A DNA stretch of 64,000 nt, taken from positions 1 to 64,000 of the forward strand of contig NZ_LDWR01000096.1 in the NCBI RefSeq assembly GCF_001039005.1, read 5' to 3'. The DNA is from Burkholderia cepacia. GTDB taxonomy: Bacteria > Pseudomonadota > Gammaproteobacteria > Burkholderiales > Burkholderiaceae. The position numbers were made by a program, and so were the translations under genes. Under the pieces are notes generated by a model. That model did no database searches. It was given only the letters and a program-made list of their open reading frames with translations, and was not told the DNA's origin. Position 1 is the first letter of the stretch; every line of letters starts with the position of its first letter. This document shows, in pieces, positions 1 to 64,000 of the stretch.

Positions 1-17
1 TCGACCGGTTGAATCCG
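1..17. mobile_element. Outer end of an IS30-type element lying left of the window
   Basis: The first 17 bases (TCGACCGGTTGAATCCG) recur at 25996-26012, where they lie just outside a remnant of an IS30-type transposase gene. They therefore look like the terminal repeat of an IS30-family copy whose body lies before base 1. The sequences diverge right after base 18 in both places, as expected for an element boundary. Confidence 0.5.
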
Positions 18-108
18 CAGCCAGGAAGGGACATTCGACAGCCCCTATGGTTGCGGCAAAATCATCTGTGGGCCCCGTTCGATAATCGTCAAGGAAAGAA
101 TCTCTCAA

Positions 109-498
109 ATGAAGACCTGTGTCCTTTCAAAGCTGCTTTGTATCGCTGCGGCTACTTTCACCATGACCGCAAAGGCGCAGCAGCCTGTTTGCCACAATGA
201 CGGATCAGGTGTTGATGCTGCCGCTTGTGCACACGAAGATTTTGTTAGGGCTGACGCGCAGTTGAACGATGCTTACCACGCGGCGCTTAACATGATGGGT
301 GCGGGTAACGAACGAGCTGATGCGAGAGCAGCGTTGATGGCGGCACAACGGGAATGGATCAGGTTCCGTGACGCAGACTGTCAGGTGCAGGATCGCATTT
401 TTCAACATGGAACAATACGTAAAGCGACAGTGCAGTCGTGCCTAAAAGCATTGACAGAACAACGGACCAAAGAGCTGAAACAGCTTTGGTTACCGTAG
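109..498 (+). CDS. Secreted LprI-like (DUF1311) protein
   Basis: This 129-residue protein has a clear Sec signal peptide (residues 1-23, ending TAKA|QQ). The mature part carries the spaced cysteines and the W..FRDADC and C...LTEQRTKEL pattern of the DUF1311/LprI family. Members are periplasmic or secreted, and some inhibit lysozyme; a role against lysozyme here is an inference from the family. No partner gene is adjacent: about 600 bases without a gene follow. The ATG gives a full-length signal peptide, so the start is secure. Confidence 0.8.
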   Translation: MKTCVLSKLLCIAAATFTMTAKAQQPVCHNDGSGVDAAACAHEDFVRADAQLNDAYHAALNMMGAGNERADARAALMAAQREWIRFRDADCQVQDRIFQHGTIRKATVQSCLKALTEQRTKELKQLWLP

Positions 499-1098
499 CC
501 GGATGGACCGCTATCGAAAAACTGGAGGGACCGCTCAGGGGCGATTTGAGCCGGACGCCGGCCGACTACCGACCAGCATCGCACCGATTCTATCGTTGAA
601 AGCTTACAACTCGGGGCGGCGGTTAGACCGCTAAAGCGGTCGTCCGGTTAAAAGGGCCGAAGTGGATCGGTAGCGGTCCATTTCAAAAACTATCGGCGTA
701 GATCTTGGCGTAGCTTTCTGCGTCAGGCTTTGTCAGATAAGGCGCAGGTACTGCTGCATCATTGGAGTGACGGTTGCAGGTACAGAGGTGGGTAGGTGCT
801 TATGAGAGCGGGAAGGTTGCTTTAGCTGCCCGAGTTTGCCAGCGGCCCGAACATGCCTGTGCGAAGTTTGCCGTTCGGCCAGTTGCCGGAGACGACAGGC
901 GGCATCTGCCGGCCAGTCGCGGGCGTTCGATATGCCCTCGGTATTGCCGACAGCGTACCTGCGTAGTGCATCCTTGACCTCGGCAACAAAGCCCAGATGA
1001 CCAAGACTCTTGGCTAGCATTGGTCCGTTGAATGATTGCGGCTTACCATAAGCACCTTCGAAGAAGCTGTTGAGGAGCTTGAGATCGTAAATTTGAAG
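499..1098. other. 600-base stretch without a convincing gene
   Basis: No open frame here has a ribosome site or a recognisable product. The stretch holds a short inverted pair (TGGACCGCTATC at 503, GGTAGCGGTCCA near 670) and, from about 841, one copy of a dispersed repeat that returns at about 1488. It reads as eroded intergenic DNA. Confidence 0.5.
841..920. repeat. Dispersed repeat, copy 1
   Basis: About 80 bases starting AGCGGCCCGAAC align with 1488-1569. The core GCCGTTCGGCCAGTTGCCGG is shared exactly and mismatches are scattered elsewhere. Both copies are intergenic and in the same orientation. No terminal repeat or coding content is visible, so this may be a non-autonomous repeat or a relic of duplicated intergenic DNA. 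Confidence 0.5.
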
Positions 1099-1434
1099 AT
1101 GGCATTGACGGTGTTTGGCATGGTGTTCACGCTGGGTGCATATGGCGTCGAGGCTAACGATGCCGGTCTTACTGTATCGGCGTACGGTCTTTCTTGCAAA
1201 ATCCCCATTCCTTCGTACCCGGTAACGGCTCACCACAGCGGTCACAAAGGTCGGGTTGTGGTTGGCTTTACCGTAAAGGCAAGCGGTGAGATTGCCGATG
1301 CCAGCGTATTTGCATCGAGTGGGTATGAAGATCTGGACAGCGCGTCAGTCAAGTCGATCGAGAATATGACGTGTGAGCCACCCAAGGGAGGCAGGGGCGT
1401 ACAGGGGAAACAAGTGTTCGATTTCTCGATGTAA
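1099..1434 (+). CDS. TonB C-terminal-domain (energy-transducer-like) small protein
   Basis: This 111-residue protein has an N-terminal hydrophobic leader (about residues 1-19) and then a TonB-C-like fold: GRVVVGFTVKASGEIADASVFASSG followed by a helix and a VFDFSM end. That layout is typical of free-standing periplasmic TonB-C proteins. There is no proline-rich linker or ExbBD neighbour, so it is unlikely to be a working TonB. The ATG at 1099 was preferred because it starts the leader; an in-frame TTG at 1036 would add 21 non-leader residues. Confidence 0.65.
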   Translation: MALTVFGMVFTLGAYGVEANDAGLTVSAYGLSCKIPIPSYPVTAHHSGHKGRVVVGFTVKASGEIADASVFASSGYEDLDSASVKSIENMTCEPPKGGRGVQGKQVFDFSM

Positions 1435-1487
1435 CCGGGGAATTACATTGAAGAGTGCGCGTTTTGGGGAGCGAGCCTGACTTTGTC

Positions 1488-1569
1488 AGCGGCCCGAACG
1501 TGCCAGCTCGAAGTTCGCCGTTCGGCCAGTTGCCGGTGATCACGACCGCAGGCTGCCGGCCACCAGCGC
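1488..1569. repeat. Dispersed repeat, copy 2
   Basis: Second copy of the repeat seen at 841-920, in the same orientation, in the gap before the GNAT gene. Both copies end in a GC-rich CTGCCGGCCA-type tail. Confidence 0.5.
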
Positions 1570-1646
1570 TAAACCGTAGTGCGCAGGGGGCTTATCGCGG
1601 TTCACCAGGATGTTACTCGCGCGGAATTCGCTGCCCAGGAGATGAG

Positions 1647-2111
1647 ATGCACCGCAACTTTGTGATACGGGCTGGCCGCCCTTCGGATGCAGACCAACTG
1701 ACGAAGCTCGCATTTCTTTCGAAGGCGCACTGGGGCTACCCCACAGAATGGCTGGAACTGTGGGAAGCCGACCTTACCGTTACGCCCGAGATGATCGAAG
1801 ATTCAATCGCCTACGTTGCCGAAACTGAAGAACGGATCATCGGGTTCTGGGTCAGGGCCTCGATGGATTCCGATGAACCTACTCGCGGCTGGCTATTCGT
1901 TCACCCAGATCATATGGGGCAGGGCGTCGCACGTGCGTTATGGTCCGAACTCAGGAAAGAGGCGGCCGCGAGAGGAATCAGGAGCTTCGTGATCGAAGCT
2001 GATCCCAATGCCGTGCCATTCTATCTGGCGCTCGGCGCAGAAAAAATCGGCGAGAAAGAATCGACCGTCATTCCGGGAAGGCTCTTTCCAATCCTTCGGG
2101 TACCTGTCTGA
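1647..2111 (+). CDS. GNAT-family N-acetyltransferase
   Basis: This 154-residue single-domain GNAT protein has an N-terminal IRAGRPSDADQLTKLA strand-helix, a central RGWLFVHPDHMGQGVARALW segment and a C-terminal VIEADPNAVPFYLALGAEKIG segment. The middle segment matches the acetyl-CoA pyrophosphate loop (Q/R-x-x-G-x-G/A type, here MGQGVA). The substrate cannot be read from the sequence. The ATG at 1647 starts the GNAT fold directly and follows a GGAGATGAG sequence that can serve as ribosome site; longer in-frame starts would run through the dispersed repeat. Confidence 0.85.
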   Translation: MHRNFVIRAGRPSDADQLTKLAFLSKAHWGYPTEWLELWEADLTVTPEMIEDSIAYVAETEERIIGFWVRASMDSDEPTRGWLFVHPDHMGQGVARALWSELRKEAAARGIRSFVIEADPNAVPFYLALGAEKIGEKESTVIPGRLFPILRVPV

Positions 2112-2227
2112 TGGGCGCCGCTTATTGATCGCTTATCGAGGACAACTTATATCGGGAACGGAGCACTATGCAGGATAACGAATGGATTTCGTGCATATCG
2201 CACCCGCCCCCGAACCAAGCCTGCGTG

Positions 2228-2812
2228 TCACGGCAACAGTACAGTGTCGACCACATGAATCACACCATTCGACTGCATGACGTCGCCGATCGTCACATGC
2301 GCGACATTGCCCTTGTCGTCGGTGATGGCCCACCCCTTTGCATCGCGGCTGACGATCAGCGGATCGCCCTCGACCGTCTTCAACGCCGCCTTGCCGCCGC
2401 CCTGATCGACCGCCTTGGCCAGGTCATGTGCGGTGAGGCGTCCGGGCACGACGTGATACGTGAGCACCTTGACCAGCGTCGCCTTGTTCTCGGGTTTCAG
2501 TAACGTCTGCACCGTGCCGGGCGGCAAGGCGGCGAATGCCTCGTTGGTCGGTGCGAAGACCGTGAACGGCCCCTTGCTCGACAAGGTATCGACCAGCCCG
2601 CCGGCCTTCACGGCCGCGACCAGCGTCGTGTGATCGTTTGAGTTCACCGCGTTCTCGACGATGTTCTTCGACGGATACATCGCAGCGCCGCCCACCTCCA
2701 CGGTTTTGTCCATGGACATCGAACCCGCCGTCGCGGCTTGCGTGGTGACGCCCAGCGCGATCGCGAGGGTGAGCACCGTGCCGATCACTTTCAATTTTCT
2801 GCAGGATTCCAT
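2228..2812 (-). CDS. Secreted fasciclin-domain protein
   Basis: This 194-residue protein has a signal peptide (about residues 1-28, ending TQAATAG) and a single fasciclin (FAS1) domain filling the rest. Visible FAS1 marks are DHTTLVAAVKAGGLVDTL, GPFTVFAPTNEAFAALP, LTYHVVPGRL and the terminal NGVIHVVDTVLLP. FAS1 proteins act outside the cytoplasm in adhesion or surface contacts. It lies just downstream of an anti-sigma/ECF sigma pair on the same strand. That arrangement recalls SigK-RskA control of fasciclin antigens in mycobacteria, so control by the neighbouring sigma factor is a reasonable inference. Confidence 0.9.
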   Translation of the reverse strand: MESCRKLKVIGTVLTLAIALGVTTQAATAGSMSMDKTVEVGGAAMYPSKNIVENAVNSNDHTTLVAAVKAGGLVDTLSSKGPFTVFAPTNEAFAALPPGTVQTLLKPENKATLVKVLTYHVVPGRLTAHDLAKAVDQGGGKAALKTVEGDPLIVSRDAKGWAITDDKGNVAHVTIGDVMQSNGVIHVVDTVLLP

Positions 2813-2936
2813 CTGGGTTCTCCCGAAAGATCGATGCTTCCGGCTGGAAGCTACCGAAGATACGAGACGAACGGGGCAACGGATGCATGCGGGACGGCCG
2901 AATTTCAAGCGGCGATGAACGGACCGTAGGTCAAGC

Positions 2937-3659
2937 TCATGCGCTGCCGACGGCACCCTTCGCCAGCACCGGTCCGGTCGGCTGCCCGGTCGGCGATCCG
3001 CCGCGCGGTTCAAGTGACACGGCCAGTATCGCGCTGGCGTTCAGCGAGACGAGCGCCGTGCGCGGTATCGACACGACAGTCGGTCGATCCGCGGCGATCA
3101 GGCCGAGGGAAGCGGGTCGTCCGCCCGGCGCGATCAGCCACAGTTGGGTGGAGCGATCGGCCGCGACGGGGGTATCGCTTGCCGGCACAATCACCATGCG
3201 CGCGCGCTCCACATCGACGGTCACGGTCCAGCCGGCGGTGCCGCCGTCGCGGACGAGGCTTGCCACCTTGTAGACGTCATGAGTGGGCTCGACGACGGTG
3301 GGCGGGCGGAGCGGCAGAACCGACAGGACAGCGAGCGCGATCGCCGCGATGCTCGAACCGATGCCGATCCAGCGCCAGCCTTGCAGGTTGTTCCAGAAGC
3401 CGACGCGCGGGCGAGGCCGGTTGGCGGGCGCAAATCCGAGGTCGGCCTGGATGCGTATCCACACGTGCGGCGGCGGCTCGATCCCGACGATGTCGTCGTT
3501 CAGCGGCAGCAGGTGGTTTTGCCAACGCGCCACGCTGGCGGCGAGTTGAGGATCGCGCTGCATGGCCTGTTCGATCCGCCTGCGCTCCGACCCATCGAGC
3601 ACGCCTAATACGTATTCGGCACAACGGATGTCGTTCGGGCTGGAGAGTGGGGTGTTCAT
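2937..3659 (-). CDS. RskA-type anti-sigma factor
   Basis: This 240-residue protein has an N-terminal cytoplasmic anti-sigma helix bundle (RCAEYVLGVLDGSERRRIEQAM, then LAASVARWQNHLLPL). One transmembrane helix follows at about residues 94-115 (WIGIGSSIAAIALAVLSVLPL), then a periplasmic RskA C-terminal domain ending in VSLEPRGGSPTGQPTGPVL. Family members hold an ECF sigma factor inactive until cleaved. The ATG at 3659 overlaps the sigma factor stop (ATGA), which indicates translational coupling and fixes the start; an earlier in-frame start at 3671 is less likely. Confidence 0.9.
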   Translation of the reverse strand: MNTPLSSPNDIRCAEYVLGVLDGSERRRIEQAMQRDPQLAASVARWQNHLLPLNDDIVGIEPPPHVWIRIQADLGFAPANRPRPRVGFWNNLQGWRWIGIGSSIAAIALAVLSVLPLRPPTVVEPTHDVYKVASLVRDGGTAGWTVTVDVERARMVIVPASDTPVAADRSTQLWLIAPGGRPASLGLIAADRPTVVSIPRTALVSLNASAILAVSLEPRGGSPTGQPTGPVLAKGAVGSA

Positions 3660-4249
3660 CGTTCGAGACACGCTTTGAGTTGGAGCAAACTGCGCCGAAT
3701 CCAGCTTTTCAACGTACCGAGCGGAACACGAAGGCGCTCCGCCAGCTCCGCATACGTTGCGCCCGCAAAGAATGCCTCTCGCACGACGCTACGCTGTGTG
3801 GCGGGCAGTATCTCCAGGCAGTGCTCCAGCCGCCGCCGTTCCTCGCTGTTTTCAGCCGCAGTGGCGGGCGATGGCCGTTCGTCGACCGCTTCTTCCATCG
3901 TCGACTCATCGACGTGGACTTCGCGGTGACGTCGAAGGCGGTCGATCGCCCGATTGCGCGCAATGGCCCCAAGCCAGGTGATCGCACTGGCCAGTGTCGG
4001 ATCGAACGTCGCGGCCCGATGCCATACCGTGACATAGACCTCTTGCAAGACCTCCTCGGCTTCACCGCGATCTCGCAGCATCGTCACGCACACCCCGAAC
4101 AGTTTCGCGGAGGTGCGCCGGTAGAGGGTGCTGAAAGCGCCTTGATCGCCGGCGCCCGCGTCGAGAAGAAGCTGGTTGAGTTCTTCGCGCCGGCGGTTTT
4201 CGGATTCGCCGATCGACCGCTCGCTATCGGAAGCCAGGTTGCTTCTCAT
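3656..4249 (-). CDS. ECF (SigK-like) RNA polymerase sigma factor
   Basis: This protein of about 197 residues has region 2 (FSTLYRRTSAKLFGVCVTML, then GEAEEVLQEVYVTVWHRAATFD, then AITWLGAIARNRAIDRLRR) and region 4 (LPATQRSVVREAFFAGATYAELAERLRVP with the helix GTLKSWIRRSLLQLKACL). No extra domain is present. It is coupled by ATGA overlap to the anti-sigma gene, and a fasciclin gene follows. The start at 4249 gives the usual ECF length and has GGAG 12 bases upstream. An in-frame ATG at 4345 would add 32 residues with no sigma homology. Autoregulation is typical of such modules but no promoter was identified. Confidence 0.88.
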   Translation of the reverse strand: MRSNLASDSERSIGESENRRREELNQLLLDAGAGDQGAFSTLYRRTSAKLFGVCVTMLRDRGEAEEVLQEVYVTVWHRAATFDPTLASAITWLGAIARNRAIDRLRRHREVHVDESTMEEAVDERPSPATAAENSEERRRLEHCLEILPATQRSVVREAFFAGATYAELAERLRVPLGTLKSWIRRSLLQLKACLER

Positions 4250-4668
4250 GTGCACTGAATTCTCCACCGGGTGGCTTGAAGAATCTGGGGCGGCATCTGA
4301 CGCGCGATGGAGCGGGACGCGAGAGTGAATGTCGGTAGCTGCCATCGTACCCCCGATCCCGCGATCTCCGAGTCTGCCGATTCAGTTACGTTCCACGCGA
4401 GCATCCGGATGCACGTGTGTGGTCGTTTGACCGTATGCGGTCCGTAAGCGACGCCTGTTAGATCGGTATGCGCAGACTCGGAATGAGTCTTCCCCGGATG
4501 ACGGACGATTCTTTACGGCATGCTTACCGTCAACCGAAGCGTCGCGAGGACCGTTCATACGTTGCAACGCGGCTTTCTCCCGGCGGTCCGTTCATCGTAT
4601 GCCGGTTCCTATTCGAATCCATGCTGGTTCTTTCTCAGCAAGATCGGCGCAACCATTATCGGAGCCAT
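4250..4668. promoter_or_regulatory. Divergent intergenic region, sigma operon / lipoprotein gene
   Basis: About 420 bases separate the leftward sigma factor gene from the rightward alginate-lyase-like gene. Both promoters must lie here. No operator or repeat could be singled out by eye. Longer in-frame starts exist on both sides (4345 on the minus strand; 4468 and 4621 on the plus strand). Confidence 0.4.
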
Positions 4669-5937
4669 ATGGCGTTTCGTCTGTCCTTGCGAGCAGCAGC
4701 CACGATTCCCGTTCTTTGCATCGTGATGCTTGGCGGGTGCATCGCCGCGGCGCAGCAGCATACCGACGTGACCGGTTCATATCAGTCACACACCGACGCA
4801 CAGCCGAAGCCTGCACCCGGCGCCCGCATGGCCAGCGCACCTTTTGTTCACCCCGGCCTGCTGCATACGGAGAGCGATTTCACGCGCATGCGCGTGAACG
4901 TCGCCGCGCGGCGGCAGCCGTGGTTCGACGGTTGGCAACGCCTGGTTGCCAACCGGCATGCGTCGCTCGACTGGAAGCCGAATCCGCAGCCGGCCATCTA
5001 TCGCGGACGCAACCCCGACCACGCAGAGAATTACGCCACGCTCTTCAACGATGCCGCTGCGGCCTATGCGCTCGCACTTCGGTGGAAGATCACCGGCGAC
5101 AATGCCTACGCCCAACACGCCATCGACATCCTGAATGCGTGGTCGCGCACGCTCACCATGATCGGCGGCAGTTCCGACAAATTCCTGGCTTCCGGCATTT
5201 ACGGCTACCAGCTGGCGAACGCCGGCGAAATCCTCCGCACGTCCGCACTGTGGCGCCCCGACGATCTCCAGCACTTCCAGTCGATGATGCTCGGCGTGTT
5301 CTATCCGATGAACCACGATTTCCTGACGCGGCACAACGGCGGAAAGATCGACCATTACTGGGCCAACTGGGATCTCGCCAACATGGCATCGATGCTGGCA
5401 ATCGGTGTCCTGACCGACCGTCGCGACGTCTATGCCGAAGCGGTCGACTACTTCAAGCATGGCGCAGGCAACGGTTCAATCGAACACGTGGTGTGGAAGC
5501 TGTATCCGAACGGGCTGGGTCAGGTGCAGGAAAGCGGACGCGACCAAGGGCATACCATGCTCGATATCGCGCTGCTCGGGGCGTTCTGCCAGATGGCCTG
5601 GAGCCAGGGGGACGATCTTTACGGATATGACGACAACCGGTTCCTGCGCGGAGCGGAATACGCCGCCCGATACAACCTCGGGAAGGACGTGCCTTACACG
5701 CAATACACGAACAGCGACGTCACGCAGCCCGTCATCTCGCCGAATTCGCGCGGTGACGGGCGTCCGATCTGGGCACTCGTCTACAACCACTACGTTGTGC
5801 TCAAAGGGCTCTCCGCGCCGGACGTCGAGGCTTTTGCCCGCAAGATCGCGCCGGAAGGCGGCGGTGGCGACTACGGTCCCAATAGCGGCGGCTTCGATCA
5901 GCTGGGATATGGGACGTTGACCTATACGATTAAATGA
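4669..5937 (+). CDS. Alginate-lyase-family lipoprotein
   Basis: This 422-residue protein has a classical lipoprotein signal (MAFRLSLRAAATIPVLCIVMLGGC, lipobox LGGC with Cys24), which fixes the start at 4669 just after GGAG. The body matches the helical alginate lyase (alpha/alpha-toroid) superfamily: NYATLFNDAAAAYALALRWKITGD, NAWSRTL, GGKIDHYWANWDLANMASMLAIG, QESGRDQGHTMLDIALLG. The N..NW and GRDQGHT segments are where the catalytic Asn/His and Tyr lie in related lyases. Substrate is uncertain (alginate or another uronate-containing glycan). It would be membrane-anchored and face the periplasm or the outside. Confidence 0.85.
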   Translation: MAFRLSLRAAATIPVLCIVMLGGCIAAAQQHTDVTGSYQSHTDAQPKPAPGARMASAPFVHPGLLHTESDFTRMRVNVAARRQPWFDGWQRLVANRHASLDWKPNPQPAIYRGRNPDHAENYATLFNDAAAAYALALRWKITGDNAYAQHAIDILNAWSRTLTMIGGSSDKFLASGIYGYQLANAGEILRTSALWRPDDLQHFQSMMLGVFYPMNHDFLTRHNGGKIDHYWANWDLANMASMLAIGVLTDRRDVYAEAVDYFKHGAGNGSIEHVVWKLYPNGLGQVQESGRDQGHTMLDIALLGAFCQMAWSQGDDLYGYDDNRFLRGAEYAARYNLGKDVPYTQYTNSDVTQPVISPNSRGDGRPIWALVYNHYVVLKGLSAPDVEAFARKIAPEGGGGDYGPNSGGFDQLGYGTLTYTIK

Positions 5938-6000
5938 CCTTCAGCGACTCAGCAGATTCTCCGGGATGCGACGCCGGCACGAGGCCTTTCTCACGCTCCA

Positions 6001-6186
6001 TCAAATATTTTGAAATCCCTTGCGTCGCAGGTTGGCGTTGATCCCGTGCTCCTGCGCCAGGCGAGCCACCGACACGCCCAGGCGTAACGCAGCCTCGGCC
6101 AATGCGCGTTTGCCTTTCTCGTCAACGCGGCGACGGCCGTCGCTGTTTTGACGAACTCGTCTCAACGCGGGGTTTTTGTCAGCCAT
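6001..6186 (-). pseudogene. Transposase N-terminal remnant (IS66 TnpA-like HTH)
   Basis: A 61-codon frame contains the helix-turn-helix signature GVSVARLAQEHGINANLRRKG of IS66-type TnpA / IS3-type OrfA proteins. The expected aromatic residue after LLRK and everything downstream are missing, and the frame ends at a stop after QNI. No partner orfs or second end are nearby, so this is a decayed fragment. It may be translated but cannot be a working transposase. Confidence 0.6.
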
Positions 6187-6219
6187 AGGTGCCCACCTCC
6201 CAAATAGGTGGACACCTAT
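6185..6219. repeat. 14-bp inverted repeat at the transposase remnant start
   Basis: The arms ATAGGTGCCCACCT and AGGTGGACACCTAT pair over 14 bases with one mismatch and are separated by CCCAAAT. The left arm covers the ATG of the transposase remnant. It may be an operator or hairpin limiting transposase expression, or part of an IS end. Confidence 0.55.
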
Positions 6220-6470
6220 GCTCGTCGCTCAGAGCGCCGTTGGGTAGACGCCGATCATGGATCGCTTACGTTCGACTTCAACGGCCAGATTCGGCGCTCA
6301 CCTCTACCTACGGGGTTTCCCCAATACTTTCGGTCGACGCAACCATTACAGTTGTCAATGTAATCGTCGCATCGGGAACGTGTCCTCGCGGTTTCTTGCC
6401 GTGTTCCACGCCAGACCCCCGATATGCCCGGCCACGCGGCCAGTCAGGATAGGTCAAGGATGAACGAATC

Positions 6471-7169
6471 GTGAGCGCTTCTTATGCTGAAAAGCCGACG
6501 TTCTACGTGCCCAAGGCTTTCTTCTACATCCAGGGCGCAATCGTTTCGGTCTTGTTGAACGTCGTTCTTTATTTCTATCTGGCGAACTTTCACGACGGAA
6601 CATCGATTCCCGCGATGCTGTCGGCTTATACGGCGCATGCCTTTCAGTTCAAAGCGACGACCATCCTGCTCGCGTTCCTGCTGGGGCCGATGATTGTCAT
6701 ATCGGGGATGCTGGCAGGCCGTCTATGGCATGCGGACACCAGTCAATATCATCAGTTGAGCTGGATCGCATTGATCAGTGATATCGCTTTTCTCGGTGCA
6801 TGGGGCGCTGCCATCGGACTTGGCCTGGCCGCCATGGGCGTGCTGGAGTACGCGCCTCAGACGGTTCCTTATACGCTCGTGGCGGGTTTCGGGTCGGTTG
6901 CATCGGTGCTTGGGGTGCTTTGGGCGCCATTCGGGCTTTCGTGCTTTTACATCTCGGTCAAATCCGGTCTGCTACCCGGCTGGCTGAATATCCTCACGCT
7001 GGTTGCCGTTTTAATGAACTGCTGCGCTGTATTCGGTATGTTCACCATGACGGGCCCGCTTAACCCGATTAATGGTCAGATCGCCGCGGGATTCCCGTTC
7101 TATGGCCCAGTGACATGGTTCAACATGGTCATGGCCTGGTTGCTGTCGCAGATGTTCAGCAGGAAATGA
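6471..7169 (+). CDS. Multi-pass membrane protein of unknown function
   Basis: This 232-residue protein starts at a GTG with AAGGA nine bases upstream. Hydrophobic segments lie at about residues 19-38, 62-82, 96-122, 129-155, 164-187 and 211-228, giving five to seven membrane passes. Short loops include HADTSQYHQ and TGPLNPINGQ. No transporter or enzyme motif is recognisable. It stands alone, with the next gene on the opposite strand. The function is unknown. Confidence 0.7.
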   Translation: MSASYAEKPTFYVPKAFFYIQGAIVSVLLNVVLYFYLANFHDGTSIPAMLSAYTAHAFQFKATTILLAFLLGPMIVISGMLAGRLWHADTSQYHQLSWIALISDIAFLGAWGAAIGLGLAAMGVLEYAPQTVPYTLVAGFGSVASVLGVLWAPFGLSCFYISVKSGLLPGWLNILTLVAVLMNCCAVFGMFTMTGPLNPINGQIAAGFPFYGPVTWFNMVMAWLLSQMFSRK

Positions 7170-7227
7170 GTTCTACGAATCCGACCGGCCTATCGACCGC
7201 CGGCGGGATCGCCAGCCGGCGCTGCGC

Positions 7228-7584
7228 TCAGGCTTTGATCCAGTCGCGCGCCTGCTCCAGCTCGTTGACGTGGAACGCCTTGACTTCGGCCTTCGTAAAG
7301 AACCGCGCCAGATGCATCGCCGCGTGGATCCATCCTGCATCGGCCGCCACGGCGGCGCGCGTGACCTTGCGCGCCAGCGGAACGCCGAGCGTGATATCGG
7401 TCCACAGCGCCTTCGGCTCGATGCCGGTGAAATGCTCGATGCGTTCGAGCACGCGGGTCTTGCCGTTCAGTTCGAGATCGCCACGCATGCGCTCGATGGC
7501 TTCGCGCAGATCATGGTCGGTGATTTTGCCTTCGACGGAAATTTCGACGACAGGGGAATCGGGCTCGGTGTGATAGAGGATCAT
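7228..7584 (-). CDS. SpoIIAA-like (STAS-fold) protein
   Basis: This 118-residue protein matches the SpoIIAA-like family: VVEISVEGKITDHDLREAIERM, then RVLERIEHFTGIEPKALWTDITLG, then RAAVAADAGWIHAAMHLARFFTKAEVKAFHVNELEQARDWI. These are CRAL-TRIO/STAS-like single-domain proteins of about 120 residues, probably cytosolic, with no defined biochemical role. No kinase or sigma partner lies beside it, so an anti-anti-sigma role cannot be claimed. An AGGAGGTC ribosome site sits upstream of the ATG. Confidence 0.8.
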   Translation of the reverse strand: MILYHTEPDSPVVEISVEGKITDHDLREAIERMRGDLELNGKTRVLERIEHFTGIEPKALWTDITLGVPLARKVTRAAVAADAGWIHAAMHLARFFTKAEVKAFHVNELEQARDWIKA

Positions 7585-7723
7585 GGCAAGACCTCCTGAC
7601 TAGGGAGACGTCACACAATCAGGCGCGGCGTGGATGCGCCTGGCGTTCGATGATTGCTTCATGCTACCCCTTTCCCTATCGCCCGGTCGGCACCATGCAG
7701 GGCAGGCCGACGTGTTCGCGCCA

Positions 7724-8569
7724 TCATCCCAGTTCAAACGACGTCACCCCGAATACGCGATCGATCGCGATCGCGGGTGCGTCTTGCGTATACATCCGCG
7801 CGGTTTCGAAGACGCTCGTCATGCCGTGCCGTTCCGCCAGCGCGACGGCCGCGGGGTTCGTTTCCGGCACGTCGAGCACGATGACCTCGCCGGGCATGCG
7901 CGCCGCCAGCGCGCGAAACAGCCCGGTGGCGACGCCTGCGTCATCCGCGAAGAGCGGACCGATCTTGCAGCCGGCCTTGCAGCGGCGCACGACACCGTAT
8001 CCGGCGATGCGGCCAGCGTCGACTGTTGCGAGCGCAACGGCATCCGGCTGCGCGATCCACGCGGAGACGAAACGCTCGCGCGCCGCGGGAAAACACGGGC
8101 GATCGTAGGCAAGCAACTGCTCGAACGGCACGTCGGCCGCCGCCGTCACATGCGCGCACCCGATGCCGTCCACGCGCCCCTGGTAGCGGATGTTGCGGTA
8201 TGCGAGCCGGAACCCGGACTTCCTGTAGTTCGCCTGTTGCGCGACGACGCCGTCGAGACCGATGTTGCGGTCTCCCAGGTAACGCATGCCGTGCTGCCAG
8301 ATTCGCATACCGAAGCCTTTGCCGCGAAACCCGGATTTCACGATGTAGAGACCGATGAAGCCAAAGCGATCGTCATAGGCGACAGCGGCGAGGCACGCGA
8401 CCGGTTCGCCGCGCCAGATGCCGACGAAGAAACCGGCCGGGTCCGCTTCCCTGAAACAGTGCGGGTCATGCAAGCCGGGGTTCCACCCTTCGGCCGCCGC
8501 CCATTCGACCGACATCGCCACCTCGTCGGCCGACATCGTGCGCACGACAAAGTCTCCGCCTTGATCCAT
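7724..8569 (-). CDS. Two-domain GNAT-family acetyltransferase
   Basis: This 281-residue protein has an N-terminal GNAT domain (RTMSADEVAMSVEWAAAEGWNPGLHD, FIGLYIVKSGFRGKGFGMRIW with the GFRGKGFG CoA loop). A second C-terminal acyltransferase-like domain follows (FVSAWIAQPDAVALATVDAGRIAGYGVVRRCKAGCKIGPLFAD, then GMTSVFETARMYT). This matches the tandem GNAT / Acetyltransf_18 layout. The substrate is unknown. The ATG at 8569 begins the first domain; an in-frame start at 8677 would add unmatched residues. Confidence 0.85.
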   Translation of the reverse strand: MDQGGDFVVRTMSADEVAMSVEWAAAEGWNPGLHDPHCFREADPAGFFVGIWRGEPVACLAAVAYDDRFGFIGLYIVKSGFRGKGFGMRIWQHGMRYLGDRNIGLDGVVAQQANYRKSGFRLAYRNIRYQGRVDGIGCAHVTAAADVPFEQLLAYDRPCFPAARERFVSAWIAQPDAVALATVDAGRIAGYGVVRRCKAGCKIGPLFADDAGVATGLFRALAARMPGEVIVLDVPETNPAAVALAERHGMTSVFETARMYTQDAPAIAIDRVFGVTSFELG

Positions 8570-8876
8570 GGTTCGTCCCGGTCGCGGCGCTAAGGATTGC
8601 CGCTTCGTGTTACGGAAAATGCAGCGAGCAAGCGCCGGCAAGCGGGCACCTATCAACTGACAGAATAGACCGTGCACGCATGCTCAACGCCGGGACTGCC
8701 GGACGAAATTTGCAGGGGCCTCGATGCGCAACCAGGCGGTTCGCGTTTCGGTCGGTTGCCGGCGACTACGACCAACGGATGCTGGCTATAACGGACGTTT
8801 TGGAACGATTTTTGAAGGGACGCTCCCGCTTCGTCAACGGACGTTTGCGGTCGATAGCGCGTCCCGCCCGGCGCAC

Positions 8877-9902
8877 TTAGTCCACCAGCGCTTTACCGGA
8901 GGCGTCCTTGATTTTCGCCTTCCATTGCTTGCGGATTTCGGACACGACCGGATCGGGAAGCGAGATGTAGTCGAGTTCCGTGGCGGCCTGGTTGCCATTC
9001 TTGAACGCCCAGTCGAAGAACTTCAGCGTTTCCTTGCCCTGATCCGGTTTGTCCTGCTTCGCGTACAGCAGCACGAAGGTCGCGCCGACGACGGGCCATG
9101 CGTCCTTGCCCGGCTCGTCCGTCAGGATCTGGTAGAACGATTTCGACCAGTTCGCGCCGGCAGCAGCGGCCTTGAACGTTTCGGTCTTCGGTTCGACCAC
9201 CGTGCCCGTCGAGTTCTTCAGCGCGGTGTAGGCCATGTTGTTCTTCTTCGCGTACGCCCACTCGACGTAACCGATCGCACCCGGCAGACGCTGCACGAAG
9301 GCCGCGACGCCGTCGTTGCCCTTGCCGCCGGTGCCCGTCGGCCAGTTGACCGTCGTGCCTTCGCCGATCTTGGATTTCCACTCGCCGTTGACCTTCGACA
9401 GGTAGTTCGTCCAGATGAAGCTCGTACCCGAGCCGTCAGCACGACGAACGACCGCGATGTCGGTATCCGGCAGCTTGACCTTCGGGTTCAGCGCGACGAT
9501 CGCCGGATCGTTCCACTTCTTGATCTTGCCGAGGTAGATGTCGCCGAGCACCGGGCCCGACAGCGTCAGCGTGCCTGCCTTCATGCCCGGCACGTTGACG
9601 ACCGGCACCACGCCGCCGACCACCGTCGGGAACTGGAACAGGCCTTGCTTCGCGAGTTCGTCATCCTTCAGCGGCGCGTCCGAACCGGCAAAATCGATTG
9701 TCTTCGCGTTGATCTGCTTCAGGCCACCGGACGAACCGATGCCTTGATAGTTGACCTTGCCGCCGCCCGACTTCTTGTACGCATCGGCCCATTTCGTGTA
9801 AATCGGCGCGGCAAACGTGCTGCCCGCGCCGGTGATATCGGCAGCGTGAGCGGCGATAGCAACAAGGGCCAGGGTGCAGGGAACCAGGATCCGGATGTTC
9901 AC
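8877..9902 (-). CDS. pstS: Phosphate-binding protein PstS
   Basis: This 341-residue periplasmic phosphate-binding protein has a signal peptide ending [24 protein letters not shown]. The phosphate-contacting segments [26 protein letters not shown] and [15 protein letters not shown] are all present. The start is GTG at 9902 with an excellent AGGAGGTG site (9907-9914, six bases away); an upstream in-frame ATG at 9929 would extend through that site. No pstCAB or phoU genes are adjacent, so it is an extra or orphan copy that would have to work with a Pst permease encoded elsewhere. Confidence 0.95.
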
Positions 9903-10270
9903 GTAACACCTCCTGTCTTCTGTCGGCATGCTGTTCTACACGCTACTGCCGGCTTGTGACTACTTCACGACGTGCGGCGATGTCGTTGTAGTCGCTTGCA
10001 ACCGCTTGCAACGCTGTAGCCGGCAGACAGTTCAGCATGGGCGACCAGGATTGCCGGCTCAGGCAACACGCAAGGATCCATGCGTCGCCCGCATGCGGGT
10101 TCTGATCTGGAAGTCTGATGTGTCGAGCTGGATGTGCCGGCCGTCGTTCGGCAATGACTGTCGGTTGACCGCGACAGCGACCTTCGAGCGGTGTCGCATC
10201 GAAGGGTGATAGGAGTATTGCATCTCGATGCGAAAACTCAAGGAACGTGCAACGGCCCGAACCGCGCAGG
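9903..10270. other. Gap without a gene, upstream of pstS
   Basis: About 370 bases. The pstS promoter and ribosome site must be in its left part. No clear Pho box repeat could be read by eye, and no convincing small gene was found. Confidence 0.4.
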
Positions 10271-10486
10271 TCAGTTCCCGTCGCTTGCCACGATCGAGGC
10301 CAACGCGCGATCGCCGTCACGTTGGGCCGTGTCTTCGGCGGTAAAGATGTGCTCGCTGAATGCGATCAGCTTGAAGCCACTTCCCATTGAGCGAGGAACC
10401 GTGATGCCCCAATGCCAGCCGCCATCCTGTTCGAATACGTGGAGGGCGGGGGGCGCCTGGCTCGGTGCTGATGAAGAAGTCTTCAC
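10271..10486 (-). CDS. Small conserved-looking protein of unknown function
   Basis: This protein of about 71 residues contains a compact PPALHVFEQDGGWHWGITVPRSMGSGFKLIAFSEHIF stretch with an amphipathic helix after it. The composition is protein-like and unlike a shadow frame. A GTG at 10486 has GGGAGAG upstream; an ATG at 10504 in the same frame lacks a ribosome site. No domain is recognised. It is divergent from the next small gene. Confidence 0.5.
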   Translation of the reverse strand: MKTSSSAPSQAPPALHVFEQDGGWHWGITVPRSMGSGFKLIAFSEHIFTAEDTAQRDGDRALASIVASDGN

Positions 10487-10687
10487 GGCGTGCTCTCCCG
10501 TCATGGGGCGACTGCGGGCAACTACATCGAAGGTGCGAACTCAGTCTACGGGCATTTTTGTTGCGTCGCAACATGCGCGTTGCGGTAAAAAAACCGATGC
10601 GCCAAGCGTCATAATTTTGAAACACCATAGGCACCGTGAGAGCTTACTGGCATATTGATGTGACGATTGTGATTTTTCGGAGGCATC

Positions 10688-11002
10688 ATGGAAAGCGGTT
10701 CGCTTGTGTGGGCAGGAGTGCCGCATAACAGTGATGGTGTGGTGTTTCAGGTTCGCGTGGGGCGCGGGCTTCAGCGCTTTCATATTGCGCGGACGGTGCT
10801 CGAGAAGGCGCTCGATCTCGAGCGATTGGCGACCGATGCGCGACAGCTCGAGTGCTTTTATGAGCACTTGACTCCGATCCTGGGCGCCGCCCGGAAGTCG
10901 CGTTCGAATGCCAAGGCGGATACTGTCCCCTTGAAGATTTCCGATTTCGTCAGAACGGGCAAGACGTGGGCCGGGCACGATGCCCGGGCGGTGACACGAT
11001 GA
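10688..11002 (+). CDS. Small protein, possibly DUF1488-like
   Basis: This 104-residue protein starts at an ATG with GGAGG seven bases upstream. The N-terminal part (LVWAGVPHNSDGVVFQVRVGRGLQRFHIARTVLEKAL) followed by a helix (ECFYEHLTPILGAARKS) has the strand-then-helix shape of DUF1488 proteins, but the match is by eye only. No function is known. Confidence 0.55.
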   Translation: MESGSLVWAGVPHNSDGVVFQVRVGRGLQRFHIARTVLEKALDLERLATDARQLECFYEHLTPILGAARKSRSNAKADTVPLKISDFVRTGKTWAGHDARAVTR

Positions 11003-11212
11003 GCGCCGTCGAGCGGTCGACGAGCCTCGAGGCCTGAAGACCGCACGCAGGATGACGGTTCGTTCGCGCGTGACGGCACGATCTTTGTCGGCCCGGATCG
11101 GGCCCTTGCTGTCCCGGATTGAGCGTCGATCGTGCGTGCGTTCGCGAACCGTGGGGCGGCGGAAGGGAAGGTCAAGTTGCCGTGCGACGGCGGCGAACCG
11201 GACGCATGCGCG

Positions 11213-13233
<2,021 letters not shown>

Positions 13234-13419
13234 GTTGGCCGCTTCATCGCGTGTGATTTTCTTTCGAGGCGATTGCCGGCCGGAGATCGACAGCGGCCGC
13301 GAAAGCAGGCCACGAAACGCCCGAGCATCCAACGCCTCCATGGCCGTCCATTCGTCGATGTACGCGCTGCAATCGGCGCGGTAACCGCTAGAATTGCGGT
13401 TTTAGCCCGGAACACGTCC

Positions 13420-14865
13420 ATGTCTTTTGCCTCGCTCGGCCTGATCGACCCCTTGCTGCGTAATGTGCAGGACCTCAATTACCAGACACCTACGCCGGTG
13501 CAGGCCAAGGCGATTCCTGCCGTGCTCGGTGGCAAGGACGTCATGGCCGCGGCACAGACCGGCACCGGCAAAACGGCGGGTTTCGCGCTTCCGCTGTTGC
13601 AACGGCTGGTGCAGCACGGCCCGGCGGTGTCCAGCAACCGCGCGCGCGTGCTGGTGCTGGTGCCCACGCGTGAACTGGCCGAACAAGTGCTGCAAAGCTT
13701 TGTCGCTTACGGCAAAGGCCTCGACTTGCGATTTCTGGCCGCCTACGGCGGTGTGAGTATCAACCCGCAGATGATGAAGTTGCGCAAAGGCGTCGATGTG
13801 CTCGTCGCGACGCCGGGCCGGTTGCTCGATCTGAATCGCCAGAACGCGGTGCAGTTCGATCAAGTCCAGACGCTGGTGCTGGACGAAGCCGACCGCATGC
13901 TGGATCTGGGCTTTGCGCGCGAGCTCGACGCCGTCTTTGCCGCGTTGCCTGCTCAGCGCCAGACGCTGCTGTTCTCGGCGACGTTTACCGACGATATCCG
14001 CGCGATGGCGGCGGGCATTCTGCGCAACCCGGTCAATATCAGCGTCAGCCCGCCCAATGTCACGGCCAGCAAGATCAAGCAGTGGGTGGTGCCGGTGGAC
14101 AAAAGGAACAAGCCCGACCTCTTCATGCACCTGGTGGCCGAGAACAAGTGGGAGCACGCGCTGGTGTTCGTCAAAACCCGCAAAGGCGTGGATTACCTGG
14201 CGGCCATGCTGGATGAAGCGGGTTATGCGGTCGACACCATCCACGGCGACAAGCCGCAACCCGCGCGCCTGCGTGCGCTGGAGCGCTTCAAGACACGCGA
14301 AGTACAGATGCTGGTCGCCACCGACGTGGCTGCGCGCGGGCTGGATATCGACGATCTGCCGCTGGTGATCAACGTCGATCTGCCGATCGTGGCGCAGGAC
14401 TATGTGCACCGTATTGGCCGTACCGGCCGCGCGGGTGCGAGCGGCGTGGCGGTGTCCCTCGTGTGTGCCGATGAAGCGCCGCAACTGGCCGCGATCGAAG
14501 CGCTGATCCGGCAATCGCTGCCCCGTGAAGAAGAGCCGGGTTTTGAAGCCGATCATCGCGTGCCGGAAACCAGTGCAACGGGCGAGATCATCAAGAAACC
14601 CAAAAAGCCCAAGAAACCGAAAGTGCCGCAGGCTGTGCCGGGCGCCAAGCAGGCACCCGGCAAGAAGCCGCACTCGCAAGGCGGCGAAAGCAAACGCAAG
14701 CCCGCGGCGCAGCGTGCTGTCGCCGCAGGTAAAGGCACGAGTTTGTCCAGTGGGAACCCGTTCAGTGTGCAAAAGCCGCGCAGTAAACCAGCTGGCAAGA
14801 CAGCGGCGGGTGCACGCAAGCCGGCTGGCAAACCCGCGGGTGGTCGAGGCAAGCGTCAGCCCTGA
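13420..14865 (+). CDS. rhlE: DEAD-box ATP-dependent RNA helicase (RhlE type)
   Basis: This 481-residue helicase has all core motifs in order: Q motif TPVQAKAIP, Walker A AQTGTGKT (45-52), PTRELAEQ, TPGRLL, DEAD in VLDEADRMLDLGF, SATF, ATDVAARGLD and HRIGRTGRAG. The last 120 or so residues are a lysine-rich, low-complexity tail (KKPKKPKKPKV and similar) that probably binds RNA. RhlE-type helicases act in ribosome assembly and RNA turnover. The ATG at 13420 begins MSFASLGL, the usual RhlE N-terminus; longer in-frame starts add unrelated residues. Confidence 0.93.
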   Translation: MSFASLGLIDPLLRNVQDLNYQTPTPVQAKAIPAVLGGKDVMAAAQTGTGKTAGFALPLLQRLVQHGPAVSSNRARVLVLVPTRELAEQVLQSFVAYGKGLDLRFLAAYGGVSINPQMMKLRKGVDVLVATPGRLLDLNRQNAVQFDQVQTLVLDEADRMLDLGFARELDAVFAALPAQRQTLLFSATFTDDIRAMAAGILRNPVNISVSPPNVTASKIKQWVVPVDKRNKPDLFMHLVAENKWEHALVFVKTRKGVDYLAAMLDEAGYAVDTIHGDKPQPARLRALERFKTREVQMLVATDVAARGLDIDDLPLVINVDLPIVAQDYVHRIGRTGRAGASGVAVSLVCADEAPQLAAIEALIRQSLPREEEPGFEADHRVPETSATGEIIKKPKKPKKPKVPQAVPGAKQAPGKKPHSQGGESKRKPAAQRAVAAGKGTSLSSGNPFSVQKPRSKPAGKTAAGARKPAGKPAGGRGKRQP

Positions 14866-15271
14866 TTCGTGGGGGATGAGTAACGCCATCGCAGTGAGCC
14901 GAAGCCTGCGTATTGGGTATCGACGATTCTGAGCTTGACAGGATGGCCGGTAAAGTTCGGCGACCGATCACCTGAGTTCCTACGGTCGACCGGCCGTTCT
15001 GCGGCGCGTTCTGTCGCTGGCCGCGGGGCGAGCGTCGATCGGTAGCCGATCGGCGAGGTTCGGCCATTTTCTGCCGGTCGAGAACGGTAGCTTCGGAGCT
15101 GCCCATAAACTCGCGGTGGCCCGGTGCTGGCGCAGAATTGAGAAATGACAACGCGTTCTCTTCGAATCTCGAAAAATCTTCACGGGATCTGGCTGGTCGA
15201 GTGCGCCAGTGATGCACCCCAAACGTCGTACTGGCGGGAACGCCTGCTGGATTCAGCACGGAATAAAGCAA
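14866..15271. other. Gap without a gene before the KAP NTPase
   Basis: About 400 bases. It contains GC-rich, partly self-complementary sequence (repeated CGGTCGACCGG/GATCGG elements around 14950-15080) but no gene. It marks the shift from normal chromosomal composition to the less GC-rich block that follows. Confidence 0.4.
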
Positions 15272-17008
15272 ATGACGATCGAACAATCTAAAACGCAGTT
15301 GATCTCGCTCATCGACAACGCCGACCTAAAAGTCTTCGCGCTGATAGGCGCATGGGGTACCGGCAAAACCCACCTCTGGAACGAAATTCGCAAAGAGTCG
15401 CAGGACCCGATTGTCGAAGGCGCGCGCTACGTGTCCCTCTTTGGCTTGAAAGACATCAATCAGCTCAAGCTCAAGGTGGTCCAAAGCGCACTCCCAGTAG
15501 GCGGAGAAAGCAGCTCGTTGACAGAAGGTCTGGTGAAGACTTGGAAGGCCAGCGTCGACGCCTTGAAGAAAGTCCACGAGGGATTTTCGGCGCTCGACGA
15601 GCTTGCGCTGGTAGCAGTTCCTGTCGCCTTGCGCAACCGATTCGTAGTCGTCGACGACATCGAGCGCAAGCACGCATCGTTGTCAGTTGACGAGGTTCTG
15701 GGCTTCGTCGACGAATACTCTCAGAATTTTGGTACGCGATTCCTCTTGATTCTCAACTCGGACCAGTTCTCCTCGTCTACCGACAGCGCGCTCTGGGCGG
15801 CGTTCCGAGAGAAGGTGGTCGAAGAAGAACTTCGTTTCACGCCGACACCTGGGGAGGCGTTTGACATCGCGGTTCCGAGCTCGAATTGCCCTTACCGCGC
15901 GATGGCCAGGACTGCGGTGGACGCGTGCGGGATCACCAATATCCGGGTCATCCGTCAGGCTTATCGTCTTGTGGTTCGGCTCCTCGGTGAGACTGGGGAC
16001 ATGCCTCTCGCCATACAGGCACGAACTGTTCCCTCGATTGTGCTCATTTCTGCTCTTGCAAACAAAGCCATCAAGGACGGGCCGACTCTGGAGTATGTCG
16101 CAGGCTACAACCGAGGTTCTAGCGACTTTATAACGCGCTACCTCGCTCAGGAAGGCGATGCGTCAAAGGAGAAAGCCGAGGACGCAACGCCGGCCGCATG
16201 GAAAGTTCTGCTGTCAAAGCTCGGGATTAATTCTTCGGACGAATTTGAAGAGCGGGTCGTCGCCTTCGTTTGCGACGGAAGGCACGACGCAAAGGCGATT
16301 GAGGCGATCGTCCAAGGCTACCAACACAACGAGAATCGCACCGAATCTAGGAATCTCGCGTATGCATTCTCTGAACGTTTCAATTGGGACGTCACAGCCT
16401 GCGACGACGATCTCGTAGCTGATGCGGTCAAGCTCATCACCAGAGTCGCCGACCTTGACGCCTACACTGTCACAGCGCTAGGAAAACAGATGGTCGATCT
16501 TCCTGGCGGTGCCAAACTTGAAGAAAATTTGATTGATGGTTGGTTGGCTCACTTCGCGACCATCGCCGACAAAACCGAATTCGGGGAATCACCGTTCCAT
16601 CAGCCGCTACACCCCAAACTTAAGGCAGCAATCGACAATGCGCGCGATGCTCGAATTCACAGTGCGACCGTCGTCGATGCCATCAAGTACCTTCTTGAGA
16701 ACAGCGGTTGGGGCCATCGGGAAGTAGCGACGATGAGAGCCGCTACGATCGACGATTTCGAGACTGCGATGCGGACGTTGAAAGGTCGTGATTTCAAGCT
16801 TTTTGTACTTAAAGGTTTGGACATTCTCGAACAGAATCAAATGTACGAGAACCACTTCGGCCAAGCTGGGATGAATTTCTTGGAAGCATGTCGGCGCATC
16901 GTCAGAGCCGAGAAAGAGAACCGATTCGGACGATTGTTGCGGATGTTGTTCGCAGAGAGCAAAGTTCCAGCGCTTTTGGCCGAGGGCGAAATTGAAACCA
17001 AGCCGTAG
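15272..17008 (+). CDS. KAP-type P-loop NTPase, putative defence protein
   Basis: This 578-residue protein has Walker A GAWGTGKT (26-33) right at the N-terminus and Walker B VVVDDIE (125-131), followed by LLILNSDQF, which resembles a sensor region. The long C-terminal half is helical with no recognised domain. This resembles KAP-family and related STAND-like NTPases, many linked to phage exclusion, but no membrane helices are visible, so the assignment is tentative. It has no operon partner, is less GC-rich than the flanks and lies at the edge of an IS-littered block. All this is compatible with a transferred defence gene but does not prove it. Confidence 0.7.
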   Translation: MTIEQSKTQLISLIDNADLKVFALIGAWGTGKTHLWNEIRKESQDPIVEGARYVSLFGLKDINQLKLKVVQSALPVGGESSSLTEGLVKTWKASVDALKKVHEGFSALDELALVAVPVALRNRFVVVDDIERKHASLSVDEVLGFVDEYSQNFGTRFLLILNSDQFSSSTDSALWAAFREKVVEEELRFTPTPGEAFDIAVPSSNCPYRAMARTAVDACGITNIRVIRQAYRLVVRLLGETGDMPLAIQARTVPSIVLISALANKAIKDGPTLEYVAGYNRGSSDFITRYLAQEGDASKEKAEDATPAAWKVLLSKLGINSSDEFEERVVAFVCDGRHDAKAIEAIVQGYQHNENRTESRNLAYAFSERFNWDVTACDDDLVADAVKLITRVADLDAYTVTALGKQMVDLPGGAKLEENLIDGWLAHFATIADKTEFGESPFHQPLHPKLKAAIDNARDARIHSATVVDAIKYLLENSGWGHREVATMRAATIDDFETAMRTLKGRDFKLFVLKGLDILEQNQMYENHFGQAGMNFLEACRRIVRAEKENRFGRLLRMLFAESKVPALLAEGEIETKP

Positions 17009-17294
17009 GTATCGACAGCGGTCGACTTCAATGCAGCGGTACCAGGGCGACTGTCCCCGGATCTCCAAGGGACGCCAACCTCCATCGAGAGCACGGGCAT
17101 GCGGCGACATCGCCTTCGTTACTGACTGTACGAGCGTCAGCTTCTGGGCACCCAAACCCGTACCGCCGATGTCGCGTATGGGTCGCAAAGAGTCCTTCGC
17201 GTGGCTCCACAACGGCCACTCTGTGTCGCGCGTGGCTGTTTTAAGACATCGCCGAACGGCATGATAACGAGATGCCGTCTTATCACGATAGTGT

Positions 17295-17525
17295 GATTAC
17301 CCATTCAAACTCGGGTTCCGCGGAACGCGTAACCGCGACTGCCTGCGGTGCGAGGGCGTCCTGGGTGAGTTGACATCTGTCTTCGCAACGCCGGGACCGG
17401 TGACGACTTTATTGCGCGACACTCAAGCCCATGAATTTGCGAAAGTATCCCGTTTCCCAGCCGATGCCGACCGGCGAAGTGACACTTTTACTTCGCAAAC
17501 GGTGGCGATTTTATTTTGGTCTACG
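17295..17525 (+). repeat. 231-bp direct repeat, left copy, with transposase-site-like motifs
   Basis: This stretch aligns end to end with 25146-25376, also 231 bases. The first 45 bases (GATTACCCATTCAAACTCGG onward) and the last 50 (CCGGCGAAGTGACA to TCTACG) match best. Inside are four TGACA/TGACRAYTTTAT-like motifs at 17372, 17401, 17480 and 17503. Arrays of that kind are typical of one end of Tn7/Tn5053-like or IS21-like elements. No transposase gene is beside it. Confidence 0.7.
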
Positions 17526-17799
17526 AGAGATGGCGATCGAATTCGCCGACCCAGTTGTTCAGTTCATCAGGCAGTTCTGCCTGTGCTAAACGCTTGCCGT
17601 TACCTCGTGACCGGGGTACGGACGGCGTCGGAGACGGTGTGTTGTTCATGAGCTTCTCCGGTCGACCGGAATGGCCGATCGGGGAGGCTTGCTCCGATTA
17701 TGCGAAGACGTTTCGGGTGCCGGCCGGCCCTGACCGGCACGCCACGATCACCGCAGAACTCAACCCGTCGCGAACTGGGCATAACCGGGAACTGTGCCT

Positions 17800-17835
17800 A
17801 ATCAAAAATGTGCGAAGCTTCGCATATTTTTGATT
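17800..17835. repeat. 36-bp near-perfect palindrome
   Basis: The arms AATCAAAAATGTGCGAAG and CTTCGCATATTTTTGATT meet at AAGCTT with no loop and one G/T mismatch. The outer T-run could make it a bidirectional terminator; it could also be a dimer-binding site or an element end. Confidence 0.65.
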
Positions 17836-17911
17836 CCGGCCAGACCTCAGGCAGGCGCCGAAGGAATCGGCACGATTCGCGCGATTCAATCTCGCCATCG
17901 CCTTCGAAAAT

Positions 17912-17998
17912 GACAACGAGCAGCATCCCCATAGTTCGCTGAAATATCGCTCGCCACGCGAGTTCCGGCGAAGGGTCGAATCAGCGACTCGAGTGTGA
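17912..17998 (+). pseudogene. C-terminal tail of an IS3-family OrfB transposase
   Basis: An in-frame stretch reads DNEQHPHSSLKYRSPREF and ends at a TGA at 17996. This is the conserved C-terminal signature of IS3-family OrfB integrases (N-x-x-R/H-P-H-S-S-L-x-Y-x-S/T-P). Only about 28 codons remain; the catalytic DDE region is absent. It dates an old IS insertion next to the module. Confidence 0.75.
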
Positions 17999-18512
17999 CG
18001 CGGTGTGCGGAGGTATGGGGTAAATCCAGCCGCGCGGGGGCTGGCCTCCCGCAAATTTCAGTGCGTCCGTTCCATGAACGTAAGCGCCGGGCGGGCGATG
18101 TTGTAGATGAAGTTGCAATTCAGATAGCGCTCGATTGAATAATTTCAATTTTATTGATTATTGTAATTCCGAATGTACCTGACACCCGGAGCGGATGCGC
18201 GCAAGAATCTGGATGAATAACTGACAACTTTATCAGTGTGTCCGCCTCCTCTTCTGTTCTACCATCGATTCTATTGCCCGTCATGTATCGAGCAGCGGAC
18301 TTGCTGCAACCCGCTGATTCGGGCATCAGCCTATCTCCGAAGATTCTCCACACAACACCGCTCATTAAAGTCATACGCGGCTATAAGCAATGCGTTGGTG
18401 CCGCACCAACGGCGGATCGCCGCAGCCGCCGACAACAGGCGGGCGGCAAGAATCGGCAGTTTGCTAAGAATCACAATATTGCTTCGATTTATTAAATTTC
18501 GAGGAGACCAAC

Positions 18513-21500
18513 ATGACTGTCAGTAGTCGAGCGTCGAAAATTCGCGCTGAGCATCGCGCTACCCGGCAGCGCCGCAAAGAGATGATCGCGGCGCTCTATC
18601 CGTCCGCAAGAACCTTGAGCCTGACGCTGGCCGATCCGATCGGCCAGTCGGAAGCCAGCGAAGCCGCGATAGCGCGCCTCCCGCGCACGCTTACATTTGT
18701 GACCCCCGATCATGCGGATGTGACGAGAGATCATCTGTTTGTTGGGGCGTTACCGGTTCTGAGCGCAAACAGCAAATGGGACGAGGATTTCGAGGAACTC
18801 AACTTCGAAGCGCCCGATGGCGAAACGGTGATCAGGGGCCACTTGCGCCTGACCCGTGAGCGGACACAGGGGTTCGGTGTGGTGGACGTCGAGGGCCATT
18901 CGTTCGCCGTCGAATACGCGGTGAAGCCGCAGACCTATCGCCTCAAATTGGCCAAGGGTGCTGCCTACGTCGCCGGCACGAGCATTGCTCCCGATATTCG
19001 GTGGGACGTCGAGTCGGAGCGCTGGAGGACGGCTCAATGGCCGAAAGAGTACTCGCTCGAGTTCACATATGGCATCACCAAGGAGGAGATCGTCGAAGGA
19101 GAGCCAGTCTTCGAGTTCGTCACCCGCTTCAAGGATCTGACAACGGGCCATACATGGGAGCCGGAGGTCGGCACGTACGCCGGTTTCCTAAACCGTGACC
19201 GCTATCTGAACTTCGTTCCGTCCAACGCGTCGGAAGTGCCAAATTCGGGTCACGTCGGCGGAAATCTCTTCCCCTACAAGCTCAAGCTGAAGCTGAGCGA
19301 GTTCGCCGACACGATGGTCGGCGGCATACTGACGGAAAAACCTGATCTAAGCGGCACTGTATATGGCGTGGAAGGCGTCTGGACGTCGAGCAACATTGCA
19401 GGCCTGTACTGCCTGACCGGCGAGGGCTATGCGCCAAACATGCTGGTCTCCGTGCACGACGGGCGACTGCATGTCGGAACCACGGCCGTTCCTGACGCAG
19501 TAATCGACGGTAACGTGCTCCGCTGGCGCAATCTCGCGCCTGAGCTTTGCGCGGCCTCCGGCCTGCCGGAGAGCGGGCACCTCACCTTTTCCTCGGACGG
19601 CGACGAAATTGTCGATTCGTCAATGGACATTGCCGGAGCTCGCGTTCACCCGGACATCGTTTCGGTGATGACGCATTCCCTGAAGGTGCCGGACTCGCTG
19701 CGTACAGCGCTTGGCAAGGTTGCCGCCGTGAAAGACACCGCGCACACAGTGCAGGATCTCATTCGCATGAGTCAATTCGTGCGTGATTCGAATGGGCAGT
19801 ACTACGACCTGTTTCAGCAGCAGTCGATGGAGGATTTCTACGAAATACTTCAGTACTACATGGATGACAAGGATTGCAAGCAATTCTTCAATCCGAATCC
19901 AAAGCCGCTTCCTCCATCTCTGATCGGCATATCGCAAACGCCGGGAACGCGCGGAGGGAACCCGCCGCAGTTCTATCGCAAGCTTAGCGTCGCCTACACG
20001 TGCGGAACCCTGGCGGAATGGAGCACCGATCCGGCGGCCAGAACCCTCAACGGCAGGCGCGCGAACGCCTGGCTGACCAATGAAAGCGGCGTCAGCGACG
20101 TCATGCAGGCCCAGGCGCCATTGCTTTACGCGCGTCGCTACCAGGAGAAGTGGACCGACCTCAGCTGGTTCGTCCAGGATCAGATCGACAACGCCGCTAC
20201 TTATGCACCTCGGATCGATGCGAAGGTCGCCGAATGGCTTACGGAAGCCAGGGATAACTTTGCCGGTACTACGGAGGAGCTGAACAAGCTTCTCGCGCAG
20301 ATACGCGAGATCGGCGAGAAGGCAAAGGCGACCAAATCGTATTGGGCTTTTGTCATGTATGTGTACACATCGCGTCCGCCCTATTTGAATATGCTGCAGG
20401 CGGTCGTGTTCGGTGGAGCGGAAGTCGACGGCTCCGAGTTCACGCAGCGCGTGCAGAGAACAGTGGCGCTCCTGAACGTTCTCGATACCTCGAGCTACTT
20501 CGCATCGCAATATTCGTACATGCTGCAGCTTTTCCAGGTCGCGACGCTGCTGCCCCAGTTGATTTCCTACGACGGAGATATAAAGGACTTCAATTTCGCA
20601 TTGAAACAGATCGTCGACAAGTTCGTCGACGAATACATCAAGAGCCCAGACCCGAAGATGCGGGAGGCGGCCGAGGAGGTGCGCAAGCATGGCGCTCAGG
20701 CCACAGTCGACCAACTGCTCGACGCCATGCGGGTAGCCGCTGCAACGTCGGCGGGCCTCTTCCAATGGGCGACCTTTGCAGCGAGATACGAATCGGTGGT
20801 CGGCAAAGTGCTGTCCGCGCTCCCAATGCTCGTCGCACGCGTGGTGCTGGTCGGCGCGGCCGGACTGCTGATCAGCCTGTTCGTGCAAGGCACGGTCAAT
20901 TGGTCCGATCTGACCGCGGCGGAGCAGGCTCAGATCATCGCCGCCAGCGTCGGATTCACCGCGCAGATCGTCCTGATGCTCGCCGTGCGCGGCATTGCAC
21001 TCGGCCGCGTGTTCGCGGTCGAGCAGGGGCTCTGGGGAAGAATGAGGGCATTCTTCTCCCCGCAACTGCTCACGCACAGCAGCCTGGAATCGGCCTCCGG
21101 GTTCAAGGCCTGGCTCTTTAGCAACGGCGCGCTCGAGAGGGAACTCGACGGCCTCGCAATGCGGGCACTCTTCGCGGAGTCCGCTGCCGAGGGCGCTGCG
21201 CTTCTCAGCCGCGCGAACAGGATCGCCACGCTTCAGAGGATTTTCGGCCGGAATCTCAACGAGTTCATCGCCACGCGGTTGGGCGCGGTGCTGGCTACGG
21301 TCGGCATCGTCATGTCGGCTATCGCGCTCGCCGAAGGCGGCGAGTCACTCGAAGTCGCGGCGAACGCGTTGTTCCTGGCAGCATCGATCCTGGAGTTCAT
21401 CGCGACCGCCGGGGCGTGGGCCTGCGGGGCCTTCGGCGTGGCGACGCTAGGGGGCGTATCGGTCGGAACGCTCTTCGCCGTGGTGTCGGTCATCGGCGTC

Positions 21501-22484
21501 ATCGCCTTGCTCACCGCCGCGGTGCTGATCGCGATCCAGTTGTTCCGATCAAAACCTTCGCCCGTCGAACAATTCGCCAAGAACAGGGCGGGTGTGTATT
21601 ACATGCGTTACGAGACGGACATCGATTACTTCCAGGTCTACCAGCCGATTGGCCAAATGCAGCGCTCCGGCGTTGCCCTTAAGCCGAATGGCGACGCAAG
21701 CAAGTCGCTCTATATCGGGGGCGATGGAAAGCTCTCGCAGCAGCGGTTCGACGGCACCGGACATTGCGCGTTCTATCTGAGCGTCGATCAGGACGGCCGC
21801 GCGCAGTTTGGCGCTCCCGTGGTCGGCAGCGACGGCAAGAAGAATTTTTTCGTGCTCGGGGTCGATAAGGATGGCCGTCTCGCGGCCATCCCAGCGCCTG
21901 AGAGCGCCGCAACGGACAAGCATCTTCAATGGCGGGCCGAGATCCTTGGTGACGCGCAGTACGATACGGTCAACGACGCCAAGTATCTGAAGTCGGCGCC
22001 ATTCAGGTTCTACAGCGAGTCGTTGGCCAGCAACGGACAGGAAAAGTGGTACTTGAGCACGGACAACGCGGGTGGATGGACGCTGACCCGCGATACGGGT
22101 ACTACGCTGGTGGTCGAGATGGTGTCGATCGCGCCTCAGCTTCTGAGCATGACCGATATCAGTTGGTCTACTTACCAGCACGACCAGCGGCAGAAGCCAT
22201 CGCTCGGCGTGATCGGCAGCGCGCCGCTCGCCTGGAGTCTCTCGCCAGGGCTTCCGGCGAACGTGCAATTCGACACGAGCACTGGGGTCGTATCGATGGA
22301 GACCGGCAAGGACATTCCGATTTTCGCGAAAAAGGTCTTCAAGCTGACTGCCAGCAACATGGTTGGCTCCGCCGAGACGAGCTTCTCGATCGAGGTCCTC
22401 CCGAGTGTTGCTGGCACGCTGGTATCCGCTTTCTTCGGACGTGCTACTGAACAGGAAGTGAGCGTCCCGCAAGCAATTGGCTGA
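18513..22484 (+). CDS. Giant multi-domain membrane protein, unknown function (module gene A)
   Basis: This 1323-residue protein starts at an ATG after GAGGAG and has no signal peptide. Residues 1-400 are beta-rich, with repeated VEGVWTSSN / GLYCLTGEGYAP-type lipocalin- or lectin-like strands. Residues 400-760 are helical. Hydrophobic segments that can span a membrane lie at about 770-790, 806-830, 923-943 and 949-1012 (four to five helices). Residues 1040-1210 are beta-rich again (FYLSVDQDGRAQFG, KWYLSTDNAGGWTLTRD, beta-trefoil-like). Residues 1238-1310 form a putative Ig domain (He_PIG type: PLAWSLSPGLPANVQFDTST, NMVGSAETSFSIEVL). The layout, with sugar-binding-like ends around a hydrophobic core, would fit a pore-forming or surface-binding effector, which is inference. 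Gene B follows 93 bases later on the same strand. Confidence 0.75.
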   Translation: MTVSSRASKIRAEHRATRQRRKEMIAALYPSARTLSLTLADPIGQSEASEAAIARLPRTLTFVTPDHADVTRDHLFVGALPVLSANSKWDEDFEELNFEAPDGETVIRGHLRLTRERTQGFGVVDVEGHSFAVEYAVKPQTYRLKLAKGAAYVAGTSIAPDIRWDVESERWRTAQWPKEYSLEFTYGITKEEIVEGEPVFEFVTRFKDLTTGHTWEPEVGTYAGFLNRDRYLNFVPSNASEVPNSGHVGGNLFPYKLKLKLSEFADTMVGGILTEKPDLSGTVYGVEGVWTSSNIAGLYCLTGEGYAPNMLVSVHDGRLHVGTTAVPDAVIDGNVLRWRNLAPELCAASGLPESGHLTFSSDGDEIVDSSMDIAGARVHPDIVSVMTHSLKVPDSLRTALGKVAAVKDTAHTVQDLIRMSQFVRDSNGQYYDLFQQQSMEDFYEILQYYMDDKDCKQFFNPNPKPLPPSLIGISQTPGTRGGNPPQFYRKLSVAYTCGTLAEWSTDPAARTLNGRRANAWLTNESGVSDVMQAQAPLLYARRYQEKWTDLSWFVQDQIDNAATYAPRIDAKVAEWLTEARDNFAGTTEELNKLLAQIREIGEKAKATKSYWAFVMYVYTSRPPYLNMLQAVVFGGAEVDGSEFTQRVQRTVALLNVLDTSSYFASQYSYMLQLFQVATLLPQLISYDGDIKDFNFALKQIVDKFVDEYIKSPDPKMREAAEEVRKHGAQATVDQLLDAMRVAAATSAGLFQWATFAARYESVVGKVLSALPMLVARVVLVGAAGLLISLFVQGTVNWSDLTAAEQAQIIAASVGFTAQIVLMLAVRGIALGRVFAVEQGLWGRMRAFFSPQLLTHSSLESASGFKAWLFSNGALERELDGLAMRALFAESAAEGAALLSRANRIATLQRIFGRNLNEFIATRLGAVLATVGIVMSAIALAEGGESLEVAANALFLAASILEFIATAGAWACGAFGVATLGGVSVGTLFAVVSVIGVIALLTAAVLIAIQLFRSKPSPVEQFAKNRAGVYYMRYETDIDYFQVYQPIGQMQRSGVALKPNGDASKSLYIGGDGKLSQQRFDGTGHCAFYLSVDQDGRAQFGAPVVGSDGKKNFFVLGVDKDGRLAAIPAPESAATDKHLQWRAEILGDAQYDTVNDAKYLKSAPFRFYSESLASNGQEKWYLSTDNAGGWTLTRDTGTTLVVEMVSIAPQLLSMTDISWSTYQHDQRQKPSLGVIGSAPLAWSLSPGLPANVQFDTSTGVVSMETGKDIPIFAKKVFKLTASNMVGSAETSFSIEVLPSVAGTLVSAFFGRATEQEVSVPQAIG

Positions 22485-22509
22485 TTCGCCGCGATTGTCA
22501 CTACTGGAA

Positions 22510-22543
22510 GCCGAGGGCCGCAGCCAATTGGCTGGCCTTCGGC
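22510..22543 (+). repeat. Stem-loop between the two module genes
   Basis: GCCGAGGGCC pairs with GGCCTTCGGC (one mismatch) around a perfect inner palindrome AGCCAATTGGCT. No T-run follows, so it is more likely an mRNA-processing or attenuation element that sets the ratio of the two products than a full terminator. Confidence 0.5.
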
Positions 22544-22577
22544 TCGCATAACGTTCGAGCTATCAGGAAGTTCGTGT

Positions 22578-24977
22578 ATGACGACACTTGAGGGCAATTG
22601 GGCCGATGTCGGCAAGCTATCGGAAGCACTGCCTCCGGAGGGGGCCAATCCGATCGGCTCACGCGCGCGGGCCATCTACGTCAATCGCATCCAAGGCGCC
22701 ACGCCGGGAAATTATTCGCAGCTGTTCGGAACGGGGCGCTCCTTTCGATCGATTTTCTTTTCGAACTACGCTCCCGATGCCGAAGCTGGAAACCTTGCGA
22801 GTCTCGTCGGTTTCTCCGACGATTTCTGGCGGCAATTCTCGGTGGCTGCTTTGTGTCAACAGATGTACGCGGTCACGAGTTCGCTGCGGAGGCAACTGCT
22901 GATCGACGATATCGATCGCGACATCGCGGCATGGAATGCGAGCCTGCGGGCGCACGGTGCGCATTGGTATGCCTATGTTGCCGCGGTCACCGACGGTGTG
23001 ATCAAGAGCGCGCTTGCTCCGTTTTCCCGCACCGCCGTCGACATGGCGGCCGCGAGGACCGACTATATCCGCGGGCTGACCTCCGACGCATGGATCAACA
23101 TGAAGCGCACCCAGGACGCCACCGGGAATTGGCCGGATCGCGACTGGGAACTCTTCCATCATTGGATCAAACTGGTCGCGCTCGGCGCCCGCGATGCGGA
23201 AATTGACTCGACGATTTCCACGGTCGTCAGCAAGGGATTGCCGGTTCCGCAGCAGTTGATGGCCGGAAATTGGCTGGGCTGGAGCAACTGGATGCTGCAA
23301 AACCTCGGCGGTGCCGATCTGTCCGACGCCACGGGCGCGATGCTGAAGGAAGTCTGCAACACTTATCCAGGCTCACAGTGGCCCTCCTGTATGAGGGAGG
23401 CGAACAGCTATGAATTCACGGCCAACAGTCAACCGGGATCGCGCTACCGGCATGTGCCCGGAGGCAGTTGCTTTGCGCCGGGATCGATGGTCGTCCTCGC
23501 CGACGGAACATTGAAGGCGATCGAGTCCATTCGCTCCGGCGACGAAGTCCGCACGCCGCGCGGCAAGCGAAGCGTGGTCCTGCGTGCCGCACCGATGCGT
23601 TCGGACCGGCCGCTTTTCCGGTTTGCCGGTGTCGATTTTGCGTTCACTTCGGGTCACCCGTTTCTGATTCATGCATCGAAAGCCGGCTCCAACGGTGAGT
23701 ACGCGGCCGTCAATCCGGAGCACCTGGCGGCGAGCATTCCGGGCTTCAACCAGTTCGGTATCCGCAGACTGGGGGCGGACGGCGCGCCGGATCTGATTTG
23801 TCATGCACCAGAAGGAGAGGCAGCGCTGCGCCCCGTTCAGCCGCGCGACATCGAGCCTGCGCCGCTCGAAGGTGTTGAAACGCTTTACGACCTCGTTCTG
23901 GAGCCGGACGGCGATGACCGATCCGAGTACTTCATCGGCGACCGGACGACCCAGCTTCTCGTATCCTCCGAGCTGCCGCGCTTTTTGAGCGCGCCTGCGA
24001 CAACGGCCGTCATGCTGCACTTGTTGAAGGAATGCGCCGGCCCCGCGCTTTCCATTCTTCACCGCGTTCCCGATACCGCAGTTCACGACTTGCTCAACAT
24101 CGCACTGGACAGTATCGCTCTCGATCTGCTTCCGGTCGCGGTAGCTTCTTCGCAATCGCTTCATGTCGACAGCCGCTCTGACGTCCCGCTGCTGACGCCG
24201 GGCGTGAGCGCGAGCCTGACGAGCGCGGTGAGCGCGTTCGCAGCGCGTTTTTCGACGACGAGTACGTTGGGGTACGACCAAAGGATGGGAGCGTTCCTGG
24301 ATCTTTTTCTTTCGAAGTTCGCGCATCAATTCCATGATGCGGTTCGTCAAGGTTGGCGCCGCTTCGACTTGGCTCCCGAGGACGAAAGCGCAGTGCTTGC
24401 CGTGAGCATTCGCGGATTGGAATTCTTCGAAGCGCTCGACGTTCCACCGCTCTCTGATGCCGAATTGAGTTTGACGCTCCAATACGGGCAGCAAGCGATT
24501 GCACACACAGTGCCGGTGGACGTGCTCGCCTCCACTGCCGGTTGCCTCTACGTCGGTGACGGAGCCGCATATATCAGCGGGTGGCGTCAAGCGGCCGACA
24601 CTGCTTCATCCGCTCGATTGCGGGTCGCGCTCCGGCGTCGCTCCGACAGGAAGGATGCCGAATTCGTCGGCGTCGCGTATTCCCCGTTTCCAGGCTGTTC
24701 CGGCTTTCTCTCGACTTGCCATCCTGTCTTGGCCGGCGATGGGCGCATGGTGGGCAGAGTGACGCTCGACGTCCGTTGCCTCGCCGAGCCGGTGCGCACG
24801 AGCGAGGAAGCCGCTCGGGCAGCATGGACCAGCGCCGACGAGGCAGCGTTTGCCGCCCGGCTTGCGCAAGCGGCCGCGGCCCGCTTCGTCGAAAGGTTCA
24901 AGTTGGCGCTACTGACCTATCAGGGTAAGGCTGTGACCGCTGCCGCACGAGACTTGCGCCTGATGGCGGCCGACTAG
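22578..24977 (+). CDS. Hint-domain (hedgehog/intein-like) protein (module gene B)
   Basis: This 799-residue protein starts at an ATG after AGGAAG. Residues 1-290 are helical and unrecognised. Residues 298-470 form a Hint autoprocessing domain: nucleophile Cys298 in CFAPGSMVVLADGTLKAIES, then IRSGDEV, the TxxH motif TSGH ending at His360 (TSGHPFLI), and the last strand LYDLVLEPD near 436. There is no terminal HN-C/S/T splice junction, so it fits hedgehog-type or bacterial-intein-like cleavage rather than protein splicing. Residues 480-799 are a novel C-terminal region with a GCLYVGDGAAYISGW strand and Cys pairs (PFPGCSGFLSTCHP). In polymorphic toxins such Hint domains release the following segment; no known toxin domain is recognised here. 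Confidence 0.8.
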   Translation: MTTLEGNWADVGKLSEALPPEGANPIGSRARAIYVNRIQGATPGNYSQLFGTGRSFRSIFFSNYAPDAEAGNLASLVGFSDDFWRQFSVAALCQQMYAVTSSLRRQLLIDDIDRDIAAWNASLRAHGAHWYAYVAAVTDGVIKSALAPFSRTAVDMAAARTDYIRGLTSDAWINMKRTQDATGNWPDRDWELFHHWIKLVALGARDAEIDSTISTVVSKGLPVPQQLMAGNWLGWSNWMLQNLGGADLSDATGAMLKEVCNTYPGSQWPSCMREANSYEFTANSQPGSRYRHVPGGSCFAPGSMVVLADGTLKAIESIRSGDEVRTPRGKRSVVLRAAPMRSDRPLFRFAGVDFAFTSGHPFLIHASKAGSNGEYAAVNPEHLAASIPGFNQFGIRRLGADGAPDLICHAPEGEAALRPVQPRDIEPAPLEGVETLYDLVLEPDGDDRSEYFIGDRTTQLLVSSELPRFLSAPATTAVMLHLLKECAGPALSILHRVPDTAVHDLLNIALDSIALDLLPVAVASSQSLHVDSRSDVPLLTPGVSASLTSAVSAFAARFSTTSTLGYDQRMGAFLDLFLSKFAHQFHDAVRQGWRRFDLAPEDESAVLAVSIRGLEFFEALDVPPLSDAELSLTLQYGQQAIAHTVPVDVLASTAGCLYVGDGAAYISGWRQAADTASSARLRVALRRRSDRKDAEFVGVAYSPFPGCSGFLSTCHPVLAGDGRMVGRVTLDVRCLAEPVRTSEEAARAAWTSADEAAFAARLAQAAAARFVERFKLALLTYQGKAVTAAARDLRLMAAD

Positions 24978-25145
24978 CCGCGACGGCCACAGCGAGGCCG
25001 TTCCAGCCGAAGCACGGCCTTGAAGTTGATGTTGTGCTGCGCACTGCCGTAGAGCAAATTAATTCTTTCACTCCAGAATTCTTGTCGAACAAGGCATCCG
25101 GGCCCTGAGTTGACGATTTTATTGACATTGTTACCACTACGGCAC

Positions 25146-25376
25146 GATTACTCATTCAAACTCGGGTTCCGCAGAACGTGTGACCGCGACCGACGGCGCC
25201 GCAACGACGTCGCGAGGGAGTTGACACCGGTTTTCGCGGCGCCGCGCTCGGTGACAACTTTAATTCGCGGCGGATTAATCCTTGAGTTCACAAGGGTTCG
25301 CAGCTCTTGGGCGACTGCGAACCGGCGAAGTGACATATTTACTTCGCAAACGGTGACAACTTTATTTTGTTCTACG
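25146..25376 (+). repeat. 231-bp direct repeat, right copy
   Basis: Same length and orientation as 17295-17525. TGAC motifs sit at 25222, 25252, 25331 and 25354; the last three occupy exactly the offsets found in the left copy. Together the repeats bracket about 7.6 kb holding the two-gene module. Direct rather than inverted orientation means they are not simply the two ends of one element. Confidence 0.7.
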
Positions 25377-25593
25377 GTAGTGGACGAAGCGTTCCGGCGG
25401 TAACGTCCTGATTTCTAGACCGATTCCCGGCGCACCCTACGGCCGGGCGAAGCACTGAGTTCAGACAGTACGCTTTCTGCCTCAAGCTCAGTCACCTATG
25501 CTGGAAAAGCAGTGTCGCGGGACATCCGGGGTCGACTACGTCCGACTGCTCTCGGCCACAATCGGTCAGTCGCGACGCTCACGGAAACGAGCA

Positions 25594-25841
25594 CTATTCC
25601 TCAAGGAGATGCAAGATCCTGTTGAGCAAATGAAGCTGCTGCTCATACAACACTGAAGCTGTCCCGCCCCGAGCATGGCCAGATGACTTCAATTCGATTC
25701 GACGTATCGACTCCGCTGTTAGGCTGCGTATCGCATCGATACGGTTGTACGCTTTCGCCAGACTGCGATCGGCATTGAGATACCATTCGTAGACCACATC
25801 TACTTCCTTACGCAACTCAGTCAGGTTCAAACTGTCGTAGC
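25594..25841 (-). pseudogene. C-terminal fragment of an unknown helical protein
   Basis: An open frame on the minus strand reads LRKEVDVVYEWYLNADRSLA, then IDAIRSLTAESIRR, and ends LYEQQLHLLNRILHLLEE before a TAG at 25594. The composition is that of a real helical or coiled-coil protein. Its upstream part is replaced, in another frame, by IS30 sequence. It is best read as the surviving 3' end of a gene cut by the IS; the frame can be read through to 25995 but that hybrid N-terminus is out-of-frame IS sequence. Confidence 0.5.
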
Positions 25842-25952
25842 TCAGCGTAAGAGCAGTCGGGCAATCTGCGCAAGCGTGTCCCCCTTGCGCCACCGCTCCC
25901 ACATCAGTGCCTTTTGAGTCTCGGTGTAGTAGATCCTGCGCCGCTGTTTCAT
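25842..25952 (-). pseudogene. IS30-family transposase, N-terminal remnant
   Basis: From an ATG at 25952 with GGAGG upstream, 36 codons read MKQRRRIYYTETQKALMWER, then WRKGDTLAQIARLLLR, then TGA. This is the conserved N-terminal HTH of an IS30-family transposase. The rest (about 300 residues, including the DDE catalytic domain) is missing. The adjacent end sequence at 25996-26012 matches window bases 1-17. Confidence 0.75.
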
Positions 25953-25984
25953 TTGCAACACCTCCACTGCTTACGCAGCGTCTA

Positions 25985-26012
25985 GTGTGTTGCATCGACC
26001 GGTTGAATCCGC
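25985..26012. mobile_element. Terminal repeat of the truncated IS30 element
   Basis: The sequence up to TCGACCGGTTGAATCCG lies about 45 bases upstream of the truncated IS30 transposase start, where the terminal inverted repeat of that family sits. The same 17 bases, in the same orientation, form the left edge of the window, so two related copies bracket bases 18-25984. Confidence 0.6.
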
Positions 26013-26278
26013 CGTCGGTAACGGACGATCCTGAAATCAGTCACCAATGACGCTCTTCATTTACGTTCACGCGTCACGCGGCATGACGACTGTTCGGCAG
26101 TTGCCGGGCAGGCTTGCAGGAAGTCGACGCGCATGCCTCACTGCGCTCGGGTATGCTGCGTCAAAATCGGCCCATCGAACCAATCGCATGCGGCTCCGAT
26201 AGAGCGGGCAACAGCTCGATCGCATCGCAACCATTCGCCGCACCACGCCGCATTCATGTCCCGGAAAGGAGGCCGCAC

Positions 26279-26716
26279 ATGGCAGAACTGGACAACCTGC
26301 TTCACGAGCGAATCGCAGCGCTGAGCGAAGCCGGCGATGCATTGGCAGAAGACGAGAACTACGAAGGCGCACTCGCGAAATACTGGGAGGCATTCGACCT
26401 GCTTCCCGAACCTAAGACCGTTTGGGAGGCGGGAACCTGGCTGCTCGCAGCGATCGGCGACGCGAATTTCCATCAAGGCGACTACGCGGCCGGCCGCGAC
26501 AATCTTGGCCATGCGATGCATTTCCCCGACGCGATCGGCAATCCGTTTCTTCACCTGAGGCTCGGGCAGTGCCAACTCGAACTCGGCAATCTCGATCGCG
26601 CTGCAGACGAACTGATGCGCGCCTACATGGGCGGCGGCCCGGAGCTATTCGAGGACGAGCACGGCAAGTACCTGCGATTCCTTGCCACGCGTGCGGAAGG
26701 AATCAAGACGCCCTGA
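26279..26716 (+). CDS. Tetratricopeptide-repeat protein
   Basis: This 145-residue protein has a strong AAAGGAGG ribosome site six bases before the ATG, which fixes the start. It contains two to three TPR-like helix pairs: AGDALAEDENYEGALAKYWEAFDLLP, then GDANFHQGDYAAGRDNLGHAM, then LGQCQLELGNLDRAADELMRAY. It has no signal peptide and probably mediates protein-protein contacts in the cytosol. It is similar to small TPR proteins often found near polymorphic-toxin or immunity genes, but here it lies outside the IS boundary. The function is unknown. Confidence 0.8.
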   Translation: MAELDNLLHERIAALSEAGDALAEDENYEGALAKYWEAFDLLPEPKTVWEAGTWLLAAIGDANFHQGDYAAGRDNLGHAMHFPDAIGNPFLHLRLGQCQLELGNLDRAADELMRAYMGGGPELFEDEHGKYLRFLATRAEGIKTP

Positions 26717-26810
26717 CCCGAATGTATTAGCGTTTCCCCCAATGTGGAAACCACCGCGCCAGCCGATGTTGCAGAGAGAGAAGATGTAAATAATTGATCC
26801 GAGGCCAATT

Positions 26811-28232
26811 ATGACGACATCTGAAACAAACGGACCGAACGCGGCATTGCCTGAAACGGCCGAGGCGGCCGAGGCGGCAGCGGCATCCGACGACGCATGC
26901 AGCGCACCGTCGATCCTGCTGGTCGACGACGAGCCGAGCGTGCTGTCGGCGCTCAAGCGCGTGTTCCGGCCCGCACGTTACGACATCCTGACGGCCGCCA
27001 GCGGCGAGGCCGCGCTGGACATACTGGCGTCGACCGAAGTCGACCTGATCGTGTCCGACATGCGGATGCCGCACATGAGCGGGGCCGAATTTCTGGCTCG
27101 CGCACGGGCCATGTACCCGGACACGATGCGCATCCTGCTGACCGGCTATGCGGAGATCGCGTCGGTCGTGCAGGCCGTCAACGAAGGCGGCGTGTATCGC
27201 TATCTGAACAAGCCGTGGGACGATCACGATCTGCTGCTGACCATCGAACAGGCGCTGGAGCAGCGGCGCTTGCGCCGCGAAGCCGCCCGGCTGGCCGCGC
27301 TGACGGAGGCACAGAACGAAGCGCTGCGCCGTTTCAACACGGAACTCGAAACACAGGTGCGCGCGCGTACCGAGGAACTCGGCCAGACCGTGATGTTCCT
27401 CGAAGCGGCGCAACGCGACCTGAAAAGCAGCTTCACGGCGATGGTCCAGGTGTGCGCGAGCATGATCGAAATGCGGTGCGGGACCGCTAGCGGACACGCG
27501 ATGCGGGTCGGCGAGATCGCGCGCCGGCTCGCGTTGTCGTCGGGGATGAGCAGTCTGCACGCGCAGGACGTCTATTACGCGGGGCTGCTGCACGGCATCG
27601 GCAAGTTGTCGTTGCCCGACGAATTGCTGCACAAGCCGACCACGCGGATGACGACGGACGAACACCGCCTGTTCCAGGAGCATCCGCTGCGCGCGCAGAT
27701 GGTGCTGACGCCTGTCGCGCAATTGCACAAGGTCGCATCGATCGTGCTGCACCAGTACGAGCGCTTCAACGGGCGCGGCACGCCGGACGGGCTGGCCGGC
27801 GACGCGATCCCGCTCGGCTCGCGGATCGTTGCGATCGCACGCGATTTCGAAGGGCTGCGCAATGGCGAAATCGGTGCGCCGCATTCGCTCGAGCAGGCTC
27901 TCGATGCATTGAAGTCGCAGGCCGGCGTGCGTTACGACCCGCAGATTGTCGAGCGTTGCATCGAGCTGATGCGGGACCCGGCGAGTCTCGGCATCGCGGC
28001 GTCCGTCGCGGAGATCAAGTCCGCGCAGCTGCGCGAAGGGATGCAACTGGCCGACGACCTGCGCACGCATCGCGGCGTGCTGCTGATGACGAAGGGCAGC
28101 GTGATGTCGGCGCACCAGATCGAGCTCGTGCGCCGCTTCGAGACGCGGGAAGGGGCGCCGTTCGATATCCTCGTTCTGGCCGGCTCGACCGCCTCGAAGC
28201 AGGCGCACAACGCGAGCGCGCCGCCCGGCTGA
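26811..28232 (+). CDS. Response regulator with degenerate HD-GYP-type domain
   Basis: This 473-residue protein has a receiver domain at about 35-150 (acidic pair Asp39-Asp40, phosphoacceptor Asp83 in VSDMRMPH, Lys134 in NKPWDDHD), a coiled coil at 150-200, and an HD-GYP-like domain at about 205-400. The metal-binding HD pair is HG (His261-Gly262 in LLHGIGKLSLPDELLHKP), and the GYP motif reads GTP (323-325, FNGRGTPDG). Loss of the catalytic Asp suggests it no longer cleaves c-di-GMP and instead binds a nucleotide or a partner. It is followed 52 bases later by its likely cognate MHYT histidine kinase. GAGG lies seven bases before the ATG. Confidence 0.9.
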   Translation: MTTSETNGPNAALPETAEAAEAAAASDDACSAPSILLVDDEPSVLSALKRVFRPARYDILTAASGEAALDILASTEVDLIVSDMRMPHMSGAEFLARARAMYPDTMRILLTGYAEIASVVQAVNEGGVYRYLNKPWDDHDLLLTIEQALEQRRLRREAARLAALTEAQNEALRRFNTELETQVRARTEELGQTVMFLEAAQRDLKSSFTAMVQVCASMIEMRCGTASGHAMRVGEIARRLALSSGMSSLHAQDVYYAGLLHGIGKLSLPDELLHKPTTRMTTDEHRLFQEHPLRAQMVLTPVAQLHKVASIVLHQYERFNGRGTPDGLAGDAIPLGSRIVAIARDFEGLRNGEIGAPHSLEQALDALKSQAGVRYDPQIVERCIELMRDPASLGIAASVAEIKSAQLREGMQLADDLRTHRGVLLMTKGSVMSAHQIELVRRFETREGAPFDILVLAGSTASKQAHNASAPPG

Positions 28233-28284
28233 CACAGGACGCGCGGCGGGCTGGCCGCGGCACGCTCGACTACGCGCCGCGGCC

Positions 28285-30084
28285 ATGCATCCACATCGAT
28301 TCGGGCGCTCGATCATGCACGGCACCTACAACCTCCTGCTCGTCCTGCTGTCGCTCGCCATCGCGACGCTGGCGTCCTATACGACGCTCGACCTGGCCGC
28401 GTTCATTTCGTTGCTCGACAACCCGAAGCTCAAGCATGCGTGGCTGGGCGGCGGCGCGGCCGCGATGGGCACCGGGATCTGGTCGATGCATTTCGTCGGC
28501 ATGCTCGCGTTTTCGCTGCCGATCCCGCTGGGTTATGCGTTGCTGGACACGGGCGTATCGCTCGCGATCGCGGTGCTCGTGTCGTATTTCGCGCTGACCG
28601 TCGTCACGCGTGCGCGGCTGGGCTGGCGGCGGCTGCTCGCGGGCGGGGCGCTGATGGGCGGCGGGATTGCCGGCATGCACTACACGGGGATGGCCGCGAT
28701 GCACATGCAGCCCGGCATTCGCTACGATCCCTCGCTGTTTGCCGCATCGATCGGCGTCGCGGTGATCGCGTCGACTGCCGCGCTATGGATTGCGCAGGCG
28801 CTGCGCGTGCAGCAGGCGCGCCATGCGACCGCGCAGCGGGTCGGCGCGGCCTTCATCATGGGCATCGCGATTACCGGCATGCACTATACAGGGATGGCGG
28901 CCGCGCATTTCGCGCCGGATGCCCGATGCGGCGCCGCGAACGGGATCGACGCGCCGTGGCTCGCGACGACCGTCGCGCTGTTTACGATGGCGACGCTGAT
29001 CGTCACGCTGCTGCTCAGCCGTTTCGATGCGCGCACAACCTTTTTGCGCGGGATGGCCGACACGCTGGAACGGCTCGTGCGATTGCGCACCGCGGAACTC
29101 GAACGCGCATTGCGCCGCTACGAGCAGACGACGGAGATGCTGCAGCGTACGCGCGAGAACATGGCGACCGAGATCGACGAACGCAAGGCCGCGCAGGCAC
29201 GGCTCGAACAGGAAAAGGAGGAGCAGCGGCGTCTTCTGCATGCGCTCGAGGAAACCCACGTGCAGCTGCTGCAGTCGGAAAAACTCGCGTCGATCGGCCA
29301 GCTCGCGGCGGGCGTCGCGCACGAGATCAACAATCCGATCGGCTTCGTCAGCGCGAACCTCAATACCTTGAAGACCTGGGTGCGCACTCTGCTCGACGTG
29401 GTCGCGGCGCATGAAGCGGCGCTGCCGCAGCTCGACCCCGCCGCCCGCGACGCGCTGACGGCGATGGGCCGCGCCGCGGATCTGGACTATGTTCGCGACG
29501 AGATCGTGACGCTGATCGACGAATCGATCGATGGTGCGGTACGGGTGCGGCGCATCGTGCAGGACCTGCGCGATTTCTCGCGCCCGGGCAGCGACGAATG
29601 GAGCGTGGTCGATCTCCATGCAGGGATCGAGAGCACGCTCAACGTCGTCCATAACGAACTCAAGTACAAGGCCGACATCGTGCGCGACTATGGCGACCTG
29701 CCGCGGGTCGAATGCCTGCCGTCGCAGTTGAACCAGGTGTTCATGAACCTGCTGGTCAACGCGGCGCAGGCGATTCCCGAGCGTGGCGTGATCACGATCC
29801 GCACGTCGAGCGACGGCGAGCAGGTGTCGATCGCGATCAGCGACACCGGGACGGGCATGACGCCCGACGTGGTCCGTCGGATCTTCGATCCGTTCTTCAC
29901 GACGAAGCCGGTCGGGCAGGGAACCGGGCTCGGCTTGTCGGTATCGCATGGCATCGTCGAGCGCCATCGCGGCGCGATCGACGTGACGAGCGAGCCCGGG
30001 TACGGCACGACGTTCTGCATTCGACTGCCGGTCCGGCGGGCCAGCGACAACACGAACGCGGCGGCGCTGGTGCAACGGGTGTGA
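28285..30084 (+). CDS. MHYT-domain sensor histidine kinase
   Basis: This 599-residue membrane kinase has three MHYT repeats in the N-terminal seven-helix sensor (MHFVGM near residue 73, MHYTGM near 132, MHYTGM near 198). A coiled coil (about 250-325) follows, then the kinase core: H box AAGVAHEINNPIG, N box NQVFMNLLVNAAQAIPERG, G1 SDTGTGM, F box DPFFTTKP and G2 GTGLGLSVSHG. MHYT domains are proposed to sense diatomic gases through bound metal. Another in-frame ATG at 28315 directly precedes the first helix and may be the true start. It probably phosphorylates the upstream response regulator. Confidence 0.92.
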   Translation: MHPHRFGRSIMHGTYNLLLVLLSLAIATLASYTTLDLAAFISLLDNPKLKHAWLGGGAAAMGTGIWSMHFVGMLAFSLPIPLGYALLDTGVSLAIAVLVSYFALTVVTRARLGWRRLLAGGALMGGGIAGMHYTGMAAMHMQPGIRYDPSLFAASIGVAVIASTAALWIAQALRVQQARHATAQRVGAAFIMGIAITGMHYTGMAAAHFAPDARCGAANGIDAPWLATTVALFTMATLIVTLLLSRFDARTTFLRGMADTLERLVRLRTAELERALRRYEQTTEMLQRTRENMATEIDERKAAQARLEQEKEEQRRLLHALEETHVQLLQSEKLASIGQLAAGVAHEINNPIGFVSANLNTLKTWVRTLLDVVAAHEAALPQLDPAARDALTAMGRAADLDYVRDEIVTLIDESIDGAVRVRRIVQDLRDFSRPGSDEWSVVDLHAGIESTLNVVHNELKYKADIVRDYGDLPRVECLPSQLNQVFMNLLVNAAQAIPERGVITIRTSSDGEQVSIAISDTGTGMTPDVVRRIFDPFFTTKPVGQGTGLGLSVSHGIVERHRGAIDVTSEPGYGTTFCIRLPVRRASDNTNAAALVQRV

Positions 30085-30102
30085 GGAGGTGACAGCGGAT
30101 GT

Positions 30103-30126
30103 CCGCCTCAGGCCTGGCGGGTTTTA
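30103..30126 (+). terminator. Rho-independent terminator after the two-component pair
   Basis: CCGCC and GGCGG pair around an 8-base loop and are followed by GTTTTA. It lies 19 bases after the kinase stop codon. Confidence 0.6.
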
Positions 30127-30439
30127 CGCGTCACCGTGGCGTTCGGGGCGATGTCGCGGCAATCGCTTGTGACGCCGACATTTCCGTAGACGATTGACAG
30201 GCCGGAAGCGATGCCCGCCTGCACAACAGTTCAGGCCGGTTCGATTCCGGTTCACGTTCCAGAAAAAGCCCGCTTCGGCGAGGCTTTCCATTTTGGTCGT
30301 GTGCAAGGGAGCATGCTGGACGCATGGTTGCCGGCCGTCAGTCGACGGGGGCGGCCCGGTAATGGTTGCGGTAGACATTGAATCATGTAGCAATCTCTAC
30401 AGTGTTGCAGCACCTATGACGGCAGCCTATGCTGCCGTC
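30127..30439. other. Gap before the chromate operon
   Basis: About 310 bases. It holds the tRNA-3'-like scar and, next to chrB, a small inverted pair TGTAG-N6-CTACA (30386-30401) that lies in the promoter region. No gene is seen. Confidence 0.4.
30234..30290 (+). other. tRNA-3'-end-like scar with terminator hairpin
   Basis: GCCGG-TTCGATT-CCGGT (30235-30251) folds as a tRNA T-arm with the invariant TTCGA loop. Seven bases and a near-CCA follow, then an AAAGCC...GGCTTT hairpin (30265-30286) like those after tRNA genes. No matching acceptor, D-arm or anticodon arm is present upstream, so this is not a working tRNA. It may be an integration (att) footprint. Confidence 0.4.
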
Positions 30440-30441
30440 AT
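30416..30441 (+). promoter_or_regulatory. Hairpin covering the chrB start codon
   Basis: ATGACGGCAGC and GCTGCCGTCAT are perfect 11-base arms with a 4-base loop. The second arm contains the chrB ATG (30440-30442), and no ribosome site is visible before it. It could be a ChrB operator or a translation-limiting mRNA hairpin. Confidence 0.55.
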
Positions 30442-31402
30442 GAATACGATCTCTCGTTCCTGGCTCCTGCTGATCGTCAGTCTGCCGACGGCCGGTGCGA
30501 CCACGCGCATGCGTATATGGCGTGCCGTCAAGGCGCTGGGCTGCGGCGCCCTGAGGGACGGCGCATACCTGTTGCCGGCCCATGCCGAGCAGGCAGCGCA
30601 GTTGCGCGATCTGGCTGACGAGGCGCGTAACGGCGAGGGGCAGGCCTGGTTGTTGCATGTCCGTGCGGAAGATGCCGCCGACGAGGATGCGTACCAGGCA
30701 CTGTTCGATCGCACCGGCGATTACGCCGACTGGTTGGCCGATCTTTCGGAAGACCGCAAGACCCTGTCCGATCTCGCGGCAGCCGATCTCAGTCGCCTTC
30801 AACGTCGCCACGCTCGCACGTACGAAGCGATCCGGAGAGTCGATTTTTTTCCCGGCGAAACCTCGCTACGCGCGAGTGCGCAATGGCGGGATTTCACCGC
30901 CGCCCTCGAAGCGTTGCGATCCCCCGGCGAGCCGCATGCCGCTCAAGGCGGTATTTCGCGCCGCGACCCTGCCCAGTATCAAGGGCGGCTGTGGGCGACG
31001 CGTCGTCACCTTTGGGTGGACCGGGTCGCCAGCGCGTGGCTGATTCAGCGCTTCATCGATCCGCATGCGCGCTTTGTGTGGCTGGAAAATCTCGCTGAAT
31101 GTCCGGTTGACGCCCTTGGCTTCGATTTCGATGGCGCCCCGTTCACGCACGTGGGGGACCGCGTTTCATTCGAGGTACTGATCGCCAGCTTTGGGCTGGA
31201 AGACAACGAAGCACTCGTGCGGTTGGGCGCAATGGTGCATGCGCTGGACGTGGGCGGTGCGCCCGTGCCCGAAGCCGGCGGGTTCGAGGCCATCCTGGCC
31301 GGTGCGCGAAAGCGTCTTGGCGGCGACGACGCTTTGCTGACGGAGATCGGTGCCGTCCTCGACTCGTTGTATGCCCATTTTCGCGCTAACCGAAAGCCAT
31401 AA
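30440..31402 (+). CDS. chrB: Chromate-resistance regulator/sensor ChrB
   Basis: This 320-residue ChrB begins with the characteristic MNTISRSWLLLIVSLPTAGA and RMRIWRAVKALGCGALRDGA segment (N-terminal domain, DNA-binding or chromate-sensing). The ChrB C-terminal domain follows: RHLWVDRVASAWLIQRFIDP, FTHVGDRVSFEVLIASFGL. In characterised operons ChrB is needed for chromate-dependent expression of chrA. Earlier in-frame starts, including an ATG at 30416 in the hairpin, lack ribosome sites; 30440 matches the usual ChrB N-terminus. It is the first gene of chrB-chrA-chrB C-domain. Confidence 0.92.
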   Translation: MNTISRSWLLLIVSLPTAGATTRMRIWRAVKALGCGALRDGAYLLPAHAEQAAQLRDLADEARNGEGQAWLLHVRAEDAADEDAYQALFDRTGDYADWLADLSEDRKTLSDLAAADLSRLQRRHARTYEAIRRVDFFPGETSLRASAQWRDFTAALEALRSPGEPHAAQGGISRRDPAQYQGRLWATRRHLWVDRVASAWLIQRFIDPHARFVWLENLAECPVDALGFDFDGAPFTHVGDRVSFEVLIASFGLEDNEALVRLGAMVHALDVGGAPVPEAGGFEAILAGARKRLGGDDALLTEIGAVLDSLYAHFRANRKP

Positions 31403-31422
31403 CCCTGCTGCTCGCACGCACC

Positions 31423-32595
31423 ATGAATACACATCGCGACCGTCCTGCCTATACGCTGTGGCAACTGATCGGATACTTCGCGCGGCTCGGCACCACGGGG
31501 TTCGGCGGGCCGGTTGCGCTCGCCGGCTATATGCATCGCGACCTCGTGGATAACCGCAAATGGATCGCCGACGCGGACTACAAGGAAGGTCTCGCGCTCG
31601 CGCAGCTCGCTCCCGGTCCGCTGGCGGCGCAATTGGCGATCTATCTCGGCTACGTGCATTACCGTATCGTCGGTGCCACGCTGGTCGGGATCGCTTTCGT
31701 GCTGCCGTCGTTTCTGATGGTCGTGCTGCTCGGCTACGCGTACACCCGATTCGGCGGCCTGACCTGGATGCAGTCGGTGTTCTACGGCGTCGGCGCGGCG
31801 GTGATCGGCATTATCGCGATCAGCGCGCGCAAGCTGACTGCAAAGAGCATCGGCAGAGACAAGCTGCTATGGGCGATCTATCTGGGTCTGGTTGCCGTGA
31901 CGGTCGTGACCGAATCCGAAGTGGCGTGGCTGTTTCTTGCGGCGGGCCTGCTCGTCTGGTTCAGGCGCTCGCCACCCAAGTGGGTACGCCAACGGCGTGT
32001 CAATGCGATTGTCGCCGTGCCCGTCTCCGCCACGGGCGCATTGCTGGGTACCGTCGATTGGCCGCAGCTTGCACAACTTGCCGTCTTCTTTGCCAAGGCA
32101 GGCGCCTTCGTGTTCGGCTCGGGGCTCGCGATCGTGCCGTTCCTCTATGGCGGCGTGGTCACGGAGCACCAGTGGCTCAACGAGAAGCAGTTCGTCGACG
32201 CCGTTGCGGTTGCGATGATCACGCCGGGGCCGGTCGTCATCACGGTGGGCTTCATCGGCTATTTGGTGGCCGGCCTGCCCGGTGCGTGCGTGGCGGCAGC
32301 CGGCACGTTCCTGCCGTGCTATCTGTTCACGGTGCTGCCGGCCCCGTATTTCAAGAAGTACGGCAAGCTGCCGGCGATTCTGGCGTTTGTCGACGGCGTC
32401 ACGGCGGCAGCCGTGGGCGCCATTACGGGGTCGGTGATTGTTCTGGCCAAGCGTTCGATCGTCGATGTGCCGACGGCGTTGATGGCGCTCGCGACGATTG
32501 TATTGCTGGTCAAGTTCAAGAAACTGTCGGAGCCGGCGATCGTGGCGGGGGCCGCCGTGATTGGCCTGGTGGTGTATCCGCTGTTGCATCACTGA
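31423..32595 (+). CDS. chrA: Chromate efflux transporter ChrA
   Basis: This 390-residue ChrA of the long-chain CHR family has two homologous halves. The first is LIGYFARLGTTGFGGPVALAGYM with GLALAQLAPGPLAAQLAIYLGY; the second is FFAKAGAFVFGSGLAIVPFLYGGVV with AVAVAMITPGPVVITVGFIGYLVAGLPGACVAAAGTFLPCYL (each listed here in pieces). The GGP and PGP motifs of both halves are intact. Ten or more membrane helices are expected. It exports chromate from the cytoplasm using the proton motive force. It starts 20 bases after chrB and is probably co-transcribed. Confidence 0.95.
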   Translation: MNTHRDRPAYTLWQLIGYFARLGTTGFGGPVALAGYMHRDLVDNRKWIADADYKEGLALAQLAPGPLAAQLAIYLGYVHYRIVGATLVGIAFVLPSFLMVVLLGYAYTRFGGLTWMQSVFYGVGAAVIGIIAISARKLTAKSIGRDKLLWAIYLGLVAVTVVTESEVAWLFLAAGLLVWFRRSPPKWVRQRRVNAIVAVPVSATGALLGTVDWPQLAQLAVFFAKAGAFVFGSGLAIVPFLYGGVVTEHQWLNEKQFVDAVAVAMITPGPVVITVGFIGYLVAGLPGACVAAAGTFLPCYLFTVLPAPYFKKYGKLPAILAFVDGVTAAAVGAITGSVIVLAKRSIVDVPTALMALATIVLLVKFKKLSEPAIVAGAAVIGLVVYPLLHH

Positions 32596-32609
32596 CCGTG
32601 GAGGCTGTC

Positions 32610-33071
32610 ATGCAATGGATTACGCGCGAACGTCCCAAGATCGACCGGATTGCCTGTCCCTGGCTGATCGTTCGTTTTATCGACGAGGCACCTGACTTTC
32701 TCTACGTACCACCGGGTGACGTCCTGCGCATCGCCGGCGAGACCGGCGCGATCCCGTACGACATTCCGGGTGTGGCGTTGACGCATGTCGGCGACAATTG
32801 CAGCTTCGACGCGTTTCTCGACAAATACGGTCTGGGCGACGATCCGGCCTTGCAGCAAATGGCCCGCATCGTTCGGGGCGCGGATACGTCGCGGCTCGAC
32901 TTGACGCCGCAGTCGAGCGGGCTTTACGCGATTTCACTGGGTTTGTCGCATGTGTTTTCCGACGATCACGACATGCTGGAACACGGCCTGGTGATGTACG
33001 ACGCGCTCTACGCGTGGTGCAGGCATTGTCAGGCGGAAAGCCACACGTGGCCGCCAAGGATGCCGGATTGA
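32610..33071 (+). CDS. Stand-alone ChrB C-terminal-domain protein
   Basis: This 153-residue protein is homologous to the C-terminal half of chrB in this operon: KIDRIACPWLIVRFIDEAPD, LTHVGDNCSFDAFLDKYGL and ARIVRGADTSRLD correspond to VDRVASAWLIQRFID, FTHVGDRVSFEVLIASFGL and AMVHALDVGG. It also carries a terminal YAWCRHCQAE with two cysteines that chrB lacks. It starts 14 bases after chrA. The gene probably arose by partial duplication of chrB. A regulatory or chromate-binding role is inferred. Confidence 0.88.
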   Translation: MQWITRERPKIDRIACPWLIVRFIDEAPDFLYVPPGDVLRIAGETGAIPYDIPGVALTHVGDNCSFDAFLDKYGLGDDPALQQMARIVRGADTSRLDLTPQSSGLYAISLGLSHVFSDDHDMLEHGLVMYDALYAWCRHCQAESHTWPPRMPD

Positions 33072-33232
33072 CCGGCCGTGCGGTTCTTCGCCGGGCATTT
33101 GCGGACGACGTCAACGGATCGCTGGACGCGAGCGCGCGGATTTCAGCGCAGGTTCAAACGTGATTTTTCAATTGCGGTCGTGTCATGCGACGCGCAGATT
33201 CGGCCGCAACATCAGGGCCTGCCCGCCCGCCA

Positions 33233-34936
33233 CTACCGCCGATCCAGCAGCGTATCGCTTAGTACGCTGAACGCCGCGCCCGGCAGTTCCTGCAAGTGTT
33301 CGACCACGCTGCTGACCGGATAGAACGCTTCGACCGCATCGTCGAGAATCCCGACGCCGATCAACTCGACGCGTTGCTCGCGCAGCGCATCGACGCGTGC
33401 GCGCAGGTCGGTGCGCAGGATCGCCGGGTTGCCGTCGCCGGTTGCCGGATAGCCGTCCGACAGCACCATCAGGATGCGCCGGCGCGCGCGCGTCGACAGC
33501 AGCCGCTCGGCGGCCCAGCTCAACGCCTCGCCGTCGGGATTCTCGTGGCCGCATTCGACGCAGGCCAGGCCGCTGGGGTTGTCGGAATCGAACCGCTTGT
33601 AGACGCGCAAGTCGAGCCGTTCGACAAAGCGGTTATAGCCGAATGTTCCGTTACCGCCGTCGATCCAGCGCCGGTAATGCGCGCGCATCGCGGCATCCTC
33701 GACGGAGCTGTAGCCGAGCACTTCGCACGCGAAGCCGAGCTGCATCAGCGCGTCGCACAGCGCGGCCGCGCAGAGGGTGGCGAGTTCGATCTTCTTGCCG
33801 GCCATCGAGCCGCTGCAGTCGATCAGCAGGCTGACCGCCGCGTCGCGCCCCGGCGCCGCGCGTTTGACGCGAAACGGCGTGCGATAGCCGGGCACGGTCG
33901 CCAGGCGCACGAGCGAGGTCCGGTCGAGTTCGCCGCGCTCCTGTTCGCGCTTCCAGCGCGTTTGCTCGTCCACTTTCAACGCGCGTTCGAGTCGTCTCTT
34001 GAGCGGCTCCGTCTGCGCGCGCGCCGCGCCGCGGAGGCGATGCCAGCGAGCCGGTTCGCCTTTTCCCGTGAAGTCGGTGATCGTGTCGAACGCGGTGGTC
34101 AGCGGGACGGAGAACAGCGGCCGATTGTCCGCGGACAAGCGGATCGAGCCGGGCGCCGCGTCGCCCGGCGTGGGCGCTTCGGTCGACGACTCGGTATCGG
34201 CGATCGCGCCGGCGCCGGATTCGGCGCTGACCGGCGCGCGCGCGTCGTCCGATGCGCTCTGTCCGTCCGATTCGAACTCGGCGGCGATGCTCGCGCTGTC
34301 GATCGTGCTGCCCGGATCGGCCGTGAACATCATGTTGTTGGCGCCGGCCGACGCGAGCGCGCGCACGCGTTCGACAATTCGGTGCGCGGCTCGGATGCTG
34401 TCGGCCGTCGATGTCGCGGCGCGCGCGTCGTCGACGAGATCGTCGGATGCGGCCATCGTGGCGTCGAGCGACGGCACGCGCTCGATGGCGGACGGCTGTT
34501 CGTCCCACAGCGCGCGTTCGATGCGCCACAGTAGTTTGTCGCGCCACGCGATCCCGGGCCATCGGCCGAGGGTTTCGGTGGCCGACGCCGCGCGCATCCG
34601 GCGCAGGAACGTGTTCGCGCCGGGATAGATCGCGACGAGGCGAGCGGCCGCGCGCCGATCGTCGATCGCCTGCGCGATGGCCCGCACACTGGGCGATGCC
34701 AGCGCGGCCACATCGTCGATTACGCCGAAGCGTGTGCGTGCCGCATGGAGGTCGACGAAGCCGGTGATCGCGTCGTCGTCGACATCGCCGGCGAGCAGCG
34801 TATCGGGCAGCACCAGCACGTCGCGCTGCACGATCGGCCCATGGCTTGCGAACCGCACTTCGATGCCGTGCCGTTGCGTGAGCGTGCGGGCCAGCCGTGT
34901 CAGGTGAAGCGCGCGCGCATCGTCGTCCCGGTCCAT
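33233..34936 (-). CDS. CobT-like VWA-domain protein
   Basis: This 567-residue protein resembles cobaltochelatase subunit CobT and relatives: a loose N-terminal region, an acidic low-complexity stretch around 200-270, and a C-terminal VWA domain with an intact MIDAS motif (SLLIDCSGSMAGKKIE, then TFGYNRF and LMVLSDGYPATG). It follows the CobS-like ATPase with only four bases between, as in MoxR/VWA chaperone pairs. CobN is not in the window. It may belong to a metal-insertion or maturation machine for another enzyme rather than cobalamin synthesis. Confidence 0.88.
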   Translation of the reverse strand: MDRDDDARALHLTRLARTLTQRHGIEVRFASHGPIVQRDVLVLPDTLLAGDVDDDAITGFVDLHAARTRFGVIDDVAALASPSVRAIAQAIDDRRAAARLVAIYPGANTFLRRMRAASATETLGRWPGIAWRDKLLWRIERALWDEQPSAIERVPSLDATMAASDDLVDDARAATSTADSIRAAHRIVERVRALASAGANNMMFTADPGSTIDSASIAAEFESDGQSASDDARAPVSAESGAGAIADTESSTEAPTPGDAAPGSIRLSADNRPLFSVPLTTAFDTITDFTGKGEPARWHRLRGAARAQTEPLKRRLERALKVDEQTRWKREQERGELDRTSLVRLATVPGYRTPFRVKRAAPGRDAAVSLLIDCSGSMAGKKIELATLCAAALCDALMQLGFACEVLGYSSVEDAAMRAHYRRWIDGGNGTFGYNRFVERLDLRVYKRFDSDNPSGLACVECGHENPDGEALSWAAERLLSTRARRRILMVLSDGYPATGDGNPAILRTDLRARVDALREQRVELIGVGILDDAVEAFYPVSSVVEHLQELPGAAFSVLSDTLLDRR

Positions 34937-34940
34937 CGCG

Positions 34941-36143
34941 CTAGGCCTCGACGGCGATGTAGTGGCGGATGATGCTGCGAATCAGGTCGGCATCTTCCGC
35001 GCTGACCTTCGCATAGATGGTCGGGCCGGCGGCCGATTCGGGGTCGCCGGTGCGCAGCATCAGCTCGGCCCAGTCGAGCAGGCGCCGCGTCGAGAACGCG
35101 CTGGTCAGATCCTCGCGGACGAACGCGGCGCGGCAGTCGGCCGCGATCGCCGCGAGCGTGTCGGCCATCGCGTCGGACATGGCCGCGCCGAAGGTCCGCT
35201 GCAGCACGTGCGCCTCGTCGGGCGGCGGCAGATAGTCGAGGTGGTACACGCGCCAGCGGTCGAGGAACGCCTCGTTCATCACGTTCGCGCCCTGGTACAG
35301 GTGGCGGAACTGGCCCATCGCGCCCACCGCATTGGCGGTTGCGAACAGCCGGAACGACGGATGCGGCACGACGATCTCGTTGCCTTTCTCCTTCAGCAGC
35401 AGGCGTCCGGCCGGTTCGAGCACGGCGGTCAGCACCGCGAGGATGGCCGGTTCCGCGAAGTCGATCTCGTCGACGATGAGCCACAGTCCTTCGCGCATCG
35501 CGGTCGGCAGCACGCCGTCGACCCAGATCGTCTCGCCGCCCTTGACGGTCCAGAAGCCGACGAAGTCGCCGACCGTCGTCTGCCCGTTCATGTTCGAGCG
35601 CAGCACGCCGTGGCCGGCCTGCGCGGCGGCCTGCTCGATGAGGCTCGTCTTGCCCGTTCCGGTGTGCCCGATCAGCAGGATGCGCCGGTTCTCGACGATG
35701 TCTTCCAGCACGTTCGTCGCGCGCGCGGTGAACAGGTAGGCCGGGTTCGGCGGTGGCACGAGCGGCCCGCCCGGGCCGCGCGGCATCGGCACGCCGCCCA
35801 CGTGCGCGGTATGCGCTGCATCGCCGGCGGTCGACCGCCGCGCCGCCCGCGCGCGGCGCAGGTCCTGCATGAACCCGCCGCGATGGGCAGGGGCCGCGCG
35901 CTCGCCGGCTTCGCGCCGGACGAAACCTTCCTGAAGCCACTTGTGCAGTTTCGCGTCGAGGTTGTCCGCATCGACGACCGTATCGACCGACGTGCTGCCG
36001 TCGGGCCGGTGATGCTGGATGCGGTACATGTGCGCGCGTTCGGAGCGGCTGACGATCCACTGTCCGGCGGACGGATCCGCCCGTTGCCGATAGACGCCGA
36101 GTACCGATGGGGCGGAAGGAGAATCGTCAGCGGGTGCGTTCAT
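34941..36143 (-). CDS. CobS-like MoxR-type AAA ATPase
   Basis: This 400-residue protein has an N-terminal non-ATPase part (about 1-140, including RIQHHRPDGSTSVDTVVDAD) and an AAA module: Walker A GHTGTGKT, Walker B LWLIVDEIDFAE, a CobS-type insertion (MNGQTTVGDFVGFWTVKGGE), sensor 1 LFATANAVG and an arginine finger region MNEAFLDRWRVYHLDYL. CobS and MoxR ATPases remodel substrates delivered by a VWA partner; here that is the CobT-like gene four bases downstream. The ATG at 36143 is preferred over a longer in-frame start at 36227. Confidence 0.9.
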   Translation of the reverse strand: MNAPADDSPSAPSVLGVYRQRADPSAGQWIVSRSERAHMYRIQHHRPDGSTSVDTVVDADNLDAKLHKWLQEGFVRREAGERAAPAHRGGFMQDLRRARAARRSTAGDAAHTAHVGGVPMPRGPGGPLVPPPNPAYLFTARATNVLEDIVENRRILLIGHTGTGKTSLIEQAAAQAGHGVLRSNMNGQTTVGDFVGFWTVKGGETIWVDGVLPTAMREGLWLIVDEIDFAEPAILAVLTAVLEPAGRLLLKEKGNEIVVPHPSFRLFATANAVGAMGQFRHLYQGANVMNEAFLDRWRVYHLDYLPPPDEAHVLQRTFGAAMSDAMADTLAAIAADCRAAFVREDLTSAFSTRRLLDWAELMLRTGDPESAAGPTIYAKVSAEDADLIRSIIRHYIAVEA

Positions 36144-36296
36144 GGTGGCAAGCGAGAGTGGGCGGCCGGCGTGGCATACCTTCGATGCATCGCGTCGATT
36201 GTATATTTTTGCCGCGCAAGACGACATTCGCGCCGATAACGCCTCGCGACGCTTCAGCGCGGAACGGGCGGCCCGCCCGCCAGCCGGATCAGGCGA

Positions 36297-37655
36297 TCAC
36301 CACCGGTAACGCGCTGCAGCATGATTGTCCGGCACCCGCGCCGCGGCACCGAACAGCTTTTCCCGGAACGACCCCGGCGCATAGGCAGCCGGGTAGCGCT
36401 GGCGACGCGTCAGTTCGGGAACGAGCAGGCTGGCGATCTGCCGGTAGGAATCCGGCAGCGTCAGGTACGGGACATTGAGCCCGTCGATGCCGGTCGTGTC
36501 GAACCAGTGTTCGAGCGCGTCGGCGACCGTGCGCGGACTACCGGACAGCACCGGGCCGAGACCGCCGAGGCCGGCCCAGTCGATCACGCGATCGACGGTC
36601 CAGCCGGACCCGTCGGCCTGCGCGAACTGGGTCGCGAGCGACTGGATCGCGCGGTTGTCGAACGTCGTCAATGGCGCCGCGCCATCGAGTGCCGCGAAGT
36701 CGATGCCGAGCCAGCCGGACAGCAGCGCCCGCACGGCGTCGCGATCGACGTGACGGCGGTAATCGGCGAGCGTCGCGGCGGCGAGCGCGTCGGTTTCGGC
36801 GACGACGATCGCCGCCTGCGCATAGATGCGGACCGCGTCGCGCGGCCGGCCCGCCTGTTCGGTGCGGTCGCGGATCGCGTCGACGAGCTGCGCGAGTCGT
36901 TCCGGTGAATGTGCCACCACGAACGCGCATTCGGCGTGCTGCGCGCAGAAGCGGATGCCGCGCGGCGATGCGCCGGCCTGGAACAGCAGCGGTGTGCGTT
37001 GCGGCGACGGTTCGCTCAGGTGAATGCCGGACACGTTGAAGTGCCGGCCCGCATGCGCGACGGCGCGCACGCGGGCGGCATCGGCATAACGACCGGCAGC
37101 CGCGTCGCGCAGCACCGCGTCGTCGCGCCAGCTGCCTTCCCATAACTGGTAGCAGACCGACAGGTATTCGTCGGCGTAGTCGTAGCGCAGGTCGTGGTCG
37201 GCCAGCTCGGGACGGCCGAGGCTGTCGAGCGCGCCGGGCAGGTAGGACGTGACGATGTTCCAGGCCACGCGGCCGCGCGTCAGGTGGTCTAGCGTCGAGA
37301 TGCGGCGCGCGAACACGTAAGGGTGTTCGGCGAACACCGACGACGTGAAGCCGAAGCACAGGTTCTCGGTGACGGTGGAGAGGCCGGCGATCACCGGGAG
37401 CGGATCGTTGACGGGCAGTTGCGCGGCCGATTCGATCGATCGCGCGAGGCCGTCGCCGTGCGCCGCATGGGGGCCGAGCACGTCGGCGAAGAAAATCGCG
37501 TCGAAGCGGGCGGCTTCCAGCAGGCGGCCGAGCGCGAGCCAGTGCGCCATGTCGAGATAGTCGCGCGAACGGTCGTCGCGATGCGTCCACATCCCGGGCG
37601 CGAGGTGGGTCGGGCTGTTCAGCAGGAACGCGTTGAAGCGGATCGGCTTGCGCAT
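36297..37655 (-). CDS. LLM-class flavin-dependent monooxygenase (NtaA/SnaA/DszA type)
   Basis: This 452-residue protein fits the NtaA/SnaA/DszA FMN-reductase-dependent monooxygenases: RFNAFLLNSPTHLAPGMW, the barrel strand AARFDAIFFADVLG, FTSSVFAEHPYVFARRISTLDH, then GRVAWNIVTS and LLFQAGASPRGI, which contact FMN in relatives. Such enzymes use reduced FMN from a separate reductase, none of which is adjacent. It begins 12 bases after the preceding AONS-like gene, making it the last gene of a leftward operon of two ATP-grasp/peptidase/transferase genes. The substrate is unknown; an oxidative tailoring role is inferred. Confidence 0.9.
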   Translation of the reverse strand: MRKPIRFNAFLLNSPTHLAPGMWTHRDDRSRDYLDMAHWLALGRLLEAARFDAIFFADVLGPHAAHGDGLARSIESAAQLPVNDPLPVIAGLSTVTENLCFGFTSSVFAEHPYVFARRISTLDHLTRGRVAWNIVTSYLPGALDSLGRPELADHDLRYDYADEYLSVCYQLWEGSWRDDAVLRDAAAGRYADAARVRAVAHAGRHFNVSGIHLSEPSPQRTPLLFQAGASPRGIRFCAQHAECAFVVAHSPERLAQLVDAIRDRTEQAGRPRDAVRIYAQAAIVVAETDALAAATLADYRRHVDRDAVRALLSGWLGIDFAALDGAAPLTTFDNRAIQSLATQFAQADGSGWTVDRVIDWAGLGGLGPVLSGSPRTVADALEHWFDTTGIDGLNVPYLTLPDSYRQIASLLVPELTRRQRYPAAYAPGSFREKLFGAAARVPDNHAAARYRW

Positions 37656-37667
37656 CCGTGTCGTCCG

Positions 37668-38876
37668 TTACGCGCAGATCGGCGTGAGTGCGTCGACGCT
37701 CGCGCAGAATGCGTCGAGCTCGTCGTCGGTCATGTCCGCGCGGAGCGTGACGCGTACGGCCGGGCTGTCTTGCGGCACTACGGGAAAGAACACCGGCGAC
37801 GTGAGAAAACCGCGCTCGAGCAGCGTGGCGGCCATCCGGTTCGCGAATTCGGCATCGCCGCAGCGGAGCAGCCGGATCGGCGACGCGCTGCCGTGCTGCG
37901 CGGTCGAGAGCGCGGCGTCGAAGCGGCGCAGGTTGTGCTGCAGCCGCGCCTGCAACGCGGGCAGCTCGGGTGACTGATGGATGTCGAGCGACGCGAGGCC
38001 GGCGCCGATCGCGGCCGCATTCAGGCTCTGCGACCAGTTGGCGGGGCCGCCGTAACGGTCGATCAGGTTGCGCGTGCCGGCGTCGCGATACAGGAGCACG
38101 CCGCCGCTCGCACCGAATGCCTTGGCCAGCGACGCGACGACGAACACGCGTTCGGGCAATTCGCTCAGCACCGCATGGACCAGCCCACGGCCGAGCGGGC
38201 CGATCGCACTCAGTGCGTGGGAATCGTCGTAGTACACCAGCATCCCGTACTTCTGCTGCAATGCGATCACGTCGGCGACCGGCGACACGCCGCCCATGCT
38301 GTAGAACGAATCGGCAATGTAGGCGACCTGCCGGTGCTGGCGGCACAGCGACTCCAGATGATCGAGGTCGTTGTGCGCGATGGTCAGCACGTCGGTTTCG
38401 TCCGCGCAAGCGGGTTTCGCGTGGTTCATCGAGTAATGCGCGAAACGGTCGAAGGCCATCACCGGCCGCACGCCGTCGCTCAGCAGGCCGGCCGCCATCA
38501 GCGGCAGCACGCCGGTGCTCGCGGCGCTGCACGACAGCGCGACGCTGGCCGTCGCGCCGAAGTGCGCGCCGAGCGCCTGCTCGTAGCGGTCGAGGATCGC
38601 GAGCTTGCAGCGGTTGCGCGAGTTGGCGATCCGCAGCGTGCGCGTCGCGCGCAACGCGTTCATCGCGCCTTCGAGGATGCGCTCGTCGTAGTCGAGGCCC
38701 AGATACGACGTCGTGCAGAAATGCGCGAACTGCCGGCCGTGCGCGTCGTGCAGCCGGTTGCGGCCGGACACGGTCGCGTTGATGCCGGCGAGGCCGATGC
38801 GCTGCGCATCGTCCCATTCGCCGTGCGAGCGCGCGACGACCTTCTGCAGATTGGTGTGGCGATTCCGCTGTTCCAT
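37668..38876 (-). CDS. PLP-dependent alpha-oxoamine synthase (AONS/CqsA-like)
   Basis: This 402-residue PLP enzyme of the alpha-oxoamine synthase group has the glycine-rich TTSYLGLDYDERIL entry, IANSRNRCKLAILDRYE, SCSAASTGVLPLM, the DDSH motif (217-220, stacking and pyridine-N contacts) and Lys252 in VVASLAKAFGASGG as Schiff-base lysine. These enzymes condense an amino acid with an acyl-CoA with loss of CO2. The divergent DDSH instead of DEAH and the genomic setting point to a specialised enzyme rather than BioF or Kbl. CqsA-like autoinducer synthesis is one possibility, but no cognate receptor is seen. Confidence 0.88.
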   Translation of the reverse strand: MEQRNRHTNLQKVVARSHGEWDDAQRIGLAGINATVSGRNRLHDAHGRQFAHFCTTSYLGLDYDERILEGAMNALRATRTLRIANSRNRCKLAILDRYEQALGAHFGATASVALSCSAASTGVLPLMAAGLLSDGVRPVMAFDRFAHYSMNHAKPACADETDVLTIAHNDLDHLESLCRQHRQVAYIADSFYSMGGVSPVADVIALQQKYGMLVYYDDSHALSAIGPLGRGLVHAVLSELPERVFVVASLAKAFGASGGVLLYRDAGTRNLIDRYGGPANWSQSLNAAAIGAGLASLDIHQSPELPALQARLQHNLRRFDAALSTAQHGSASPIRLLRCGDAEFANRMAATLLERGFLTSPVFFPVVPQDSPAVRVTLRADMTDDELDAFCASVDALTPICA

Positions 38877-38912
38877 GCCGGGTCTCCGGTGTGAGGAAGG
38901 GGCGCGTGCAGG

Positions 38913-40616
38913 TCAGCCGAGCAGGCCGGCCCAGTACAGGCCGGCGGCCAGTTCGACCGCGCGCGTTTGCGTCGTATGGGCCAGCCGGAACGCGTCGCCC
39001 TCGATGGTTTCGTCGGGAAACTCGGTGATGAGCGTGAACGGCACGGTCGAGCGGTGATCCTCGAGCACATGACACGGAATGCCGTTGATGCGCGGGAACG
39101 GCAGGTCGCCCGCATGTGCGTGCCACGCATGGAGTTGCCGTTCGTTGAATGCCACGAGTTCGTCCGATTGCGACAGCGCGTGGGTCAGCGCATCGAGGAA
39201 CGGCCGCCCATCGTGGCCCGCGTGGTGCCGCAGGATCAGGAAGAAACCCTTCGGAATCGACCAGAGTTCGCTGCCGCGCGGGACGTAGCCTCTGCGCGGC
39301 CGCGTCCATTCGTGCGCGGGGTAGCCGTGCAGGCTCAGGTGCAGCCGCGCGCCGGTGCGTTCGATCGCGTCGAGGCGGGCGGCTTTCTCGCCGAACGGCG
39401 GTTGCGTGCGGGCTTCGAGGTCGTCGCCGAGCGCGGTGAAGCGCGCCGCATGGGACAGATGCGTCGGATGCGTGGCGCGCAGGTGATGATGCAGCGCGGC
39501 GCCGTCCGGATTCTCGAGCGGCACGAGCGCGTAGTGCGCATCCGGGCGTGTGTTGAGCGCGTGGGCGGCCCGCAGCGCACCGACGACACCCGACGTTTCA
39601 TTCGCATGCTGGCCAGCGGTGACGACGATCCCGGGCAACGCGCCGCGCACGTATATGCCGTTTACGCCGCGGCCCTGGTGAGAAGTGACGGCGAACCGCT
39701 CGCCCGGCAGCGCGTCGAGCGCGCGGGCGACGTCGGGCGGCGACAGCGGTCGGTCGACCGCCGCGAGCGCGGCCGGCGACGCGAGCGTGTCGCCCGAGGC
39801 GGCGTCGGTTTCCGCCGTATCCGCGCGGACATGCGTTTCAAGCGTGATGCGCAGCGTTGTATCGCCTTGCGTGCGAACGATCTCGGGCACGATCTGGCCG
39901 GATTGCAACGTGCGGTCGGATGCGTCGCGGCCCGCATGCGCGTGGAAGAATTCGGCCGCACCGTAATAGGCGTCCTCGGTCCACGCTTCGAGCGTGCTGA
40001 CGAGTTCCTCGCCATACGGCAGCGTACGTTCGATGCCCGAGGTGGCGATCGCGATCCGCAGGATGTCGAAGAATGGCGCGTTGTCCGGCCATGGATGCGC
40101 GCGCAGCGCGTCCAGCGTCGCGGCCGCGGCGGCCTCGAATTCGGTGACGAGCGGCGCGTCCTCGATCAGCGTGTCGCCGTGCCATGCTCGTAACCAGCCG
40201 CACGGCGACGCGGTCGCGTCGTTGGGCGCGAAGATGCGATGCGTTACTCCGTCGGCTTCGACGACATAGTGCGCGGGATCGTCGCCGGGCTCGAACGCGA
40301 ACTCGAGCGGCGCGAGCCAGCCCGCGAGCGGATACGCTTCGAGCCGGAACCGCTGGTGTGCGCCGGCGGGCGTGCGGACCACGATCCGGTCGGTGCGCGG
40401 TGGCGCGAATTCCTCGATGAAGAAATGCAGCAGCGGCTTGTACGCGCTGCGCAACACCGCGTCGATGCCGCGTGCGGCGAGCGTGCGTTCGGCATCGCGG
40501 CGCGCCGTTTCGTCTTCGAACAGCCAGGCCTCGATGCGGGTCGCGGTGCCGGCCGTGAAGCGGTCGGTCAACGTGCGCAGCGTGCGCGGATACACGGCAG
40601 AAAAAAGCGTCGTCAT
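38913..40616 (-). CDS. M14-family zinc carboxypeptidase-like protein
   Basis: This 567-residue protein has a long N-terminal domain (1-300) of unknown fold and a C-terminal M14 metallopeptidase domain. Zinc ligands are His337 and Glu340 in AGQHANETSG and His430 in LHLSLHGYP; the NPDGA segment (369-373) and the general-base region FTLITEFPDE near the end are present. There is no signal peptide, so it acts in the cytosol. In a biosynthetic operon it may trim a peptide or hydrolyse an amide of the product or precursor. It is 36 bases upstream of the AONS-like gene. Confidence 0.85.
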   Translation of the reverse strand: MTTLFSAVYPRTLRTLTDRFTAGTATRIEAWLFEDETARRDAERTLAARGIDAVLRSAYKPLLHFFIEEFAPPRTDRIVVRTPAGAHQRFRLEAYPLAGWLAPLEFAFEPGDDPAHYVVEADGVTHRIFAPNDATASPCGWLRAWHGDTLIEDAPLVTEFEAAAAATLDALRAHPWPDNAPFFDILRIAIATSGIERTLPYGEELVSTLEAWTEDAYYGAAEFFHAHAGRDASDRTLQSGQIVPEIVRTQGDTTLRITLETHVRADTAETDAASGDTLASPAALAAVDRPLSPPDVARALDALPGERFAVTSHQGRGVNGIYVRGALPGIVVTAGQHANETSGVVGALRAAHALNTRPDAHYALVPLENPDGAALHHHLRATHPTHLSHAARFTALGDDLEARTQPPFGEKAARLDAIERTGARLHLSLHGYPAHEWTRPRRGYVPRGSELWSIPKGFFLILRHHAGHDGRPFLDALTHALSQSDELVAFNERQLHAWHAHAGDLPFPRINGIPCHVLEDHRSTVPFTLITEFPDETIEGDAFRLAHTTQTRAVELAAGLYWAGLLG

Positions 40617-40694
40617 GGTGAAGGAAGGCGGGGACGGGTCGGGAAATCGATCGGCGCGCGCCGGCGCCGGTCGTGTCGAAGGTGGGTCGTGACG

Positions 40695-41912
40695 TCAGCC
40701 GGAAACGGTCGGCCGCGCGACAGGGTCGCCATGGGTCGACGCACCGGGATGCCCGGGCGTCCCGTGCGCACGATGCGCGGCCGGCAGCGCGACACGCACA
40801 TACAGAAACGCGCGCCGTTCGCGATCGGGCAGCACTTGCGGTCCGTAGCTGATCGTGACCGCGCCATCGTCGATCTCGCCGGCCTGCGCGAAACGCCACG
40901 CGCCGGGATCGCTGTCGAGCAGGAATTCGGCGCGGGCATACGCGTGCGGCTCGAACAGCTCGGGGATCGTCACCGCGCGTCCGTCGAGCTTGTCGAGCAA
41001 CGCGTCGACCACGTTGAAGCCGTATCCGTCGCGCACGATGTCGCAGATGAAGCTGCCCGCGATGCGCGGATTCAGTTCGATTACGTGCGGCACGCCGTCG
41101 TGCACGATGCAGTCCAGGTGCACGGGCCCCCACGTGAGCCCGGCGGCCGCGGTCGCACGCGTGCCGACGTCGATCAGCGCGCGCAGCGTGTCGGCATCGA
41201 GATCGAGTTCGGACGTATAACCGCGTTCGAGAAAACCGGCGCCATGGCGCTTCAGCTTGCGCAGTGCGCCGACATAACGACCGTCGAAATACTCGACGCA
41301 GTATTCGCTGCCGCTCAGGAATTCCTCGATGACGACGCGCTCGGTCGCGAGCGACGGCGTATCGGCTTGCGCGGCGGCGAGCGCGTCGAGCTGCGCGCGG
41401 ACTTCGGCGATGTCCTCGCAGCGCCGCACGCCATCGCTCGCCGAGCCTTCCGACGGCTTGACGACGACCGGAAAGCGCAACGGGTCGGCCGCGGCCGCGA
41501 GCGCCGCCGGCGCGGCCAGCGTGCCCGAGACGAATTGCGCGGCCGGGATGCCGTGCGCGGCGAGCAACGCTTTCTGGTTCGACTTCGACACGGCGTGCGC
41601 GACCTGCCGCGCATCGGGGCCGGGCAGGCCGAGTGCGTCGGCGACCCACGCGGCGGTGCGCGCATAGGTGTCGTGCGCGGTCGTCACGCGCAGCGTGTCG
41701 AGCTCGCCGGCGAAGCGCGTGCGCAGCCAATTGGCGAGCTGACCGGCGTCGGGCGCGAGGTTGACCGTCTCGACGCCGTCGGGAAACACGCCGTCGAGAC
41801 GATGGCCGGGCGCGGTGATGACGGTCACGGCCACCTGCCGCGCGAGCGCGGCGCGCACGAGGGCCACGCTGCTGCCGGTGGCGCGGGCGCCGATCACGAT
41901 GAGTCGCTTCAT
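40695..41912 (-). CDS. ATP-grasp ligase (first of two)
   Basis: This 405-residue protein has an N-terminal Rossmann-like part (MKRLIVIGARATGSSVALVR) and an ATP-grasp fold: RFPVVVKPSEGSASDGVRRC (nucleotide loop), VVIEEFLSGSEYCVEYF, GPVHLDCIVHDGVPHVIELN and NPRIAGSFICDIV (metal-binding Glu/Asn). Such proteins join a carboxylate to an amine through an acylphosphate. The C-terminus ends in a short Pro/His-rich tail. It lies 78 bases before the M14 gene. The ATG at 41912 begins the Rossmann strand; a start at 41972 is less likely. Confidence 0.88.
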   Translation of the reverse strand: MKRLIVIGARATGSSVALVRAALARQVAVTVITAPGHRLDGVFPDGVETVNLAPDAGQLANWLRTRFAGELDTLRVTTAHDTYARTAAWVADALGLPGPDARQVAHAVSKSNQKALLAAHGIPAAQFVSGTLAAPAALAAAADPLRFPVVVKPSEGSASDGVRRCEDIAEVRAQLDALAAAQADTPSLATERVVIEEFLSGSEYCVEYFDGRYVGALRKLKRHGAGFLERGYTSELDLDADTLRALIDVGTRATAAAGLTWGPVHLDCIVHDGVPHVIELNPRIAGSFICDIVRDGYGFNVVDALLDKLDGRAVTIPELFEPHAYARAEFLLDSDPGAWRFAQAGEIDDGAVTISYGPQVLPDRERRAFLYVRVALPAAHRAHGTPGHPGASTHGDPVARPTVSG

Positions 41913-41961
41913 GCTGGATCCTTGATCGAGGACGGAAGAATGGCGCCGCTTCACGCGCCGG

Positions 41962-42996
41962 CTAACGCGCACGCCGACGCAGGCGTTGCGCTTCGAGGCG
42001 CGGCAGCAGGTGTTGCACCACGCGCGGCAGCGTATAGATCGGCAACTGCGCGCACGTGAACACGAGCGCCATGGTCGGCGTCGCGGCGAGCCCGAGCGCG
42101 GCCCACATCAGGCCGACGTTGCGATTGGCGACGATCAGCGCGACATTGAGCCGGGTGCGGACGTCGCCGGGCGTGAGCCCGTACGCGATGATCTGGAAAC
42201 CCGCGTTGACCGCGAACGCCAGCGCGATCGCGGTCAATGCGCGCTGTGGCGCGTCGATGATCGATTGCTGCATGCCGGCCATCGTGCCGAGCGCGAACAC
42301 CAGCAGCGCGACGACGACGATCGCGTCGATGGGCGTCGCATAACGATCGAGCCGCGCACCCGCAAACCGCCGCACGAGCAGCGCGACGCCCTCGGCGCTG
42401 CCGATCAGCAGCGCGAGCCGCAATGCAAGGCTCACAGGCGAGATCGCCACGGCCGCATCGTGGCTGAACCAGGCCGTCAGTAGCGGCGCGGTGAGCGGGA
42501 CGAACGCCATCGACGCGAGGGTCGCGACGAGCGCGACGCTCGCGTCGAGCGACAGCATGCGCGCGATCGTCGACGTGCCGCTCGACGGCGGCGCGCAATA
42601 CGCGATCACCAGCGCGACGACCCAGTCGTACGGCAGGCCGGCGAGCCGTGCGGTAATGCCGAGCGCGACCGGGCACGCGATCATCGTCGCGGCGGGCAGC
42701 AGCAGCGACACGGCCGGCCGCCGCGCGACCGCGCGCACGGCGCTGGGCTCGACGCGCAGCAGCGTGCCGAGCACGAACAGGAACACGGTGACGGGCATCA
42801 GCGGCCGCGCGAGAGCCGCGAGCGGCGGAACCAGCAGCCCGAGGCCGACGCCGCATGCGAGCACGGTCGGCCCGCGCCGCACCGTCGCGGCGATCAGCGC
42901 GCGCACGGGCGAGCCTCGGGCCGGCGGCAAGCGGACATGAAACCGGAGCAGACAGCGGATGACATGCGGATTCCTCGGAATAGGGCCGGCCAGCAT
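41962..42996 (-). CDS. SBF/BASS-type membrane transporter
   Basis: This 344-residue protein has about nine to ten hydrophobic helices: TVLACGVGLGLLVPPLAAL, LMPVTVFLFVLGTLL, VSLLLPAATMIACPVALGI and others. The central polar crossover YCAPPSSGTSTIARMLSLD followed by NVALIVANRNVGLMWAALG is typical of the bile acid:sodium symporter (SBF) superfamily. Transported substrates in that family are organic anions or acids. It precedes the first ATP-grasp gene by 49 bases and is divergent from a LysR gene. The N-terminus is uncertain, since the ATG at 42996 lacks a clear ribosome site and an internal start near residue 31 is possible. Confidence 0.8.
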   Translation of the reverse strand: MLAGPIPRNPHVIRCLLRFHVRLPPARGSPVRALIAATVRRGPTVLACGVGLGLLVPPLAALARPLMPVTVFLFVLGTLLRVEPSAVRAVARRPAVSLLLPAATMIACPVALGITARLAGLPYDWVVALVIAYCAPPSSGTSTIARMLSLDASVALVATLASMAFVPLTAPLLTAWFSHDAAVAISPVSLALRLALLIGSAEGVALLVRRFAGARLDRYATPIDAIVVVALLVFALGTMAGMQQSIIDAPQRALTAIALAFAVNAGFQIIAYGLTPGDVRTRLNVALIVANRNVGLMWAALGLAATPTMALVFTCAQLPIYTLPRVVQHLLPRLEAQRLRRRAR

Positions 42997-43073
42997 CGAA
43001 TGTTGCCTAGGCTAATCCGGATGATGTGCGAAGTAAAATGATATAAACTGAATCGGTAACAAGAGAAAGTGAT

Positions 43074-43949
43074 ATGAACATACCTCTGCTCGAAACCTTC
43101 CGGGCCGTCGTGCAGGAAGGCAGCGCGTTGCGCGCGGCCGAACGGCTGGGCTGCACGCAGTCGAACGTGACCGCGCGGCTGCGTCAGCTCGAAGAGTCGC
43201 TCGACGCGCCGCTGTTCGACCGGCACGGCAAGCGGCTGGTGCTGAACGATGCCGGGCGCCGGCTGATTCCGTATTGCGACCGCATCCTGCGTCTCGTCGA
43301 CGAAGCGACGCAGGTGGTGCGCGAGACGCCGGTCGCGCGCAGCTTCCGGCTCGGGTCGATGGAAAGCACGGCGGCCACGCGGCTGCCGGCGCTGGCCGCC
43401 GCCTTGAAGGAACGCGATCCGGCGCTCGGTCTCGCGGTGCAGATCGGCAGCGAGCCGGAACTGGCCGACGCGCTGCTGCGCGGCCGGATCGACGCGGCGC
43501 TCACCGCGCGCGCGGTCGTCCGGCCCGGGCTGCGCTACGAACCCGCGTTCGCCGAGGACATGGTGCTGGTGAGCGCGGCCACGGTCACGCGCCGGCAACT
43601 GCTGGCCGACACCACGGTGCGGCTGCTGGCGTTTCACGACGGCTGCCCGTATCGCGCGGTCGCGGAGCACTGGCTGAAGGCGCGCGGTTTCGCGATCGAA
43701 TCGGTGGCGTCGTTCGGCACGTTCGGCGCGATCCTCGGATGCGTGGCGGCCGGCATGGGCGTCGCGATCCTGCCGAAGCGGATCACGGCCGAGCACGTGG
43801 CGCGCAAGGAGCTGCGCGCGCATGCGTTCGACGATCTCGACAGCGTGACGACCTATCTCGTCACGCCCGAAGAAGCGCCCGCGCTGCCCGAACTCGATGC
43901 ATTGCGCGCGGTGCTGGGCCGGCAGGCGGGGGCGCTGCTCGCGCGCTAG
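43074..43949 (+). CDS. LysR-family regulator of the ATP-grasp cluster
   Basis: This 291-residue LysR regulator has an HTH at 5-60 (LLETFRAVVQEGSALRAAER, TQSNVTARLRQLEESLDAPLF) and an effector domain (FRLGSMESTAATRLPALAAAL, ALLRGRIDAALTARAV, ILGCVAAGMGVAILPKR). It is transcribed away from the SBF transporter across 77 bases of AT-rich DNA and sits between the two halves of the leftward cluster. It is therefore the likely regulator of the transporter, ATP-grasp, peptidase, AONS and monooxygenase operon. Confidence 0.93.
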   Translation: MNIPLLETFRAVVQEGSALRAAERLGCTQSNVTARLRQLEESLDAPLFDRHGKRLVLNDAGRRLIPYCDRILRLVDEATQVVRETPVARSFRLGSMESTAATRLPALAAALKERDPALGLAVQIGSEPELADALLRGRIDAALTARAVVRPGLRYEPAFAEDMVLVSAATVTRRQLLADTTVRLLAFHDGCPYRAVAEHWLKARGFAIESVASFGTFGAILGCVAAGMGVAILPKRITAEHVARKELRAHAFDDLDSVTTYLVTPEEAPALPELDALRAVLGRQAGALLAR

Positions 43950-43985
43950 TCGGCAGCGCCGGCAGCGCCGGCAACGCCCGCTACG

Positions 43986-45254
43986 CTACGCCGGTGCGAT
44001 CGCGCGTTCGTCCGCGAAGAAATCGGCCTCGATTTCGCGGATGCGCCGGCAATCCTCGAGCAGCCGCTCGAACGTCGGGCTGTAGAGGCCGACCGTGCCG
44101 AGCGCCGTCTTCAGGTCGGTGGTCACGCGCAGCGTGTCGCCCACCTTGATCCATTGCTTGAGCCCGACGAACGACGGCAGCGCCTGGATCGCCTGCCATG
44201 TGAAGTCCTGCGCGAGCACGCCGTTGCGCGACGACAGCAGCAGCACGTGCCCGCAGTAGCCGCGGAAATCCGTCGGCGCGGCGGTTTCGCCGAACAGCCG
44301 CTCCGGATGCAGCACGGCTTCGACCGCGGCCGACACGTGATTCTCGCCGCTGACCGCGCTGGTCAGCCGCGGATCGAGGCTGCCGTGCAGCCGCGCGTTC
44401 AGTTCGACGATCGTCGGGCCGTCGGCGGTATCGAACAGCTCGAGATGGGTCGGCCCGTAGCGCACGTCGAGCGCGTCGAGCACGTCGGCCGCGTAATCGA
44501 GCAGCGGCGCGTAGCGCGGGTCGGCGTGGTTCAGCACCAACATCTTGTCGAGGCGCGGCGCGTGCGTGCGGTCGCGGTGCACTTCCCACAGGCTGACCAC
44601 CCGATGTCGGCCTTCGAACGACACCGAGTCGACGATGTATTCCTGCCCCTCGGAATAACTCTGGATCACGATGTCGTCGTTCGGCTGGTTGTACAGCGAA
44701 CGGGTGGCCAGCACGTCGCGCGCGGCGTCCTCGACCTGTGCGAGCGTCCGGCAGATCTTCACGCCGGCCACGCCCGCGCTGCGCGCCGGCTTCACGACGA
44801 GCGGCAGCGTGCCGTGCGCGCGCGCCCATTCGAGCGCTTCGTCGACCGACGTGCTGTGGAAGTGCGCCGGCGCGCGCAGGCCGGCCTGGCGGATGCGCTC
44901 GTTCATCACGAACTTGTCGCGCCGCGCGGCCGACGTCGCGAGGTTGTTGCGGTACGGCACGTCGAGCCGCTCGGCCAGCGTGTCGGCCAGCTCCAGCGCC
45001 GCGTCCAGGCCGTGCAGCACAGCGCCGATCCGCAGGTCGCTCAGTTGCGCGAGCGTCGCGTCGATGTCGCCGCGATGCTGGACCTGGCGGATGTAGTCGG
45101 ACGGGACGAACTGGTTCCAGTAGATGTCCGGCAAATCGGGGTCGCTGATCACGTGCGCGCAACGGATGCCGTACGCGCGAAATGCGGGCGCCAGATAGGC
45201 GGCGGTCGACGCGCCGTCGACGATCAGGACGGTATCGATGAAACGATGCTGCAT
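43986..45254 (-). CDS. ATP-grasp ligase (second of two)
   Basis: This 422-residue ATP-grasp protein has DTVLIVDGASTAAYLAPAFRA (Rossmann start), GTLPLVVKPARSAGVAGVKI (nucleotide loop), IVIQSYSEGQEYIVDSVSFE, GPTHLELFDTADGPTIVELN and NARLHGSLDPRLTSAVSGEN. It is a different lineage from the 40695-41912 ligase: longer, with a helical C-terminal extension. Two non-identical ligases suggest two successive amide bonds, as in dipeptide or pseudo-peptide assembly. It starts 54 bases after the MFS gene stop on the same strand. Confidence 0.88.
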   Translation of the reverse strand: MQHRFIDTVLIVDGASTAAYLAPAFRAYGIRCAHVISDPDLPDIYWNQFVPSDYIRQVQHRGDIDATLAQLSDLRIGAVLHGLDAALELADTLAERLDVPYRNNLATSAARRDKFVMNERIRQAGLRAPAHFHSTSVDEALEWARAHGTLPLVVKPARSAGVAGVKICRTLAQVEDAARDVLATRSLYNQPNDDIVIQSYSEGQEYIVDSVSFEGRHRVVSLWEVHRDRTHAPRLDKMLVLNHADPRYAPLLDYAADVLDALDVRYGPTHLELFDTADGPTIVELNARLHGSLDPRLTSAVSGENHVSAAVEAVLHPERLFGETAAPTDFRGYCGHVLLLSSRNGVLAQDFTWQAIQALPSFVGLKQWIKVGDTLRVTTDLKTALGTVGLYSPTFERLLEDCRRIREIEADFFADERAIAPA

Positions 45255-45308
45255 GGATTCCTCGCTCGGCTGTGGGATCGGTTGAAAGAGGGGGCGGGCA
45301 GCGCGTGC

Positions 45309-46742
45309 TCAGGCCCGCGTGCCGGCGTTCGGCGCATCGCCCGGCCAGCGTGCGGCCAACACGATGCAGACGGCGACGAGGACGGCCGCGACGGCGAACG
45401 CGCGCGCCGCGCCGGCCACGATCGCCGTGCCCTGGCCCGCGACCAGCGCACCGAGCGCCGCGACGCCGACGGCGGCGCCGACCTGGCGCGCGGTATTGAG
45501 GATCGCGGACGCGGTGCCTGAGCGGCCGGCCTCGACGCTGCCGAGCATCGTCGACGTCAGCGCGGGAATCGCGATGCCGCCGCCGATCGCCATCGCCGCG
45601 AGCCCCGGCGCCAGCAGCGCATACGGCGTGTGCGCGGCGAGCGTTTGCCACAGCCACACGTAACCCGCGAGCGACACGGCGAGGCCGACGATCACGGTCG
45701 TGCGGAACCCGTACCGGACGGCGAGGCGCGCACTCGCGATATTGGCGAGCATGATGATCGTGAGCGGCGCGAGCGCGAGCCCCGATTCGGTCGCGGTGAA
45801 GCCGCGCGCGTTCTGGAAATAGAGGCTCAGCGAAAAGATCAGCCCGTAGAACGCGGCATTCGTGACCGCGCCGATCGCGAGCGTGCCCGGCACGCGTGCG
45901 ATCCGGAAGAACGCAAGCTGCAGCATCGGCGCGGCCACGCGCCGCTCGATCGCGACGAACAGCGCGCCGAGCACGACCGACGCGGCCAGCGCGCCGGCCG
46001 CATACGGGTCGCCCAGTCCGTGCGCGCCGGCCCGGATGATCCCGCCCGTCAGCAGCCCGAGCACGAGCACCGCGACGATCTGGCCGGCCGGGTCGAACAG
46101 CCGTGTGCGCGCGGCGGCCGAATCCCGCACGTGGCGCAGCGTGAGCCACAGCCCGAGCGCGCAGATCGGCAGGTTGATGAAGAAGATCGCGCGCCAGCCG
46201 AGCGAATCGATCAGCAGGCCGCCGAGCGTCGGCCCGGCCGCGCTGATCGCGCCGCCCGTCGCGCTCCACCATGCGATGGCCTTCACGCGCGCGGCGGCAT
46301 CGTTCGCGCAAGCGTGGGTGATGAGCGCGAGCGACGTGGGCAGGATCATCGCGGCACCGACACCCTGCGCGACGCGCGCGGCGATCAGCGCCGCCAGTGA
46401 CGGCGCGAGCGCGCAGCCGAGCGACGCGAGCAGGAACAGCGCGAGGCCGTACGCGAACAGCCGGCGGCTGCCGAAGCGGTCGGCCAGCGTGCCGGACGTC
46501 AGCAGCAGCGCGGCGAACGACAGCGTGTACGCGTCGACGATCCATTGCAGCCCGTGGACGCTCGATCCGAACGAATGACCGAGGCTCGGAATCGCGACGT
46601 TGACGACGGTCACGTCGAGCTGGACGATCGCGAAGCCGAGGCTCGCGGCCGCAACGGTCGGGAAGATCGCGCGCAGCGACGTGCGGTGCGGCGGCGCGGC
46701 CGCGGTGAGCGCGCTGTCGAGCGCGGGAACCTGCTCGCTCAT
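45309..46742 (-). CDS. DHA2-type MFS drug/metabolite exporter (EmrB/QacA family)
   Basis: This 477-residue transporter has 14 hydrophobic helices, the DHA2 signature LDVTVVNVAIPSLGHSF in helix 1, motif A GTLADRFGSRR and the motif C region GPTLGGLLIDSLGWRAIFFINLP. This family exports drugs and secondary metabolites by proton antiport. It is the first gene of a leftward pair with the second ATP-grasp ligase, so it probably exports the product of the cluster. The ATG at 46742 is preferred over an in-frame start at 46796. Confidence 0.92.
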   Translation of the reverse strand: MSEQVPALDSALTAAAPPHRTSLRAIFPTVAAASLGFAIVQLDVTVVNVAIPSLGHSFGSSVHGLQWIVDAYTLSFAALLLTSGTLADRFGSRRLFAYGLALFLLASLGCALAPSLAALIAARVAQGVGAAMILPTSLALITHACANDAAARVKAIAWWSATGGAISAAGPTLGGLLIDSLGWRAIFFINLPICALGLWLTLRHVRDSAAARTRLFDPAGQIVAVLVLGLLTGGIIRAGAHGLGDPYAAGALAASVVLGALFVAIERRVAAPMLQLAFFRIARVPGTLAIGAVTNAAFYGLIFSLSLYFQNARGFTATESGLALAPLTIIMLANIASARLAVRYGFRTTVIVGLAVSLAGYVWLWQTLAAHTPYALLAPGLAAMAIGGGIAIPALTSTMLGSVEAGRSGTASAILNTARQVGAAVGVAALGALVAGQGTAIVAGAARAFAVAAVLVAVCIVLAARWPGDAPNAGTRA

Positions 46743-47197
46743 CGCGGCTCCCGGGCTGCTTGGTGCGAGTGGAGCGCATGGTACGAGAGGCCGCATGCCG
46801 GCAACGGCACGTCGTATCCGAAGGCGCAGCGCAGCAGGCGGTATCGATTCATCTGGCGGGTTTCCGTATGGCGGAGGGAGGGAGCCGGCCGCCCGTCGAG
46901 GGCGGGCCGCATCGTCGAATCCGACAGAAAACTAGCATCGACACGCTGGCGAATACAAATAATAAGCAGCGATTTTTTAACAAGTATTCGTGTTAAGGGC
47001 CGGCGCGACCGATGCGGCATGACGCCGGTCGTGTTGCTGAACTTATATCGATTATTTTTGTTAGCAATCGATTTAATATCATTTCGCAACGCAACAGAGG
47101 TCTCCTAGTCTTGTCGAGCGCTGCGCACCGAGGACGGCAAAGCGCGGCGGTGGTGCCTAACCGCTCTTCGACCCAAGATTCTTTATACGAGAGACCT
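46743..47197. promoter_or_regulatory. Divergent AT-rich control region, exporter / 2OG-oxygenase
   Basis: About 455 bases, markedly AT-rich from 46920 to 47090. They hold both promoters and a TTAACA-N8-TGTTAA inverted repeat at 46978-46997, a plausible regulator site. No gene is seen. Confidence 0.5.
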
Positions 47198-48319
47198 ATG
47201 ACCTATCTCGCAGATGAACGCATCGTTTTGACGGCAGCGGAATCCGGTCACATCCGGAAGACGCTCGGCGCGCTGGCCTACGACCCGGCCGGCGGCGCCG
47301 GCTACATCAGCGCAGTACGCAAGCTCGCCTACAATGCCTTTCCGGACCGGGTCGTCGACGCATTCGACCGCGCGAAGGCACCGACCGCGGACGCGCACGG
47401 CTCGATCGAGATCGACAACCTGCCGATCGACGAGGACGTGCAGGGCAGCCCGAGGTTCGAGGAAACCGGCCGCTCGTTCAAGGCCGGCGTGCTGAGCGAG
47501 AACGTGCTGGTCGCCCTGAGCACGCTGGCCGGCGAGCCGTATTCGATCGCGCACGAAGGCCGCGAACTCGTGAACAATCTCACGCCGCACAAGGCGACCG
47601 CGCGCGACTATACGGGTCTCGGCTCGGAGGTCGAGCTTGATTTCCACATCGAGAACGCCGCGCAGGCCCACATGCCCGAAGGCGACACGTCGCCGTTCGC
47701 GTTGCTGCTGCTCGGCGTGCGCAGCGAGGCCGGCGGCGGCCCGTACACGCGGCTCGCCGATGCGCGCCGCGCGCTTCAACTGCTGTCGCCGGACGATATC
47801 GCGCTGCTCTACGGCGAGCACTTCATCATCCGCGTGCCGTACCGGTGGCGCGGCGCGGCACCGACGCCGCGCGACAACACCGACCTGAGTGCCGTGCTGT
47901 CGGGGCCGCTCGATGCGCCGCGCGTGACGGTCGCGTTCTATCCGGACATGGTGCTGGCGGTCAACACGCGTGCGCAAGAGGCGCTGGCCAACCTGTATCG
48001 CGCGGTGCGCGAGGTGTCGTTCGGGGTCCAGGTGTCGCCGGGCAAGCTGGTGCTGATCAACAACCATTTCACGCTGCATTCGCGCGACCGCTTCGATCCG
48101 CAATACGACGAGAACGATCGCGCGTTTCGCTGGGTGCAGCGCGTGTTCGTCGCGCGCAGCCTGTGGAATTTCCGCGCGTTCACGCCGTTGCAGGCGCGCG
48201 TATTCGATCCGAAAGCGCTGTATGCGGGCGAGTCGCCGGCGCAGCAGCGCCCGATACCCGTCGCGCAACCGGTGCCGCAGCGCGCGGCCGCGGCCGAACT
48301 CGAAGCCACGCCCGCATGA
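47198..48319 (+). CDS. Fe(II)/2-oxoglutarate oxygenase (clavaminate-synthase/Asn-Arg hydroxylase type)
   Basis: This 373-residue protein of the TauD/clavaminate-synthase-like group has iron ligands His150-x-Glu152 (LDFHIENAA) and the distal His294 in FTLHSRDRFD, with Arg311 in FRWVQRVFVAR as the 2-oxoglutarate-binding arginine. This spacing is that of free amino-acid hydroxylases such as AsnO and VioC, which hydroxylate the beta-carbon of Asn or Arg. The last 30 residues are an Ala/Pro-rich tail. GAGAG precedes the ATG. It is divergent from the exporter and likely makes a hydroxy-amino-acid building block for the cluster (inference). Confidence 0.88.
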   Translation: MTYLADERIVLTAAESGHIRKTLGALAYDPAGGAGYISAVRKLAYNAFPDRVVDAFDRAKAPTADAHGSIEIDNLPIDEDVQGSPRFEETGRSFKAGVLSENVLVALSTLAGEPYSIAHEGRELVNNLTPHKATARDYTGLGSEVELDFHIENAAQAHMPEGDTSPFALLLLGVRSEAGGGPYTRLADARRALQLLSPDDIALLYGEHFIIRVPYRWRGAAPTPRDNTDLSAVLSGPLDAPRVTVAFYPDMVLAVNTRAQEALANLYRAVREVSFGVQVSPGKLVLINNHFTLHSRDRFDPQYDENDRAFRWVQRVFVARSLWNFRAFTPLQARVFDPKALYAGESPAQQRPIPVAQPVPQRAAAAELEATPA

Positions 48320-48422
48320 GCGGGCCGCGAATGCGGAGGGGGCGGCGACCTGCGCCGACCATCGCCCGGCCCCCGCTCGCGTTCGGCCAATGCATCAACG
48401 AACCGGAAGGAATCCCGACAAC

Positions 48423-49361
48423 ATGAGAAGAACAGCATTTCCCGTGGCGCGCGTCGTGCGTGTGCTGGCCGCCGTCCTGCTTGGCGGCAGCGTTGTTGCG
48501 CAGGCCGCGACGTTCGACCTGAGCCCCGAGCAGCCTGGCCGGCAGCGCGGCACCGTGAACCCGGCGGTCGAACAGGCGTTGCCGGGCGGCTTCAGGTTTG
48601 CCGAAGCAAACACGCTGACGATCGGCATCGCACCGAACCTGCCGCCGCTCAGCACTTATGCGACCGATGCGCGCACGGTGGTCGGCTTCGATCCCGATCT
48701 CGCGCAGCTCATCGCGGACAGCATCGGCCGCAAGCTGAAGATCGTGCCGCTCGCGTGGGCCGACTGGCCGCTCGCGCTGCAATCCGGCAAGGTCGACGCG
48801 GTGATCTCGAACGTGACGGTCACCGAGCAGCGCAAGGAGAAGTTCGACTTCTCGACCTATCGGCGAGATCAGCTCGGTTTCTATGTGAAGAACAACAGCC
48901 GGATCGCCGCGATCCGCGAGCCGAAGGACGTCGCGGGGCTGCGCGTAGTAACCGACTCGGGGACGAACCAGGAAAAGATCCTGCTCGAATGGAACCGGCA
49001 GAACGTCGCACGCGGCCTCGCGCCGGTCGAGATCCAGTATTACGCCGATGCGGCGGAGCGCTGGGTCGCGCTGCAATCGGGCCGCGTCGACACGATCTTC
49101 AGCGTGAATTCGATGCTCGCGTACCAGGCGTCGCTGCGCGGCGACGCGAAGCTGATCGGCACCGTGAGCGGCGGCTGGCCGCGCACCGCGGACATCGCGA
49201 TCACGACGCGCAAGGGCAGCGGCCTTGCCGATCCACTGACGATCGCGATCAATGCGCTGATCGCGAACGGCAGCTACCGGAAGGTGCTCGGCCGCTGGAG
49301 TCTCGACGCCGAGTCGATCGACAAGTCGCAGATCAATCCGCCGGGGCTGCCGCGCACCTGA
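48423..49361 (+). CDS. Periplasmic amino-acid-type ABC substrate-binding protein
   Basis: This 312-residue SBP family 3 protein has a signal peptide ending VVAQAA|TFDLSPEQ. Family marks are LTIGIAPNLPPLSTYATDARTVVGFDPDLAQLIAD, WPLALQSGKVDAVISNVTVTEQRKEKFDFS and GLRVVTDSGTNQEKILLEW (each in shorter runs here). Such proteins bind polar amino acids or small amines for an ABC importer; no permease or ATPase gene is adjacent. It starts about 100 bases after the 2OG-oxygenase, so substrate supply or product recapture for the same pathway is plausible. Confidence 0.9.
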   Translation: MRRTAFPVARVVRVLAAVLLGGSVVAQAATFDLSPEQPGRQRGTVNPAVEQALPGGFRFAEANTLTIGIAPNLPPLSTYATDARTVVGFDPDLAQLIADSIGRKLKIVPLAWADWPLALQSGKVDAVISNVTVTEQRKEKFDFSTYRRDQLGFYVKNNSRIAAIREPKDVAGLRVVTDSGTNQEKILLEWNRQNVARGLAPVEIQYYADAAERWVALQSGRVDTIFSVNSMLAYQASLRGDAKLIGTVSGGWPRTADIAITTRKGSGLADPLTIAINALIANGSYRKVLGRWSLDAESIDKSQINPPGLPRT

Positions 49362-49383
49362 GTGCAATACGGCGAACGTGCGA

Positions 49384-50274
49384 TCAGGTAATCGGCCACT
49401 GCAGGATAACGATACCGTCGTTGAAGTCGCTGTCGGCGCCGTCCTCGGACCCGAGCCAGCCGAGCCAAACCGTGTCGCCCGCGGACAGCGGCGCGAGGCG
49501 CGCATCGGTCGCGGATTTCCTGCCGTTGGCCGAGGCATCGATCCGGATCTTGCCGCCTTGCGAATTCAGCGTGAACAGCCTGACGCCGGCGTCGCTGTTG
49601 CCGATGAACGAGGCGGCCGGTTCCGGCGCATCGTCGATGAACAGTTTCAGGTCCTGCCGGTCGGCGGCATTCGCGTAGAAGAGCGCCTTGAACGCGGTAT
49701 TCGGCGGCAGGTTGAAGTTGCCGTTCCGGTCCGACGACGGCTTGAAATCCGCTTGCTTCGTGTCCGGCTGGCTGCCGGCGATCTCGATCGACGTTTCCCA
49801 GCGGAAATAACCCGACACGGCGCCGTCGCGATCGAGCACGGCGAAATCGGCCGTACACGTGGTGGTGCCGGCGGCCAGTACCTCGCTGCGCCAGACATGG
49901 TCTTTCAGCGGCCGGCACGACGGATGAAGCAGGTCGTCGCCATCCGGTACCGGCGTGGTGGCGTCGCGCACTTCCGCTTCGATCGGCGCGACGATGCCCG
50001 CATCCTTCAACGCGAACCGGACGAACAACACGCTCAACTCGGCACGCAGCGCCAGCGCGGTTTCGCGCAGGTGCAACTCGTCGCCCGGCGCGAGGCCGGC
50101 AAAGAGCCGGTTGTCGTTGTGGCCGAGCTGCACGGCGTCGCCCGGGCTCAACACGTAGATGTGCCGGCCGTCGATCACGGTCGGTGCGGCCGCGTCCCGG
50201 CTCGCATCGGGGTAGGCCGACAGCAGCGTGACGGCATCGACGATCGCGAGCACATCGCAACGAAGACCAGACAT
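49384..50274 (-). CDS. AidA/PixA - LecB fusion lectin
   Basis: This 296-residue protein joins an N-terminal AidA/PixA domain (1-165: IDGRHIYVLSPGDAVQL, GDELHLRETALAL, GYFRWETSIEI) to a C-terminal LecB/PA-IIL-type calcium lectin domain (182-296). The lectin half keeps the calcium-binding cluster GSEDGADSDFND (Glu277, Asp281, Asp283, Asn285, Asp286) and a final WPIT. The sugar-specificity loop reads NAAD (202-205), close to the mannose-preferring Burkholderia lectins. Known Burkholderia BC2L lectins have other N-terminal domains; an AidA-type fusion was, from memory, noted for a fourth lectin, BC2L-D. GGAGGAAG before the ATG fixes the start. It lies 65 bases after aidA on the same strand. Confidence 0.88.
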   Translation of the reverse strand: MSGLRCDVLAIVDAVTLLSAYPDASRDAAAPTVIDGRHIYVLSPGDAVQLGHNDNRLFAGLAPGDELHLRETALALRAELSVLFVRFALKDAGIVAPIEAEVRDATTPVPDGDDLLHPSCRPLKDHVWRSEVLAAGTTTCTADFAVLDRDGAVSGYFRWETSIEIAGSQPDTKQADFKPSSDRNGNFNLPPNTAFKALFYANAADRQDLKLFIDDAPEPAASFIGNSDAGVRLFTLNSQGGKIRIDASANGRKSATDARLAPLSAGDTVWLGWLGSEDGADSDFNDGIVILQWPIT

Positions 50275-50303
50275 GAGCACTTCCTCCGCAACAAGGAAAC
50301 GAC

Positions 50304-50330
50304 GCGGGCGACCGCAGCGCGGCCGCCCGC
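50304..50330 (-). repeat. GC-rich stem-loop between aidA and the lectin gene
   Basis: GCGGGCGACCGC pairs with GCGGCCGCCCGC (one mismatch) around AGC. No T-run follows in the direction of transcription, so it may act as an attenuator or RNA-stability element reducing lectin relative to AidA. Confidence 0.45.
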
Positions 50331-50339
50331 CTGCCGCGA

Positions 50340-50843
50340 TCAGTTATGGATCGAGATGAACGGATCCCACGAGAAGCAGCCCTGGCTCTGGCAGTTGCGA
50401 TCGATGATCTGGAATTGGAAGTGATAGGTCACGCGGCCGACCTTCAGGCATTCCGACGACCAGTAGTAGTTCGCGACCTTCTGGCACGTCGGCACTTCCG
50501 GCTTGCTGGTGTTCGGCACCGGAATCGACGCTTCCGCGACCCGCGGCGTCGGCGTCGAGATCAGTTCGTTGCCGACGTTGCCGATGAACTTGTAGAACAC
50601 CACCTGGTTCTCGAAGCCCAGCGACAGGCTCGTTTCACGCCAGCGGATCAGGTCGCCGACCTGCGCCTTCAGGTCGAGTTCGCCGCCCGCCTGCCCGGAG
50701 ATGACGTTGTCCTGGTTGGTCACCATATAGACATAACGCCAGTCGATCAGCGTCGGCGCGGCCGGATTCTTGCTGGGATTCGGATATTTTTTGAGAATGG
50801 TTTCGGTATCGAAAGAAACGAGCACATCGGTGACGCGTGACAT
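50340..50843 (-). CDS. aidA: PixA/AidA inclusion-body family protein
   Basis: This 167-residue single-domain PixA/AidA protein contains DVLVSFDTETILKKYPNPSKN, TLIDWRYVYMVTNQDNVIS, GDLIRWRETSLSLGF, VPTCQKVANYYWSSECLKVG and the terminal CFSWDPFISIHN. In B. cenocepacia AidA is a strongly quorum-sensing-regulated protein needed for nematode killing. GGGAGCTTCT precedes the ATG. A CepR-like box lies about 150 bases upstream and the lectin fusion gene follows, so the pair is probably expressed at high cell density. Confidence 0.92.
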   Translation of the reverse strand: MSRVTDVLVSFDTETILKKYPNPSKNPAAPTLIDWRYVYMVTNQDNVISGQAGGELDLKAQVGDLIRWRETSLSLGFENQVVFYKFIGNVGNELISTPTPRVAEASIPVPNTSKPEVPTCQKVANYYWSSECLKVGRVTYHFQFQIIDRNCQSQGCFSWDPFISIHN

Positions 50844-51160
50844 AGAAGCTCCCGTTTGAAGGAATGGGACTTATTGTTGCGCGAATTTCTTCGTGCAGCG
50901 GCCATCGCCTTGTCCCGCAAGGCTCCACGCTGATTGGGGCTCGTACGGACGCGATGGCGAATGCAGGTTATCCCGTTCGATTAATTCTGGAAGCTGTGAA
51001 AGTAAACAGGGTCGTTAAAATAATTTCAGGCGGTAATTTTAATATCGGAATCAATCGAATTGATGCGTGACATAAATATCGCGACATTGAATCTGTTAAT
51101 TGATTGATCGATTATTTTTCTGAAATGGGAAATGAGGCGGGACGACCGGCGACAGGCCGC
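50844..51160. other. aidA promoter region
   Basis: About 317 bases, AT-rich between 50980 and 51125. It holds the CepR-like box described separately and no gene. Confidence 0.5.
50994..51009 (-). promoter_or_regulatory. CepR-type lux box upstream of aidA
   Basis: CTGTGAAAGTAAACAG is a 16-base element with the CTGT-N8-ACAG arms of CepR/LuxR-type boxes. Its flanks on the minus strand (CCCTGT...) extend the match. It lies 151 bases before the aidA start, and aidA is a known CepR target in B. cenocepacia. Confidence 0.6.
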
Positions 51161-51544
51161 TCAACGGTAGGTCCAGAGCCGATGCAGCACGAACGTCGTC
51201 GGCGGAATGAGCAGCGCGATCACGACGATGCTCATCCCGCGCGACACATCGAACGCTTCTGCGGCGCGCGCGAGCAGCAGCGTTTCGAGGAAGCCGGCCA
51301 GCGTGACCGCGAAAAAGCGCAGCGCGTTGCGCGTGCGCACCGTCGACGAGAAGCTCCACAGCGTATTCGCGAGATACGAGAACGCCGTGGCGCACAGGAA
51401 CGCGACCGCATTCGCGGTCACCAGCGTCGCATCGCACATCTCGAACATCGCCGATGCGACCAGCGTGTGGATCGCGGTCGAGAACAGCCCCGACAAGCCG
51501 AAGCGCACGAGCCTCGTGCGTTCGGCATAGAGCAGGTCGATCAT
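51161..51544 (-). CDS. GtrA-family membrane protein
   Basis: This 127-residue GtrA-like protein has four transmembrane helices (VRFGLSGLFSTAIHTLVASAMF, LVTANAVAFLCATAFSYLANTLWSF, ALRFFAVTLAGFLETLLL, MSIVVIALLIPPTTFVLHRLW) and the conserved N..WTF-like NTLWSF. GtrA proteins are thought to flip polyprenyl-linked sugars. It follows the GT2 gene with its start overlapping or abutting that gene's end; the ATG at 51544 is chosen, with a start at 51583 possible. Together with the GT2 gene it forms a gtrA/gtrB pair. Confidence 0.88.
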   Translation of the reverse strand: MIDLLYAERTRLVRFGLSGLFSTAIHTLVASAMFEMCDATLVTANAVAFLCATAFSYLANTLWSFSSTVRTRNALRFFAVTLAGFLETLLLARAAEAFDVSRGMSIVVIALLIPPTTFVLHRLWTYR

Positions 51545-51560
51545 GGCCGTCTGCGCGCGT

Positions 51561-52604
51561 TCAGCGTGCGTCGATCCGCGCACGGATCGGCTGCACGCGC
51601 CGGCGTGCGATCTGGCGGCGCGCGTCGCGCGCGACCGGGAGCTCGATCACCTTGGCGTGCGCCTGGTAGCGGCGGCGGATCAGGTACACGGGCCGTTGCT
51701 TCGACTCGTCGTAGATCCGCCCGATATATTCGCCGACCACGCCGATGCCGATCAGCTCGATACCGCCGATGAACAGCGTGATCGAGATCAGCGACGCGTA
51801 ACCGAGCACCGGATTGCCGAACAGCAGCGTGCGCAAGACGATGAACGAGCCGTACAGGAACGCGAGCGCAGCGATGCCGACGCCGATGTAGGTCCAGCTG
51901 CGCAGCGGCACGGTGCTGAAGCTGGTGATCCCTTCCAGCGCGAAATTCCACAGCTTCCAGCCGGAGAACTTCGAGTGTCCGGCGCTGCGCGGATCGCGCT
52001 GGTATTCGACGATCACGGTGCGGTAGCCGACCCACGCGAACAGCCCCTTCATGAAGCGGTGCCGCTCGGGCAGGCTGCGCAGCGCGTTCACGACCTTGCG
52101 ATCCATCAGCCGGAAATCGCCGACGTTCTCCGGCAGCTTCACGTCCGACAGCAGGTTGTGCACGCGGTAGTAGATCGCGGCGGCGGTGCGCTTCGCGAAC
52201 GAATCGCAGGCGCGGTTGCTGCGCTTCGCCGCGACGACCTCCGCGCCGTCGCGCCAGTGTTCGATCATCACCGGAATCAGGCTCGGCGGGTCCTGCAGGT
52301 CGGCGTCGAGCGGGATCACCGCGTCGCCGGCGGCTTCGTCGAGGCCGGCCGTCAGCGCCGCTTCCTTGCCGAAGTTGCGGGTGAGATCGATGACGCGCAC
52401 GCGCCGCTCGCGGGTGCTGATCCGGATCAGGCGTTCGAGCGTGTCGTCGCGGCTGCCGTCGTTCACGCAGACGATCTCGAAGCGGATCGACGCGATGGCC
52501 GTCAGCAACGGAATCACGACGTCGAAGAAATGCTCGACCGCCTCGCCTTCGTTATAGAACGGCACGACCAGCGAAACGAGCGGCGTGAAGTGTGGTTCCC
52601 GCAT
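51561..52604 (-). CDS. Polyprenyl-phosphate glycosyltransferase, GT2 (GtrB/ArnC type)
   Basis: This 347-residue protein has an N-terminal GT2 domain (PLVSLVVPFYNEGEAVEHFF, VNDGSRDDTLERL, the DADLQDPPSLIP metal site, FRLMDRKVVNAL, QRDPRSAGHSKFSGWKLWNF). Two C-terminal transmembrane helices follow (YIGVGIAALAFLYGSFIVL, LISITLFIGGIELIGIGVVGEYIGRIY in pieces). This is the GtrB/DPM-like layout that charges undecaprenyl phosphate with a sugar. The last 30 residues are strongly basic. It is upstream of gtrA and downstream of two GT87-like genes in the same leftward operon. Confidence 0.92.
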   Translation of the reverse strand: MREPHFTPLVSLVVPFYNEGEAVEHFFDVVIPLLTAIASIRFEIVCVNDGSRDDTLERLIRISTRERRVRVIDLTRNFGKEAALTAGLDEAAGDAVIPLDADLQDPPSLIPVMIEHWRDGAEVVAAKRSNRACDSFAKRTAAAIYYRVHNLLSDVKLPENVGDFRLMDRKVVNALRSLPERHRFMKGLFAWVGYRTVIVEYQRDPRSAGHSKFSGWKLWNFALEGITSFSTVPLRSWTYIGVGIAALAFLYGSFIVLRTLLFGNPVLGYASLISITLFIGGIELIGIGVVGEYIGRIYDESKQRPVYLIRRRYQAHAKVIELPVARDARRQIARRRVQPIRARIDAR

Positions 52605-52629
52605 GATGATTCCCCTTTGTGATGTCGCT

Positions 52630-54012
52630 TCACCGGTCCGCGCCGAAGGTCGGGCGGCCGGCGCGGCGCATTCCGTACGCCGGGCGGTGGTGCGGTCGGA
52701 CCGGATGCGCGAATCCGGTCTCGGTCGAGTCGTCGCGTGCGTCCGGTATCGACGGCACGTCGTGTCGTTCCTGGGCGATCCGGCTGACGAGCAGCGCGAG
52801 CGACGCCAGCGTGACGAGCGGCATGAACTGGAACGACAGATGCGGCACGACCGCCAGGCCCGCGAGCGGCATCGGCCACATCAGCATCAGCCATTCGCGA
52901 TCGAAGCGCCGCCAGCCGTGCGTCCACGCATAACGCGCGTACCACGCGATCACGATGCCGTACCACGTCAGGTCGTAGTCGTACAGGTAAGGGCTGACGA
53001 GCAGGCATGCGCACGCGAGGGTCGCGGCGCGCAGCGCGTACGAACATGCGCCACGCCACGCGTAGACGACGGCGAAGACGGCGGCCGCGGCCGACAGCAG
53101 CTGCAGGCTGCGCGCGGCAAGCGCGGGCCAGCCGGCCATCGTCGCGAGCGCGAACACGGTCGGCATGCGCGCGAGCTTGGCGTGACCGGTGCCGACGATC
53201 GCATACACGTTGCCGAGCACATGCGCGAATGTGACCCACGGGCCGATCCCGAACGCGAGCGTCGCAAGCGCGGCGCTGCCGGCGATCGTCGCGGCCCACG
53301 CGGCCAGCGCGCGCCATTGGCCCGCGCACAGCAGCGCGAGCGGGAACAGCACGGCGAGCTGCGGCTTCATCGTCAGCAGGCCGAAGCAGATCCCGGCGCA
53401 CACGGGGCGGCGGTTCAGCACGAACAGGCCGATGCCGGCAAGCAGCGCGGTGAAGAGGCTGGTCTGCCCGACGATTACGGTGAGGAACGCGCCGGGGAAG
53501 GCGAGCGCGCACAGCCACGCGGCATCGCGCTGCGCGGTCGCGCGGATCGTCGCGGCGAACAGCGCATACGTGACACCGAGCCACAGCACGAGCGCCAGCG
53601 TGTACGGCAGCCAGCCGAGCGGCAGCACGAGCAGCAGCATCGTCGGAGGATAGAGCCACGGCAGCGTGCCGTCCGCGAGCGTCATCGTCGGGACCGCGAG
53701 CTTCTGGACCGCGAACAGCGCGGGGAAGTGCCATGCGTCGGCACCGTGTCCGTGCGCGGCGAGCCACGCGGCGCTCCAGATCGGCGAGAAATCCTGCGAC
53801 AGCGGTTCCAGTGCGCCGTGGCGCGACAGGGCCACGCGGATCACGTAGATGCCGATGAACAGCAGCTCGGCCAGCAACACGCCGGCCGCATAGAGACGCA
53901 CGCGATCGCGATTGAGCCAGTGCGGGTAGCGGCGCGGGCCCGCGATCGGGAGCTCCGGATGCATGTCGACGGCCGGATGCGCGTGGCGGGCGAACGAGGG
54001 CGCCTTCATCAT
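52630..54012 (-). CDS. GT87/DUF2029 polyprenyl-sugar-dependent mannosyltransferase-like protein
   Basis: This 460-residue integral membrane protein has about ten helices and the GT87 marks DFSPIWSAAWLAAHGHGADAW, LPWLYPPTMLLLVLPLG, FLTVIVGQTSLFTALL, LLTMKPQLAVLFPLAL and YLYDYDLTWYG. Family members (e.g. PimE) transfer sugars from polyprenyl phosphate on the outer face of the membrane. The start codon overlaps the stop of the upstream homologue (ATGA), so the two are translationally coupled; the long C-terminal 60 residues are soluble and low-complexity. Confidence 0.85.
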   Translation of the reverse strand: MMKAPSFARHAHPAVDMHPELPIAGPRRYPHWLNRDRVRLYAAGVLLAELLFIGIYVIRVALSRHGALEPLSQDFSPIWSAAWLAAHGHGADAWHFPALFAVQKLAVPTMTLADGTLPWLYPPTMLLLVLPLGWLPYTLALVLWLGVTYALFAATIRATAQRDAAWLCALAFPGAFLTVIVGQTSLFTALLAGIGLFVLNRRPVCAGICFGLLTMKPQLAVLFPLALLCAGQWRALAAWAATIAGSAALATLAFGIGPWVTFAHVLGNVYAIVGTGHAKLARMPTVFALATMAGWPALAARSLQLLSAAAAVFAVVYAWRGACSYALRAATLACACLLVSPYLYDYDLTWYGIVIAWYARYAWTHGWRRFDREWLMLMWPMPLAGLAVVPHLSFQFMPLVTLASLALLVSRIAQERHDVPSIPDARDDSTETGFAHPVRPHHRPAYGMRRAGRPTFGADR

Positions 54013-55244
54013 GCGCTCCGGGACGCAAGCGCCGTGCGGCGCACGACGACGAACAGCACCGCGAGCAGCACGAGCGGCCCGATCTGCGGCAGCTTCATCA
54101 GCCGGTTCAGCATTTCGAAGATCGGCAGCAGCCACGCGAGCAGGAGAATGCCCTGGTCGCCGGGCAACCAGCCTTCGTCCAGACCGTAGGCGAGCAGGCA
54201 GAAGATCGCGATGCCGAGCCACGTCAGTTCGTAGTTCCACAGATACGGCGTCGTCAGCAGCGTGGCGACCGCCAGCACCGCGCCGCGCAGGCGCATGTCG
54301 CGTGTGCGGCGCCACACGTCGACGGCGGCCGTCAGCGCGAGCACGGCGATCGCCGCTTGCGCGGCCAGCGCGATCGCGACCGGCGCGCCCGCGAGCCGCA
54401 ACGCGGCGAACGGCGTCGGCGATGCGAGCCAGTACGACGCGAGCATGAAATGCTGGTCGCGTACCGTCGACATCGCATGGCTCAACCCGTGCAGTGCGGC
54501 GGGGCCGGCCAGCGCGACGCCGGCCGCCGCGAACAGCATCGCGCTGATGGCCGCCGCCGCGAAGGTGCGCCACGCACGCGCCGCGATCAGCACGAACGGG
54601 AACACCACGGCCAGTTGCGGCTTGATCGCGAGTAGTCCGATCAATACGCCGGCCAGGATCGGGCGCTTGCCGAGCAGATGCAGCGCGAGTGCCGCGAGGC
54701 CGGCGGTCAGGATGCTGTTCTGGCCGAACAGCGCGGACATGCACACCGCCGAATACCCGAGCACGACGAGCGCCGCCGCGCGCGGCACGGGAAGATGCGC
54801 GCGCAATCCCGACAACCGCGAGACGGCGAACGCGTAGCATAAAAGGCTGCCCGCGAAAAAGAGGAAATATGCGGGCAGGAAAGGCACGAGGGCAACCGGA
54901 GCGATGAACAGCAACATCGTCGGCGGATAGAGCCAGGGAAGCGGCCGGTGCTGCAGATACGCACCGAAGTGCGCGAACTCGGCCTGCAAGAATGACGAAG
55001 GGTCGTAGGCCGATGCCGCATGGCCTTGCAACACGAGATGCGATGCGGTCCAGAAGACCGAGAAGTCGATGCCGGGGCGAGCGGTGGCGTTCGATGTGAA
55101 GCCGTCGGTCACGATGCCCCAGACGATCAGCAACGACGCGAAGAGCATCAGCATGATGCAGCTGTACGGAATGATCCGGTCTGCTGTCAGCCATTGAGCC
55201 CGGTGTATGGCGCGATCGCGCGTCCCACGATTGGCTGTGTGCAT
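54009..55244 (-). CDS. GT87/DUF2029 family membrane glycosyltransferase-like protein
   Basis: This 411-residue paralogue of the next gene carries the same marks: IDFSVFWTASHLVLQGHAAS, LPWLYPPTMLLFIAPVAL, LFGQNSILTAGLAALALHL, LLAIKPQLAVVFPFVL and YLWNYELTWLG. About ten membrane helices. It is the first gene of the leftward glycan-modification operon (two GT87, GT2, GtrA). Two paralogues suggest two successive sugar additions. Confidence 0.85.
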   Translation of the reverse strand: MHTANRGTRDRAIHRAQWLTADRIIPYSCIMLMLFASLLIVWGIVTDGFTSNATARPGIDFSVFWTASHLVLQGHAASAYDPSSFLQAEFAHFGAYLQHRPLPWLYPPTMLLFIAPVALVPFLPAYFLFFAGSLLCYAFAVSRLSGLRAHLPVPRAAALVVLGYSAVCMSALFGQNSILTAGLAALALHLLGKRPILAGVLIGLLAIKPQLAVVFPFVLIAARAWRTFAAAAISAMLFAAAGVALAGPAALHGLSHAMSTVRDQHFMLASYWLASPTPFAALRLAGAPVAIALAAQAAIAVLALTAAVDVWRRTRDMRLRGAVLAVATLLTTPYLWNYELTWLGIAIFCLLAYGLDEGWLPGDQGILLLAWLLPIFEMLNRLMKLPQIGPLVLLAVLFVVVRRTALASRSA

Positions 55245-56295
55245 GATGCCCCGTATTTGGTTGAGGCCGCTTGGTCTGTCGCAGCCGTTTCATGTTGTCT
55301 TGCGTCCGGATCGAATCGCTCTGAATGGCGTTGTCCGGTGAATGCATTGTTGGAGAAAAAATCGCATGACGCAAACCACGCACGGAAACCCGGAATGTCG
55401 ATTCGCCGGTGAGTCGCGTGAAAACCGCGTTTTCAGGTATGAGAAATCGACGCGACCGGAATTAATGTATCCGGTGTGAAACATTTGCCGATTTTCACCG
55501 GTGCGGCACGCCGCCGATCCCGCGAAACACGACCGCCTTCACGCGTTCGGGAAAGTCCCGAGAAATTTTTTTGGACCCTTTGCGCAGCGCGGCGACGCGT
55601 ATCCCGGCGTGCCGCGTTCGCCGGAACGCGTATATCAAATCTGAAACATTTTCCGTGTCGCGTCACCGGCCGGGGAGCGCGGCGATCGCCGCAACCCTTG
55701 ATGGGCCTTGATTTCGCTCGAGATGGTCCGCTCTTTGCGTAAGCGTTGGCACGGCAGTCGACGATGTGATGACCGGGCGGTTCTGAAACAAGACAGACGG
55801 AACCGACTCGACAATCACCAGCGGAAAGGAAGGCCGGAGCGCGTCGGGGAAACACGCAGCTCCAGGTCGAAGCACCGCAAGAACCTTCGTCGATAGGCCA
55901 ATGAGACCCGGTATCGTCAGGGCAATAAAAATCGGCATGGCAGCACACGGGGTATAAAAATGAAAGACCACAGCACATCGCGGCTCGCAGACCGCGACAA
56001 AATCGATCTGCAGCATCGCCGGGAGTTTGTCTCCCGTTCAATTGAATTCCGCGCATCGAACGGCAATGACGCCGTTCCGGTCGATCGGCTCGCCGGCTTC
56101 ATCCGGCTGATCGAACCGGTTGCGCATCTCCTGCGTTTCCTCTCGCTGAAATCCGTTCGCACGGACAGGTGCGCGCATCCCTGTCTTCGCAGCTGAGCGT
56201 CGCGCTCCGATTTTCTTGTAGTGCCGGTGGTGCCCCCGTCCCCGACGTCGTGCCAGACGAAGGGAATTTAATAGCAGTCCGAAAGGAGATTACTC
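55245..56295. promoter_or_regulatory. 1-kb divergent control region, glycan operon / Flp pilus operon
   Basis: No convincing gene: a 78-codon frame at 55960 lacks a recognisable product. The region must hold promoters in both directions and probably a long leader for the flp operon; the first pilin has AAAGGAG before its ATG. No CepR box or sigma-54 site could be confirmed by eye. Confidence 0.5.
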
Positions 56296-56487
56296 ATGTC
56301 GAGAGTCATCGAAAAGATCGCGTGGTTCATCCAGGATCAGGAAGGTGTGACGGCCATCGAATACGGCCTGATCGCCGCACTGATCGCGATCGGAATCGTC
56401 GTCGCGTTGACGACGATCGGTACGGATCTCAAGACCGTGTTCAGCACGGTTGCGGCTGATCTGGACTCAGTAGTAGCAGGCATCTGA
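56296..56487 (+). CDS. flp1: Flp/Fap pilin, copy 1
   Basis: This 63-residue type IVb pilin has a short basic leader (MSRVIEKIAWFIQDQEG) cleaved before VTAIEYGLIAALIAIG, with Glu5 and Tyr6 of the mature protein in the Flp motif, and an amphipathic tail (LKTVFSTVAADLDSVVAGI). Pilin is made as a membrane prepilin, cut by the A24 peptidase encoded downstream, and assembled into bundled adhesive pili. AAAGGAG precedes the ATG. Confidence 0.95.
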   Translation: MSRVIEKIAWFIQDQEGVTAIEYGLIAALIAIGIVVALTTIGTDLKTVFSTVAADLDSVVAGI

Positions 56488-56627
56488 TGGGCGGCACGAC
56501 GAGCGACTCATCCGAATCGTTCGTCGCCACCATACGGCATCAACAACACGTCTCGACGTATCGATGCACGGTCAACCGACCAGCCGGCACGCGAGCGCTT
56601 TGAGCGTCACCACACAAGGAGATCATC

Positions 56628-56819
56628 ATGTCCAAGTTCATTCAACAAGCCAGCCGTTTCGTCCGCGATGAAGACGGCGTGACCGCCATCGAATACGGCC
56701 TGATCGCCGCACTGATCGCAGTCGGCATCATCCTCGCGCTGTCGACCATCGGGAAGGACCTCAAGACCGTGTTCAGCACGATCGCGGCCGACCTGGATTC
56801 GGCGGTGGCAGGCATCTGA
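56628..56819 (+). CDS. flp2: Flp/Fap pilin, copy 2
   Basis: This 63-residue pilin is nearly a duplicate of copy 1: GVTAIEYGLIAALIAVGIIL core and LKTVFSTIAADLDSAVAGI end. It follows copy 1 after 140 bases and has its own ribosome site (AAGGAG). Recent tandem duplication is the likely origin. Confidence 0.95.
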   Translation: MSKFIQQASRFVRDEDGVTAIEYGLIAALIAVGIILALSTIGKDLKTVFSTIAADLDSAVAGI

Positions 56820-56899
56820 TGGACCGTACCGCGGACGGCTCGGCTGGTGCAGCGCTCGAGCCGTCCCGGTCTTCCGATCAACCGGAACCGGAGATCATC

Positions 56900-57106
56900 A
56901 TGCGGACCCGAGTGCGTGTCGTCAGCCGCTGGATCGGCGACGAGCAAGGCGTGACGTCGATCGAGTATGCGTTGCTCGCGGCGATGTTTGCCGTCGCCGT
57001 GCTGGGCAGTGTCGTCACGCTGAAAGGCTCGCTTGGCAATGCGTATGAGGCGATCGCGGCGGCCGTGACGCTTGCCGTGACCACCGCGATGGCGCTGGTT
57101 TCCTGA
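56900..57106 (+). CDS. Flp-type pilin, divergent copy 3
   Basis: This 68-residue pilin has a longer basic leader (MRTRVRVVSRWIGDEQG) and the variant core VTSIEYALLAAMFAVAVLG. Its tail is Ala/Thr-rich (AIAAAVTLAVTTAMALVS) and lacks the DLDS motif of copies 1 and 2. The Glu5 signature is retained. It may be a minor pilin rather than the main subunit. Confidence 0.88.
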   Translation: MRTRVRVVSRWIGDEQGVTSIEYALLAAMFAVAVLGSVVTLKGSLGNAYEAIAAAVTLAVTTAMALVS

Positions 57107-57135
57107 TTCACCGAATTCGATCCGCGAGGTTCGCC

Positions 57136-57675
57136 ATGTTACCTGTTGCGCCGCCTTACCCGGTTCCGTTGTGCGTGACGCTGCTCGCGGTCGCCGCGGC
57201 CAGCACGGACATCGCGACCCGACGCATCCCGAATCGCCTCGTCGCGCTCGGACTCGGCGGCGCGCTGATCGCCCAGTGCATGTTGCACGGCGTCCTGGCT
57301 GGCGCACTCGGATGGCTCGCCGGCGCCGCGACCGGCTTCGGCCTGCTGCTGCCGTTCTACCTGTTGCGCGGCATGGCGGCCGGCGACGTGAAGCTGATGC
57401 TCGCGATCGGTGCGTGGGTCGGCGCGGAAATGACGTTTTACATCGTGCTGGCGACCTTCATCGCCGGCGGGATCGGCGGCATCGCGTTCGCGCTGTTGCG
57501 CGGCCGGATGCGCCAGATGTGGGCGAACGTCCGCGCGCTGATCGCGCGGCGCTCGCAGGGGGCGCGCACGGATGCCGCCGACGGCCCCGTGGAAATCGCC
57601 TCGGTCGGCACGCTGCCGTACGGCGTGGCGATCGCGGCCGGCACGCTGGGCATGCTGTTCGCGTCGTGCGCATAA
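57136..57675 (+). CDS. cpaA: A24 prepilin peptidase (TadV/CpaA)
   Basis: This 179-residue membrane aspartyl protease has about five helices. Its catalytic pair is Asp25 (AASTDIATRRIPN) and Asp84 in the GxGD-type motif GMAAGDVKLMLAIG. It lacks the N-terminal methylase domain of PilD, as expected for Tad-type peptidases. It cleaves the Flp prepilins encoded immediately upstream. The last 40 residues form a basic loop and final helix. Confidence 0.94.
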   Translation: MLPVAPPYPVPLCVTLLAVAAASTDIATRRIPNRLVALGLGGALIAQCMLHGVLAGALGWLAGAATGFGLLLPFYLLRGMAAGDVKLMLAIGAWVGAEMTFYIVLATFIAGGIGGIAFALLRGRMRQMWANVRALIARRSQGARTDAADGPVEIASVGTLPYGVAIAAGTLGMLFASCA

Positions 57676-57707
57676 CGCGACGAACCCGCATAGAGGACGG
57701 AACGACC

Positions 57708-59108
57708 ATGAACACGAACCACACCGAACCGAGACGCGACGCGCAGGTGGCCCACCTGCCCGATCCGCTGCCGTCGCGGGAGGCCAATACGAAGCTGGGC
57801 ACGCAGCTGCCGGCGGCGCCGCGCACGCTCGCGGAAACCGGGCTGAGCACGACCTTCGTCGCGGGCCTCGTGCTGAAGTCGACGCTGATGCTCGGCCGCC
57901 CGTCGTACGGCGACCTGGTCGAGCGGCACTGCCTGCCGCTCGCGGTGCTCGACGACGTCTTCGCTTTCCTGGTGCGCGAGCATCTCGTCGAGCTCACCCA
58001 TCGCGGCGCGACCGATCTCGACGTGACGTTCCGCCTGACCGATGCGGGCCGCGTGCTCGCGCTCGAGGAACGCGCGCGCAGCGGCTACAGCGGGCCGGCG
58101 CCGGTGACGCTCGACGCGTATCTCGCCAGCGTGAGCGCCCATTCGGTGCACAAGCTACACATCGTCCAGGAAGACGTGTGGTCGGCGTTCGAAGGCATCG
58201 TGATCGACACGTCGGTGCTCGATGCGGCGGCCGCGGCGCTGAACGCGGGCCGTCCGCTGCTGATCTACGGCCCGGCCGGCAGCGGCAAGACCTTTCTCGC
58301 CGAGCGGCTCGGTTCGCTGATGCACGGCCGCGTGCCGGTGCCGCATGCGATCTGCGCGGCCGGCGAAGTGATCCAGATCTACGACCCGCTCGTGCACGTC
58401 GACGTGGCGTCGCCACCGGGCAGCCAGTCGGTCGATCGCCGCTGGCGCCTGTGCAAGCGGCCGGTCGTGATGTCCGGCGGCGAACTGACGCTCGACGAGC
58501 TCGACCTGCGCCGCGACGAAGCCGCCGGTTTCTACCAGGCGCCGCCGCACATGAAGGCGAACATGGGCATGTACATCGTCGACGATCTCGGCCGCCAGCG
58601 CGTCGAGCCGCGCGACCTGCTCAATCGCTGGCTGCGCCCGCTCGATCGCGGCGTCGATTTCCTGACGCTCGAATCCGGCAACCGCTTCGTGCTGCCGTTC
58701 GACGTGTGGCCGGTGTTCTCGAGCAACCTCGCGCCGGACCAGTTCTGCGACGACGCGTTCCTGCGCCGCCTCGGCTCGAAGCTGCACGTCGGTGCGCTGT
58801 CGATCGACGCCTACCGCGCCGTGTACGACGCGGCCTGCGCATCGCTCGGTCTCGTATCGGCGAACGATGCGTTCGACTACCTGCTGCACCGGCTGCACCT
58901 GCCGACCGGCAAGGCATTTCTCGCGTGCTTTCCGGCGGACCTGCTGCGCCTCGTGGCCGCCGGCGCGCGTTACCGCGGCGGTCCGCTCGAGGTGACGCAC
59001 GACGCGCTGTACGACGCGTGGGCCAGCTATTTCGGCGCGGCGCCCGAACGGGACGTCAGCCATCCGCCGCCCGTCGAGCGAGGCGGACGTACGTTCATCA
59101 CCGGTTGA
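57708..59108 (+). CDS. MoxR-like AAA ATPase of the tad locus
   Basis: This 466-residue protein has an N-terminal winged-helix-like part (TFVAGLVLKSTLMLGRPSYG, LVELTHRGATDLDVTFRLTD) and an ATPase module: Walker A YGPAGSGKTFLAERL, Walker B GMYIVDDLGRQ, and PFDVWPVFSSNLAPDQF as sensor region. It is not the pilus motor (TadA/CpaF), which is not in the window. A regulatory ATPase of this kind between cpaA and cpaB is unusual compared with the standard tad order. GAGG precedes the ATG at 57708. Confidence 0.85.
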   Translation: MNTNHTEPRRDAQVAHLPDPLPSREANTKLGTQLPAAPRTLAETGLSTTFVAGLVLKSTLMLGRPSYGDLVERHCLPLAVLDDVFAFLVREHLVELTHRGATDLDVTFRLTDAGRVLALEERARSGYSGPAPVTLDAYLASVSAHSVHKLHIVQEDVWSAFEGIVIDTSVLDAAAAALNAGRPLLIYGPAGSGKTFLAERLGSLMHGRVPVPHAICAAGEVIQIYDPLVHVDVASPPGSQSVDRRWRLCKRPVVMSGGELTLDELDLRRDEAAGFYQAPPHMKANMGMYIVDDLGRQRVEPRDLLNRWLRPLDRGVDFLTLESGNRFVLPFDVWPVFSSNLAPDQFCDDAFLRRLGSKLHVGALSIDAYRAVYDAACASLGLVSANDAFDYLLHRLHLPTGKAFLACFPADLLRLVAAGARYRGGPLEVTHDALYDAWASYFGAAPERDVSHPPPVERGGRTFITG

Positions 59109-59143
59109 GCCGTTTCTTTCACGATTCGTCGAGGAGCATTGCC

Positions 59144-59983
59144 ATGAAAAACAGTCGAGCGCTGATGATGCTGGTCGTCGCGATGGTCGCGGGTCTTGCC
59201 GCGGTCGTGTTCGCGTCTCACTGGCTGGTACAGACATCCACGAGTTCGGTCACGCCGGTCGCGGTGGCCACCACCGACCTGAACCTGGGCGAACCGCTCG
59301 GGCCGAACCAGATTCACATGGTCAGCTGGCCGTCGAGCAGTGTGCCGACCGGCGCGTTCACCGATACGAAAGGGCTCGAAGGTCGGGTCGTGCGCACCAG
59401 CCTGTCGCGCGGCGAGCCGGTGATCGAAGCGAAGCTCGCACCGGTCGGCACGAAGGGCGGGCTGTCCGCGGTAATCGCCGACGGCAGCCGCGCGATCACG
59501 GTGCGTGTCAACGACGTGGTCGGCGTCGCGGGTTTCGCGCTGCCGGGCAACTACGTCGACGTGATCGTCAACACGCAGGAACAGCAGGGCAAGACCGACG
59601 GGCAGAGCATCTCCAAGATCGTGCTCGAACACATCCTCGTGCTCGCCGTCGCGCAGCAGGTCAGCCGCGACGACACCGCGCCGAAGGTGGTCAACGCGGT
59701 GACGCTGGAAGTCACGCCCGACCAGGCCGAACGGCTCGACCTCGCACGCAGCGTCGGCACGCTGTCGCTCGTGCTGCGCAACCAGGTCGACCAGAAGACG
59801 CTGAACACCGGCGGTGCGACCAAGGTGACGCTGCTCGGCAAGGAACCCGTGCCCGAAGCGCCGCCGGCTCCCGTACACGTTCGGACGGTGCGCGTGCACG
59901 TCGCGTCGCACGCGGCGCCGGAAGCGCGGCGCGACTGCGTCGGCGTGCTGACGGGCGTGAAGGGCAGCGTCGAATGTTTCTGA
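59144..59983 (+). CDS. cpaB: Flp pilus assembly protein CpaB/RcpC
   Basis: This 279-residue protein has an N-terminal membrane anchor (ALMMLVVAMVAGLAAVVFASHWLV), an SAF-like domain (VAVATTDLNLGEPLGPNQIHMVSW, GLEGRVVRTSLSRGEPVIEAKL) and the RcpC segment SRAITVRVNDVVGVAGFALPGNYVDVIVNT. It acts in the periplasm with the secretin. GAGGAG before the ATG. It is followed by the secretin gene after about 100 bases. Confidence 0.94.
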   Translation: MKNSRALMMLVVAMVAGLAAVVFASHWLVQTSTSSVTPVAVATTDLNLGEPLGPNQIHMVSWPSSSVPTGAFTDTKGLEGRVVRTSLSRGEPVIEAKLAPVGTKGGLSAVIADGSRAITVRVNDVVGVAGFALPGNYVDVIVNTQEQQGKTDGQSISKIVLEHILVLAVAQQVSRDDTAPKVVNAVTLEVTPDQAERLDLARSVGTLSLVLRNQVDQKTLNTGGATKVTLLGKEPVPEAPPAPVHVRTVRVHVASHAAPEARRDCVGVLTGVKGSVECF

Positions 59984-60087
59984 AGCAGATCAACACATCC
60001 AGATAAACAGATTGGCCGTCAGCGAAGCACGGCGGCCTGGGAAGTCGACAACCGGCACGGCGCCGGTCTCTCGGGGGATCAGACGAA

Positions 60088-62016
60088 ATGAAGATCAAAC
60101 CGCAATGCACAGGTACCGGCCCACTGCGGACGCGCGTCGCACGGGGCACGATGATGGCCGCGATCCTCTGTTCAGGATGGCTGACCGTTTATGGCGCACT
60201 GGCCCAGGAAGGCATCGAAACGGGCGTGCTGACGAAGGGCGGCGCCAGCGCGCCGGCCGCGATCGGCAAGGGTCCGGTACAGATGACGATCAGCATGGCG
60301 CCGGCAGCGGCCGCCGCACCCGCCGCGTCGTCCGGGCCGCTGCACGGGCCGAACTGCGTCGGCGCGGTGCGCGAATCGACCAGCGTCAGCGTGCCGCTCG
60401 GCAAGTCGCTGCTGGTGCCGATGCCGGAGCCGGTCCGCAATCGGACGATCGGCAACCCGGCCGTCGCGCAGGCAACGATGGTGTCGCCGCAGACGCTGTA
60501 CATCCTCGGGCTGTCGGTCGGCACGACCAACATGATCGTGCAGGGCAGGAGCGGTGCATGCCGCGTGATCGATGTAGCGGTCGGCGCGGATGCCGGCGGG
60601 CTGCAGGCATCGCTGCAGCAGCTGATGCCGAGTGAACGCGATATCCGCGTGACGACCGCGGCCGGCACGATCGTGCTGTCGGGCACCGTGTCGAGCTCGC
60701 AGGCCGCGCAGCAGGCCGTGCAGATCGCACGTGCCTACGGCGACAGCGCCGGCGACCCCGCCGCGGGCGCCAAGCAGGGCAGCGGCGTGCTGAACATGCT
60801 GAGCGTCACGTCGCCGCAGCAGGTGATGCTCGAAGTGAAGGTGGCCGAGGTGTCGAAGACGCTGATCAACCAGATGGGCAGCGCGCTCAACATCCAGGGC
60901 GGGTTCGGTTCGTGGAGCGGCGCGCTGGTCAGCAACCTGCTCGCGGGCGTCTCCAGCGCGGTCGCCTTCAGCAAGGCGAACAACAAGCCGTTCAACATCG
61001 CGGCCGATGCGCAGAACACCGACAACCTCGTCAAGATCCTCGCGGAGCCGAATCTCGTGACGATCAGCGGCCAGGAAGCCACGTTCCTCGCCGGCGGCAA
61101 GATCTTCATTCCGATCCCGCAAAGCAGCGGCAACGGCATCTCGTCGATCACGCTGCAGGAAGAGGAGTTCGGCGTCGCGCTGAAGTTCACGCCGACCGTG
61201 CTGGCGAACGGCCGGATCAGCCTGAAGGTCGCACCGGAAGTGTCGGAACTGTCGCAGACGGGCGTCACGCTGAGTGCGTCCAACATCGGCGGCACGTCGA
61301 TCCTGCCGCTGATCACGACGCGGCGTGCGTCGACGACGGTCCAGATGAGCGACGGCGAATCGTTCGCGATCGGCGGGCTGATCAAGGACAACGGGACCGG
61401 CTCGCTGAAGGCGATCCCGGGTGTCGGCGAAGTGCCCGTGCTCGGCGCGCTGTTCCGCAGCACGTCGTTCCAGCAGGACCGCACCGAGCTGATCTTCCTG
61501 ATCACGCCGCACCTGGTGAAGCCGCTGCAGACCGCGGACGTGCCGCTGCCGACCGACAGCTTCTCGAAGCCGAACGAAGCCGACGTGTATGCGACGGGCA
61601 ACATGGAAGGCCGCGGCGGGGTCCGCCGGCCGGGCACGCAACCCGCGAACGGCGCAGCAGCAGCACCGCAAGCACCGGCCCAGGCACCGGCCCAGGCACC
61701 AGCACCGCAATCGGAAGCGCCCGCTGGGGCGGCTGCCGCGCTGCCCGCACCGCGCGCGCCGCAAGGCACGGACGCACAGCCGCCGGTGCCGGCCGAGCCG
61801 CACAAGACGCCCGCGCCGGTGGCGGCCACCGCGCCGCAGCCCGACACGGCCAACGCGGCCCGTATCGCGCACATCGAAGCCGCCGCCGCGCGCCTCGCGG
61901 CGGCCGGCCCCGACACGCCGGCCCGGCCGGCGGCGCGACCCACGCACCGGATACCGGCGGCTCCACACGCGCAAATCGCACGTGCGAGCGCGGAACCCGA
62001 ATCCACCGATCGTTGA
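60088..62016 (+). CDS. cpaC: Flp pilus secretin CpaC/RcpA
   Basis: This 642-residue outer-membrane secretin has a signal peptide (to about residue 40), an N-terminal pilus-secretin domain (TSVSVPLGKSLLVPMPEPVR, LYILGLSVGTTNMIV), a BON-like module (RDIRVTTAAGTIVLSGTVSS) and the secretin core (MLEVKVAEVSKTLINQMGSAL; LAEPNLVTISGQEATFLAGG; FLITPHLVKPLQ). The last 120 residues are an Ala/Pro/Gln-rich tail (APAQAPAQAPAPQ repeats) not needed in other secretins; it may be a flexible linker or an expanded repeat. Confidence 0.94.
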   Translation: MKIKPQCTGTGPLRTRVARGTMMAAILCSGWLTVYGALAQEGIETGVLTKGGASAPAAIGKGPVQMTISMAPAAAAAPAASSGPLHGPNCVGAVRESTSVSVPLGKSLLVPMPEPVRNRTIGNPAVAQATMVSPQTLYILGLSVGTTNMIVQGRSGACRVIDVAVGADAGGLQASLQQLMPSERDIRVTTAAGTIVLSGTVSSSQAAQQAVQIARAYGDSAGDPAAGAKQGSGVLNMLSVTSPQQVMLEVKVAEVSKTLINQMGSALNIQGGFGSWSGALVSNLLAGVSSAVAFSKANNKPFNIAADAQNTDNLVKILAEPNLVTISGQEATFLAGGKIFIPIPQSSGNGISSITLQEEEFGVALKFTPTVLANGRISLKVAPEVSELSQTGVTLSASNIGGTSILPLITTRRASTTVQMSDGESFAIGGLIKDNGTGSLKAIPGVGEVPVLGALFRSTSFQQDRTELIFLITPHLVKPLQTADVPLPTDSFSKPNEADVYATGNMEGRGGVRRPGTQPANGAAAAPQAPAQAPAQAPAPQSEAPAGAAAALPAPRAPQGTDAQPPVPAEPHKTPAPVAATAPQPDTANAARIAHIEAAAARLAAAGPDTPARPAARPTHRIPAAPHAQIARASAEPESTDR

Positions 62017-62036
62017 ACCCATCCAAGGGGACGTTC

Positions 62037-62333
62037 ATGAAATCCGCCTACCTCGTATTCGTGCGCCGCGCGGCGCTCGCCGTACCGCTCGCCTTCGCGC
62101 TTGCCGGCTGCATGTCGTCGACGCCGGTGTGGGACACCCGCTTCGGCGAATCGGTCCGCGCCGTGATGCAGGCCCAGATCATCGATCCGCATGCCGCCGA
62201 ACACGCGACAGCGCCGGCGGTGGTCAACGGCGGCGCCGCCACGGCCGCGCTCGACAACTACGACAAGTCGTTCAAGCAGGTCGATCCGCCCACCAATGCC
62301 TTCGTGATCGGCATCGGCAAGGCCAGCCAGTAA
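62037..62333 (+). CDS. Small tad-locus lipoprotein (CpaD/TadX-like)
   Basis: This 98-residue protein has a lipobox LAGC (Cys about 24; MKSAYLVFVRRAALAVPLAF start) and a short mature part (STPVWDTRFGESVRAVMQAQ, TAALDNYDKSFKQVDPP). Its place, between the secretin and TadG-like genes, is that of pilus-assembly lipoproteins that help insert the secretin. The DTRFGESVR and YDKSF segments recur in such Burkholderia and Ralstonia proteins, as recalled. Confidence 0.82.
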   Translation: MKSAYLVFVRRAALAVPLAFALAGCMSSTPVWDTRFGESVRAVMQAQIIDPHAAEHATAPAVVNGGAATAALDNYDKSFKQVDPPTNAFVIGIGKASQ

Positions 62334-62358
62334 CGACGGCACGCTCAGGGAGAACGCC

Positions 62359-63630
62359 ATGTCCAGCGCAACTCGCTATCCGAAAGTCACCCGTCGCGGC
62401 CTGCATCGCCAGCGCGGCGCCGTCGCGATCATCGTCGGTCTCGCGCTGGCGGTGATGATCGGGTTCGTCGGCCTTGCGCTGGACCTCGGCAAGCTGTACG
62501 TCACGCGCAGCGAACTGCAGAACAGCGCCGATGCGTGCGCGCTGTCGGCTGCGCGTGACCTGACCTCGGCGATCAGCCTGTCCGTCGCCGAAGCGGACGG
62601 CATCGCCGCGGGGCATCTCAACTTCGTGTTCTTCCAGAACAAGTCGGTGCAGATGCTGACGAATGCGAACGTCACGTTCAGCGATTCGCTGACCGATCCG
62701 TTCCTGCCGAAGAATTCCGTCACGACGCCGGCGAACATGAAGTACGTGCAATGCACCGCGACGCTGAGCAACATCGCGCACTGGTTCATCGAGGTGCTGA
62801 ACGTGCTGCCGGGCACCAAGCTCGCGAACGCGGCGGAAGTGTCGGCGAGTGCGATCGCGACGGTCGGCGGCGGGCAGACGACCTGCGCGATTCCGGTGTT
62901 CGTGTGCCGTGCGACGGGCGCGCCGTCCTACAAGGTCGGCGACTGGATTTCGTCGCTGTCCGGCTCGTCGACGACCTACGGGCCCGGCAACTTCGGCTGG
63001 GCGGCGCTCGACGGCTCGACGAACGAGCCGACCATCGCGAGCGAGCTGTCGGGCAACACCTGCAATATCACGAGCCCGCCCGATCTCGGCAGCACGGGCC
63101 TGAAGTCGGCGTCGCTGCGTGCCTGGAATACACGCTTCGGCATCTACACCAATGGCTCGAACGGCTCGAGCGGCCAGCCCGACTTCACCGGCTATGCGTA
63201 TGTCGGCCCGAACTACGGGCCGCCCGGAACGGCGGGCATCAAGGGCGACGCGTACACGCAGTTCGTGACCGACCGCACGACCTTCAAGCCTTACCAGGGC
63301 GACGGCGCGCCGCCGGCGGGCAGCGGGATCGCCACCAACGGCACCGTGACGGCGAGCAACTACCAGACCTCCGGCGGCGACCGCCGCGTTGCGCTCGCGC
63401 CGGAAGGCGACTGCTCGACGCTGAACGGCAACAGCGGCAAGGTGCACGTCACGCAGTGGGACTGCGTGCTGATGCTTGATCCGGTTCCGTTCAGCCCTGG
63501 CAAAGGCGGGATCGTCGCACACCTCGAATACCTCGGTTCGTCGACATCCGGCAACAATCCGTGCGCGACGCACGGCTTGCCCGGCGACGGCAGCGCGTCC
63601 GGGGTCCAGGTGCCGATGCTCGTTCAATAG
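62359..63630 (+). CDS. TadG-like Flp pilus assembly protein
   Basis: This 423-residue protein has a basic leader then a TadE/G-type hydrophobic helix (RGAVAIIVGLALAVMIGFVG, LALDLGKLYVTRSELQNSAD, residues 20-55). The GxxAxxxG then ALDLG..Y pattern is the Flp-assembly N-terminal motif. The rest is a periplasmic domain with several cysteines and Gly/Ser/Thr-rich loops (NGSNGSSGQPDFTGYAYVGP). It is shorter than VWA-containing TadG and has no MIDAS motif. It is a putative pseudopilin-like or minor component. Confidence 0.85.
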   Translation: MSSATRYPKVTRRGLHRQRGAVAIIVGLALAVMIGFVGLALDLGKLYVTRSELQNSADACALSAARDLTSAISLSVAEADGIAAGHLNFVFFQNKSVQMLTNANVTFSDSLTDPFLPKNSVTTPANMKYVQCTATLSNIAHWFIEVLNVLPGTKLANAAEVSASAIATVGGGQTTCAIPVFVCRATGAPSYKVGDWISSLSGSSTTYGPGNFGWAALDGSTNEPTIASELSGNTCNITSPPDLGSTGLKSASLRAWNTRFGIYTNGSNGSSGQPDFTGYAYVGPNYGPPGTAGIKGDAYTQFVTDRTTFKPYQGDGAPPAGSGIATNGTVTASNYQTSGGDRRVALAPEGDCSTLNGNSGKVHVTQWDCVLMLDPVPFSPGKGGIVAHLEYLGSSTSGNNPCATHGLPGDGSASGVQVPMLVQ

Positions 63631-63642
63631 GGAGAGGCGATC

Positions 63643-64000
63643 ATGAAAAAGCCCCCGTTTCGTCGTTCGCGCACCCGTGGCGTCGCCGCTGTCGAGTTCG
63701 CGCTCGTGCTGATCCCGATGGTCACGCTCGCGACCGGCGTGGCCGAGTTCGGCCGCGCGATCTACCAGTACGAGACGCTGACCAAGGCGACGCGCGACGC
63801 GGCGCGCTACCTGTCGATCTGGCTGCCGACCGACAGCGCGTATCCGGTGTCGGCGGCGCAGTGTCTCGTCGTGTACGGCAGCACAACCTGCGGCGCGTCC
63901 GGCACCGAGCTGGTGCCGGGGCTCAAGACCTCGATGGTGACCATCTGCGACGCGGCGCATACGACCGGCTGCAGCGACGCGTCCGACCCGTCGCAGTTCT
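63643..64000 (+). CDS. TadE-like pilus assembly protein (cut by the window end)
   Basis: The first 119 codons are visible: basic leader MKKPPFRRSRTRG, then VAAVEFALVLIPMVTLATGV with the Glu5-type TadE motif AEFGRAIYQYETLTKATRDA. The remainder runs off the window, so the length is unknown. GGAGAGG precedes the ATG. It is probably a pseudopilin processed by CpaA. The motor and platform genes (tadZ, tadA, tadB, tadC) are expected further right. Confidence 0.88.
   Translation, partial: MKKPPFRRSRTRGVAAVEFALVLIPMVTLATGVAEFGRAIYQYETLTKATRDAARYLSIWLPTDSAYPVSAAQCLVVYGSTTCGASGTELVPGLKTSMVTICDAAHTTGCSDASDPSQF

Follow-up and report, generated by a model that had tools for sequence, protein, structure and literature searches.

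Two large adjacent genes in a 64,000-nucleotide stretch of Burkholderia cepacia DNA (the window, used here for the whole stretch analysed) raise the question of what a Hint domain might be doing beside a large protein with hydrophobic segments, and whether the two proteins work as one system. An earlier note had proposed a self-processing two-component module. The two genes, here called A and B, were recovered from the ORF list with the same coordinates and lengths as before (Table 1). Plausible ribosome-binding sequences precede both, GAGGAG before 18513 for A and AGGAAG before 22578 for B, and both are real genes. The stem-loop said to link them is real as well: folding of a 131-nt stretch gave -48.8 kcal/mol (z -2.59), with 2 of 200 shuffles equally good. 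Since there is no T-run on its 3' side, it is not a typical terminator. Rfam returned no RNA elements at gathering thresholds for positions 14000-27000 of the window.

Table 1. Features of the A-B locus, in coordinates of the window
Feature	Position	Strand	Description and basis
Direct repeat, copy 1	17280..17536	+	Transposon-end-like, homologous edge at 17525; self-comparison, plasmid matches
Gene A	18513..22484	+	1323 aa, comprising an N-terminal region, a core that looks helical, hydrophobic segments and a C-terminal region whose end is He_PIG-like
A residues 40-385	18630..19667	+	N-terminal region, beta-rich by eye; family alignment; best PDB match E 0.16
A residues 395-760	19695..20792	+	Core common to the short P. 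asturiensis A, helical by eye; alignment
A residues 773-791	20829..20885	+	First conserved hydrophobic segment; hydropathy
A residues 918-1008	21264..21536	+	Hydrophobic block; hydropathy and conservation
A residues 1015-1300	21555..22412	+	C-terminal region, He_PIG-like domain included; absent from the shorter homologue of G229
Stem-loop in A-B gap (93 nt)	22509..22544 (about)	+	Without T-run
Gene B	22578..24977	+	799 aa, Hint-containing partner of A
B residues 1-297	22578..23468	+	N-terminal domain that would be freed by Hint cleavage; alignments; no PDB match better than E 0.064
B residues 298-468	23469..23981	+	Hint: Cys298, Asp309, His360, YDL block 437-439, invariant Glu465; profiles and alignment
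B residues 469-799	23982..24974	+	C-terminal region, family-wide, fast-evolving; a piece like its end lies beside the P. asturiensis A core
Direct repeat, copy 2	25131..25387	+	Transposon-end-like, homologous edge at 25376; self-comparison, plasmid matches

The window's B contains Cys298 and the motif T357-S-G-H360, and taken alone it matches only Hint-type profiles in Pfam, with Vint (PF14623) at E 9.2e-6 and 26 bits against a cut-off of 27. Hom_end_hint and Vint were found in all 11 B proteins scanned, the window's included, at E<=0.1 (best E 2.6e-10 and 5.5e-8), and in a search of the PDB the B family profile reached PI-SceI at E 1.7e-10 and a PRP8 intein at 4e-7. By sequence comparison, then, the domain is intein/Vint-like; the likeness is beyond chance and is secure once the homologues are included. 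The designation "hedgehog-type" was too specific, as the best matches are to the Vint and intein profiles.

Loss of the catalytic residues among homologues had been named in advance as an argument against self-processing. Cys298 and His360 are present in all 13 aligned B proteins (window included), and Asp309, Asp438, Leu439 and Glu465 are likewise invariant. Of the TxxH motif, the His is thus strict and the Thr is not: residue 357 is Thr in 10 of the 13, Ser in 2 and Ala in 1, and the substitutions in these three proteins might make the reaction slower. Conservation in B is highest at the two ends of the Hint, where mean pairwise identity is 0.47 and 0.43, versus 0.21-0.33 elsewhere.

The chemistry of Hint domains has been established in inteins, in Hedgehog and in bacterial intein-like domains. 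PI-SceI, PRP8 and other inteins share with B the Hint profile, Cys1 and the block-B His; they differ from the B family, which has no conserved C-terminal His-Asn and, in the searches made, no complete member free of the Hint. Within the aligned stretch 430-500, His-Asn occurs in 2 of 13 B proteins, both from Methylococcaceae, near 471-472, with Ile next to it where an intein would have Cys, Ser or Thr; the other 11 have none. Without a conserved C-terminal His-Asn, splicing is not expected for the family. Searches of genomes and plasmids yielded no Hint-free complete B, only the piece in P. asturiensis. The reading of B as an intein was rejected, given that the conserved splicing residues are absent.

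What the sequence leads us to expect is N-terminal cleavage. We imagine that a thioester would form at the bond between residue 297 and Cys298 and that either water or a small nucleophile would then break it, so that the N-terminal domain would come away from the Hint and the C-terminal part. Based on the conservation of the active site and on known Hint chemistry, B probably cleaves itself before Cys298. One can also envision a Hint that has only a structural or regulatory role, with A and B forming a stable membrane complex and no cleavage taking place. The Thr missing from TxxH in three of the 13 proteins would suit such a role, as would the invariant Glu465 near the end of the Hint, where the C-terminal residues of an intein would be. 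It would sit poorly with the invariance of Cys298, His360 and Asp309 throughout the 13 proteins and with Hint ends that are conserved better than anything else in B, and we regard it as improbable.

That leaves the parts of B on either side of the Hint. These had been described as regions with no recognised domain, and that description holds: Pfam found no match outside the Hint in the 11 B proteins scanned, and NCBIfam found only an intein model, in 6 of 13 B. The profile search of the C-terminal region that the earlier note had called for gave no PDB match at E<=5, and PDB profile searches with four separate regions of A and B returned only weak matches, the best at E 0.058. The region after the Hint is the least conserved of B (mean identity 0.21-0.26) and yet aligns throughout, with 13 B proteins in one alignment and 12 in another; judged from these alignments, it is a family-wide part of the protein and not a swapped toxin tip.

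This bears directly on the polymorphic toxins, of which the MafB and CDI systems (PMC4287609, PMC4725963) are like B in having a Hint-type domain in a large bacterial protein encoded in an exchangeable island. Unlike those systems, A-B has no signal, no variable C-terminal toxin and no recurring immunity gene. Pfam detected no toxin family after the Hint in the B proteins, Pfam and NCBIfam detected no trafficking domain in A or B, and no immunity gene recurred downstream of B among 1582 flanking ORFs from 15 loci. For want of a variable tip, a recurring immunity gene and a signal, the polymorphic-toxin reading was rejected.

Protein A looks like a membrane protein, as far as hydropathy can tell. 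Hydrophobic peaks of 19 residues are found near 773-791, 918-941 and 983-1008 (window numbering) in all 12 A proteins profiled, and another near 946-980 in 11 of the 12; the best conserved stretch of A is 906-1012 (mean pairwise identity 0.45). A membrane-spanning core had been ascribed to A, and by hydropathy candidate segments for it recur in the homologues. The same kind of scan showed no N-terminal hydrophobic peak in A or B, in agreement with the statement that neither has a signal peptide.

The ends of A are less clear-cut. A C-terminal putative Ig domain is borne out for the family: 9 of the 12 A proteins match He_PIG at E<=0.1, the best of them at 1.4e-5. The window's own A has no Pfam match, He_PIG included; its region nonetheless aligns with the homologues. 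As for lectin-like ends, a designed beta-trefoil in the PDB matches A profile positions 1071-1110 with a whole-sequence E of 0.0011 and no single stretch passing, which lends the C-terminal end weak support; the N-terminal profile, with nothing in the PDB better than E 0.16, gives no such support to the other end. The window's A alone reached at best a weak E of 0.058 against the PDB, and PHROGs had nothing for the window's A or B. Outside the Hint and He_PIG, neither protein has a convincing relative in Pfam or the PDB by these searches. A "beta propeller lectin" match at A 776-841 (E 0.0067) was rejected as it falls in a hydrophobic stretch. DUF2391 was matched by one of the 12 A proteins (E 0.0038), and three further Pfam families by one A each (E 0.063-0.082).

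The arrangement of B, with an N-terminal domain, a Hint and a C-terminal region, recalls Hedgehog and Hog proteins, in which N-terminal cleavage is likewise to be expected. B is nearer in sequence to Vint and the inteins, and Pfam, with nothing outside the Hint, gave no Hedge domain. Still, one can picture a ligation like that of Hedgehog, with a lipid or small molecule attacking the thioester, the C-terminal region picking the nucleophile, and the modified N-domain being carried to the membrane of A. A fast-evolving C-terminal region following a Hint that has no conserved splicing residues would fit this, as would a partner resembling a membrane protein. Against it, that C-terminal region matches nothing in the PDB (E<=5) or Pfam, and we consider such a ligation quite improbable. 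Cleavage that would free the N-terminal domain is the course that we carry forward.

If A and B act together, they should be found together, and the absence of such co-occurrence had been set beforehand as the second point that would speak against a two-component system. B follows A on the same strand in all 15 loci in which the pair was found (window included), as the co-directional layout of the window had suggested, the spacing ranging from an overlap of 4 nt (Albimonas, Planobispora) to a gap of 209 nt (Gloeothece). These loci come from Pseudomonadota, Cyanobacteriota, Actinomycetota and SAR324, the last being an unplaced deltaproteobacterial clade at NCBI and a phylum of its own, with 52 genomes, in the genome collection. 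Plasmid searches gave the pairs of Gloeothece verrucosa PCC 7822 and Pantoea sp. At-9b. Genome searches and one contig scan gave those of Caballeronia humi (G167), G429, Microbulbifer taiwanensis, Pseudomonas guryensis, a SAR324 MAG, Albimonas pacifica, two Methylococcaceae MAGs (92% identical to each other in A and 95% in B) and Planobispora takensis (Actinomycetota at NCBI), whose contig ends within B, the N-terminus of B being readable from the end of A. Further pairs lie in the genus Pseudomonas (G1080, G941). A divergent pair is present in G229, from the window's own genus. Its A, of 825 aa and without the C-terminal region, owes most of its profile match to the last hydrophobic block (E 8e-9); its B matches the N, Hint and C parts at E 4e-54, 1e-32 and 5e-26 and has the Cys and a THPF motif, with Vint at only E 0.0083.

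Thus, 15 of 16 loci with the A core hold a pair, and the 16th, that of P. asturiensis, holds a piece of B. No complete A or B alone was met in the searches made, and every complete B in the genome and plasmid searches is linked to an A. The pairing looks obligate.

The pair is also rare. As lower bounds, since sampling was not independent of the known loci and single-sequence searches can miss divergent pairs such as that of G229, a complete B was found in 1/101, 2/398, 2/200, 1/52 and 2/38 genomes (centre genomes counted), plus 2 plasmid records, and A in 4/348 genomes of the genus of P. asturiensis, in 1/194 and 1/197 genomes of two other groups (in each case the centre genome) and in 3/299 family genomes, G229 being confirmed. 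The last figure sets aside 12 of the 15 family genomes with an A match, which were dropped because they matched only the He_PIG-like end (query residues 1181-1319; 5 were rechecked by profile). Matches confined to the Hint were dropped from the B count (G049, G715, G464, G370). Neither protein matched anything in 50,697 phage records, and in viral contigs A had no match and B matched only through its Hint; a phage origin was rejected on these grounds.

Linkage over such distances could reflect joint inheritance, and the trees of A and B were compared for 14 loci, P. asturiensis and Planobispora being omitted because they have no complete B. The two trees have 8 of 11 internal splits in common, and the A and B distances correlate with r 0.80, a value reached in none of 5000 label permutations. 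In each tree three splits differ, and they involve where Caballeronia, G229, SAR324 and the Pseudomonas group are placed; the split joining the window and Microbulbifer is common to both trees, with a support of 1.000 in A and 0.117 in B. Taxonomy is not followed throughout: the cyanobacterium Gloeothece groups in both trees with G429, from the window's phylum, and in the B tree SAR324 falls with Microbulbifer and the window. For three close pairs, dN/dS was 0.12, 0.27 and 0.18 in A and 0.21, 0.39 and 0.30 in B.

The surroundings of the pair were compared in an all-against-all blastp (E<=1e-5) of the 1582 flanking ORFs from the 15 loci, taken stop to stop on either strand at >=60 aa, with flanks of 2.5-10 kb and no sequence after B in Planobispora. 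No third gene recurs beside the pair: linked genes are common only to 3 Pseudomonas loci or to 2 Methylococcaceae loci, and other matches look like generic families (LysR, ABC and LuxR proteins). No defence or toxin gene recurs there either. A and B are best explained as an autonomous module of two genes that horizontal transfer has spread.

How it may have reached the window is suggested by the bracketing repeats, which are real and resemble transposon ends. The two copies are 76% and 82% identical in two blocks (74% over 232 aligned positions), and elsewhere in the window's genome copy 1 has copy 2 as its only match at E<=0.001. Plasmid relatives, all from Burkholderia or Paraburkholderia, were found in 11 records for copy 1 and 27 for copy 2; several weaker relatives of copy 2 cover the left half only. 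Alignments to three plasmid loci end at one base, 17525-17526 or 25376, and one plasmid record matches only from 25377 onward; a common stop is as expected of the edge of an element. On the Burkholderia anthina SO82 plasmid, a homologue of the repeat lies directly downstream of tniA-tniB-tniQ, and in this the repeats may liken A-B to the cargo of a TniABQ (Tn7/Tn5053-like) element. Among four annotated Burkholderia plasmid contexts of the repeat, tniABQ is adjacent in only one and vgrG-Rhs effector cassettes are nearby in two.

Unlike a TniABQ element, A-B has no recognised tni genes beside it (none by eye among the ORFs of 12-32 kb) and is flanked by two copies of one end in direct orientation; at E<=0.05, blastn detected none in inverted orientation within the window. 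The site itself differs in the four relatives compared: G008 has about 1.6 kb in place of window positions 11063-26716, and G036 has about 11 kb in place of 14895-26628, with only an 81-position match (25938-26017) in between. We infer that a TniABQ-type element, now decayed, or a stack of two such elements carried A-B as cargo, and the suggestion of a mobile or exchangeable cassette is in keeping with both the repeats and the variable site. Rarity, pairing, trees that cross taxonomy and this mobile context all make it very improbable that A and B are ordinary metabolic or cell-surface proteins misread as a system, even if He_PIG also occurs in unrelated large proteins of the family's genomes and A-B has no known phenotype.

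Given these features, we imagine that B is a switch and A the part that acts on a membrane. A would sit in the membrane of the cell that produces it, a placement that we favor on the strength of its hydrophobic segments and the lack of a signal-like start. The cut in B would set the state of A; the pairing points this way, and we put the chances at about even. A role in bacterial conflict, whether against phages or competitors, is an equally open wager, based on a module that is rare, patchy and mobile and lies in a variable island. For the scheme as a whole, in which B cuts itself through its Hint and so governs the membrane protein A in the service of bacterial conflict, our estimate is a probability of roughly 0.35. 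This takes the steps to depend strongly on one another; the product of independent steps would be lower. Weighing against the scheme are the Ser or Ala at residue 357 in three B proteins, the P. asturiensis locus, the splits in which the two trees differ, and, for the conflict role, the lack of a PADLOC defence family for A and of a recurring defence or toxin neighbor. Of the self-processing two-component system first proposed, the two components, the mobility and, probably, the self-processing stand. The release of a C-terminal toxin in the manner of polymorphic toxins does not, because what follows the Hint is shared by the whole family and no neighbor recurs outside close relatives and generic families.

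The earlier note had thought that a delivered toxin or surface effector would fit; for secretion or surface delivery we found no sequence evidence. In such an account, the pair would be an exported toxin or surface effector, with A resembling a pore and B, once delivered by lysis or an injection system, cutting itself to free an effector part. The hydrophobic block of A could serve a pore, and the vgrG-Rhs cassettes near relatives of the repeats would provide a plausible setting. However, no vgrG, Rhs or other T6SS gene was seen by eye among the window ORFs of 12-32 kb, A and B lack an N-terminal hydrophobic segment, no neighboring gene recurs apart from those of close relatives and generic families, and the region after the Hint is not a swappable tip. 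An exported toxin thus seems rather unlikely to us, and control of A within the producing cell remains the reading that we prefer. A bolder form of it, in which hedgehog-like autoprocessing of B, possibly joining a small nucleophile to the N-domain, triggers or targets a dedicated membrane protein encoded next to it, as a new class of conflict or defence system spanning phyla, is speculative, and we hold it to be unlikely.

Among proteins already described, the eukaryotic VWA-Vint proteins come close by profile, Vint matching all 11 B proteins scanned. According to the relevant passages of PMC2362128, these have Hint motifs A and B with slight similarity only to motif F, and are thought to be processed inside the cell. 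They carry VWA and Vwaint upstream of a C-terminal Hint in those passages, whereas B is bacterial and has another N-domain, an extra C-terminal region and a membrane-protein partner; Pfam found no VWA domain in the 11 B proteins. The same passages of PMC2362128 describe bacterial proteins with a C-terminal Hint-like domain (from Stigmatella, Myxococcus, Photorhabdus and others), some with signal peptides, which resemble B in having a bacterial Hint that is neither intein nor BIL. By that description they are set apart from B, the Hint of which lies mid-protein, by a C-terminal Hint, two conserved upstream cysteines and signal peptides. In PADLOC 2023, A belonged to no defence family (best E 0.014 for the window, none for the Gloeothece A), and B matched only a homing-endonuclease model over the Hint (E 0.049 for the window, 4.1e-7 for Gloeothece). 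Judged by titles and the openings of abstracts, no paper was found that describes the A-B pair. We would call A-B a new family of two genes with a self-cleaving domain of known kind at its heart.

To our knowledge, bacterial Hint domains without splicing residues are widespread, and outside toxin systems their purpose is mostly open. A-B offers a clean case, a rare paired operon that crosses phyla, with an invariant catalytic Cys and His and a partner resembling a membrane protein, and it could become a small, testable system for the purpose of Hint self-cleavage in bacteria.

The P. asturiensis locus is the exception. Its A core has 808 aa, covers profile positions 356-1130 and matches no Pfam family. 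In the 22-kb locus, the Hint and the B N-terminus did not rise above noise (best E 0.24 and 0.95). A 128-aa ORF directly before the A core matches the end of the B profile (E 6e-10), and inspection by eye places more of the B C-terminal region in the DNA upstream, in another frame. The locus has the look of a copy that is reduced or in decay.

The repeat that brackets the A-B pair in the window is also found near effector genes on Burkholderia plasmids. On the plasmid of Burkholderia anthina SO82 (L078, 4528-20225), vgrG, DUF1795, Rhs, DUF1629, and tniABQ genes follow one another, and the row terminates in this same repeat. This stretch may be a transposon that harbours a T6SS effector cassette. 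In a second Burkholderia plasmid context (L079), Rhs and vgrG again lie near the repeat.

Three window features outside the two repeat copies are listed below. The KAP/P-loop NTPase-like protein matches the PADLOC candidate defence family PDC-S49 (E 2.7e-19). Relatives of the small TPR-like protein occur in 13 plasmid records, from Rhizobium, Burkholderia, Hymenobacter, and others, and are called "hypothetical protein" wherever annotation is present. The family search with the 133-aa candidate ORF gave no match above the cut-off, and this ORF may not be a real gene.

Window features flanking the repeat-bracketed A-B pair
Feature	Window position	Strand	Location
KAP/P-loop NTPase-like gene, 599 aa	15209-17008	+	close to repeat copy 1, on its left
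133-aa candidate ORF	25594-25995	-	right of repeat copy 2, before the TPR gene
Small TPR-like protein gene	26195-26713	+	right edge of the variable region

In other hosts, the pair has varied neighbours. On a Gloeothece plasmid (L022, 3207-19825), it has two-component regulators on one side and, on the other, a type III-B CRISPR locus that begins about 3.4 kb past B. At two Pseudomonas loci (L027 and L049), the genes upstream include, as named by eye, DUF1302/DUF1329-like ones and one for a large LuxR/MalT-like regulator. PIN-domain and ParE toxin genes (L028, 16116-16544; L030, 2210-2539), types frequent on mobile islands, are found near the pair at two further loci. Pseudomonas asturiensis has a reduced A core (L034, 9519-12328) with a B piece upstream of it, not downstream; it adjoins asparagine-synthase-like and HPr-kinase-like genes, identified by eye.

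Hint domains were also seen outside the pair. One protein (L002, 469-2028, in genome G049) ends in a Hint domain, and its repeats look tail-fibre-like by eye; a 1366-aa ORF on a viral contig (L035, 3727-7824) contains a Hint domain that matches the B Hint profile with an E value of 1.4e-13.
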